Part shown: one piece after another, positions 1 to 32,468 of the stretch
Layout of the letters: each line of letters begins with the position of its first letter
Position numbering within the stretch: the first letter of the stretch is position 1
Assembly (NCBI GenBank): GCA_017625675.1
Contig: JAGAKK010000026.1
Span: 1-32,468, forward strand
DNA length: 32,468 nucleotides
Source of the DNA: Clostridia bacterium
Lineage (GTDB): Bacteria > Bacillota > Clostridia > UBA1212
Direction: 5' to 3'
Program-made: the position numbers and the translations under genes
Notes under the pieces: generated by a model
Seen by the model: the letters and a program-made list of their open reading frames with translations, nothing else
The model's database searches: none
What the model was told of the DNA's origin: nothing

Positions 1-617
1 CTTTTCTTCTGAATTTTCACAGGGGTCAGCAGGCTTCGCTTCTTCCTCGTCGTCATTGTCGTCAATATCAAACTCGTTTCCGATATTGTCAGACTTTTTT
101 TCATAATCAGTTACAAACGCGTCAACCTCTTCTGCACTCTCAGCGAACTGAGCGCGTCCCTGCTCTATATATTCTTCAAGAGCTGACACTGCATCGTGCA
201 CGTCATCAAGAAGAGAGCTGAAAATATTATCGGCCCTTTCTTTCACGTCACGGATAACGCTGTTCCTTTTCACAATAGTGCGACGAAGGTCCTCGGACTC
301 CTCAAAAAGTCTTTGCTTCTCAGCTTCGCCTTCCTTACGGGCGGCATCAACTATCTCAGCAGCAGTATTCTCCGCATTGATAAGCACACTGGCCACCTTC
401 GCCTTTTCAGCCTGAAGCTCACTGTATTTTTCAAGAAGCTCTGCATATTGGCTGTTAAGAGAATCAATCTCAGCCTGCATCCTCGCCTTCTCGCTCTCAT
501 AGGCCTCAACCTTTTCTCTGTGAGCATTTTCAAGATTGGAAATATACTCAATTACCTGTTTTTTCTTAAAACCTTTAAGCTCGTTATTGAATATATTATT
601 TTTTGGTTCTTTTGACA
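1..617 (-). CDS. DivIVA-like coiled-coil protein, C-terminus off the window
   Basis: The minus-strand frame opens at ATG 617 and stays open to the window edge, giving 205 codons with no stop. The N-terminus has the DivIVA signature (FNNELKGFKKKQVIEYISNL, about residues 10-28), followed by a long heptad-rich coiled coil to about residue 120. The tail is acidic and low in complexity (DIDDNDDEEE region). DivIVA proteins bind curved membrane at septa and poles and recruit division or sporulation partners, so a division or cell-shape role is inferred here. GGAG sits nine bases before the ATG. A good promoter (668-696) lies just upstream. The first 20 or so residues support the family; the exact paralogue (DivIVA, GpsB-like or SepIVA-like) cannot be told. 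Confidence 0.75.
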
Positions 618-667
618 TAATTACAACTCCGCATTTAAAGTCTTTTTCGATTTTTCGATTATATTTA

Positions 668-696
668 AGTATATTGCATTTTAGTTTTTTAGTCAA
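668..696 (-). promoter_or_regulatory. Sigma-A promoter for the DivIVA-like gene
   Basis: On the minus strand a -35 TTGACT (691-696) and a -10 TATACT (668-673) are separated by exactly 17 bases. The -35 overlaps the stop codon of the upstream 185-aa gene, so the DivIVA-like gene has its own promoter. Confidence 0.6.
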
Positions 697-1246
697 GGCG
701 TAAACAGAACTGTTTTTGCAGTTTTCTTTGACTTTCCAAGGAAAATTCTTTCCCAAGCTCAAGCCTTTTGAGCGTTGCCCTGCCGTTACGCTCCCTGTCA
801 ATGCTCCACCACTCCCTGTAAACAGTCCCCGGAAGCTCTTCTCCCATAAGCTTAATCTTAAATTCTCTCATACAAAGGCTGCCATCAGCCGTGAAAACAA
901 CCACAGGCTCTGTCACAAGCTCTGCAGAAAATCTCGCAACGCCGATACGCCTTCTCCCGCGGCCGTTCAGAAACTCCGCAGCCTTTTTCATTGCCGTCCT
1001 TGGTATTTCAGCAGAACAGACAGCAAGCTGTTTTCCTTTATCAACCACCGCAACCACCGCATTAACGCCGGCATTTCCTCTCCTGCACAAAACAACGATT
1101 TCAGGGCAGGGCAAAAGCTCCTCAACAATATCATTTTCCTCAACCACCAGCTCCTGTTGCTTCGGGCTCTCCTCCGCCGCCAGCTCCTCAATCCCTATCT
1201 TCCGCCCCATCTTTTCACAAAAAATATTAATATCCGGCAAATACAT
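689..1246 (-). CDS. Unrecognised 185-aa protein
   Basis: This is an open frame of 185 codons from ATG 1246, with AGGAG about 12 bases upstream. I do not recognise a family. The N-terminal 50 residues are acidic (EELAAEES, VVEENDIVEELLP). The middle is hydrophobic and beta-like (EIVVLCRRGNAGVNAVVAVV) and contains a short basic patch NGRGRRRIG. The C-terminal third is mixed-charge (YREWWSIDRERNGRATLKRLELG). There is no signal peptide or membrane span. It lies 71 bases upstream of the DivIVA-like gene and reads the same way, but the latter has its own promoter. Overlapping plus-strand frames (716-1420, 891-1265) lack ribosome sites and look like shadows. A soluble cytoplasmic protein is likely; its function is unknown. 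Confidence 0.55.
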   Translation of the reverse strand: MYLPDINIFCEKMGRKIGIEELAAEESPKQQELVVEENDIVEELLPCPEIVVLCRRGNAGVNAVVAVVDKGKQLAVCSAEIPRTAMKKAAEFLNGRGRRRIGVARFSAELVTEPVVVFTADGSLCMREFKIKLMGEELPGTVYREWWSIDRERNGRATLKRLELGKEFSLESQRKLQKQFCLRLD

Positions 1247-1302
1247 AATCTTGTTTTTCTCCTGATCACTCCAATAATATTATATTCTTGCCCCTTCATC
1301 TT

Positions 1303-1500
1303 GTTGAGTCAGTTTGAGTCAGGGACCTCATTTGAGTCAGGGACCTGCCCCCTGACTCACGACAAAAAATGCGTTAATTATCAGCTTTTTGCATTTTTCA
1401 GTGGCGGTTTGGTTCCGTAACCGCCACTAACTAACCGCCACTGAAATGAGTCAGGTGGGGCAGGTCTCCGACTCAAAACCTCAAAAGGGCACTGACTCAT
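1303..1500. repeat. Palindromic intergenic repeat, copy 1 (MITE-like)
   Basis: A left 25-base hairpin lies at 1334-1358 (arms GAGTCAGGG and CCCTGACTC, 7-base loop). It is preceded by two tandem copies of TTTGAGTCAGGGACCT (1313-1328, 1331-1346). An A-rich core with TTAATTAT (1374-1381) follows. Then comes a strong inverted repeat with 14-base arms (1396-1409 and 1433-1446, containing AGTGGCGGTT/AACCGCCACT). The right hairpin (1448-1474) is the left one in opposite orientation, and a last CACTGACTCAT closes the element. Similar elements lie at 4566-4768 and 13294-13444. The stretch holds no credible gene. Confidence 0.8.
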
Positions 1501-1504
1501 TTAT

Positions 1505-1555
1505 ATAAAAACAAGGCGGTTTCGCTTCAAGCAAATGCAAGATTGCGAAACCGCC
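1505..1555 (-). terminator. Rho-independent terminator of the feo operon
   Basis: Read on the minus strand, the 11-base arms GGCGGTTTCGC and GCGAAACCGCC (1515-1525 and 1545-1555) form a hairpin with a 19-base loop. A T-rich tract TTGTTTTTATA follows. It sits about 40 bases after the Cys-rich gene. Confidence 0.8.
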
Positions 1556-1592
1556 CTGTACTAAGGTTATTAAATTCAAAAGGATTTACATG

Positions 1593-1781
1593 TTACTTTT
1601 CATTGCCGTCAATGTGGCATATTCCCTGAGAGGGGCAACCTGAACAACCACAGCCGCAACCGCAGGAGGATTTACCCTGTTTTTTATTCTTAATCATATT
1701 GGCAACAATCGCAACCACGATTGCAGCAAGTATTGCGACAACCAGCACCGTACCGCCGTAGGCCTTAAGAAATTCAATCAT
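1593..1781 (-). CDS. FeoB-associated Cys-rich membrane protein
   Basis: A 62-aa protein starting at ATG 1781, chosen over the in-frame start at 1805 because AGGAGGTG lies five bases before it. One N-terminal membrane span (VVAILAAIVVAIVANMI, about 10-28) is followed by a basic stop-transfer stretch NKKQGK. A cysteine cluster follows (SCGCGCGCSGC, then CH near the end). This is the usual layout of the small FeoB-associated Cys-rich proteins of Firmicutes, thought to stand in for FeoC and perhaps bind iron or an Fe-S cluster at the FeoB channel. It is the last gene of feoA-feoB, 36 bases after feoB, and is followed by a terminator. Confidence 0.85.
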   Translation of the reverse strand: MIEFLKAYGGTVLVVAILAAIVVAIVANMIKNKKQGKSSCGCGCGCSGCPSQGICHIDGNEK

Positions 1782-1817
1782 AAAAAGCACCTCCTGTATT
1801 ATCATATAAAAATTATA

Positions 1818-4220
1818 TCACTTTTTGCCCGGAATTTTCTTGGCAGGTCTGAAAAGCATATAGCAGAGAAATGCCAGAACTGCAAGAGCCAGCACAAAGC
1901 CTGTTATCGTCTGCAAGCCGGGGCCGGCCACGAAGAGATTTCCTGTCTGGTACACAATAAAAGATATTGCATAAGCAAACACAGTCTGATAGCCCAGCGC
2001 AAACAAGGTCCATTTACCGGAGTTCATCTCTCTTCTGATTGCTCCCATTGCCGCAAAGCAAGGTGCGCAAAGGAGATTGAATATAAGGAACGTATAGGCG
2101 GTAAGCTTCGTAAGGCCCATAAACTCCAGCACGCCAAACACCGCAACGACCTCTTCCTTTGCAATAAGACCCATTATCGTAGCAACAGATGCAGTCGCGC
2201 CTATTTCTCCTGCGCCGAAGCCCAAAGGAATAAATACCCAACGGATAGCATTGCCGATGTAGTCCAGAATACTGTTTCCAAGCTCACCCATTTCAGTGCT
2301 GAAGGTAAAGTGTCCGTCAATTACACCGAAGCAAGAGCCTGCCCAGATTATTATCGTGGAGAGCAGAATTACCGTACCGGCTTTCTTTATGAAGGACCAT
2401 CCGCGCTCCCACATACTTCTCATTACGTTGCCGAAGGTAGGCATGTGATATGCGGGAAGCTCCATAACGAAGGGCGCCGGATCACCTGCAAACAGCTTGG
2501 TTTTCTTAAGAATAATACCGGAGACGATAACAGCCGCCATTCCGATAAAATATGCGCTGGGGGCCACCCACCATGCTCCGTCAAACAAGGCAGATGCAAT
2601 AAGGGCGATAATAGGAAGCTTTGCGCCGCAAGGAATAAATGACGTGGTAATTATCGTCATTTTTCGATCTCTGTCATTTTCAATTGTTCTGGAGGCCATA
2701 ATTCCGGGGACACTGCAACCCGTTCCGATAAGCATCGGGATAAAGGATTTTCCGGACAAGCCAAACTTTCTGAAAATTCTGTCCAACACAAAGGCAATTC
2801 TGGCCATGTATCCGCAAGCCTCAAGAAACGCCAATATCGTGAAAAGCACAAGCATCTGAGGCACAAATCCAAGCACGGCGCCAACGCCTGCCACAATGCC
2901 GTCAAGCACAAGACTGCTCACCCAGTTATCTTCACAGCCGACAGCAGAAAGGCCTCGCTCTACAAGCACGGGCACACCGGGCACCCATACTCCAAAGTCT
3001 GCATTTTCAGGCGCGCCCTCCGCCTCAACATATTTTGAAATATCATATCCTTCTGCAGAAAGAAGAGCTCCGTACGTTCCGACAGCTTCGTCAAAGGCGC
3101 CGAAATCCTCTTTTTCAATAGCAGCTCTTATATCCGCAGCACCATTAACGCCTGCCGCCTCTGCATCATTTATGACATCTCTCATTTCGTCGGTCCAGAT
3201 ATTATCTTTTGCAAAATCAAGAGTCGCATTGTCATAATCCTCTGCGCCAATATTGAAAAGATACCAGCCGTCTCCGAAAAGTCCATCGTTAGTCCAATCA
3301 GTTACCCAGGTTCCCACCGTGGTAACAGAAATGAAGTAAACAAGGAACATTATCAATGCAAAAATAGGAAGCGCCGCAAAACGGTTCGTAACGACCTTGT
3401 CGATTTTATCAGAAACAGTCAGTCTGCCTGCATTCTTCTTTTTATAGCAACCGCTGAGCACAGCCTCTACGTAGTTATATCTTTCATTTGTGATAATGCT
3501 TTCCGCATCATCATCCAGAGCAAGTTCCGCCTTCTTTATATCCGCTTCAATGTGTGACAAAAGATCCTTATCCAAATTCAGTTCCTCAAGAACCTTCTCA
3601 TCACGCTCAAAAATCTTCACAGAGTACCATCTCTGACGTTCCTCCGGAAGTCCGTGTACCGCTGCCTCCTCAATGTGTGCAAGAGCGTGCTCCACAGTTC
3701 CCGAATACGTATGGAACGAAGCAATCGTCCCCTCCTTCGCCACCTTAACGGCAGTTTCGGCAGCCTCGGGAATGCCGTCTCCTTTCAGAGCTGATATTTC
3801 AACAATTTCGCATTCCAGTTTCTTCGATAATGCTTCAAGATCTATTTTGTCGCCGTTCTTTCTCACAATATCTATCATATTGATGGCAATAACCACGGGA
3901 ATTCCAAGTTCTTTGAGCTGGGTTGTAAGATACAAGTTTCTCTCAATGTTCGTACCGTCAACAATATTAAGTATTACGTCCGGTCTCTCCCCGACGAGAA
4001 AATTTCTCGCTACAACTTCTTCCAACGTGTAGGGCGACAGTGAATATATACCCGGAAGGTCGACAACGGTAACGTCGTCAAAGCCTTTCAGCTTTCCCTC
4101 CTTTTTTTCTACGGTAACGCCGGGCCAGTTTCCAACGAATTGATTAGATCCGGTAAGGGCATTAAAAAGCGTTGTTTTTCCGCTGTTAGGATTTCCTGCA
4201 AGTGCAATTTTAATACTCAT
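1818..4220 (-). CDS. feoB: Ferrous iron transporter FeoB
   Basis: An 800-aa inner-membrane Fe(II) transporter with a cytosolic GTPase domain. The G motifs are clear: GNPNSGKT (9-16), DLPG (54-57), NMID (114-117) and SALKGDG for G5. A helical GDI-type region follows to about 270. The membrane domain carries the two Gate blocks with GTGCSVPGIMASRTIENDRD, FIPCGAKLP and LLCAPCFAAMGAIRREM. Between the first and second membrane segments there is an acidic insert of about 100 residues (around 310-430) facing outside. The start was set at ATG 4220, with GGTGGAG upstream and one base after the feoA stop; the frame extends 15 bases further but that start has no site of its own. Coupled to feoA and the Cys-rich gene. 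Confidence 0.97.
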   Translation of the reverse strand: MSIKIALAGNPNSGKTTLFNALTGSNQFVGNWPGVTVEKKEGKLKGFDDVTVVDLPGIYSLSPYTLEEVVARNFLVGERPDVILNIVDGTNIERNLYLTTQLKELGIPVVIAINMIDIVRKNGDKIDLEALSKKLECEIVEISALKGDGIPEAAETAVKVAKEGTIASFHTYSGTVEHALAHIEEAAVHGLPEERQRWYSVKIFERDEKVLEELNLDKDLLSHIEADIKKAELALDDDAESIITNERYNYVEAVLSGCYKKKNAGRLTVSDKIDKVVTNRFAALPIFALIMFLVYFISVTTVGTWVTDWTNDGLFGDGWYLFNIGAEDYDNATLDFAKDNIWTDEMRDVINDAEAAGVNGAADIRAAIEKEDFGAFDEAVGTYGALLSAEGYDISKYVEAEGAPENADFGVWVPGVPVLVERGLSAVGCEDNWVSSLVLDGIVAGVGAVLGFVPQMLVLFTILAFLEACGYMARIAFVLDRIFRKFGLSGKSFIPMLIGTGCSVPGIMASRTIENDRDRKMTIITTSFIPCGAKLPIIALIASALFDGAWWVAPSAYFIGMAAVIVSGIILKKTKLFAGDPAPFVMELPAYHMPTFGNVMRSMWERGWSFIKKAGTVILLSTIIIWAGSCFGVIDGHFTFSTEMGELGNSILDYIGNAIRWVFIPLGFGAGEIGATASVATIMGLIAKEEVVAVFGVLEFMGLTKLTAYTFLIFNLLCAPCFAAMGAIRREMNSGKWTLFALGYQTVFAYAISFIVYQTGNLFVAGPGLQTITGFVLALAVLAFLCYMLFRPAKKIPGKK

Positions 4221-4221
4221 C

Positions 4222-4443
4222 TCACTCCACCTCAATCATTTCTGCGTCTTCTTTACGAATGGACAACTCATACCCTCTTACGTTCAGCTCAATGGGATCA
4301 CCCAACGGCGCAACCTTTCTCACGTATACGGTAACGCCTTTCGTTATACCCATATCCATAATTCTGCGCTTTATAGCGCCTGTACCGGTCAGCTTTACAA
4401 CCTTAGCCGTTCCGCCTATTCTCACATCTTTCAACGTCTTCAT
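4222..4443 (-). CDS. feoA: FeoA ferrous iron transport accessory protein
   Basis: A 73-aa SH3-like protein that sits with FeoB in the membrane complex and is needed for Fe(II) uptake. The family features are visible: GGTAKVVKLTGTGAIKRRIMDMG in the N-terminal half, then APLGDPIELNVRGYELSIRK. The start at ATG 4443 follows AAGGTGAT at a normal distance; the longer frame to 4467 has no better site. It is the first gene of the operon. The promoter with two palindromic operators lies at 4474-4526, so iron-dependent repression is likely. Confidence 0.93.
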   Translation of the reverse strand: MKTLKDVRIGGTAKVVKLTGTGAIKRRIMDMGITKGVTVYVRKVAPLGDPIELNVRGYELSIRKEDAEMIEVE

Positions 4444-4473
4444 TGCTATCACCTTTTCAACAATCACAGTTCA

Positions 4474-4515
4474 GTTAGTTTTACCTAACCCTCACTTATG
4501 TTAGCACCGACTAAC
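4474..4515. promoter_or_regulatory. Two DtxR-type operator palindromes at the feo promoter
   Basis: Two 16-base inverted repeats share the same half-sites: GTTAG-N6-CTAAC at 4474-4489 and again at 4500-4515, with centres 26 bases apart. The distal box overlaps the -10 and spacer of the feo promoter; the other covers the transcription start and early leader. The half-site resembles the TTAG/CTAA half-sites of DtxR/IdeR boxes. Repression by an Fe-loaded DtxR-family protein is inferred, and one such protein is encoded at 5866-6240. Confidence 0.65.
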
Positions 4516-4526
4516 TCCTTTGTCAA
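4498..4526 (-). promoter_or_regulatory. Sigma-A promoter of feoA-feoB
   Basis: On the minus strand a perfect -35 TTGACA (4521-4526), a 17-base spacer and a -10 TAACAT (4498-4503). It overlaps the operator palindrome at 4500-4515. Confidence 0.7.
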
Positions 4527-4565
4527 GCATTTTTTTGTATTTTTAAGAAAAAGATTTTTGCCCTA

Positions 4566-4768
4566 CGAGTCAGAGTCCCCCGCCCTCACTTAATCGAACT
4601 CTCGCTCAAACACTTGACATAGTGCTGGCTCAGACGCCGACCCAAACACTGTTTCAAACAGCCACCGAAGTGCCACCCTAAAAACAAAAAATCCCATAAA
4701 TAAGGCATTTTTCACAGTGAGTCAGGGGGCAGGTCACTGACTCATTTTGAACTTGTGCGCTGACTCAT
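4566..4768. repeat. Palindromic intergenic repeat, copy 2 (inverted relative to copies 1 and 3)
   Basis: The 25-base hairpin unit lies at 4719-4743 (arms TGAGTCAG/CTGACTCA when one flanking base is included) with the AGGGGGCAGGTC side up, i.e. reversed relative to copies 1 and 3. An outlying CTGACTCAT (4760-4768) matches the outer repeat of copy 3. The core contains CCACCGAAGTGCCACCC (near 4662-4678), and a degenerate far end starts at GAGTCAG 4567-4573. No gene is seen between the feo promoter and the RNA module at 4831. Confidence 0.75.
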
Positions 4769-4830
4769 CAAACTTGTGTATTTTTTCTGAGAAAAAGCAT
4801 AAAATATTTATGAAATTGCTGATTAGGGTA

Positions 4831-4859
4831 TTGACTTCATGATGAATTTATGATACCAT
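4831..4859 (+). promoter_or_regulatory. Promoter of the Abi-associated RNA and gene
   Basis: A -35 TTGACT (4831-4836), a 17-base spacer and a -10 TACCAT (4854-4859). A start near 4866 would put the structured RNA at the very 5' end of the transcript. TATGAT (4849-4854) is an alternative -10 but has no well-placed -35. Confidence 0.55.
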
Positions 4860-4860
4860 C

Positions 4861-4933
4861 TCGGCAATGGGTGCGCTGCGGAAACTTGCGATGCCCGCAG
4901 CCGGAGGAGTTCCATGCGTGGGCTCCTTTTTTT
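4861..4933 (+). ncRNA. Candidate AbiF-type structured RNA with its own terminator
   Basis: Between the promoter and the Abi_2 gene lies a short GC-rich module in an otherwise A/T-rich stretch. GCTGCGG (4875-4881) pairs with CCGCAGC (4895-4901). CGGC (4862-4865) can pair with GCCG (4900-4903), either as an alternative or an enclosing helix. AGGAG (4905-4909) pairs with CTCCT (4923-4927), directly followed by a T tract, so it looks like an intrinsic terminator before the gene. Structured RNAs are known upstream of abiF-family genes, where they have been proposed or shown to act as RNA antitoxins; assignment to that class rests on context and layout, not on an alignment. A simple attenuating leader is the alternative. 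Confidence 0.55.
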
Positions 4934-4956
4934 ATTTATATACAGGAGGACGATCA

Positions 4957-5844
4957 ATGGGCAAAAAGATCTTTTTTACCTATGACGAACAAATCGACCT
5001 GCTCAAGAATAAAAAACAACTAATTATCGAAGACCCGAAATTTGCAAAGAACACACTAAAAAAGCTTGGCTACTTCTCCCTTATCGGAGGATATAAAGAT
5101 TTGTTTAAGCACAAACCATCGGGAAATTACATAAGAGGTGTTACCTTTGAGGAAATCACCGCTTTTTATTATTTTGACGAAGAATTAAGGACTCTATTTT
5201 TCAAGTACATACTTCACGTAGAGCGTCATCTCAAAGCGATGTTATCTTACAGCTTCTGTGAAAAATACGGGGACAGTCAGAATGCATATTTAAACGTCTG
5301 CAATTTTAATTACAGCAAGAGAAATCAAAGCGACGTTCTGAGACTTGTTCAATCACTGAAAAAGGCCACCACACTTCCCAGCAACTACGCCTATATCACA
5401 CATTACGCAGTAGCATACAAAAACGTGCCTCTCTGGGTTACTACGAACACACTCACCTTCGGTCAGATCTCAAAATTATACCAATACACCACTTCAGACA
5501 TCCGTTCAAAAATCAGTATACAATACGCAAATATCTCCGAATCTCAATTACATAAATTCATACGTATCCTTGCGCGGTGCAGAAACGTTTGCGCCCACAA
5601 CGAGAGGCTTTATTCTTTTATCTCCAATGAAGCAATCCCTGATATGCCCTTGCACAAAAAGTTGTCAATAAAGAAAATCAAAGGCCAATTTACTGCAGGA
5701 AAAAGAGACCTCTTTGCCGTGGTAATCGCACTCAGATATTTAATCGGCAATGAAGAATTCAAAAAATGTGACAGGGGGCTGCCCCCTGTCACGTTTTTTC
5801 AAACTCAACAAACAACTTGCAAAGAGCAAAAAAATCCGATATAA
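4957..5844 (+). CDS. Abi_2 (AbiD/AbiF)-family HEPN protein, probable RNase toxin or abortive-infection effector
   Basis: A 295-aa soluble protein. The start at ATG 4957 is chosen because AGGAGGA (4944-4950) sits just before it; the frame runs open to 4867, but that part is the RNA module. The family is recognised from KNTLKKLGYFSLIGGYKDLF (31-50), TFEEITAFYYFDEELR (63-78), and the HEPN-type RNxxxH motif RNVCAH (R209-H214) in a stretch ending AHNERLYSF. HEPN proteins with R-x4-H are usually metal-independent RNases; members of this family give phage exclusion or act as toxins. It is controlled with the upstream RNA module. The last 25 or so residues are odd: residues 271-279 are encoded by a terminator-like palindrome and the frame ends inside the next gene's promoter, so the tail is probably not native. 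Confidence 0.88.
   Translation: MGKKIFFTYDEQIDLLKNKKQLIIEDPKFAKNTLKKLGYFSLIGGYKDLFKHKPSGNYIRGVTFEEITAFYYFDEELRTLFFKYILHVERHLKAMLSYSFCEKYGDSQNAYLNVCNFNYSKRNQSDVLRLVQSLKKATTLPSNYAYITHYAVAYKNVPLWVTTNTLTFGQISKLYQYTTSDIRSKISIQYANISESQLHKFIRILARCRNVCAHNERLYSFISNEAIPDMPLHKKLSIKKIKGQFTAGKRDLFAVVIALRYLIGNEEFKKCDRGLPPVTFFQTQQTTCKEQKNPI
5768..5799 (+). terminator. Palindrome/terminator inside the 3' end of the Abi_2 frame
   Basis: GTGACAGGGGGC (5768-5779) is followed by one T and its exact complement (5781-5792). The preceding A6 and following T6 tract make a classic, nearly symmetric bidirectional terminator. It resembles the repeat-family hairpins (GTCAGGGGGC / GCCCCCTGAC theme) but with GTGACAG rather than GAGTCAG arms. 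It lies in frame within the Abi_2 coding sequence. Confidence 0.7.
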
Positions 5845-5845
5845 T
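5817..5845 (+). promoter_or_regulatory. Sigma-A promoter of the DtxR-family gene
   Basis: A -35 TTGCAA (5817-5822), a 17-base spacer and a -10 TATAAT (5840-5845). The promoter lies within the last codons of the Abi_2 frame. No GTTAG-N6-CTAAC box was seen here, so autoregulation by the same site is not evident. Confidence 0.65.
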
Positions 5846-5865
5846 ATAGTTTACGAGGTGATTTT

Positions 5866-6240
5866 ATGCAAATACATGAATCCGCGGAGAACTATCTTGA
5901 GACGATTCTGGTGCTCCGCAAAGAGAAAGGCGCCGTGCGCTCAATTGATATTGCCAATGAAATGGGCTTTTCAAAGCCCAGCGTCAGCGTTGCCATGAAG
6001 AACCTTCGTGAAAACGGTTACATTGAAACAGACGGTGATGGATTCATTACCCTTACCGACTCAGGCCTTACCATTGCCGAGAAAATATTTGAGAGACATA
6101 CGCTGCTTACGAACTGGCTTGTTGCCCTTGGCGTGCCGGAGGAAACGGCAGATTGCGATGCCTGCCGTATTGAGCACGTAATCAGTGCAGAAAGCTTTGA
6201 GGCCATAAAGAAACACGCCCTTGAATATCTCGGCGAATAA
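5866..6240 (+). CDS. DtxR-family metal-dependent transcriptional regulator, short form
   Basis: A 124-aa regulator with GAGGTGAT upstream of ATG 5866. The N-terminal winged helix is typical (ESAENYLETILVLRKEKG, then VRSIDIANEMGFSKPSVSVAMKNLRENGYI). The metal-binding and dimer domain follows, with ERH (76-78) and DACRIEHVIS. The ligand position in DACRIEH is Cys100, with Glu103 and His104. This resembles iron-sensing DtxR/IdeR, which has Cys there, more than MntR, which has Glu. It lacks the C-terminal SH3-like domain of DtxR/IdeR, as many clostridial members do. Its likely targets are the paired palindromes at the feo promoter 1.4 kb away; this is inference. A terminator follows. Confidence 0.93.
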   Translation: MQIHESAENYLETILVLRKEKGAVRSIDIANEMGFSKPSVSVAMKNLRENGYIETDGDGFITLTDSGLTIAEKIFERHTLLTNWLVALGVPEETADCDACRIEHVISAESFEAIKKHALEYLGE

Positions 6241-6266
6241 AAAACATCCGAAAACAAACACAAAAA

Positions 6267-6310
6267 AACCTGTCGCAAAAGATTTTTTACTCTCCTTTGC
6301 GGCAGGTTTT
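6267..6310. terminator. Bidirectional terminator between convergent dtxR-family and PHP genes
   Basis: AACCTGTCGCAAAG pairs with CTTTGCGGCAGGTT (one mismatch), with A tracts on the left and TTTTATTATTTTAT on the right. It can serve both convergent genes. Confidence 0.85.
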
Positions 6311-6335
6311 ATTATTTTATTTAAAATGCCTAAAA

Positions 6336-7313
6336 TCAATTGAATTCTTCCCTGAAAAATCCTCTTGAAAAAGCTCGCTTGTGGTCAAGCGTCATACATT
6401 CCACACGGAAGCTCTTGTAATCAGGCTTCAGCTCAACGTCCACCACGGTAATATCATCCTTAAATGACCTTACGATTCTGGTCTCCCTCACGTCAGAAAG
6501 CACGCTTACACTGTGGCAAGGAGAACATTCTATGTGAAGTTTCACGGGCTGCCCCTCTTCATTGTCGTCAAGGTACAAAGAGTATATCTCCGCACCGGTT
6601 GACGCATAGCATTCCATACTCTCCATAGCTCCCAGCACGTCCTCATACTTAAGGGACGGCGCCTTTATCATGGTGTATCCGCCGAAGCAATCAATGTAGG
6701 GCGAATTGAAGTCCTGACAGAAGAAGTGGGTATCATCAGTAGCAACAGCCGCCGCCTTTCCGCCGCATCTCATATAGTGGTCGTACTCGTAATCTCCCCA
6801 GCCGTTATGCATCTCAGTTTCACAGCCGAAGTTAAAAATCTCAAAACTGAAAAGCCCTCTCAGGTTTTCAAAATCTCTTATGGTCTGATAAGACCACCTG
6901 GGGTGGTTATATTGGCAAAGGAAGCCTGCTTTGTTCGCATCGTCAATGGTCTTTTGCACCGCATCAAAGCTGTACACCCTTTCAAAGGGAATAAACTCAG
7001 TCCGATCCTTATCCTTCGAAAAGAAATTTATGTGGTATACGGGAATCTGCGCCCAGCCTTTAGGATACTTTTCGTCATTGTAATCATTATAGTCGATTTC
7101 AACACCTGTAATAGAAAGGAAATTTTCGTCGCTGAGTTCGTTGTGAGGAACCAATTTATTGTGGTCGGTAAAGGCAATGATACTATACCCCTTGGCCATA
7201 TATGCCTCTTTCAGTTGCTCAGGTGTCAGTCTGCCGTCAGAAAAAGTGCTGTGACAGTGAAGATTTGCCTTATAGAAATTTCCCTTTTCAGGTAGAAGAT
7301 AATGCCTTGCCAT
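6336..7313 (-). CDS. PHP-domain metal-dependent phosphoesterase
   Basis: A 325-aa cytosolic protein. PHP motif I is NLHCHSTFSDG (H19, H21, D26) and motif II is AFTDHN (D50, H51). Later metal ligands can be seen in GVEIDY, YNHPRWS and ATDDTHF. PHP domains use two or three metals to cleave phosphoesters; substrates range from histidinol phosphate to nucleotides (for example the YciV/TrpH group), and none can be assigned here. The start at ATG 7313 is preferred over the GTG at 7322 because AAGGAG, which runs into the nrdR stop, is correctly placed for it. It follows nrdR with only five bases between the genes, so they probably share a transcript. Confidence 0.87.
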   Translation of the reverse strand: MARHYLLPEKGNFYKANLHCHSTFSDGRLTPEQLKEAYMAKGYSIIAFTDHNKLVPHNELSDENFLSITGVEIDYNDYNDEKYPKGWAQIPVYHINFFSKDKDRTEFIPFERVYSFDAVQKTIDDANKAGFLCQYNHPRWSYQTIRDFENLRGLFSFEIFNFGCETEMHNGWGDYEYDHYMRCGGKAAAVATDDTHFFCQDFNSPYIDCFGGYTMIKAPSLKYEDVLGAMESMECYASTGAEIYSLYLDDNEEGQPVKLHIECSPCHSVSVLSDVRETRIVRSFKDDITVVDVELKPDYKSFRVECMTLDHKRAFSRGFFREEFN

Positions 7314-7318
7314 AAAGG

Positions 7319-7774
7319 TCACTCCTTATTTATCATCTTTTTAAGTTCTTCCATAAACGTGTCCACGTCTTTAAACTCACGGTACACGGAGGCAAACCTT
7401 ACGTATGCAACCTTGTCCAGTTTTTTAAGACGCTCCATAATCATCTGACCAATGGTGTCGCTGCTTACTTCTTTAGACATACTGGAAGTGAGCTGATGCT
7501 CAACACTGTCAACGAGTTCGTCAATCTGCTCCATAGTTACCTGACGCTTCTCGCAGGCACGCATAACACCCCTTTGTATCTTGCTTCTGTCGAAGCTCTC
7601 TCTGGTGTTATCCTTCTTAATAACAACAATCTGGATATTCTCCACCTTTTCATAAGTGGTAAAACGCTCTCCGCAGCTTTCGCACTCACGACGTCTGCGA
7701 ATAAAAGAGCCGTCATCTGCAGGCCTTGAATCAATTACTCTGGCACCTACAAAACCGCAATAAGGACACTTCAT
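7319..7774 (-). CDS. nrdR: Transcriptional repressor NrdR
   Basis: A 151-aa repressor of ribonucleotide reductase genes. The N-terminal zinc ribbon has CPYCG and CESCGERFTTYE. The ATP-cone follows from about residue 48 (VVIKKDNTRESFDRSKIQRGVMRAC) and senses ATP/dATP. The C-terminus has VAYVRFASVYREFKDVDTF. Length is standard for the family. AGAGG lies upstream of the ATG and its promoter is at 7837-7866. No nrd genes are in the window, so its targets lie elsewhere. Confidence 0.97.
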   Translation of the reverse strand: MKCPYCGFVGARVIDSRPADDGSFIRRRRECESCGERFTTYEKVENIQIVVIKKDNTRESFDRSKIQRGVMRACEKRQVTMEQIDELVDSVEHQLTSSMSKEVSSDTIGQMIMERLKKLDKVAYVRFASVYREFKDVDTFMEELKKMINKE

Positions 7775-7836
7775 TTCTAAACCTCTTTCTTTTTCTTTTG
7801 AAAATCATTCTGAACTATGTATTACAAAGTGATTAT

Positions 7837-7866
7837 ATTATACACCCTTCAATCAGCAATAATCAA
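7837..7866 (-). promoter_or_regulatory. Probable sigma-A promoter of nrdR
   Basis: On the minus strand a -35 TTGATT (7861-7866), an 18-base spacer and a -10 TATAAT (7837-7842). A second overlapping TATAAT lies five bases on. The -35 abuts the T tract of the rnpB terminator. Confidence 0.5.
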
Positions 7867-7912
7867 GAAAAAAAACCTCTCCGGAAAAATATTGCATTTT
7901 CCACGGAAAGGT
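7866..7912 (-). terminator. Terminator of rnpB
   Basis: On the minus strand AACCTTTCCGTGGAAAA pairs imperfectly with TTTTTCCGGAGAGGTT and is followed by a run of T. It lies just after the 3' end of RNase P RNA. Confidence 0.8.
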
Positions 7913-7925
7913 TCTGTTTTTTATT

Positions 7926-8268
7926 AAGCAAGCAAGCCGTAAGCCGGGTTCTGTCGCGGATGATCATCTATCTCGGCGCAATATTACTACTGCGCTCCAG
8001 CCACCTCGGAAACTGTCGGGCCGACGTAACGTTTCACAGCGGTGTTGCTCCGGATGGGGTTTACACGGCCATTATGTCACCACAATGCCGGTGAGCTCTT
8101 ACCTCGCCTTTTCATCCTTACCTGCAAAAACGCAGGCGGTAATTTTCTGTTGCACTTTCCTTGAAGTCGCCTTCACAGGGTGTTACCCTGCACCCTTGCC
8201 CTATGGAGCCCGGACTTTCCTCAGACGGTCCCTTTCGGTTGCGCCCGCGATCATCTGGCTTACTTGCC
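7926..8268 (-). ncRNA. rnpB: RNase P RNA, A type
   Basis: This is the catalytic RNA of RNase P, which matures tRNA 5' ends. On the minus strand the conserved blocks occur in order: GAGGAAAGTCCGGGCTCC (CR I), AAGGGTGC..GGTAACACCC, AAGGAAAGTGCAACAGAAA, GAGGTAAGAGCTCACCG, the GTAAACCCC block, AGATAGATGATC and ACAGAACCCGGCTTAC. GTAAGCC near the 5' end can pair with GGCTTAC at the 3' end (P1). The layout is the ancestral A type, not the B type of Bacillales. The ends are approximate, set from the promoter and from P1. It lies between spoIIIAH and nrdR with its own promoter and terminator. Confidence 0.95.
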
Positions 8269-8273
8269 GTTAC

Positions 8274-8302
8274 ATTATAGCAGACAGAAAAACTTTCTTC
8301 AA
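8274..8302 (-). promoter_or_regulatory. Promoter of rnpB
   Basis: On the minus strand a -35 TTGAAG (8297-8302), a 17-base spacer and an extended -10 TGCTATAAT (TATAAT at 8274-8279). It sits immediately after the spoIIIAH stop codon. Confidence 0.75.
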
Positions 8303-8305
8303 GTT

Positions 8306-8890
8306 TTATTCGTACACATTTTGCACAGACATTTTTGCAATAGAGATTCCTGTGGAAGTCTGAATTATTGACGCAATGGCACTGACTTCATCCTGAACAA
8401 GATTGTCAGCAACCAGTGTAACGTCTATCTCGCCGTCATTGTCGTAATTTACGAAAACGTCCTGATAGCCCTTGCTCTTGAGGGCCGTCTCAAGACTGTT
8501 TTCAATCTCCTGCATCATACCGATGGATTGCACAGTCTCCTGAGCCTTGCTCTTTTCTTCGTCAGCGGCAGTCTCGTTTTCAATTATCGCCATGCACTCC
8601 TCTGCGGCAAGGCTTCTTACCTCATCCCTTTCAAGACGAAGCCCTGAAAAATAGTCCTCTACGCTGTCGCATTTAAGGCCTGTGGTTACCGAGTCCTCAT
8701 CTCCGCTGCTCTCCAGGTCTTCACCGTCATTTGAAAGGACGTCCTTGTCGCCCTCTGTCTGATTGCTGCCCGCGGCCTCCTGTTTTTCCTCTTTAAGCCC
8801 TGTGTAAACGTTCTGAATTATCGCCACCGCAAGAAGGGCGCAGCATATACACAGCGCAATGATTTTCTTTACTTTCGCACTCAATTTCAT
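8306..8890 (-). CDS. spoIIIAH: Stage III sporulation protein AH
   Basis: A 194-aa mother-cell membrane protein. One N-terminal membrane span (IIALCICCALLAVAIIQNV, about 10-28) is followed by an acidic, Ser/Asp-rich linker. A C-terminal ring-forming domain of the SpoIIIAH/YscJ type follows, with the usual ALKSKGYQDVFVNYDNDGE stretch and DEVSAIASIIQTSTGIS. SpoIIIAH meets SpoIIQ across the intermembrane space to form the channel between mother cell and forespore. ATG 8890 is preferred to GTG 8896 because GAGGAG is only three bases from the latter. Last gene of the operon. Confidence 0.93.
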   Translation of the reverse strand: MKLSAKVKKIIALCICCALLAVAIIQNVYTGLKEEKQEAAGSNQTEGDKDVLSNDGEDLESSGDEDSVTTGLKCDSVEDYFSGLRLERDEVRSLAAEECMAIIENETAADEEKSKAQETVQSIGMMQEIENSLETALKSKGYQDVFVNYDNDGEIDVTLVADNLVQDEVSAIASIIQTSTGISIAKMSVQNVYE

Positions 8891-8986
8891 TATCACACAC
8901 TCCTCTTTATGTATTTTATAGTTCTCACACTGCCTACAAGAATATATATTTATTTATCTCTTGCAATATTACTCTCTAAAGCAAAT

Positions 8987-9421
8987 TCAAAAGACAACGT
9001 TGACGGCGCTTAATGAAATGCCGTACAGGGAAGAAACGGCCCTTATAATTTTTTCTTTGACGCTGTTTTTAGAAGCACCGGAGGAATATATAAGAACCCC
9101 TTTTATTTCCGGAAAGACAAGTCCGCTGTTGTCACCTGACGGAGTGGCGCTAACGTATACCGCTGCCTTTATTTCTCCTGCGCCCTCAATTCCCGAAAGC
9201 ATTGCCTCAAGGCGTCTTTCCTCGTAGTCTGCATAGCTTTCAAATTCGTTCCGGACAATATCCGAAGCTGCCCCTTGGCTCTGATAGTTCTTTGAAGCAG
9301 CACCCTCCGTTTTTGATTCTTTTTTTTCCAGTGCAGAGCCCAACAACATTGCCCCCACTCCTGCGGCAATGATGATCAACGGCAATTTATACTTTCCGAT
9401 AACGTTTTTCCCAAGCTTCAT
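8987..9421 (-). CDS. spoIIIAG: Stage III sporulation protein AG
   Basis: A 144-aa ring-forming component of the SpoIIIA-SpoIIQ complex. A membrane span (LPLIIIAAGVGAMLLGSAL, about 13-31) is followed by a charged linker. The conserved domain has YEERRLEAMLSGIEGAG and a short beta-rich insert (VYVSATPSGDNSGL), then KGVLIYSSGA and the C-terminal helix. ATG 9421 overlaps the spoIIIAF stop by four bases (ATGA) and is preceded by GGGAGG. The 96-base gap to spoIIIAH shows no terminator. Confidence 0.93.
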   Translation of the reverse strand: MKLGKNVIGKYKLPLIIIAAGVGAMLLGSALEKKESKTEGAASKNYQSQGAASDIVRNEFESYADYEERRLEAMLSGIEGAGEIKAAVYVSATPSGDNSGLVFPEIKGVLIYSSGASKNSVKEKIIRAVSSLYGISLSAVNVVF

Positions 9422-10104
9422 TGTTCTTCCTCCCAAAATATGCTGCACATTTCCCTTTCCGCACCGCAAAAGCCTCTGATAACACCGTATACAGCCTCAG
9501 AAAGGAGTTCCCTCTCCTTTTCCCTTTCACTTTCGTCCCTCTCTGATGTATTCTTATCGCCGCCCACCGGTTCTCCGTTAACGTATATCCCGTCAGGCTT
9601 TATCTCAATTTTGTCGATATCCTCACGACCTTGGGACTCTTCCGTTATCGTGTCATCATCCCCTGCAACGTAATTTTCAAGCTTGCAATAAACGTGAAGA
9701 ACCGTTCCAAACTCCGGTGAAGAAATGTCCTCGCAGACAATAAAATTGACGGTACTTTCAAGGCCTGTCTGAGCCTTTATTTTTTCCCGGAGCTTGCTGC
9801 TCATCTCCTCTTTATACTTCTCAATCACAGCATTGCCCCCTTCTGCATCAGTCTCCGTATCTGCCTTTATTTCCGACAGCATCAGCATATTTTTTAACTT
9901 TCCTGACAAAGCAGCCCCCAACCCGTTTTTTGAAATGTTGTCTGCACCTCCGGTAAGGGATATTACAGCGCTTAAAAGAGATACCGTGAACACAAGTCCA
10001 AGGCCTATTGAGGCATGATTTTTAAGGCCGCCGTCTTTAAGGACGGACAGGGCTATGCCGATAAGCATTGCAAAACACGACAATTTAATTACAGTTTCTG
10101 TCAT
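9418..10104 (-). CDS. spoIIIAF: Stage III sporulation protein AF
   Basis: A 228-aa membrane protein. Two N-terminal spans (about 7-23 and 33-52) are followed by a cytosolic or intermembrane domain ending IEIKPDGIYVNGEPV, an acidic/basic linker SERDESEREKERE and GVIRGFCGAER. SpoIIIAF has a ring-building-like fold in Bacillus and belongs to the secretion-like complex. GGAG precedes ATG 10104. The linker is longer and more highly charged than I would expect. Confidence 0.92.
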   Translation of the reverse strand: MTETVIKLSCFAMLIGIALSVLKDGGLKNHASIGLGLVFTVSLLSAVISLTGGADNISKNGLGAALSGKLKNMLMLSEIKADTETDAEGGNAVIEKYKEEMSSKLREKIKAQTGLESTVNFIVCEDISSPEFGTVLHVYCKLENYVAGDDDTITEESQGREDIDKIEIKPDGIYVNGEPVGGDKNTSERDESEREKERELLSEAVYGVIRGFCGAEREMCSIFWEEEQ

Positions 10105-10113
10105 AAGCTTCTC

Positions 10114-11151
10114 CTATCTTGCAATGACTGCAATGTTGATAATAAAGAAAGCCGCCATAAGGGCAGTCAGGCCGATTACCATCCCGGTAAGCTCCGCAGT
10201 CCTACCGATTATGTTTTTCAGTTTCGTACATAAAGGAGAACAGCAACCCATTGTCCCCGCCACAGCGCTTACGACGTTCAGGGCAAAATAGTATGCAAGA
10301 AGCGTAACAAGGGGCGACAGGCCTACCAATATTACGGCAAGTGAAGCGCATACTCCGCCGGCAGTCCGTATAAGCGCAGTGCTGGCTATTACGGTGTCTG
10401 CGGCTTCGGTAAGGTAGGCTCCCACAAGTGGAACCATTGAGCCTGCGTATTTTATGGTGCGTGCGCCAAGAGTCGAGGCAGCGTTAAGGGCAAGGCCTGA
10501 TGACACGGAGCAAAAAGAAAAAAGTGTCATTACAAGGCCAAGACCCCAGGAAAAGAATTTTTTAAGACTTGTCTGTATGCCGTTAAGCATGTTTTCACCG
10601 GCGACCGCAGAGGCATAGGAAAGCACTGCGTAAATGGCTGTGAACGGCAAAAAAATATGACGGAGCAGCAGGCTCATAGCCTGGGCGCAGGCCACGAAGC
10701 CGTATGCGCCTGCGCCCTTGCCTGCCAGGGCCACTGCAGGCAGGACCGCCAGTCCCACAGTTTCAAGGGAGGACATGGCGGTCTTTGCGGCGGCGAAGGC
10801 CGCCGCAAACATAGCTGCTGCCGGCAAGCCTGCCGCAGCAGCTATGCCTGCAGTGCCCGCGCTTTTATTAAGCAAACCGTTGTCCTTTGCAAGCCCCGAA
10901 AGAAATAATGACAGCAAACAAATTGCCGCAAAAGAAAGTATCAACCCCGAGTTTTCTTTCAGCACAGAAAACACCGAGCTCACAATATACAAAAGCAACT
11001 CCGTAGGCGCAAAAGGCACCCCTCCGCCCTCCTCCGCTACTCCCGAAAGAAGCTCTGCGGTGATCCGCCCGGCCTCCAGAGCCTCCTTCTCAAAGCCTGC
11101 TCCTGACACCGCCGCCCCTGCGTTACTTATTCCTTCTGAAAATCCCTCCAT
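10114..11151 (-). CDS. spoIIIAE: Stage III sporulation protein AE
   Basis: A polytopic membrane protein of 345 aa with eight or so hydrophobic segments from about residue 50 on (e.g. LLLYIVSSVFSVL, LILSFAAICLLSLFLSGL, IFLPFTAIYAVLSYASAV, GMVIGLTALMAAFFIINIAV). It is the large transporter-like core of the spoIIIA machine. Start choice is uncertain: ATG 11151 is taken, but its site (GGAAGG) is about 12 bases upstream, and an in-frame TTG at 11172 is possible. The hydrophilic N-terminus (GMEGFSEGISNAG) lacks the cleaved signal peptide described for some orthologues. Follows spoIIIAD with a gap of about ten bases. Confidence 0.92.
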   Translation of the reverse strand: MEGFSEGISNAGAAVSGAGFEKEALEAGRITAELLSGVAEEGGGVPFAPTELLLYIVSSVFSVLKENSGLILSFAAICLLSLFLSGLAKDNGLLNKSAGTAGIAAAAGLPAAAMFAAAFAAAKTAMSSLETVGLAVLPAVALAGKGAGAYGFVACAQAMSLLLRHIFLPFTAIYAVLSYASAVAGENMLNGIQTSLKKFFSWGLGLVMTLFSFCSVSSGLALNAASTLGARTIKYAGSMVPLVGAYLTEAADTVIASTALIRTAGGVCASLAVILVGLSPLVTLLAYYFALNVVSAVAGTMGCCSPLCTKLKNIIGRTAELTGMVIGLTALMAAFFIINIAVIAR

Positions 11152-11161
11152 ACCTTTCTCA

Positions 11162-11554
11162 CTACCTTCCAAGCACCTGCACCGTCACCTCCAACAGCTC
11201 CACCGCCAAAGGCAACGTTATCGCCGCTATTGCCAATTTCCCTGCCAGTTCCACGTTGCCGGCCAGAGCATTAAGCCCCGACTCTCTGCAAAAATCCGCC
11301 GAAAAATCGCACACCAGACACACCCCTATTATCTTGAAAACCGTTGCAAAATCATTACCGTCAATACCGAACCTTCCTGCCGCGTCCCTTAGCGTACCGC
11401 CAAAGCCTGCCATCAGCGTTACACAATACAACCCTGCCGCCACAGCCGCCGTAATGCCCACCACCGTATGAAACTCGCTTTTTGACTGCCGCACGAGGAT
11501 CACCGCCATCACCGCCGCCAATACCCCGCCGCAAAATTTCACAATGCCTTCCAT
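11162..11554 (-). CDS. spoIIIAD: Stage III sporulation protein AD
   Basis: A 130-aa protein with three to four membrane spans (VLAAVMAVILVRQ, VVGITAAVAAGLYCVTLMAGF, IIGVCLVCDFSADFC, LAIAAITLPLAVELLEV). It follows spoIIIAC and is usually paired with it. ATG 11554 has AGAGGTGG six bases upstream; the in-frame TTG at 11560 falls within that site and is rejected. Confidence 0.92.
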   Translation of the reverse strand: MEGIVKFCGGVLAAVMAVILVRQSKSEFHTVVGITAAVAAGLYCVTLMAGFGGTLRDAAGRFGIDGNDFATVFKIIGVCLVCDFSADFCRESGLNALAGNVELAGKLAIAAITLPLAVELLEVTVQVLGR

Positions 11555-11566
11555 TGCCAACCACCT

Positions 11567-11761
11567 CTACATTTTGAAAAGTGACTGCAGCGAAGTCAGC
11601 AACGTAAGTATCTTTTCCGCAAGCATTGCCAGAACGATAACAACACCCGCAATGGTAACCATAAGCACGTGCTCATCCCTGCCTGCTTTCGACAGCAAAA
11701 TATTGATTATCGCCACCACAATCCCCACCGAGGCAATCTTAAAAATAAGTTCCGTTTCCAT
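11567..11761 (-). CDS. spoIIIAC: Stage III sporulation protein AC
   Basis: A 64-aa protein with two membrane spans (IFKIASVGIVVAIINILLSK and VLMVTIAGVVIVLAMLAEKI) joined by the short loop AGRDEH, the usual size and layout for SpoIIIAC. GAGGGAG precedes ATG 11761. Expressed in the mother cell as part of the operon. Confidence 0.93.
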   Translation of the reverse strand: METELIFKIASVGIVVAIINILLSKAGRDEHVLMVTIAGVVIVLAMLAEKILTLLTSLQSLFKM

Positions 11762-11771
11762 AAGCTCTCCC

Positions 11772-12296
11772 TCACCATATCACCAGCACCGCCGCCAATG
11801 CGCCGCAAAGGCAAATCTTTATTGCCGCAGAGCCTTCTTTTTTCCTTTTAGCCTCAACCTCAAGCCTTATCCCCTTCATCTCCTCAGCCGCCGCGTTAAA
11901 GCTTTCCGAATATCGCTCCACGTCACTTAACGTAAACGCATGCTCCAATTTGAGAAGGCACTCCCGCTCCCTTTCCGGCACTCCTCCGCCGGGATAGGTC
12001 ATCTTCTCTACAGCCCCTCGCCAGGTTTCCGATGCCTCTCCCCCTTTTAACAGGCCCTCCGAAAAGTCATTGAATAAGTTTTTTTCTCCTCCGAAAAACT
12101 TGTCCCCTGCCTCCTTCATCACGTCACTCAGCATTTTCTCGGTAATGGCAATGCGACCCTCCAGAAACCTCAGCCCCTGCTCCAACCCCGAGTCAAACCT
12201 CTCCTTTTCCCGGAGCTCCTTATTGAAGCAATTTCCTAAAATATATGCTCCACCGATAATGGCGCCTGCCCCGATGCATTTCACCACAATACTCAT
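11772..12296 (-). CDS. spoIIIAB: Stage III sporulation protein AB
   Basis: A 174-aa protein with a first membrane span at 4-22 and a second at the C-terminus (IKICLCGALAAVLVIW). Between them is a helical domain resembling the GspF/type II secretion F domain (RFLEGRIAITEKMLSDVMKE, then ECLLKLEHAFTLSDVERYSESF). It probably anchors and regulates the SpoIIIAA ATPase. Normal length. It overlaps nothing and follows spoIIIAA by about 15 bases. Confidence 0.92.
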   Translation of the reverse strand: MSIVVKCIGAGAIIGGAYILGNCFNKELREKERFDSGLEQGLRFLEGRIAITEKMLSDVMKEAGDKFFGGEKNLFNDFSEGLLKGGEASETWRGAVEKMTYPGGGVPERERECLLKLEHAFTLSDVERYSESFNAAAEEMKGIRLEVEAKRKKEGSAAIKICLCGALAAVLVIW

Positions 12297-12311
12297 TCCG
12301 ATATTCTCCTC

Positions 12312-13217
12312 TCAACAAAGTCTTTCAACAGTTCCCGGCCCTCTTGTCCCGCTCAGAATTATGTACTTTTCAAAGAAGCCCTCCCGTATCATATTGGCAA
12401 TAACTCTTCGGGCCTTTATATCCTCCACACTGCAGCCGTGGGCCGTGGCAATTATCTTCACTCCTGAGTTCATGGCGCTTTCAAGTGCCGCAAAGTCCCC
12501 CTCGCCCCCGATTTCGTCAGTAACGATCACTTTCGGCGACATTGCCCTCAGCATCATAAATATCCCTTTTTGCTTACTGCATCCGTCATATACGTCGGTT
12601 CTCCTTCCAACGTCGTGCCTCGGCATCCCACCTTGCATTGCCGCAATCTCAGAACGCTCGTCCACAATACCCACGTTAACGCCTTCAAAACTGCCGTTTA
12701 CCCCTTCCCAACCGTCTGATAAGAGCCTTGCTATATCCCTTATCAACGTGGTTTTTCCACCGCAAGGCGGGGATATTACAAGGGTGTTATATATTCTGCC
12801 GTCACGTCCTGCCACGTGGGCCATCACCTTTTCTCCGCAACCCTTTATTTCGCCGGAAATTCTTATATTAAGTCCCGAAATCTCTCTTATGCTTCCGCTT
12901 TGAAGCACCTTGCCTGCAATTCCCACCCGGTGACCTCCGGGCAACGTAATGAAACCGTTTTTTATATCCTCGCTGAAGGCATAGGGCGAATTTTTGCAAA
13001 GTCTTACAAAAATTTCCGTTGGCTCTCCCGGCCCTACAACGTATCCTGCAATATGCTCCTTGCCGTCAATCACCACCGCCAAAGGGCGCCCTGCCCTTAT
13101 CCTTATCTCATTTATTTTCACATCGCCCCCAAAGGGCGCAACGATCCTCAGAACCCACACCGCAATCTTCTCCGGCAACACGTCCAATATCTCTTTTTTC
13201 ACTTTGTCAGCTGTCAC
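12312..13217 (-). CDS. spoIIIAA: Stage III sporulation protein AA, secretion-type ATPase
   Basis: A 301-aa cytosolic ATPase of the mother cell thought to power the SpoIIIA complex. Walker A is SPPCGGKTTLIRD and Walker B is KVIVTDEIGGEGD; a VGIVDERSEIAAMQGGMPR stretch and the FMMLRAMSP motif are also conserved. GTG 13217 is proposed as the start because AGGGTGAG is well placed and the family begins just before the DVLPEKI region; the frame extends to a GTG at 13253. First gene of the spoIIIA operon. A sigma-E promoter is expected upstream; ATAAAA near 13279 and AATATATA near 13257 on the minus strand are a weak fit. Confidence 0.95.
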   Translation of the reverse strand: MTADKVKKEILDVLPEKIAVWVLRIVAPFGGDVKINEIRIRAGRPLAVVIDGKEHIAGYVVGPGEPTEIFVRLCKNSPYAFSEDIKNGFITLPGGHRVGIAGKVLQSGSIREISGLNIRISGEIKGCGEKVMAHVAGRDGRIYNTLVISPPCGGKTTLIRDIARLLSDGWEGVNGSFEGVNVGIVDERSEIAAMQGGMPRHDVGRRTDVYDGCSKQKGIFMMLRAMSPKVIVTDEIGGEGDFAALESAMNSGVKIIATAHGCSVEDIKARRVIANMIREGFFEKYIILSGTRGPGTVERLC

Positions 13218-13293
13218 AATCTCACCCTGCCTCTCTTTCCATTTTCCAATCACTTATATATATTGGACAACTTCCCCTTTTATGACAGTTGAT

Positions 13294-13444
13294 TTGAGTC
13301 CGCATGAGTCAGTCGCACGCATGAGTCAGTGACCTGCCCCCTGACTCAGTCAAAAAAACTCCTTAATTATCGTCTTTTTATTTTTTTGGTGGCACTTTAG
13401 TTCCGCTTTAAACCATCGAGTCAGTGAGGGAAGGCCACTGACTT
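13294..13444. repeat. Palindromic intergenic repeat, copy 3 (MITE-like)
   Basis: Same orientation and order as copy 1. Two outer ATGAGTCAG units lie to the left. The 25-base left hairpin is at 13323-13347. An A run is followed by TTAATTAT (13363-13370), placed exactly 15 bases after the hairpin as in copy 1. GGTGGCACTTTAGTTCCG begins near 13389, and the right, reversed hairpin is at 13418-13444 (GAGTCAGTGAGGG..CCACTGACTT). It lies immediately upstream of the spoIIIA operon and may have moved or carried its promoter. Confidence 0.8.
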
Positions 13445-13459
13445 AAAAGATTTTTATAT

Positions 13460-13499
13460 AAAAAAAGCCACGCCCCTCTCTCTGTACGGAGGGGCGTGG
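13460..13499 (-). terminator. Terminator of the cysK-ispD transcript
   Basis: Perfect 11-base arms CCACGCCCCTC and GAGGGGCGTGG (13468-13478, 13489-13499), followed on the minus strand by CTTTTTTTATA. Confidence 0.9.
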
Positions 13500-13543
13500 G
13501 GTTACCTTGTTCGATAACATTTATTCAATTTATTGTTTGCACG

Positions 13544-14275
13544 TCAGGACCTTGTCATTGCCGCAAAGAAATCAATATCTTCCTTTGTGGTCAGCTTTAT
13601 ATTAAGGGAGCTGCCCTCGGTAAGTTTTACAGGCTTTTTGCAGAAAAGCATAAGACCTGCGTCATCTGTGATTTCGGGCACACTGTCCGGCGAAACCCGC
13701 ATAGCCTCTTCATAGTGTTTGTGAGCCTCTGCTATCTCGCTTACGATAAAACTCTGGGGCGTCTGCACCCTTGAAAGATTGCCTCTGGGGACAATGTCCG
13801 AAGGGCTGTAGGTAAAGCCGTCGTCACTTTTTATTACCGTGTCTGCCATTTTGCAGACTGTCTCGCAAGCGCCGTATTGCTTTGCATCCCAAATGTTCCT
13901 CGAGATTATCTCAGCTGTTACCAATGGCCTTGCCGCATCGTGAATGAGCACCGTATGCTCAGACAGTTGTTCTCCCTTTTCTGTGAGGTACGAGGACACC
14001 GCATTGACGCCTATCAGCGAAGACTCACGTCTGTCCTTGCCCTGAGAAAGAACACCAAGCACCTTCTCCACACCGAAAGCTTTAATCATCCTCAGAAGCT
14101 CTTCCTGCCACTCCTCAATGCACACAACGAATATTCCGTCAATTTCAGAATGCTTTGAAAAAGCTTCCAGCGAATAAATAATTATAGGCTTTCCATTGAC
14201 CTCTATAAACTGCTTAGGCACGTCAGCACCCATTCTGCTGCCGACACCGCCTGCCAAAACCAATGCAAAATTCAT
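13544..14275 (-). CDS. ispD: 2-C-methyl-D-erythritol 4-phosphate cytidylyltransferase (IspD), or TarI-like
   Basis: A 243-aa CTP-dependent cytidylyltransferase. Nucleotide-binding residues are LAGGVGSRMG (7-16) with PKQF at 20-23. Further conserved stretches are QGKDRRESSLIGV, HDAARPLV, NLSRVQTPQSF and DDAGLMLF. IspD makes CDP-methylerythritol in the MEP isoprenoid pathway. The AGGVGSRMG form and PIIIYSLEAF are also found in the close relative TarI (ribitol-5-phosphate cytidylyltransferase); no tarJ or other teichoic gene is nearby, so IspD is the default. ATG 14275 follows GAGGTG; the frame to 14287 overlaps cysK. Cotranscribed with cysK. Confidence 0.85.
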   Translation of the reverse strand: MNFALVLAGGVGSRMGADVPKQFIEVNGKPIIIYSLEAFSKHSEIDGIFVVCIEEWQEELLRMIKAFGVEKVLGVLSQGKDRRESSLIGVNAVSSYLTEKGEQLSEHTVLIHDAARPLVTAEIISRNIWDAKQYGACETVCKMADTVIKSDDGFTYSPSDIVPRGNLSRVQTPQSFIVSEIAEAHKHYEEAMRVSPDSVPEITDDAGLMLFCKKPVKLTEGSSLNIKLTTKEDIDFFAAMTRS

Positions 14276-14283
14276 ACTGCACC

Positions 14284-15204
14284 TCACAACACCGACAAAT
14301 ATCTTTCCCCGGTATCCGGAAGAAGAACCACGATCCGCTTTCCGGAAAACTCAGGTTTCTCCGCCAACTTCACAGCAGCCGAAAGAGCCGCGCCCGATGA
14401 TATTCCCACCAGAAGTCCCTCCGCTTTCGCAAGGAGTCTGCTCTCACAAAAAGCATCCTTGTCATCTACGGCAATGATCTCGTCATATATTTCCCTGTCA
14501 AGAATCTCCGGAATAAAATTGGCGCCAATGCCCTGTATGCCGTGACTTCCGGCATAGCCCTTTGAAAGAAGCGGAGAAGAAGCAGGCTCCACCCCCACCA
14601 CGTAAAGGTCAGGCTTCTGCTCTTTTAAAAACTTAGCAGTACCCGTTAACGTTCCGCCCGTGCCAACCGTAGCCACGAACACGTCAATTTCACCATCCGT
14701 GTCCTCCCATATCTCAGGGCCGGTAGTTTCGTAGTGCGCCATTGAGTTTGCCTCGTTGGTAAACTGACCCGGCATATAGCTGTCAGGTATTTCCCTCAAG
14801 AGCTCCTCTGCTTTTTTTATTGCCCCCGCCATACCAAGCGAGCCCTCTGTAAGAACAAGCTCAGCTCCGTACAAGGACAGAAGCTTCCTTCGCTCCTCGC
14901 TCATAGTGTCAGGCATAGTGAGAATCACACGATAACCCCTTATAGCACCGCACATCGCAAGGCCTATTCCGGTATTTCCGCTGGTAGGCTCGATAATGGT
15001 GCCGCCGGGCTTCAGAAGTCCTCTTTTTTCTGCGTCCTCAATAAGATTCTTTCCGACTCTGTCCTTGCTGCTCCCTGCAGGGTTAAATTTTTCAGCCTTG
15101 ACGATAACGTCAACATCTATGCCCTTCAAAGCGCAATACCTTGATATATTTATAAGAGGGGTTCTACCCACCAATTCCTCTACAGAATTAAATATCCTGC
15201 CCAT
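14284..15204 (-). CDS. cysK: Cysteine synthase (O-acetylserine sulfhydrylase)
   Basis: A 306-aa PLP enzyme that makes cysteine from O-acetylserine and sulfide. The PLP lysine is K47 in NPAGSSKDR, the phosphate loop is TSGNTG (74-79), and GTGGTLTG is the glycine-rich loop. GIQGIGANFIP and GISSGAA are also typical. Length is normal. ATG 15204 follows AAGGAG; the 20 extra upstream codons are not part of the family. No cysE is in the window. The promoter is at 15236-15264. The gene ends eight bases before the ispD ATG. Confidence 0.96.
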   Translation of the reverse strand: MGRIFNSVEELVGRTPLINISRYCALKGIDVDVIVKAEKFNPAGSSKDRVGKNLIEDAEKRGLLKPGGTIIEPTSGNTGIGLAMCGAIRGYRVILTMPDTMSEERRKLLSLYGAELVLTEGSLGMAGAIKKAEELLREIPDSYMPGQFTNEANSMAHYETTGPEIWEDTDGEIDVFVATVGTGGTLTGTAKFLKEQKPDLYVVGVEPASSPLLSKGYAGSHGIQGIGANFIPEILDREIYDEIIAVDDKDAFCESRLLAKAEGLLVGISSGAALSAAVKLAEKPEFSGKRIVVLLPDTGERYLSVL

Positions 15205-15235
15205 AGGCTCACAACTCCTTTTTTCATATAGTAAT

Positions 15236-15264
15236 ATCCTATCACCCGCAAGAAAACTAATCAA
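15236..15264 (-). promoter_or_regulatory. Probable promoter of cysK-ispD
   Basis: On the minus strand a -35 TTGATT (15259-15264), a 17-base spacer and a -10 TAGGAT (15236-15241). ATAG-N7-CTAT (ATAGGATATTACTAT) overlaps the -10, a possible site for a regulator of sulfur genes. Confidence 0.45.
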
Positions 15265-15363
15265 TAAAAAATTTCAACAAAAATTTTCAAATAAACCCTT
15301 TTACAAATAAAAAATATGTGTTACACTATACTTGTTGTATAATAACTTCTTGAGGAGGGCGAA

Positions 15364-15945
15364 ATGACACTGCAGAAATTGGTAAAAACATTGGCTGTTA
15401 CTGCTTTTGCAGTTATCACGACCCTGACTGTTGTTTCTTGTAAAAAAGATATGGATAATAAACCATCCGACCACACAGCAGAACCTTCCTCCACGGCAGT
15501 GTCCTCTGATATCGTTACGGACGTTCCCACAGCGGAGCCTACGCCTGCTCCCGTTATTACCAAGGGAAATTTTAACCTTGACGATGTTGCAGCAGGAGAC
15601 AAGGTATCCGTTTTCACGGTGGAAACCGTTGAAACAAAAGATGATATTAAAACAATCGTATTTAAAGGAATTCTCACTGTAAACGGTCTTCTTTCAAAAA
15701 ATGACGACGGCACGTGTTATTTTACGTATACAGAAGAATTCGCATCCTTCCTCCCCACTCCTGACGGAAAGGAAAAGGAAGGTCACATCACCCTTGATAA
15801 AACTAAGGCACTTGAAATATTCGGTGCCGAGGAGGGCGCTTTTTCAATGACTGTACGGGATTACACACTTACTGTGTCAGAGAAAATTACAGAAAGTGTT
15901 ACAGAATTTGAAAAGCAGGAAAGTGATTATGGCATAATAAGTTGA
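15364..15945 (+). CDS. Small secreted lipoprotein, function unknown
   Basis: A 193-aa protein with a lipoprotein signal: KLVKTLAVTAFAVITTLTVV, then lipobox VVSC with the lipidated Cys at 26. A Ser/Thr/Pro-rich linker (AEPSSTAV.., PTAEPTPAPV) follows, then a beta-rich domain from about residue 67 (FKGILTVNGLLSKNDDGTCYF, EKEGHITLDKTKALEIFGAEEG). I do not recognise the domain. GAGGAGGG lies just before the ATG and TATAAT at 15338-15343 is a likely -10, without a convincing -35. It is transcribed divergently from cysK. Probably attached to the outer face of the membrane. Confidence 0.8.
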   Translation: MTLQKLVKTLAVTAFAVITTLTVVSCKKDMDNKPSDHTAEPSSTAVSSDIVTDVPTAEPTPAPVITKGNFNLDDVAAGDKVSVFTVETVETKDDIKTIVFKGILTVNGLLSKNDDGTCYFTYTEEFASFLPTPDGKEKEGHITLDKTKALEIFGAEEGAFSMTVRDYTLTVSEKITESVTEFEKQESDYGIIS

Positions 15946-16014
15946 CGAACCTATATGCAAATCCTTAGAAAATCCGGAACAAACGGGCTTTCTACTTTCA
16001 CTAAATAATAGCAG

Positions 16015-16060
16015 AAATATCCGATTCGGTGGCTCAGTGCACTTCCGAAGCGGATATTTT
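16015..16060. terminator. Bidirectional terminator between the lipoprotein gene and rluD
   Basis: AAATATCCGATTCGG pairs with CCGAAGCGGATATTT (one mismatch) around a 15-base loop, with TTTTTGTTTT after it on the plus strand and an A/T-rich flank on the other side. Confidence 0.85.
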
Positions 16061-16074
16061 TGTTTTAACGTGTT

Positions 16075-16980
16075 TTATCGTCTTAATCTTTTAAGTAATT
16101 TTTCAAAGTCCTCCGGAAGAGGCGCTTTGAAAGTCACCGGCTCGCCTGTAGCAGGGTGTATCAAAGTAAGCTCCCCTGCGTGAAGGGCTTGTCCGTCCAT
16201 TCCCCTGGTATTTTTTATTCCGTACACAGGATCTCCCGTCACAGGATGCCCCGTATATGCCATGTGAACTCTTATCTGGTGAGTTCTGCCGGTCTCCAGT
16301 CTGCACTTTACCAAAGTACAGTTATCAAGCCTTTCCAGCACCTCAAAATGTGTCACCGCAGGCTTTCCTACTCTGGTGTTCACCGCCATCTTCTTCCGGT
16401 CGTTGTCATGTCTTCCGATAGGCGCATTGACAGTGCCGCTGTTTTCGCCGATAATGCCTTCCACCACCGCATAATAAACCCTTGACATTGTATGGTCCTG
16501 CAGCTGCTCCGCAAGAGCAAGGTGAGCATTGTTATTTTTCGCCACGGCAAGAAGCCCCGTGGTATCCTTGTCAATCCTGTGAACAATGCCCGGTCTTCTC
16601 ACACCGTTAATGTCCGAAAGGTCTTTGCAATGATACAACAGCGCATTTACCAGCGTCCCCGTGTAATTTCCTGCCGCAGGATGCACCACCATCCCTCGGG
16701 CTTTATTAATGACGATAATATCGCTGTCCTCGTAAATAATATCAAGGGGAATATTTTCAGGCAAAGCCTCAATATCCTCAGGCTCCGGCATCTGGATCTC
16801 CGCAACGTCACCTGCCCGAAGCTTGTAATTTGCCTTACAGGTCTTTCCGTTTACAAGGATAGCGCCGCCTTCAATAAGCTTTTGTACGTTGCTTCTGCTA
16901 AGCTCTGTCACACTTGCAATGTAAGAGTCAATCCTCTCCCCCGGAACGTCAATAACAAACACTTCTTTTTCCTGCATCAT
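16075..16980 (-). CDS. rluD: RluA/RluD-family pseudouridine synthase
   Basis: A 301-aa enzyme that isomerises uridines in RNA, probably 23S rRNA helix 69 if it is a true RluD. The S4 RNA-binding domain lies at about 13-75 (RIDSYIASVTELSRSNVQKLI). The catalytic HRIDKDTTGL block has Asp137. LETGRTHQIRVHMAYTGHPV and GDPVYG are family motifs. The start overlaps the lspA stop (ATGA), with GGAGG seven bases upstream; a second ATG follows directly. The lspA-rluD order is common in Firmicutes. Confidence 0.92.
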   Translation of the reverse strand: MMQEKEVFVIDVPGERIDSYIASVTELSRSNVQKLIEGGAILVNGKTCKANYKLRAGDVAEIQMPEPEDIEALPENIPLDIIYEDSDIIVINKARGMVVHPAAGNYTGTLVNALLYHCKDLSDINGVRRPGIVHRIDKDTTGLLAVAKNNNAHLALAEQLQDHTMSRVYYAVVEGIIGENSGTVNAPIGRHDNDRKKMAVNTRVGKPAVTHFEVLERLDNCTLVKCRLETGRTHQIRVHMAYTGHPVTGDPVYGIKNTRGMDGQALHAGELTLIHPATGEPVTFKAPLPEDFEKLLKRLRR

Positions 16981-17549
16981 ACCTCTTCCTCCGAAGAAGT
17001 CTCGGCCGGCGCTTCACCTTCCGCGTTCTCCTCTGCGAAAAGCTTTCTCAAAAAAGTTCCCTCTCTGAAGGCCTCTTTTTTTCTTGACAAGAAAATCACA
17101 AATATGAGAAGTCCTATTGAACCCGCAACCACGCAAATGTCTGCAACGTTGAACGCAGGGAATGAATAACCGAAAAGATTGTCAAAGCTTAAGTAATCCA
17201 CCACGTAACCAAGTCTTATTCTGTCAATAACGTTGCCAATGGCACCTGCCAATATAAGGGCAAGGGAAAGCTTAAAGAAGGAAGACTCTGCGCTGATATA
17301 TGCATACAATATAAGAACGATACAAATTAAAGTGAACGCAGTAAGAAGCCAGGTGTAGTCCCCCAGCATCCCCCATGCGCCGCCTGTATTGTGCCACCTT
17401 ACAATATCAAAAAAATCTTCTATTACAACTATTTCATTATTTACAGTGGACTCTCCGCCGGGAAAAATGTTGCAGATAACAGCCTTCACCGCCTGATCGA
17501 GAACCACCAACAACAAACCTATCACACTTATTACAATATACGCGATCAT
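16977..17549 (-). CDS. lspA: Lipoprotein signal peptidase (signal peptidase II)
   Basis: A 190-aa membrane aspartyl protease that cleaves prolipoproteins. LDQAVK (17-22), RWHNTGGAWGML, then the two catalytic aspartates in NVIDRIRLGYVVDYL and FPAFNVADICVV are all present, with four membrane spans. The C-terminus carries an unusual tail of about 35 residues, basic and then acidic (FLSRKKEAFREG ... EENAEGEAP ... SSEEEV). Two lipoproteins are encoded within 3 kb. Coupled to rluD by a four-base overlap. Confidence 0.96.
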   Translation of the reverse strand: MIAYIVISVIGLLLVVLDQAVKAVICNIFPGGESTVNNEIVVIEDFFDIVRWHNTGGAWGMLGDYTWLLTAFTLICIVLILYAYISAESSFFKLSLALILAGAIGNVIDRIRLGYVVDYLSFDNLFGYSFPAFNVADICVVAGSIGLLIFVIFLSRKKEAFREGTFLRKLFAEENAEGEAPAETSSEEEV

Positions 17550-17565
17550 AATTCCTCCGCCAAAG

Positions 17566-19242
17566 TCATTCTGCCGTTACGCCCCAGCTATAAAAGGCCG
17601 CCAAGGGGTCCCAGCCGTAAAAAGACTCTCTTTTCACTCCTGATACGTTATCTCTTATTACCACTGTATCATAACCGATATACAGTCCTATCACAGGACA
17701 GTCCTCAATCAATATATCCTCGATAGAGTTATATCCTGCAGAAAGCACAGCCTTTTCTCCCAAGGACTTAAGCTGCGTAAAATATCCGTCAATAACGGAA
17801 TTTGAATAAAACGAATAGTTATACTCTCCCTCCGTTGCATAAATTTTCTCCACGTCTATCCACGAGCCCAGCTCAAGCTGAACAGGCATCAGCATATACT
17901 GTTTTTTCTGTACCTTATAACTGAATTCCTCCGTGGAAAGCTCTTGCAGATTCACGGTAATACCCAATCTCTCAAGATTTATTTTCACACCACGCATAAC
18001 GGATCTCAGTTCAAAATCATCGTCAGGGGAAATCGCCTCCACCACAAGGGCTGTACCGTCCTTATAATACCAGAGGCCGTCATTTTCACTTCTGCTGTAG
18101 CCTGCCTCCTGTAAAAGTTTATATGCAGCCTGCTGATCAGATGCTCCCACACTGTATTTCCCTTGCCAATAGGAAGTGCCTGAATACGCAGGGTACAACA
18201 CGGCGGTACCTTTTCCTGCCGCCGCAATATCACACACTTCGTTTCTGTCAATAAGAATGCTTACCGCCTTTCTGACCTTGCTGTCCTCAAAGGCGTTGTG
18301 AATATCCGTATAGATTATATTGTTCTTGTCATCTTCGTCAGGCGTTTCCAATGTGTATGAAGGCTTGCAATTTACTGCCACGTAATTGCAGGTCTTTCCG
18401 CAAAAATCATAGGTCTTAGTCGATTCATCAAAAATATATGACGAAAGTCTGTTTCCATAGAAAAAGGCAAGGTCAAAATCAGAGCCATACTTTTCATACT
18501 CACTCTTATATATTGTCATCTTGACGGTGTCAATGTAAGGAGCTCTGGCTTCATCAAAGAATTCATCATTCTTCTCCAGCGTAATTACGTTGTCCTTTTT
18601 GGAAGAGAACTTGTACATTCCCGTGCCAACAGGCTTATTCTCACCGTTGTCACCTTTCAGCGTTTCTTTGCTCAGAAGCGGTATAGACATTTTCGATGGC
18701 ATCATTGAATCAGGCTCTTCAAGCACAAACTGCACCGTAAAGTCATCCTTTACAAAACAACCTGAAACGTTATCAACGTTTTCGCTGTAATTTCCGCCGT
18801 TTGACAAAATATAATCAATCAAGGCCTTTACACTTTCCGCATTGACCTCTGTTCCGTCGTGAAACAAAACGTCATCACGAAGCGTAAACTCCCAGATTTT
18901 AAAATCTTCGCTGCTTACCCAGCTTTCAATTATATTAGGCACGGGCTCCATAACGGCATTTATATTCACAAGGTCCTCATATATAAGACCGGTGTATACG
19001 CGAATATCTTCATTGGAGGTTTTAAGAGGGTTAAAAGAGTCGTAGGGACCTACGCTGAGATTAATAACGCCCCCTGCCTTTACAGTCACGTCCTCAGGCT
19101 TTTCGGTGCTTTCTGCCCCAGTATCATCTTTTCCGGAAGCATCCCCTTGCACGGAGGATTTTTTGCACCCTGCGGTACAAAGAAGCAGTGCCACCATAAC
19201 AACTGCAATTAATACTGCCGATATTCTTTTTATCTTACACAT
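17566..19242 (-). CDS. Family 5 (peptide/nickel type) solute-binding lipoprotein
   Basis: A 558-aa extracellular binding protein. The lipobox is LCTAGC with Cys26 after a long hydrophobic signal. A charged linker is followed by the SBP_bac_5 fold: GGVINLSVGPYDSFNPLKTS, ESWVSSEDFKIWEFTLRDDVLFHDGTE (conserved signature region), AVSILIDRNEVCD and GYSRSENDGLWYYKDG. ATG 19242 was chosen because AAGGAG is close upstream. No permease or ATPase genes of an Opp/Dpp system are adjacent, so it is an orphan here and its ligand is unknown. It lies 16 bases before lspA. Confidence 0.88.
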   Translation of the reverse strand: MCKIKRISAVLIAVVMVALLLCTAGCKKSSVQGDASGKDDTGAESTEKPEDVTVKAGGVINLSVGPYDSFNPLKTSNEDIRVYTGLIYEDLVNINAVMEPVPNIIESWVSSEDFKIWEFTLRDDVLFHDGTEVNAESVKALIDYILSNGGNYSENVDNVSGCFVKDDFTVQFVLEEPDSMMPSKMSIPLLSKETLKGDNGENKPVGTGMYKFSSKKDNVITLEKNDEFFDEARAPYIDTVKMTIYKSEYEKYGSDFDLAFFYGNRLSSYIFDESTKTYDFCGKTCNYVAVNCKPSYTLETPDEDDKNNIIYTDIHNAFEDSKVRKAVSILIDRNEVCDIAAAGKGTAVLYPAYSGTSYWQGKYSVGASDQQAAYKLLQEAGYSRSENDGLWYYKDGTALVVEAISPDDDFELRSVMRGVKINLERLGITVNLQELSTEEFSYKVQKKQYMLMPVQLELGSWIDVEKIYATEGEYNYSFYSNSVIDGYFTQLKSLGEKAVLSAGYNSIEDILIEDCPVIGLYIGYDTVVIRDNVSGVKRESFYGWDPLAAFYSWGVTAE

Positions 19243-19264
19243 ACTTCTGCTCCTTATAATAATA

Positions 19265-20098
19265 TCACACAAGGCAGATTACTCCTGCCATAATACCTGT
19301 CTTTCCGCCCGTTCTCCTGTGGGAAAAATAATCCTCCGCATTTTCTTCACAGCAGGTACATATACCACAATCAATTATTTTTTCTTTTTTTATGCCGCCT
19401 TCCAGAAGCGCCTGTTCCACAAGTCCCGGAAGGGATACCTGTTTCTTCGAAGGAATTCGTCCTGCCACGGCAAGGCGTTCATTTTCTGCCATACAGGGAA
19501 AACTTTTCAGAAGCTCATCATACACAGGCATATCCACCTCAAAGCAATCAATGCCTATAGCAGGCCCTATAGCGGCAATTATGTTTTCCGGAATACAACC
19601 GTATTCACTCTCCATCTTCTTAACAGCGTGTAGCGCCACCTTCAGCGCAGTTCCCCGCCAACCTGAATGAACCATGCCTATAGCCCTTCTCACAGGGTCA
19701 TACAAAAACACCGGCACGCAATCGCCGTGAAGTGTCATAAGAGGAATCCCTGCTACGTCAGTAACCATAGCATCATAGCCTTCCTCAAAGCGAGGCTTTG
19801 AAAAACCGGCCCCGCAGTTTTCTTCGTCAATGACTTTTACCTCACAGCCGTGAACCTGCGGCACCACCGTCAATTTATTATAATCCACATCAAGACTTTC
19901 TGCAAGTCTCCGGGCATTCTCGTTTACGTTTCTGTCATCAAAATCTCTGGTTTTACTGAAATTAAGGGACTCACAATACCCGTTTGACACACCGCCTTTT
20001 CGTGTGGTAAAGCAATGCTTAATGCCACCTGCCTGAGAAAGCGCATCAAAAGTCAGAAGTTTTATTCCGTATTTATCATAGATCTTGTATGTATACAT
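19265..20098 (-). CDS. pgeF: YfiH/PgeF laccase-domain protein (peptidoglycan editing factor; nucleoside phosphorylase-like)
   Basis: A 277-aa cytosolic zinc enzyme. Metal and active-site residues are His83 in QVHGCEV, Cys127 in HGDCVPVFLYD and His144 in VHSGWRGT. The family also shows FTTRKGGVS, a second AIGPAIGIDCFEVD block and SLPGLVEQALLEGG near the C-terminus. Members in E. coli (YfiH) prevent misincorporation in peptidoglycan; several act on purine nucleosides. ATG 20098 follows GGAG; the ORF extends seven codons further. It sits between spoVS and the binding-lipoprotein gene. Confidence 0.92.
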   Translation of the reverse strand: MYTYKIYDKYGIKLLTFDALSQAGGIKHCFTTRKGGVSNGYCESLNFSKTRDFDDRNVNENARRLAESLDVDYNKLTVVPQVHGCEVKVIDEENCGAGFSKPRFEEGYDAMVTDVAGIPLMTLHGDCVPVFLYDPVRRAIGMVHSGWRGTALKVALHAVKKMESEYGCIPENIIAAIGPAIGIDCFEVDMPVYDELLKSFPCMAENERLAVAGRIPSKKQVSLPGLVEQALLEGGIKKEKIIDCGICTCCEENAEDYFSHRRTGGKTGIMAGVICLV

Positions 20099-20110
20099 AA
20101 TTTCATCTCC

Positions 20111-20159
20111 GTAAAACAAATCACCGCCGACAGGAGGGGAATAATCCGGTCAGCGGTGA
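20111..20159 (-). terminator. Terminator after spoVS
   Basis: On the minus strand TCACCGCTGAC pairs with TGTCGGCGGTGA (imperfect in the centre), followed by TTTGTTTTA. It separates spoVS from pgeF. Confidence 0.75.
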
Positions 20160-20169
20160 AACAATTTTC

Positions 20170-20451
20170 TCACATAGCGTACATACGGGTCTGACGAGGC
20201 TCAATAACAAGCCTTATGGCCGTTCTCTCCTCACCGTCAATAAATATGTCCGTAAACGCAGGAATACAAACAAGTTCAATTCCTGCCGGCGCCAAAAAAC
20301 CTCTGGAAATCGCTACTGCCTTCACCGCTTGATTAAGTGCGCCTGCACCGATTGCCTGGATCTCCGCTCCGCCCGCTTCCCTAACTACGCCTGCCAAGGC
20401 GCCTGCCACCGAATTTGGGTTTGATTTTGCTGAAACCTTTAAAACATCCAT
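20170..20451 (-). CDS. spoVS: Stage V sporulation protein S
   Basis: A 93-aa Alba-fold-like protein needed for septation, dehydration and coat steps of sporulation in Bacillus. The conserved sequence MDVLKVSAKSNPNSVAGALA and GAGALNQAVKAVAISRGFLAP is unmistakable. ATG 20451 follows GGAGG. It lies downstream of ymdB as in Bacillus (ymdB-spoVS), but a repeat-bearing gap of about 190 bases separates them. Confidence 0.96.
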   Translation of the reverse strand: MDVLKVSAKSNPNSVAGALAGVVREAGGAEIQAIGAGALNQAVKAVAISRGFLAPAGIELVCIPAFTDIFIDGEERTAIRLVIEPRQTRMYAM

Positions 20452-20526
20452 AATGAATACCTCCAATAAATAAGTTTTTATGGTTCAATTCTAACTTGGC
20501 TATTGCCCTTAGTCACGAAAATTATA

Positions 20527-20657
20527 ATTATTTCCCGCGCCACCGAAGTGCCAACCCCACAAAAACCTTATTATTATCGTATTTTTTCATCAATGATATT
20601 TCTAAAAAAATATTTTCAGCCCCCGATTATTTCCCTGCGCCACTAAAGTGCCACCCC
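20527..20657. repeat. Two direct copies of a 32-base repeat core, 99 bases apart
   Basis: The two 32-base units are at 20527-20558 and 20626-20657. Both begin ATTATTTCCC and read on as GCGCCAC-4 bases-AAGTGCCA and end CCCC. They share the GCCAC..AAGTGCCA core with the palindromic repeats at 4566-4768 and 13294-13444 but lack GAGTCAG hairpins. Between them lies the A/T-rich CCTTATTATTATCG, also seen in the other copies. The second unit runs into the 3' end of ymdB. Confidence 0.75.
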
Positions 20658-21458
20658 TATCCTCTTAAACTCACAGACCTTAAGAAGTCCATTGGCATTG
20701 GCATCATTTTTATCATCCGAAAGTTCCAATATAACGCCGTTTAGCTCCGCCGCGCCCTTTGCCGGCTCAAATCTCACCGGCACGCCCTTGATAAATTTCT
20801 CTGTAACCAGGCGGCTGTCCATGCCTATCACGCTGCCGTCTCCCGAAACGCCGGTCATCCCTGCGTCGGTAATAAATGCAGAGCCTTTACGAAGCACCTG
20901 CTCGTCTGCAGTCTGTACGTGGGTATGCGTCCCTATCACCGCGCTGACCCTGCCGTCAAGGTACAGCCCAAGAGCCTTTTTCTCAGAGCTTGTTTCTGCG
21001 TGGAAGTCCACGATAATTACGTCGCACTCACCGAACTTATCCGAAAGCTCCGAAAGAGCAAGGTCTGCCGCCTCAAAGGGGTTATCGCCTGCAGGCTCAA
21101 TAAAAACCCTGCCCTCAATATTAATAATTCCAATGCGTTTACCCTTGCAGTCCACCGCCGCAACGCCTTTTCCCGGAAGTGCCTTAGAAAGGTTACAGGG
21201 TCTTACTATCGGATAATCATTTATAAATTCATATATTTCGTTATTGCTGAAGGTATGGTTGCCCATTGTGATAAAATCCACACCCGACTCCAGAAGCTCC
21301 TCTGCATTACTCTTTGAAAGTCCTCTTCCGTGAGATGCGTTCTCACAATTTGCAATACAAAAATCTATTTTTTCCTCATGACGAAGCCTGAAAAGTCTGT
21401 CCACGATAATATCACGGCCCGGCTCTCCGAACACGTCGCCTATAAAAAGAATACGCAT
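20643..21458 (-). CDS. ymdB: YmdB-family metallophosphoesterase (2',3'-cyclic nucleotide phosphodiesterase type)
   Basis: A 271-aa dimetal phosphodiesterase. Ligands: Asp8 in FIGDVFGEPGR, Glu39/Asn40 in NCENASHGRG, Asn67/His68 in MGNHTF, His153 in VDFHAETSSE and His178/His180 in GTHTHVQTADEQ. Bacillus YmdB hydrolyses cyclic nucleotides and affects biofilm and sporulation decisions. The final residues and the stop codon (TAG) are encoded by the inserted repeat unit (20643-20657), so the C-terminus is altered relative to an uninterrupted gene. Normally next to spoVS, as here. Confidence 0.94.
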   Translation of the reverse strand: MRILFIGDVFGEPGRDIIVDRLFRLRHEEKIDFCIANCENASHGRGLSKSNAEELLESGVDFITMGNHTFSNNEIYEFINDYPIVRPCNLSKALPGKGVAAVDCKGKRIGIINIEGRVFIEPAGDNPFEAADLALSELSDKFGECDVIIVDFHAETSSEKKALGLYLDGRVSAVIGTHTHVQTADEQVLRKGSAFITDAGMTGVSGDGSVIGMDSRLVTEKFIKGVPVRFEPAKGAAELNGVILELSDDKNDANANGLLKVCEFKRIGVAL

Positions 21459-21473
21459 TTATTTTTCCTCCGC

Positions 21474-22340
21474 TCAGTCAAGGCTGTCATATCCGGAAAA
21501 TTCGTCGTCTTCCGTTTCTTCTTCGGGTTCATTATCGGTAAGACTTCCGGCAGCAAGTATCCCGAAAAGCGCAATTGCAGTCACCGCAAAACACCCTACC
21601 GTGACGTACACCTCATCAGCGCTCTTAAACATTGCCATAAGAAGCGGGCCGGAAATGTTAAATCCTGCGTGGGCAAAAATACCTGTAAGCAATGATCCTG
21701 ACCTTGCAATGATAAGCGAAAACACCAGTGCCGCAGCAAAGGCGTATATTCCCTGCAGAATATTGCCGTGGGCAACTGCGAAAAGCAAAGAAGTCATCAC
21801 CACCGCAACGGCAGTTCCGCAGCTTTTCTCAACCGCAGCATAGCCCTTGCCCCTGAAAATCATTTCCTCGGCAATGGGCACCAACACGTAAAGCGCCACG
21901 AACACCGCAATGGGCGCGCCGTGGTCATAAAGAGTCGTCACACTCTCCTGATTTGCCTGAATCCATTTTTCCGGCACGGGCAAAATATCCACCAAGAAGC
22001 CCACCAAGTAATTCATTGCGACCCCAAGGCAAAAAGCCAGCACGCCGCACAAGGGAAGTATCCACAGCTGCTTTTTATCTTTTTTTATTATGAAACGGTT
22101 TTCCTCCAAGGGATTTTTCTTTCTTGCCAATGCAGAAATCACAACCGCGCCGAACCATATCAGCGCAGAAATAATCAACTTCACAGAGGTTGAAATATTT
22201 AAGTCTGCCGCCTCAATAGCCCAGCCGAGAAAGCCCTGAACAACGTAATACGACAAAAACACAAGGAAAAGTGTCAGCAATGCCTTGCCCACTTCTATTG
22301 CTTTTTCCGCCGTTTCATTTTTATATTTTTTTCTACTCAT
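21474..22340 (-). CDS. CPBP-family intramembrane metalloprotease (Abi/CAAX type)
   Basis: A 288-aa polytopic protein with six to eight membrane spans. The CPBP motifs EEMIFRGKGY, FAVAHGN and FAHAGFN are present, with Glu-Glu and two His positions as metal ligands. The substrate is unknown; relatives cleave prenylated or membrane-bound peptides. The C-terminal tail is acidic (DNEPEEETEDDEF). The start is taken as ATG 22340, although its site is weak (GAGG about 14 bases upstream); GTG 22358 is an alternative. It overlaps the preceding gene by a few bases. Confidence 0.88.
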   Translation of the reverse strand: MSRKKYKNETAEKAIEVGKALLTLFLVFLSYYVVQGFLGWAIEAADLNISTSVKLIISALIWFGAVVISALARKKNPLEENRFIIKKDKKQLWILPLCGVLAFCLGVAMNYLVGFLVDILPVPEKWIQANQESVTTLYDHGAPIAVFVALYVLVPIAEEMIFRGKGYAAVEKSCGTAVAVVMTSLLFAVAHGNILQGIYAFAAALVFSLIIARSGSLLTGIFAHAGFNISGPLLMAMFKSADEVYVTVGCFAVTAIALFGILAAGSLTDNEPEEETEDDEFSGYDSLD

Positions 22341-23004
22341 TTTTTGATGCAACCTCACCTTTGCACTTGTAAATACTTGAGGCCGGCACGTAGCCTCTCA
22401 CTGACGATAAGGGATAAATATTTGAGTTTCTTCCGATTACCGTTCCGGGATTCAGAACGCTTCCGCATCCCACCTCAACGTTGTCGCCGATTATTGCGCC
22501 GATCTTCTTGATGCCGGTCTCGCAGACTACCTTGCCGTCTTTTTTTATGCACACGAGAGTCTTGTCGGATTTTACGTTTGACGTAATGGAGCCTGCCCCC
22601 ATGTGAGCCTTGTAGCCAAGGATCGAGTCCCCTACGTAATTGTAATGAGGCACCTGAACGTTGTCAAAAAGCACCACGTTTTTAAGCTCCGTGGAATTTC
22701 CCACCACTGCATTTTTTCCCACAATGGCGCTACCGCGGATAAACGCACAATGACGCACCTCTGCGCCCTCGCAGATAATACAAGGGCCCGCAATATACGC
22801 GCTGTCAAAAATCTTCGCTTTCTTTGACACCCATATATCATCGCCCCGCTTATCATATTCATCAGGAGAAAGTGTTTCCCCAAGCTTTAAAATAAAGTCT
22901 TTAATAAGCGGAAGAGCCTGCCAGGGGTACTCTATACCCTCAAACAACGGCGCCGCCATGGTTTTGCTTAAATCAAACAGCTCATTTATAGAAAACTCTT
23001 TCAT
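22333..23004 (-). CDS. Left-handed beta-helix (hexapeptide repeat) acyl/nucleotidyltransferase-like protein
   Basis: A 223-aa protein. The first 70 residues are helical (FSINELFDLSKTMAAPLFEG), followed by hexapeptide repeats: AYIAGPCIICEGAEVRHCAFIRGSAIVG (split here over turns), then IIGDNVEVGCGSVLNPGTVIG and NIYPLSSVRGYVP. The family is the GlmU C-terminal-like group without the pyrophosphorylase domain, often annotated as UDP-N-acetylglucosamine pyrophosphorylase related. No sugar-phosphate site is visible. ATG 23004 follows GGAGGG. Its role, perhaps acetyl transfer, is uncertain. Confidence 0.8.
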   Translation of the reverse strand: MKEFSINELFDLSKTMAAPLFEGIEYPWQALPLIKDFILKLGETLSPDEYDKRGDDIWVSKKAKIFDSAYIAGPCIICEGAEVRHCAFIRGSAIVGKNAVVGNSTELKNVVLFDNVQVPHYNYVGDSILGYKAHMGAGSITSNVKSDKTLVCIKKDGKVVCETGIKKIGAIIGDNVEVGCGSVLNPGTVIGRNSNIYPLSSVRGYVPASSIYKCKGEVASKNE

Positions 23005-23033
23005 AAGGCCCTCCTGATTATAAAAATTCACGA

Positions 23034-23294
23034 TTAATCGTCAAATCCCTTGCCGTAGACCTTGTCAGCCTTTCTCACAGCAAGAATAATTGCAATAATA
23101 AAGCTTATGATGCTTGATACTCCGATTATTACAGGCCAGTTAAGACCTGCGCCCGTGCGGGACGTCTGTGATACGACCTCCGTTGCAATCTCCGTTGCAG
23201 CAGAAGAAGCCTCTGCATTAACGCAAAGGCTGCCTGTAAGTAACATATTAATAAATATACACGCTTTTAAAACCAACGTCTTAAAGTTTTTCAT
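23034..23294 (-). CDS. Small membrane protein, translationally coupled to the fused potCD gene
   Basis: An 86-aa protein. It has an N-terminal signal or span (LVLKACIFINMLLTGSLCVNA, likely cut after residue 27) and a short Ser/Thr/Glu-rich middle. A single membrane helix follows at about 54-72 (VIIGVSSIISFIIAIILAV), with a short basic-acidic tail RKADKVYGKGFDD. I recognise no family. The ATG at 23294 overlaps the potCD stop (ATGA) and GGAGGAG lies upstream, so it is cotranslated with the polyamine transporter. It may be a transporter accessory protein; nothing else supports this. Confidence 0.6.
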   Translation of the reverse strand: MKNFKTLVLKACIFINMLLTGSLCVNAEASSAATEIATEVVSQTSRTGAGLNWPVIIGVSSIISFIIAIILAVRKADKVYGKGFDD

Positions 23295-25225
23295 CAGCGC
23301 ACAATCTCCTCCCAAAGGCTTTCATAGTACGCCCTCGTTTCATTTGGCAAATCATGGTAATACTCTACGGGCGGAAGTGTCTCCGGGTAGAGGTATTTGT
23401 TGCCCTTAAGGGAATACTCGTCATTGTTAAGAACCGCGGTGTTAGGCGTTGCATAGCAAAGATACTCTGCATTGGCAAGGGCCACGTCAGGCTCCAGCAT
23501 AAAGTTTATAAACATAAGCGCTGCCTCGTAGTTCTGGGCGCTTGACGGAACACACATAGAGTCTATGAAAATATTAGTTCCCTCTTTCGGATAGAAAAAT
23601 TCAAGGTCGGGGTTTACGTCCTGCATTGTCAGGAAGTCTCCTGCGTAATACGGTGCAACAGCCGCATTTCCGCCCTCCATCTTATTGAAAATCTCATCCA
23701 TTACACGGCCCTGAAGCACGCTGTTCTGAGCTTTAAGCTTCTCAGCAGCCTTATCCCACTCCGCCTTGTCGGTGCTGTTTATATCAAGTCCCAGATAAAA
23801 CTGAGCTGTGGCAAAGGAGTCACGGGGATTGTTGAAGTTAAGAATATCGCCTGCGTACTTTTCGTCCCACATAATGCTCCAGCTGTCAGGAGTTTCCGTA
23901 ACAACCGTTGAGTCGTATATCACGCCTACAAGACCTACGTTGTAAGGCACTGAATACTCGTCCTTGGGATCAAAATACTGTTCCTTGTACTGCTCATCAA
24001 TATATTTATAGTTTGATATTTTCGAGGTGTCCACCTTCCGGAGCATTCCCTCGCTTATCATTCTCTGAATCATATAGTCAGAAGGAATTACGATATCCAC
24101 GGATACTGCCCCGCTCTTAAGCTTTGAATACATCGCCTCGTTGCTGGCAGTGCTGTCGTCGTAATTTACGTCAATTCCGGAAACCTCTTCAAAGGCCTTT
24201 ATAACGTCAAGAGTGTCCTCTGAACCGTCGGAAATATACTCGCCCCAGTTGATGATGTTAAGCGTAGTTCCCTCAAGCCCTGAATAATCACCTTCCAGCT
24301 GAAGCTCAGATGCCACTGAGCTCTTGTTTTTAGGAATCACTATTGCCACCACCAGGCATACACATACAGCCGCGGCCACCGCGCCTATTCCGATGCGTTT
24401 TGCCTTTTTCTTTTTAGGTGATTCTTCCACAGACTTTGCCTTCACAACGTTTGAAAGCACCAGAAGCAGAAGCACCGTTACGAAAATAAGGCTGGAAAGA
24501 GCGTACATATCAGGCTTAACGGTTTTCTTCGTCATTGAAAAAATCATCAGAGGAAGTGTCTGGAAGCCTGTTCCGTTGGTGTAGTAGCTTATTACAAAGT
24601 CGTCAAGTGACAACGTAAATGACATCATAAGTCCCGAGATAATACCGGGCATTATGGAAGGCATTACCACCATAAAAAATGCCTTTACAGGAGGCGCGCC
24701 AAGATCCTGAGCGGCCTCGTATATTCTCCTGTCGGTCTGGCGCAGCTTTGGCAATACGTTCAGAATCACGTAAGGCAAGTTGAACGTAATATGGGCAATG
24801 AGAAGTGTAAAAAAGTTCAGCTTGTCTGCAGAGCCCACCATCGTACCCACAAATACAAACAGAAGCATTAACGACACACCGGTAACAATATCAGGATTCA
24901 TCATCGGAATATTTGTAACCGTCATCATCGTTGACTGCACGTATTTGTTTTTAAGATTATATATGCCTACCGCTGCAACAGTTCCCAGCACAGTTGCAAT
25001 GGCAGAGGAAAGCACCGCCAATATCAGTGTGTTTTTAAGAGCATTCATTATGTCGCTTCTTGAAAACATCTCAACGTACCATTTAAAGGAAAAACCTTCA
25101 AATACAGAGGTACTTCTGCCTGAGTTAAAGGAGAACAGCACCATTATGAGCAACGGCGCATACAAAAAAATGTAGATCAGCGAGGTAATAATACCGTCTG
25201 CCACTTTCATTCCGCGGTTTTTCAT
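23294..25225 (-). CDS. potC-potD: Fused spermidine/putrescine permease (PotC) and substrate-binding protein (PotD)
   Basis: A 643-aa fusion. Residues 1-265 are the PotC permease, with six spans and the EAA loop EAAQDLGAPPVKAFFMVVMP (170-189). A cytosolic linker KSVEESPKKKKAKR (264-277) leads to a seventh membrane helix (about 278-298), and then the periplasm-type polyamine-binding domain from about 318 (LNIINWGEYISDG, VPYNVGLVGVIYD, LPPVEYYHDLP at the C-terminus). The seventh helix looks like the former signal peptide kept as an anchor. ATG 25225 overlaps the potB stop (ATGA). Together with PotA and PotB it forms a polyamine importer; the single-chain form fixes one binding domain per permease. 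Confidence 0.94.
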   Translation of the reverse strand: MKNRGMKVADGIITSLIYIFLYAPLLIMVLFSFNSGRSTSVFEGFSFKWYVEMFSRSDIMNALKNTLILAVLSSAIATVLGTVAAVGIYNLKNKYVQSTMMTVTNIPMMNPDIVTGVSLMLLFVFVGTMVGSADKLNFFTLLIAHITFNLPYVILNVLPKLRQTDRRIYEAAQDLGAPPVKAFFMVVMPSIMPGIISGLMMSFTLSLDDFVISYYTNGTGFQTLPLMIFSMTKKTVKPDMYALSSLIFVTVLLLLVLSNVVKAKSVEESPKKKKAKRIGIGAVAAAVCVCLVVAIVIPKNKSSVASELQLEGDYSGLEGTTLNIINWGEYISDGSEDTLDVIKAFEEVSGIDVNYDDSTASNEAMYSKLKSGAVSVDIVIPSDYMIQRMISEGMLRKVDTSKISNYKYIDEQYKEQYFDPKDEYSVPYNVGLVGVIYDSTVVTETPDSWSIMWDEKYAGDILNFNNPRDSFATAQFYLGLDINSTDKAEWDKAAEKLKAQNSVLQGRVMDEIFNKMEGGNAAVAPYYAGDFLTMQDVNPDLEFFYPKEGTNIFIDSMCVPSSAQNYEAALMFINFMLEPDVALANAEYLCYATPNTAVLNNDEYSLKGNKYLYPETLPPVEYYHDLPNETRAYYESLWEEIVR

Positions 25226-26049
25226 GCCACAAGTCCCCCTTCCATATCGTCATCGGAAAACTTGCTCATAATCATCATACTCACAAGTATAAGCACCATA
25301 AGCACAAGGGAAAGCGCCGCGCCTAAATTGTAGTTGTACTGCACCTGCATCTGACGTTCAATAGTATCACCGATAAGCATTATCGTACCGCCGCCCAGCT
25401 TCTGTGAAATATAGAAGGTGCTGACAGAGGGCACGAACACCATTGCAATACCTGAAACAACGCCGGGTATGCTAAGGGGCAGAATGAGTCTTTTCCACGT
25501 GTTGAAACCGTTACAGCCAAGGTCCCTTGCCGCCTCGATAAGGGTGTTGTCCATCTTTGACATTACCGTGTAGATAGGCAGTATCATATAGGGCAGATAG
25601 TTATACACCATACCCAGAATCACTGCGCCGGGCGTTCCTATCATTGTAACAGGATCCAGACCGAAAAGGCCGAGAAAATTGTTAATAATGCCGTTTTTCT
25701 CAAGAATGTTCATCCATGAGTACGTTCTTATGAGAAGGTTCATCCACATAGGGAGCATCACAAGAAGCATCTGCATACGCTGTGAATTCTCGGAGCGCTT
25801 GCTCAGAAAATATGCAAAAGGATATGCAAGAAGAAGCGTGATCACCGTGGCAATCGCAGAATAAAGCAGAGAGATTCCGAAAACACCGGAGTATTCTGTC
25901 AGTTGTTTAATATTGTCAAAAGTAAAGTGTCCTGCCTTGTCGGTAAAAGCATAATAGCACACGATAACAAGGGGCACGATAATGAAGATTGTAGCCCAGA
26001 TTGCGTAAGGCGCATTGACAATAGTGTTAATTAAGGATTTTTTCTTCAT
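25222..26049 (-). CDS. potB: Spermidine/putrescine ABC transporter permease PotB
   Basis: A 275-aa membrane permease with six spans. Its EAA loop is [22 protein letters not shown]. The N-terminus ([28 protein letters not shown]) is typical. It pairs with the PotC half of the fused protein. It overlaps the potA stop by four bases (ATGA), so potABC are translationally coupled. Confidence 0.95.
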
Positions 26050-27197
26050 TCCTCGTCCTCCCCAAGTTCAATGTCGGGATTACTGATGTCGTCCATCTCG
26101 TCACTGTAAGAACTGTAGTCACCGAACTTGCCGGAGTATTTGGATTTCTTCATAATGTGAATGGCATCGGGCTCAATGAAAAGACCTACCACGTCTCCCA
26201 CCTTGCTCTCGTCAGTGGTCTGCACCATCCACTTAAAGTTTTCAACGTCAATGATTATCTCGTAATGTACGCCCCTGAAAGTAACCTGTGTTACCTCGCC
26301 TGTAAGCATACCCTTCTCAACGGGAACGATATCCACGTCCTCAGGACGAATTACCACATCAACGGGCTCATTCTTCCCGAAGCCCTTGTCAAGGCACTTA
26401 AAGTCAACACCGTCAAGGCACACCCTGTAATCCTCACGCATAATACCGTCAAGGATATTCGACTCACCGATAAAGTCAGCCACAAAGGCATTTTCAGGCT
26501 CATTATATATGTCAATAGGCGTACCGATCTGCTGAATTTTTCCCTCGTGCATAACAACCACTGTATCAGACATGGAGAGAGCCTCCTCCTGATCGTGGGT
26601 TACGTATACGAAAGTGATACCAAGCTTTCTCTGCATGGCCTTAAGCTCGTTCTGCATATCCTTTCGAAGCTTCAGGTCAAGGGCCGCCAAGGGCTCGTCA
26701 AGAAGGAGCACCTTAGGTCTTTTTATCGCAGCTCTTGCGATAGCAACACGCTGCTGCTGACCGCCGGAAAGGCGCGAAATATCACGCTTCTCAAAACCCT
26801 GCAAATTTACAAGGCGAAGCATCTCGTCAACACGCTCTTTGATCTCCTTTTCGGGCACCTTGTCCACACGAAGACCGAAAGCGATATTATCGTATACATT
26901 ATAATTCGGGAAAAGGGCATACCTCTGGAAAATGGTATTGACCGGCCTTTTGTGAGGCGGCAGGTCGTTCACCCTGTTAGACTCAAAATATACGTCGCCG
27001 GACTGAGGATTAATAAAACCTGCGATAATACGCAAGGTCGTGGTTTTTCCGCAACCGGACTGACCTAAAAGTGTGACAAACTCTCTGTCCTTAATCGACA
27101 GGGAAAGGTTGTCCAGAATAACATCATCGTCAAATTTCACGGTGATGTCTTTTAATTGAATGATGTTCTTTTCTGCAATATTTGCTTCGTTACTCAT
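26046..27197 (-). CDS. potA: Spermidine/putrescine ABC transporter ATPase PotA
   Basis: A 383-aa ATPase. Walker A is GQSGCGKTT, the Q-loop is [21 protein letters not shown] (split by its position here), the signature is LSGGQQQR, Walker B is [12 protein letters not shown] and the H-loop is [16 protein letters not shown] domain ([13 protein letters not shown] .. [10 protein letters not shown]) follows, then an acidic tail. The start is ATG 27197, which has AAAGGGGG nine bases upstream; ATG 27206 touches that site and the longer frame to 27260 is the leader. Expressed from the promoter at 27560-27588 through a long leader. Confidence 0.96.
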
Positions 27198-27553
27198 TTT
27201 TTGCATCCCCCTTTGCGGTAAAGACCGCGTACAGCCGTATACAGCTCTGCGCGAACCCACCTCCGACTAATCGCCGCCCCCGCAAAGAGTTTTTACAATG
27301 ATATATACGCAGCAATGCCCCCTTCAGCCGGGGCAATATCGCTTAAATATCATTGCAGCATGCGATTGCTCAAGTCTGCTATATCCATGTCAGGCACAGA
27401 CAACGGTTCCTGTTAAGAACTGCCGAAAGTGTAAAATCTGCCATACCTTTGCCTTTGGCAGAATTTTGTTGGCACAGATGCAAAAATCGTGCTAATTCAA
27501 TTGTATAGTAACAGTGTCTGTTTTCTCTCTGAGATTTCAGAAAACACCGTCCA
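27198..27553 (-). promoter_or_regulatory. Long structured 5' leader of the pot operon
   Basis: No gene is credible here. On the minus strand the leader shows three structures. (1) A long hairpin at 27296-27355 has nine perfect outer pairs (CAATGATAT/ATATCATTG) and an inner TTGCCCC/GGGGGCA-type helix. (2) A shorter hairpin at 27433-27467 has arms AAAATTCTGCC and GGCAGATTTT. (3) Near the start codon, CCGCAAAG (27211-27218), which overlaps the Shine-Dalgarno, can pair with CTTTGCGG (27280-27287). Alternatively GCGGT/ACCGC (27215-27219, 27224-27228) forms a small hairpin that leaves the site free. The two helices use the same bases, so they compete. No known riboswitch class is recognised. Confidence 0.5.
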
Positions 27554-27559
27554 TTCTCG

Positions 27560-27588
27560 ATTATAAACTATGCCGTATTAATTGGCAA
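27560..27588 (-). promoter_or_regulatory. Sigma-A promoter of the pot operon
   Basis: On the minus strand a -35 TTGCCA (27583-27588), a 17-base spacer and a -10 TATAAT (27560-27565). It predicts a start near 27553 and a leader of about 355 nt. No terminator was found between the upstream ATPase gene and this promoter. Confidence 0.65.
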
Positions 27589-27633
27589 CAGTTTTTTTAT
27601 AGAGTAACACACTACACTTTTCATTATTATTTA

Positions 27634-28845
27634 TTACCATGTTTCTGACAATAAAAACTTGCGTATATTCAGATGCTTTATTCCGTTGCGACTAAAATCA
27701 AATTCATCCAATGAAACTACATATTTGGGGTAATTATCCCGTATCTCCTCAAGACTTCCAAATTCGCGCTCTAAAGTGTCTTCTGTCGCCATAATATATG
27801 TTACTTGAACGTATATTTTTTCTCCCTGTCGATTGGCAACGAAATCCACTTCTTTTTCTTTCACTTTTCCTACGTTAACCTTATAACCTCGACGGAGCAA
27901 CTCCATAAAAACTATATTTTCCAAAATCAAGTTAATATTCTTTTGATTTCCGCCAAAAACAGCCTCCCGTATTCCGTGGTCCGCCATATAATATTTTTCA
28001 TTAGAAGACAAAATCTGTTTACCCTGAATATCTTCTCTTTTCACTTGATAAAAGAGATATGCATTAAGTGAATATTTTAAATAATTAAGAACCGTTTCGG
28101 GCGCTATTGTACGATGCTCACTTTTAAAATATTTTGATACAGAGTTTGCCGAAAAATTTGTTCCGATATTAGCTATAACATAAGTATTTATTTTTTCCAA
28201 CAGATCCACGTCTCTTATCATATTGCGTTTTACAATATCTTTTAAAACAACAGAATTATAAAGTTCTTCAAGATACATGCGGGCAGGTTCTTCCTCATAT
28301 TTTAAATTGCTTAAATACGGCATTCCTCCAAACCGTAAATATTTTTCAAAACACTCCGATTCACTTGCCTCTTGAAAATCGTTACCATAAAGCTGCACAA
28401 ACTCAGAAAAAGAAAAAGGATAAATAACAAATTCCACGTAGCGACCGGCCAGATAGGTAGCCAATTCCCCGGAAAGCAATTTTGCATTGGAGCCTGTAAT
28501 ATAGATATCACAATCAATGTCAACACGAAGAGAGTTTATACACCGCTCCCAGTCCTGAACTTCCTGAATTTCATCAAGAAACAAATATAATTTTCCGTTA
28601 ATATTTTTATACGCATTAATGATTTCATCATACAACGACCGAGCGGTACGAAGATGCTCCAACCCCATTTTTTCAAAATTAAAGCACAAAAAATTTTCAA
28701 CCTTACGGCCTCTCTTCATCAATTCTCTGCGCACCAATTCAAGCATAACGGACTTACCGCTTCTGCGAATGCCTGTCATGACCTTAATTAAGTCTGTATC
28801 AATAAATGGTCTTATACGCTTCATATATAATTCGCGTTCTATCAT
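27634..28845 (-). CDS. AAA-family ATPase with C-terminal DUF4143
   Basis: A 403-aa protein of the widespread AAA_14/DUF4143 group. Walker A is GIRRSGKS, Walker B is YLFLDEIQEV, followed by ITGSNAKLLSGELATYLAGRY. DUF4143 follows from about residue 200, ending in a nuclease-like core EKEVDFVANRQGEKIYVQVTY in which the usual E-x-K position reads QVT, so catalytic residues may be lost. Its function is unknown; such genes are often accessory and laterally moved. ATG 28845 follows GAGGTGAT. It is A/T-rich compared with its neighbours, which fits a transferred gene. The upstream region has repeated AGTTATAACT palindromes. Confidence 0.9.
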   Translation of the reverse strand: MIERELYMKRIRPFIDTDLIKVMTGIRRSGKSVMLELVRRELMKRGRKVENFLCFNFEKMGLEHLRTARSLYDEIINAYKNINGKLYLFLDEIQEVQDWERCINSLRVDIDCDIYITGSNAKLLSGELATYLAGRYVEFVIYPFSFSEFVQLYGNDFQEASESECFEKYLRFGGMPYLSNLKYEEEPARMYLEELYNSVVLKDIVKRNMIRDVDLLEKINTYVIANIGTNFSANSVSKYFKSEHRTIAPETVLNYLKYSLNAYLFYQVKREDIQGKQILSSNEKYYMADHGIREAVFGGNQKNINLILENIVFMELLRRGYKVNVGKVKEKEVDFVANRQGEKIYVQVTYIMATEDTLEREFGSLEEIRDNYPKYVVSLDEFDFSRNGIKHLNIRKFLLSETW

Positions 28846-28876
28846 TATGATCACCTCATACCAATTTATCAATCAC

Positions 28877-28905
28877 ATTATCGCACACTCACAACTGAAA
28901 ATCAA
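28877..28905 (-). promoter_or_regulatory. Probable promoter of the ATPase/DUF4143 gene
   Basis: On the minus strand a -35 TTGATT (28900-28905), a 17-base spacer containing CAGTTGTGAGTG, and a -10 GATAAT (28877-28882). Confidence 0.55.
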
Positions 28906-28913
28906 TAAATATT

Positions 28914-28974
28914 TTAAATTTTATCAGTTATAACTGAAAATTTTATATTTTTAATATTTTTATCAGTTATAACT
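28914..28974. repeat. Two AGTTATAACT palindromes in 16-17 base direct repeats
   Basis: The perfect 10-base palindrome AGTTATAACT occurs at 28926-28935 (12 bases with flanks, CAGTTATAACTG) and at 28965-28974. The palindromes are 39 bases apart. On the minus strand each is followed by GATAAAA. A weaker CAGTTGTGAG third copy lies in the promoter spacer. They look like operators for the ATPase gene. The far copy abuts the cls stop codon (28975-28977). Confidence 0.6.
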
Positions 28975-30588
28975 TCAAAACAACGGAGAAAACACCTTGA
29001 GAAGCGCACCCCAGACTCTGAGCCAGAAGCCCTTGAATCCGCCGTTTTTCGCCTTGATCTCCTCAGACTTTGCAATGGTTTCCTGCATATCCTTTTCGAT
29101 ATCCTTTATTTCTTCCACACCATAGAAGAAAACGCCGCACTCAAAGTGAAGGTACAGACTTCTGTAATCAAAGTTTATCGAGCCCACCGAAGCGACAATT
29201 CCGTCTGCCACAATACCCTTTGCGTGCACAAAGCCCGGAGTGTACTCATAAACGTGCACACCTGCTTTAATAAGCTCCGGATAAAAAGTTCTTGAAACTG
29301 CAAAAACATATTTTTTGTCAGGAATATGGGGCATTATTATATTAACGGAAACGCCTCTCTTGGCGGCAAATTTGAGCGCCTGCATCATCTCATAATCAAG
29401 AATGAGATAAGGCGTCATAATATCCACACGCCTCTCCGCCCGGTTTATTATGTCAAGGTATACCCTCTTTCCCACCTGCTCCTTGTCAAAAGGATTGTCA
29501 GAGAAGGGCTGCACAAAGCCCTGTTCTTCTGCAAAATTCACGTTGTCGTTTGCGGAAATAAATCTGCCGTAATCCTCCGGCTTGAGCTCGTCAATGTTCC
29601 ACATCTGCAAAAACATCAGCGTCATACTGTCAACAGCCTTGCCGGAGATCATTACCCCCGTGTCCTTCCAATGGCCGAAGCGTTTTTTAAGGTTTATATA
29701 TTCGTCTGCAAGGTTGACGCCGCCGGTAAAACCGTACTCGCCGTCTACCACAAGTATCTTTCTGTGGTCACGGTTGTTGTAGGTGGTGGAAAACATCGGC
29801 TTCAGCTTTGAAAAAACCTTGCACTTAATACCCAATTTTCTAAGCTTCTTTGGATATTTTACAGGCAGGAGCATTACCGAGCAAAGGCCGTCATAAATCA
29901 GTCTTACCTCAACCCCCTCTTTTACCTTTTCCTCAAGGACTTTAAGTATCTTGCCCCACATAAAGCCCTCTTCCACGATAAAGTATTCAAGGAAGATGAA
30001 TTTCTTTGCATTTTTAATTCTCAGCAGCATCTCCTCGAACATATCTTCCCCAATAGGAAAATATTTCATACCGCCGTTTTTAAACACGGGAAAAGCGCCC
30101 GTGCTCCCTACGTATCGACAAAGGCCTTCTGCCGCCACAGACGTTTTTTTCAGTTCAGCGGCAACGTTATCGTCCTGTTTTATATATTTCCCAATCTCTT
30201 TTTCCAACCGCTTTAACCGGTAATTTATCATGCGGCTTCCGAGATTTGTTTCAAATATTACGTAGGTTACACCACCCACAATGGGTGATATCAATATCAA
30301 TATGCACCAGCCCAATTGAAACATGGGATTTCCGGAACGGTTAAGCACCCACAGCAACAGCACCACTGAGATCAACGTACTCACACCGAAATAGTACACA
30401 ATGTGAGATTGCAAAACAGTGAAGAGATATATAAACACTCCCATCTGTATCAACACCAATATTACAGTGAGAAGCGCATGACCGAAGAAAAAGCGAAGCA
30501 GCCCTTTCTTTCCCTGTTCAAGTATCAATATACCGTCGTTTTCTTTTTCGTACTCGTATTCCTTCTTTTGCTTTTTCGTATCTTTCAA
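28975..30588 (-). CDS. cls: Cardiolipin synthase (phospholipase D family)
   Basis: A 537-aa membrane enzyme that joins two phosphatidylglycerols. Three N-terminal spans (about 33-60, 65-84, 92-112) are followed by a basic linker and two HKD domains: RDHRKILVVDGEYGFTGGVN and FVHAKGIVADGIVASVGSIN. The start is a TTG at 30588 with GGAGG nine bases upstream; no in-frame ATG lies near. Length is typical of clostridial two-HKD Cls. A TATAAT at 30631-30636 is a likely -10. Confidence 0.93.
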   Translation of the reverse strand: MKDTKKQKKEYEYEKENDGILILEQGKKGLLRFFFGHALLTVILVLIQMGVFIYLFTVLQSHIVYYFGVSTLISVVLLLWVLNRSGNPMFQLGWCILILISPIVGGVTYVIFETNLGSRMINYRLKRLEKEIGKYIKQDDNVAAELKKTSVAAEGLCRYVGSTGAFPVFKNGGMKYFPIGEDMFEEMLLRIKNAKKFIFLEYFIVEEGFMWGKILKVLEEKVKEGVEVRLIYDGLCSVMLLPVKYPKKLRKLGIKCKVFSKLKPMFSTTYNNRDHRKILVVDGEYGFTGGVNLADEYINLKKRFGHWKDTGVMISGKAVDSMTLMFLQMWNIDELKPEDYGRFISANDNVNFAEEQGFVQPFSDNPFDKEQVGKRVYLDIINRAERRVDIMTPYLILDYEMMQALKFAAKRGVSVNIIMPHIPDKKYVFAVSRTFYPELIKAGVHVYEYTPGFVHAKGIVADGIVASVGSINFDYRSLYLHFECGVFFYGVEEIKDIEKDMQETIAKSEEIKAKNGGFKGFWLRVWGALLKVFSPLF

Positions 30589-30630
30589 GAAAGTATGCCT
30601 CCTTTTCCGAAAAGTCCCCTGACTTAATTG

Positions 30631-30636
30631 ATTATA
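30631..30636 (-). promoter_or_regulatory. Possible -10 element of cls
   Basis: TATAAT on the minus strand, 43 bases before the TTG start, in the intergenic gap after the GDSL gene. At the proper distance only GTTTTT is found, so the -35 is weak. Confidence 0.35.
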
Positions 30637-30660
30637 GCCTTGTATTCTCTCGGAAAAACA

Positions 30661-31620
30661 TTAAAAACTTTTTAAAGCCTCCGTAATTTTTTCTGCATAG
30701 CCCTTCTGAGCCTCAAAACTTGGGTGATTTATCTGACCCGATGAATCGTATTGCAGGTCAAGAATTCTTATGGGCTTTCCCTCCATACGGGCAACCGCCG
30801 CTTCAAGCTCCTTATGAGGCCCCGGCTGTACCATATTGGCAACCCACAGAATCTCTGCCTCGGGATATTTTTCCCTTACCCTGCACATAAAATTATACGC
30901 GCCTTCAAGGAAAGTGCCCTCTCCCATTGCCTCGCCGCCGTCATTAGCGCCAAGAGCAATTACCGCAATATCAGGCACAAAGCGGCGGAAATCCCACTTT
31001 ATCTCCCTGTCGTAAAAACCGTTGGTGTAATCGTATATATCAGGTATCCTGTGTTCTGTGTCCAATGAGCCTCTTGTAATGCCCCAGCCGGCAATGGCAA
31101 CCACGTTTACGTCTGCATCAAGGGCCTTTGCTACCATTGAGGGAAAAGCGTACATAACGTCGCAATGCATAACGCTCTCAAAAGGCTCCCAGGGTCTGCT
31201 GTCGGGAAACGCACCTACACCGCAGGTTATTGAGTCACCGATAATTTCAAGCTTAAGCTTTTTTTCTTCGGGTATCTCGCCCAGCTCCCCGCAAAACTCC
31301 AAGGTCTTTATGGTAATCAGCGAAATACTTGCCTCTGTGGATTTCCTGACGATAATTTCATGTTCGCCTTCGGAAACCTCTGCCAGAACAAAAGACCCTT
31401 CACCCTTTGCCACCCGAAGCTCTGTAATCACACCGTCAACCGATATGCTGAGCATACAATCGGACTCGCTCTCAATAGAATATTCTGCCATGATTTTTCC
31501 GCTGAAGCTCCCCCTGAAGGCAAAGCCGGAAAAAGGCCAGATAAATTTCACGGCCCCGTTTTCTTCTATATTTCTACCGTAAAAACGTATTTTTTCATTG
31601 TTAATATTAATTTTTGTCAT
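30661..31620 (-). CDS. GDSL/SGNH esterase, carbohydrate esterase family 2-like
   Basis: A 319-aa hydrolase. The N-terminal 110 residues form a jelly-roll-type domain (FIWPFSGFAFRGSFSGKI). The SGNH domain follows: GDSITCGVGA with Ser130, GWGITRGS, ALGANDGG with Asn226, and NHPSFEAQKGYAE with His299. This two-domain layout and the HPS-x3-Q motif fit CE2 acetylxylan esterases, which deacetylate plant xylan or similar glycans. There is no signal peptide, so it would act inside the cell on imported oligosaccharides or on small acetylated metabolites. ATG 31620 follows GGGTGAT. It has a clear promoter and reads toward cls. Confidence 0.85.
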   Translation of the reverse strand: MTKININNEKIRFYGRNIEENGAVKFIWPFSGFAFRGSFSGKIMAEYSIESESDCMLSISVDGVITELRVAKGEGSFVLAEVSEGEHEIIVRKSTEASISLITIKTLEFCGELGEIPEEKKLKLEIIGDSITCGVGAFPDSRPWEPFESVMHCDVMYAFPSMVAKALDADVNVVAIAGWGITRGSLDTEHRIPDIYDYTNGFYDREIKWDFRRFVPDIAVIALGANDGGEAMGEGTFLEGAYNFMCRVREKYPEAEILWVANMVQPGPHKELEAAVARMEGKPIRILDLQYDSSGQINHPSFEAQKGYAEKITEALKSF

Positions 31621-31638
31621 AATAATCACCCGACCAAT

Positions 31639-31667
31639 ATTTTACTCCATTGCACACAAATTGTAAA
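31639..31667 (-). promoter_or_regulatory. Promoter of the GDSL esterase gene
   Basis: On the minus strand a -35 TTTACA (31662-31667), a 17-base spacer and a -10 TAAAAT (31639-31644). A 6-base-arm inverted repeat AAGAGG-N4-CCTCTT (31666-31681) overlaps the -35. Confidence 0.6.
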
Positions 31668-31693
31668 GAGGTGCGCCTCTTGCAGAAAAATGA

Positions 31694-31730
31694 CCCCGAC
31701 GAATGCAGAATGCATTTCGCCGGGGCTTTT
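31694..31730. repeat. Isolated GC-rich palindrome, terminator-like
   Basis: CCCCG (31694-31698) pairs with CGGGG (31721-31725). Inside, GAATGCA (31701-31707) pairs with TGCATTTC (31711-31718, one bulge). CTTTTGTG follows on the plus strand and CATTTTT on the minus strand. No gene ends here, as both neighbours read away, so it is not an ordinary terminator and may be a mobile palindromic repeat. Confidence 0.55.
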
Positions 31731-31971
31731 GTGTCGGTCGTGTTTGCAAAAAAACATGCGGGGCAAAGCCGCAGGGCACATAATACAAGAGAAGAACATT
31801 ATCGCTCCCTCAGCGCAGTTTTCACCGCGGTATCTTTTTGCGGAACCTGCGGGACCACCGAAAAAACAAACTCGCTCAAACAGCCGACAATCAGGATTAT
31901 TTCCTGACTAATTATAATAATATCATATTATTTCCAACTTTTCCACACTTTTTACGGAATAAATATAATAT
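31731..31971. other. Gap with no recognised gene
   Basis: Between the palindrome and the XRE promoter I see no convincing gene on either strand. An 85-codon plus-strand frame (31650-31907) reads through the palindrome, lacks a ribosome site and has biased composition. CTCGCTCAAACAGCC (31872-31886) resembles a stretch of the repeat at 4612-4668. TCAGGA-N5-TCCTGA (31889-31905) is a short inverted repeat. Confidence 0.45.
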
Positions 31972-31972
31972 T

Positions 31973-32001
31973 TTACACACTAATATAGGATACTATATAA
32001 T
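31973..32001 (+). promoter_or_regulatory. Promoter of the XRE regulator with overlapping inverted repeat
   Basis: A -35 TTACAC (31973-31978), a 17-base spacer and a -10 TATAAT (31996-32001). A perfect inverted repeat ATATAG-N4-CTATAT (31983-31998) covers the spacer and -10, suggesting autorepression. Confidence 0.6.
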
Positions 32002-32018
32002 AAAAGGAGTGTGATACC

Positions 32019-32330
32019 ATGTATGATGAAAATTTTGCATTACGACTTGCCCAGCTGAGAAGCAAAAAGGGAGTTTCTGCACGCGATATGAGCTTGTCTC
32101 TCGGACAAAATCCGGGCTACATAAATAATATTGAAAACGGAAAATCATTGCCGTCAATGACAACCTTCTTTTATATATGCGAATATCTTGATATCACACC
32201 CGATGAATTTTTTAGTAAGAAGTCAAACAACCCTGTAAAAATCAACGAGCTTGTAAAGTCCCTCAACACTCTTTCCGACAATGAGCTTGACGCAATAATC
32301 AATATCGTAAAATGCATAAATAAAAACTGA
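32019..32330 (+). CDS. XRE-family helix-turn-helix regulator
   Basis: A 103-aa protein. HTH_3 spans about residues 7-62 (LRLAQLRSKKGVSARDMSLSLG, then GYINNIENGKSLPSMTTFFYICEYLDITPDEFF). A C-terminal helical tail (INELVKSLNTLSDNELDAIINIVKCI) probably dimerises. It has the size and layout common in Clostridia. AGGAGTG lies upstream of ATG 32019. The inverted repeat in its promoter is a likely autoregulatory site; its other targets are unknown. Confidence 0.9.
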   Translation: MYDENFALRLAQLRSKKGVSARDMSLSLGQNPGYINNIENGKSLPSMTTFFYICEYLDITPDEFFSKKSNNPVKINELVKSLNTLSDNELDAIINIVKCINKN

Positions 32331-32353
32331 CAAAGGTTCTGACCTTAAAGCAA

Positions 32354-32385
32354 AAAGGTGTTACTCTGATGTAACGCCTTTTTTT
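32354..32385 (+). terminator. Terminator of the XRE regulator
   Basis: AAGGTGTTAC pairs with GTAACGCCTT (one G-U), followed by TTTTT. Confidence 0.88.
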
Positions 32386-32394
32386 AAAATATCA

Positions 32395-32423
32395 TTGTAA
32401 TGAATAACGGTCCGTTATATAAT
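32395..32423 (+). promoter_or_regulatory. Promoter with TetR-like operator at the right edge
   Basis: A -35 TTGTAA (32395-32400), a 17-base spacer and a -10 TATAAT (32418-32423). Inside the spacer is a perfect inverted repeat ATAACGG-T-CCGTTAT (32404-32418). This shape is typical of TetR-family operators and often lies before a tetR-efflux pair. Confidence 0.65.
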
Positions 32424-32456
32424 TGTTTCAATGAGTAAGAAATTTACAAGGTGACT

Positions 32457-32468
32457 ATGTTATGTATT
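32457..32468 (+). CDS. Start of an unseen gene
   Basis: AAGGTGA (32448-32454) precedes ATG 32457 and another ATG at 32462, after a strong promoter. Only about four codons are in the window, so the product cannot be named; a TetR-type regulator would fit the operator. The frame from ATG 32431 stops after seven codons. Confidence 0.25.

Follow-up and report, generated by a model that had tools for sequence, protein, structure and literature searches.

A repeat present three times in the window, which is the whole 32,468-nucleotide stretch analysed here (bases 1-32468 of contig 13 in a 1.65 Mb, 76% complete draft assembly of 88 contigs), belongs to a genuine high-copy REP-like family that is apparently private to its lineage, being absent from the related genomes searched. 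With a probability of roughly 0.7, its members are non-autonomous, REP/REPIN-like elements that a transposase of the group-1 RAYT (TIRYT) class has spread; we infer that the elements move, that they do so by a single-strand mechanism and that a RAYT acts on their hairpins, termed A and B. The family is of a known bacterial kind, and what is new is its variant architecture with a heterotypic A-K-R' design.

The initial annotation described three similar copies with a common plan, and an A hairpin, a core and a motif termed K were located in all three. Copy 1 comprises an A hairpin (TGAGTCAGGGACCTGCCCCCTGACTCA, positions 1333-1359), an A/T-rich core containing TTAATTAT (1360-1400) and K (GTGGCGGTTTGGTTCCG, 1401-1417), all on the plus strand, with a degenerate inverted A-like hairpin at its far end (about 1446-1475, minus strand). 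It is preceded by partial A half-units (GAGTCAG and TTTGAGTCAGGGACCT, 1306-1332, plus strand) of a kind that also lies ahead of several other copies. Copy 2 is on the minus strand, where the A hairpin (4718-4744), the core (4677-4717), K (GTGGCACTTCGGTGGCT, 4660-4676) and a strongly degenerate hairpin remnant (about 4567-4590) follow in the same order. Copy 3 returns to the plus strand with an A hairpin (13322-13348), a core with TTAATTAT (13349-13388) and K (GTGGCACTTTAGTTCCG, 13389-13405), and ends in a degenerate inverted A-like hairpin (about 13418-13446, minus strand). The pairwise identity of the three copies is 77-81% over 66-81 nt, and K starts 67-68 nt after the start of A.

Several details of the proposed plan were adjusted. 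The hairpin described as 25 bases is present, but it measures 27 nt and has 8-bp arms. The shared sequence placed at a 15-base spacing in copies 1 and 3, TTAATTAT, is found in both but starts 14 nt past the hairpin, and in copy 2 its position is occupied by TTATTTAT. A second hairpin in opposite orientation applies to the window only loosely, given its degenerate state there, although it is perfect in copies elsewhere in the genome.

Other members and fragments of the superfamily are also found in the window. The fourth member is a B-type hairpin (GTGACAGGGGGCTGCCCCCTGTCAC, 5768-5792, plus strand), and two K-like motifs without an A hairpin are located 100 nt apart on the minus strand (20538-20554 and 20638-20654), suggesting that K may be independent of A. 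Each of these K-like motifs is followed by a CGC(A/G)GGGAAATAAT-like sequence. The window also carries a bacterial RNase P RNA of class A (RF00010, 268.7 bits; 7925-8266, minus strand).

The expectation that three copies in the window imply many genome-wide was borne out. The 17-nt hairpin core CAGKGACCTGCCCCCTG has 108 exact matches in its own genome and is absent from all 37 relatives searched, while the 17-mer CAGGGACCTGCCCCCTG yields 176 genome matches with up to three mismatches compared to none for its reversed control, numbers that agree with the dozens to hundreds of copies of a short palindrome that define REP and REPIN sequences. The B form (ACAGNGACCTGCCCCCTGT, up to one mismatch) is found 25 times in the same genome and once each in 2 of 390 other genomes of the class, and these two outside matches look like chance. 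No match to the A form was found in viral contigs. Among the matches listed from a 17-mer search of 257 Gb of genome contigs, none has A or B arms; these matches are chance only, the pattern being too short for that volume.

A catalogue built from 264 kb of fetched stretches around the repeats contains 102 A, 31 B and 54 K features and 41 copies of a further palindrome, R (see below), so that all context statistics given here describe this biased sample. An additional self-complementary repeat family of ∼78 nt with 85-90% identity was noted at C3:1-98, C41:112739-112816, C48:4801-4880 and C75:2621-2698.

The A consensus is 27 nt long, TGAGTCAG[GT]GACCTGCCCCCTGACTCA, and 81 of the 102 A hairpins are identical to it. 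The arms of B differ from those of A yet remain complementary (GTGACAG/CTGTCAC). Motif K has the consensus GTGGCACTTyGGTksCG and is joined to A through a loosely conserved core of 40-43 nt that exists in two types (18 and 26 aligned sequences). This A-core-K unit recurs in 42 copies with a fixed A-to-K distance of 67-71 nt, which answers the concern that copies might share the hairpin and nothing else. Mean identity between copies is 96-97% for the hairpin, 77-84% for K and 59-64% for the core. Recognition of the hairpin would predict this pattern of an invariant hairpin beside a core that has diverged, although the invariance of A could alternatively reflect recent homogenisation.

Three kinds of right end are observed. 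The first is an inverted A located exactly 3 nt past K in five copies and 13 nt past K in two. In the second, seen for example on C13, C39, C48 and C78, an R-type hairpin such as GACCACGGCGTCAGACGCTGTGGTC begins directly at the end of K; C76 and C48 carry degenerate or partial versions. Some A-K elements thus end on the right in an R-type hairpin. In the third, which includes 18 clusters consisting of A and K only, nothing recognisable follows. Hairpin A also occurs solo, as short inverted pairs and as tandem triplets (C26 and C70), and the inverted pairs typical of REPINs are represented by A-A', A-K-A' and B-B' arrangements. When treated as single-stranded DNA, one A-K-A' copy folds into a long hairpin (z = -8.3). 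Inverted pairs of B are spaced ∼110-115 nt apart around an inner inverted pair, TGACAGGGGACA / TGTCCCCTGTCA (C5, C19, C24, C55, C56 and C73), and the GGGGACAC within this inner pair fits the motif GGGGWSAS.

The foot of the palindrome is TGAG in A, GTGA in B and GGAG or TGAG in R. None of the three carries the 5′ GT[AG]G or CGTC tag, which keeps the family out of the canonical GTAG and CGTC REP classes.

Two Y1 transposases are encoded in the assembly, on C41 and C55. The C41 gene is the only RAYT-type transposase found and scores 90.1 bits against NF047646 (cut-off 80). Its 255-amino-acid product has the features of the TIRYT/group-1 class, with a Pfam Y1_Tnp domain over residues 18-128, HVH and YIHRNP motifs (the latter being the class-2 Y---NP form) and a C-terminal extension. 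The gene is flanked by palindrome R (GAGCCACAGCGTCAGACGCTGTGGCTC and variants) at 65255-65281, 66096-66122 and 66257-66283, where the two upstream copies form a perfect inverted pair. This genome contains about 35-40 copies of R (about 35 sites at up to three mismatches), whereas no site was found in any of the order's 30 other genomes. R flanks the C41 RAYT, is multicopy here and is absent from those 30 genomes, and accordingly behaves like a REP cognate to this enzyme. The initial annotation recommended looking for a RAYT or IS transposase with ends matching the repeat; a RAYT gene is present, with flanking hairpins that match R rather than A.

Among the Y1 transposases of the 76% complete assembly, the class searched, no RAYT flanked by A or B was found. 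The C55 gene encodes an IS200-type TnpA with its own end hairpins, and it was rejected as a mobiliser of A or B on the ground that these ends are unrelated to either; the B hairpins adjoining this copy are probably coincidental. An ORF beginning MAKYSYEFKKKVVA that resembles an IS3-family insertion lies behind a TGTGGTGACCCCAAAAAGTTGGACC-type end, beside or inside an A-K element (C81, about 100-313).

RAYT relatives with 32-41% identity are present in the sister genus g10 and in genome G013. Most of those in g10 are located between inverted repeats containing GGGGAC[AG]G, although a clear hairpin of this kind is missing at some RAYT relatives. In one case (L225, genome G028) both flanks read TGGGACA-ggggacggttcct-TGTCCCA, sharing the 27-nt arm-interior-arm layout of the reverse strand of A, TGAGTCAG-ggggcaggtca-CTGACTCA. 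The sequence GGGGACAGRNMC occurs in 26-386 copies in seven g10 genomes and G013, compared to 0-8 in every other genome searched, and its reversed controls give 0-4 in those eight genomes except for 18 in G013. A RAYT relative is present in six of the eight. The other two, G024 and G029 of g10, carry 386 and 137 copies with no RAYT relative detected in the drafts, and thus may be read as a precedent for a repeat-rich draft without a RAYT gene. The TIRYT consensus GGGGWSAS (PMC3733652) is present in the g10 flanking repeats as GGGGACAG; the A interior, GGGGGCAG, is one position off, and R does not have it.

Taken together, copy number, intergenic bias (see below), the solo, tandem and inverted arrangements, the presence of R both at the RAYT and in composites, and the sister-genus hairpins give good support to a REP/RAYT system. 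Mobility would depend on A, an imperfect palindrome of 27 nt, and on its variant B; in many copies A is connected by the core to K, beyond which lies a second hairpin that is either inverted A or the different hairpin R'. The proposed enzyme is a RAYT-class HUH, Y1 transposase that most resembles group 1 (subclass 2.1, 'TIRYT'). Acting on single-stranded DNA, it would recognise, cut and rejoin the hairpin, so that elements are copied into further intergenic positions and no target-site duplication arises. The mobiliser of A and B may be the C41 RAYT or, more likely, a sibling that has been lost or is missing from the incomplete assembly. Several observations run against this model, namely that the sole RAYT found has R rather than A at its flanks, that the GT[AG]G foot typical of classical REPs is missing from A and that the A interior departs from GGGGWSAS at one position. 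Moreover, K and its fixed spacing are left unexplained by a simple REP model.

A possible though clearly less probable scenario is that the C41 RAYT itself mobilises A, B and R, such that A-K-R' units are REPINs with two different ends served by one enzyme. Its standing as the only RAYT in the assembly agrees with this scenario, as do the R-type right ends of several A-K units, the occurrence of R beside A elsewhere and the GAGyCA foot common to A and R. However, one RAYT is usually paired with one REP type in published systems (PMC6006769), and the interior of A is closer to the GGGGACxG repeats at other RAYTs than to R. Likewise, the assembly is incomplete, and the G024 and G029 drafts are rich in repeats without a detected RAYT.

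We regard as rather unlikely a related arrangement in which a group-1 RAYT moves heterotypic elements bounded by unrelated palindromes, with A at one end, its own R at the other and K as an internal recognition or guide site. Such elements would be REP transposons with two ends and not REPINs.

The elements are mostly extragenic, with 92 of the 102 A hairpins located outside predicted ORFs even though ORFs make up 83% of the sampled DNA. The A-K units reside mainly at gene starts, with 17 of 35 classifiable copies between divergent and 3 between convergent genes, counts that derive from a crude ORF caller and a biased sample and are uncorrected for intergenic length; this placement is a lead only. 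It could nevertheless be taken to mean that A-K units serve a regulatory or RNA function, for example as the site of a K-binding regulator or as a structured RNA, and were multiplied by duplication rather than carried as transposon passengers, as could the better conservation of K relative to the core and the existence of K-like sites without A. We consider this improbable. Divergent intergenic regions are longer, promoter-like sequence often lies outside the element, and mobility accounts better for the solo hairpins and tandems. The proposal of a structured RNA core also lacks support, in that the window copies have no Rfam match and the core shows neither a consensus fold nor covariation, its RNAalifold energy being equal to that of column-shuffled controls.

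The suggestion in the initial annotation of either a REP/RAYT-type system or a transposase-mobilised non-autonomous element resolves in favour of the former, and the label MITE is imprecise. A classical MITE, with terminal inverted repeats of a DDE-transposase element and a target-site duplication, is very improbable despite the near-perfect inverted ends around a noncoding core in some copies, given that inspection of seven A-K-A' copies by eye revealed no consistent, constant-length duplication, that A hairpins are mostly solo, in tandem or joined to a different hairpin, with the second end often absent, and that each end is itself a palindrome. A self-BLAST of the flanks for paralogous empty sites returned only family-to-family matches among the matches listed, and the relatives include no second genome of the same genus.

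The present REP-like family, probably spread by a group-1 RAYT, can be set beside three known systems. The REPINs and BIMEs of Proteobacteria (PMC3116915, PMC2817692) are likewise short extragenic palindromes at ∼100 copies per genome, arranged as inverted pairs around a variable spacer in a genome with a RAYT; our literature search for REPIN together with RAYT in Firmicutes found no report. In contrast to those elements, the present family has no GT[AG]G foot, carries K at a fixed distance and often uses another hairpin as its second end. It is also found mostly at gene starts by the crude ORF caller, whereas the ends of genes are the preferred location of classical REPs (PMC3733652). Hairpin ends and a common transposase superfamily link the repeats to IS200/IS605 elements and their hairpin-ended derivatives, and an IS200-type TnpA is present on C55, but the end hairpins of that copy are those unrelated to A or B. 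For annotation, the family accounts for an intergenic repeat that recurs in this lineage, as well as for several contig ends that stop at these repeats.

The closest match is the TIRYT/TIRtron system (group-1 RAYT, TnpAREP subclass 2.1; PMC3733652, PMC6006769), which has the same HUH and Y---NP Y1 transposase with a C-terminal extension, and the same inverted, partly self-complementary flanking repeats of moderate copy number that occur singly, as dimers or in groups. Its GGGGWSAS motif is matched by the sister-genus GGGGACAG and nearly so by the A interior. Group-1 RAYTs are widespread, and TIRYT has been equated with subclass 2.1 (PMC6006769); terminal inverted repeats have been reported for them, with no REP-like sequences or palindromes beside the genes (PMC3733652, PMC6006769). 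The present genome differs in having ∼100 copies of A without an A-flanked transposase, a different hairpin, R, at the transposase, and composites that join both. These ∼100 A hairpins, the ∼40 R hairpins located both beside the RAYT and elsewhere, and the A-R composites, along with the GGGGACAG repeats that track the RAYT in the sister genus, offer a concrete set of candidate substrates for group-1 RAYT recognition.

Follow-up and report, generated by a model that had tools for sequence, protein, structure and literature searches.

The window analyzed here, the whole 32,468-nt stretch of contig JAGAKK010000026.1 from a Clostridia bacterium (assembly GCA_017625675.1), encodes a polyamine-type transporter whose first gene, potA, is preceded by a long leader, raising the question of whether this leader controls potA and, if so, what it senses. 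Polyamine riboswitches have long been expected, and the portions of PMC10853860 drawn on here report one class, a spermidine riboswitch that is a variant of SAM-I (Salvail et al. 2023). The furthest-reaching interpretation, with a probability of roughly 0.55, is that the leader belongs to a new class of polyamine riboswitch, unrelated in structure to the SAM-I-derived spermidine class, which would control import in many gut Clostridia through a double long-range pseudoknot that locks the region from the Shine-Dalgarno sequence to the start codon, and which would exist in two forms, a compact one of about 190 nt and an expanded one of up to about 450 nt.

The operon lies on the minus strand (Table 1) and consists of potA, potB, and a potC-potD fusion. 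Within the fusion, which contains BPD_transp_1 and SBP domains, the PotC and PotD models match separate halves, each under its cutoff. The start of potA is taken as an ATG; a GTG within the leader begins the longer potA frame in the program-made list of open reading frames (ORFs). Downstream of potCD is a 93-amino-acid ORF (23034-23315, minus strand) that by eye has a single membrane span and what looks like a signal peptide and that has no match in Pfam or NCBIfam, and upstream of the pot promoter is a gene for an AAA_14/DUF4143 ATPase (27634-28872, minus strand).

A strong promoter about 355 nt before potA, as claimed in a preliminary description of this DNA, was recovered by a promoter scan: the near-consensus pair predicts a start near 27553 and a leader of about 356 nt. 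Of 40 long-form leaders (defined below), 28 have promoter-like pairs upstream of the RNA, and in 14 of those 28 the -10 box ends 13 to 14 nt before UUUUGCAU (P1 5' strand), such that the transcript would start just before P1; in the window and some other leaders, the predicted start is 30 to 70 nt earlier than this. A simple pattern scan, applied to the window, found no terminator-like site on the minus strand within the leader, which makes translation the likely level of control.

Table 1. Positions of the leader elements and pot genes in the window, ordered 5' to 3' along the transcript
Feature	Position	Strand	Basis or remark
Promoter of the pot operon, TTGCCA-17-TATAAT	27560..27588	minus	Scan; 11 of 12 consensus matches
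Extra 5' hairpin, located between the promoter and the conserved RNA	27510..27551	minus	Minimum-energy fold; no conserved block in alignment
P1 5' strand UUUUUGCAUC, partner GAUGCAAAAA before the start codon	27477..27486	minus	Pairing in long-form members
Junction UGUGCCAAC	27468..27476	minus	Near-invariant UGUGCYRAC among long forms
P2 hairpin, loop GGCAAAGG (27446-27453)	27435..27465	minus	Stem variable
PK1 strand A1 (CACUUUCGGC), long-range helix	27422..27431	minus	Covaries with 27258-27267
P4 hairpin, GUUC-UUAACAG-GAAC	27406..27420	minus	Conserved in alignment
P5 hairpin (GUCUG...CAGAC)	27368..27404	minus	Variable stem at a fixed place in the alignment; by eye only
PK2 strand A2 (AAUCGC), long-range helix	27362..27367	minus	Covaries with 27269-27274
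P6 hairpin, beginning in conserved GCUGC	27294..27359	minus	Minimum-energy fold; arms covary
P7 5' strand, anti-Shine-Dalgarno CUCUUUGCGG	27280..27289	minus	No variation in the pattern-found set, in part by construction
PK2 strand B2 (GCGAUU)	27269..27274	minus	Covariation with A2
PK1 strand B1 (GUCGGAGGUG)	27258..27267	minus	Covariation with A1; pair types per position
P9 domain CGCG...CGCG, inner hairpin AGCUGUAUACGGCU (27233-27246)	27226..27253	minus	Alignment; minimum-energy fold
Alternative local hairpin GCGGU-CUUU-ACCGC	27215..27228	minus	Excludes P7 and outer P9
P7 3' strand CCGCAAAGGG	27209..27218	minus	Overlaps Shine-Dalgarno AAAGGGGG (27207-27214)
P1 3' strand GAUGCAAAAA	27198..27207	minus	Between Shine-Dalgarno and AUG
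potA, 383 amino acids	26046..27197	minus	Start taken as ATG at 27197
potB, permease	25222..26049	minus	Best NCBIfam model PRK09497 PotB, under cutoff; Pfam BPD_transp_1
potC-potD fusion, permease plus substrate-binding protein	23294..25225	minus	643-amino-acid ORF

The predicted fold of the leader has an energy of -123.8 kcal/mol, as opposed to -99.3 kcal/mol for dinucleotide shuffles, and beats 100 of 100 such shuffles (z = -4.7). The conserved RNA runs from the P1 5' strand through UGUGCYRAC, P2, P3 (in many members), A1, P4, P5, and A2 to GCUGC, followed by P6, the P7 5' strand, B2, B1, the conserved GGGUUCG, the P9 domain that comes after it, the P7 3' strand with the Shine-Dalgarno sequence, the P1 3' strand, and AUG. 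The conserved junctions of the RNA are UGUGCYRAC, GGGUUCGCG, and GCUGC. By eye, the P4 stem occurs as GUUC/GAAC, GUUU/AAAC, and GUUC/GGAC. Two elements noticed at the outset reappear in this architecture: a 60-nt near-perfect hairpin, which in the minimum-energy fold is P6, and two mutually exclusive helices, which are P7 (10 bp, over the Shine-Dalgarno sequence) and the alternative local hairpin. Additional to that description are the A1-B1 and A2-B2 helices and the pairing of the 5' end with the region of the start codon. A local hairpin drawn by eye, P8 (GGCU with AGYC), was dropped because its bases belong to B2 and B1, which take part in the covarying long-range helices.

The regulatory-leader idea had been staked on conservation and covariation in relatives, and both proved to be strong. 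RNAalifold returned no double changes among eight close relatives, a set too similar for the purpose, such that a wider one was needed. In the wider set, each strand was paired with its own partner and with mismatched partners in permutation tests from which identical strand pairs had been removed, this being the only correction for kinship. For PK1 (A1-B1), the energies were -12.9 kcal/mol for own and -8.7 kcal/mol for mismatched partners (27 distinct strand pairs from 41 leaders; z = -8.1), and 0 of 20,000 permutations were as good; the 41 are the full leaders kept from 43, with L070 and L079 dropped at contig ends. Counting from the outer end of PK1, position 5 is occupied by U-A, C-G, and A-U pairs and position 7 by C-G, A-U, and G-C pairs (19 of 21 distinct equal-length rows, with two bulged rows left out). 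For PK2 (A2-B2), the corresponding energies were -9.7 and -6.1 kcal/mol (z = -8.4; 0 of 20,000 permutations as good) over 37 distinct pairs of 44 (44 of 46 kept, L055 and L092 dropped), in a test weakened by some ten A2 strands that the script picked at the wrong place. The arms of P6 yielded -11.1 as opposed to -6.6 kcal/mol (z = -11.3; 45 of 46 kept, L055 dropped), and the long-range duplex of the compact form yielded -26.8 as opposed to -18.3 kcal/mol (z = -10.6; 27 of 30 members, with L125, L133, and L139 dropped and L097 not entered), again with 0 of 20,000 permutations as good in either case.

The two helices nearest the ribosome site hardly vary, so that covariation says little about either. 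P1, which is nearly invariant, can form in every one of the 45 long-form members whose 3' end is complete; its covariation is not significant (z = -1.3, with L049, which lacks the 3' strand, entered as zero), and a single double change, C to U with G to A, is present in L071 and L082. For P7, the model search turned up CCC and UCC variants of the 5' strand. The pattern scan fixes CTTTGCGGGG and GGGTTCGCGCA, whose invariance in that set is therefore by construction.

A1-B1 and A2-B2 are nested and are crossed by P7, forming a predicted H-type pseudoknot in which the Shine-Dalgarno sequence lies in the second stem. The strand order (A1, A2, P7-5', B2, B1, P7-3') is that of an H-type translational layout (S1-5', S2-5', S1-3', S2-3', with the Shine-Dalgarno sequence in S2), and the S1 strands covary. 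The leader is a conserved, structured 5' RNA with covariation support, as is generally asked of a riboswitch. The predicted fold pairs the stretch from CCGCAAAGGG to GAUGCAAAAA and places the Shine-Dalgarno sequence inside P7. There is good support for a regulatory RNA that governs access to the ribosome site of potA. An H-type pseudoknot with the Shine-Dalgarno sequence in one stem is likewise characteristic of the translational riboswitches preQ1-I/II and SAM-II, which are much smaller RNAs; the potA leader resembles them in this layout but differs in its length (about 190 to 450 nt across forms), in its several added hairpins, and in the pairing of its 5' end up to the start codon, and no sequence relation to them was found.

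The structure also bears on three alternatives to a small-molecule riboswitch. A regulator or a Pot subunit might bind the folded RNA and repress translation, a role for which a long conserved RNA with many invariant bases would be suited; placement of the Shine-Dalgarno sequence in a pseudoknot, a layout known among metabolite riboswitches, resembles those riboswitches instead and makes protein binding quite improbable. Leader-peptide attenuation, in which ribosome stalling senses an amino acid or a polyamine, controls other polyamine genes, such as speF, which is preceded by speFL, but no ORF in the potA leaders is conserved in place or length, and 36 of 46 leaders contain no Shine-Dalgarno-preceded ORF of at least 10 codons, rendering this mechanism exceedingly unlikely. 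It is also very unlikely that the leader is a general responder to cations or temperature that folds better with Mg2+, polyamine, or cold and has no specific pocket: polyamines do bind RNA generally (as stated in the portions of PMC10853860 drawn on here), but the long, near-invariant, and apparently unpaired runs UGUGCYRAC and GGGUUCG exceed what a thermometer or charge sensor needs.

The distribution of the RNA follows that of potA. Loci for the comparison of potA leaders were collected by searching 58 related genomes for PotA. All nine genomes of the window's family and one genome (G043) of another family have the conserved leader, in one copy each; in front of potA in the remaining class members compared (L012-L031), no such leader was seen. 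A covariance model, R1, was built from the 3' domain and matched each of the nine family genomes once, as well as 4 of 391 genomes of the class. The window has another R1 match (5706-5767; 18.9 bits), which was discounted as chance. A pattern scan of a species-genome collection (84,980 species by its description) produced 47 loci, 42 of which match R1 at 60 bits or more, making 43 long-form loci with the window; the five without an R1 match (L043, L048, L059, L063, and L064) were attributed to chance. The named genomes are mostly metagenome assemblies, and stricter filters were applied whenever a search covered more than 40 genomes. There is exactly one model match per genome in all 34 genomes searched behind the pattern loci and in all 43 long-form genomes overall, and the leader's single occurrence in its own genome does not fit a repeat element. 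The gene directly downstream is potA in 43 of 43 long-form loci (41 of 43 at first, then two more after extension of cut contigs), an association with genes of one pathway such as is generally expected of riboswitches.

Searches with further models extend this association to a shorter form. A model built from 42 sequences (R2) was run on 295 genomes from the order of one carrier, where it matched 13, 11 of them new, and on 398 genomes from the phylum, where it matched 2. All 14 loci from the order search, duplicates included, precede potA. Six of the loci from the 11 new genomes (L097-L102) are compact or intermediate, at about 190 to 250 nt. A further model, R3, which covers the 3' domain of the compact form, had matches in 10 of 391 genomes of the class. 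Within the family of one carrier, 50 of 200 genomes had R3 matches, 51 in total, and 49 of these matches adjoin potA. Matches lacking an adjoining potA, namely, L161 and L162 in the family search (26 to 27 bits) and L110-L112 in the class search (24 to 27 bits), were taken as chance. R3 recovers the window itself (38.5 bits; E = 7e-7), and some members carry GGGUAUCGCGCAGAGCU-like blocks close to the GGGUUCGCGCAGAGCU of the long form, on which grounds the long and compact forms are taken as related. With duplicates removed, the distinct potA-linked loci number 96, comprising 48 long and 48 compact or intermediate forms.

A PotA tree of 85 rows places the PotAs that have the RNA in one supported clade (69 rows; support, 97/96), within which L012 is, by eye, the single member without the RNA. 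The PotAs of the window's family (L002-L011) sit in two separate parts of the tree, and all nine genomes carry the RNA, suggesting that the pot operon and its leader have moved laterally and travel together.

The leader had been said to match no known riboswitch class, which holds against Rfam 15: at both gathering and relaxed thresholds, it gives only chance-level or unrelated matches, with none to a SAM family, preQ1, SAM-II, T-box, or the potC RNA (RF01751). The only Rfam 15 family found in the window is the class A bacterial RNase P RNA (7925-8266, minus strand; 268.7 bits). The SAM-I-variant spermidine riboswitch acts, according to the portions of PMC10853860 drawn on here, by transcription termination before biosynthesis genes, and the word potA is absent from the text of that article. 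Polyamine-responsive OFF control of polyamine genes, proposed here and shown there, would be common to the two. Unlike that riboswitch, the leader RNA is pseudoknotted at the Shine-Dalgarno sequence, precedes an importer gene, and matches no Rfam SAM family, and neither a SAM-I fold, by Rfam 15, nor a site for premature transcription termination, by the simple pattern scan of the window, was found for it; it is a different RNA.

Other candidate RNAs near polyamine transport genes are also distinct from the leader. The potC motif (RF01751) is similarly a candidate RNA associated with a pot gene but is listed as marine only in a table of PMC2864571, and the leader has no RF01751 match. The potE motif (WRC-18-1), also a candidate RNA before a polyamine transport gene, differs in host, gene, and structure: as given in the sections of PMC8632094 used, it occurs in Veillonella and environmental samples before the potE antiporter gene, at about 200 nt from the gene, with weak covariation and no obvious expression platform. 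No report of a potA-leader RNA was found in the open-license portion of PMC or in the available parts of the motif surveys PMC11109978, PMC8632094, PMC6429828, and PMC2864571. By its modeled structure, the leader RNA appears to work like a pseudoknot translational riboswitch, and it belongs to no family tested.

The identity of the ligand can be approached from the genes that the carriers possess. Among 40 carrier handles searched for spermidine synthase (PF01564), 29 had no match, 5 a weak match, and 6 a strong match (E = 3e-56 or better), one genome having been entered twice, as G043 and G416; all six carriers with a strong match have compact RNAs. With a strong match in only 6 of 40, most carriers searched probably depend on import, and the small number of strong spermidine synthases fits feedback on import. 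Together with the near-exclusive link to the pot operon, it points to direct polyamine sensing, and a polyamine is the most economical candidate ligand. Pot-type transporters can carry other substrates, so the gene link leaves the ligand unfixed, and the same pseudoknotted translational riboswitch might respond to another amine or amino acid carried by such transporters or to a metal ion. The PotB and PotCD models, which fall under their curated cutoffs, leave the substrate uncertain and so allow for a nonpolyamine ligand, but this is unlikely given that PotA reaches the cutoffs of both NF043075 (550.2 bits against 550; spermidine/putrescine equivalog) and TIGR01187 (364 bits) and that most carriers searched are without a strong spermidine synthase, as expected of polyamine importers.

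Overall, the leader is probably a riboswitch-like, pseudoknot-based translational OFF switch for the importer operon potAB(CD), with spermidine or putrescine as its most likely ligand. In the proposed folded state, A1 and A2 would pair with B1 and B2, two strands that closely follow the anti-Shine-Dalgarno strand; P7, the other stem of the H-type pseudoknot, would bury the Shine-Dalgarno sequence; and, through P1, the 5' end would pair with the bases between the Shine-Dalgarno sequence and AUG. With P7 and P1 both paired, the entire initiation region would be double stranded and PotA would not be made. This closed fold would be stabilized by the ligand, which would accumulate through import and is most likely spermidine or putrescine; without the ligand, the alternative local hairpin would remove CCGC from P7, freeing the ribosome site. 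This GCGG...CCGC hairpin can form in each of the 45 long-form members that have a complete 3' end and would expose AAAGGGGG, giving a candidate expression platform with two exclusive states; by eye, the hairpin was not seen in the compact form. The loop of P2 is a copy of the ribosome-site GCAAAGG and could pair with the anti-Shine-Dalgarno strand, both being invariant where present; this Shine-Dalgarno-like loop would perhaps remove CUUUGC from P7. GCAAAG is present in the loop in 34 of 45 long-form members and absent in 11, so this pairing cannot be essential.

If the polyamine reading is true, the potA leader would be a second, structurally unrelated polyamine riboswitch candidate, situated on the importer side, and would reveal how spermidine uptake is metered in bacteria that, for the most part, seem unable to synthesize it. 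The natural compact form and the natural double changes offer ready-made constructs for testing both ligand and mechanism. Even with another ligand, the leader would represent a large, single-copy, and highly conserved orphan RNA class that is absent from Rfam 15.
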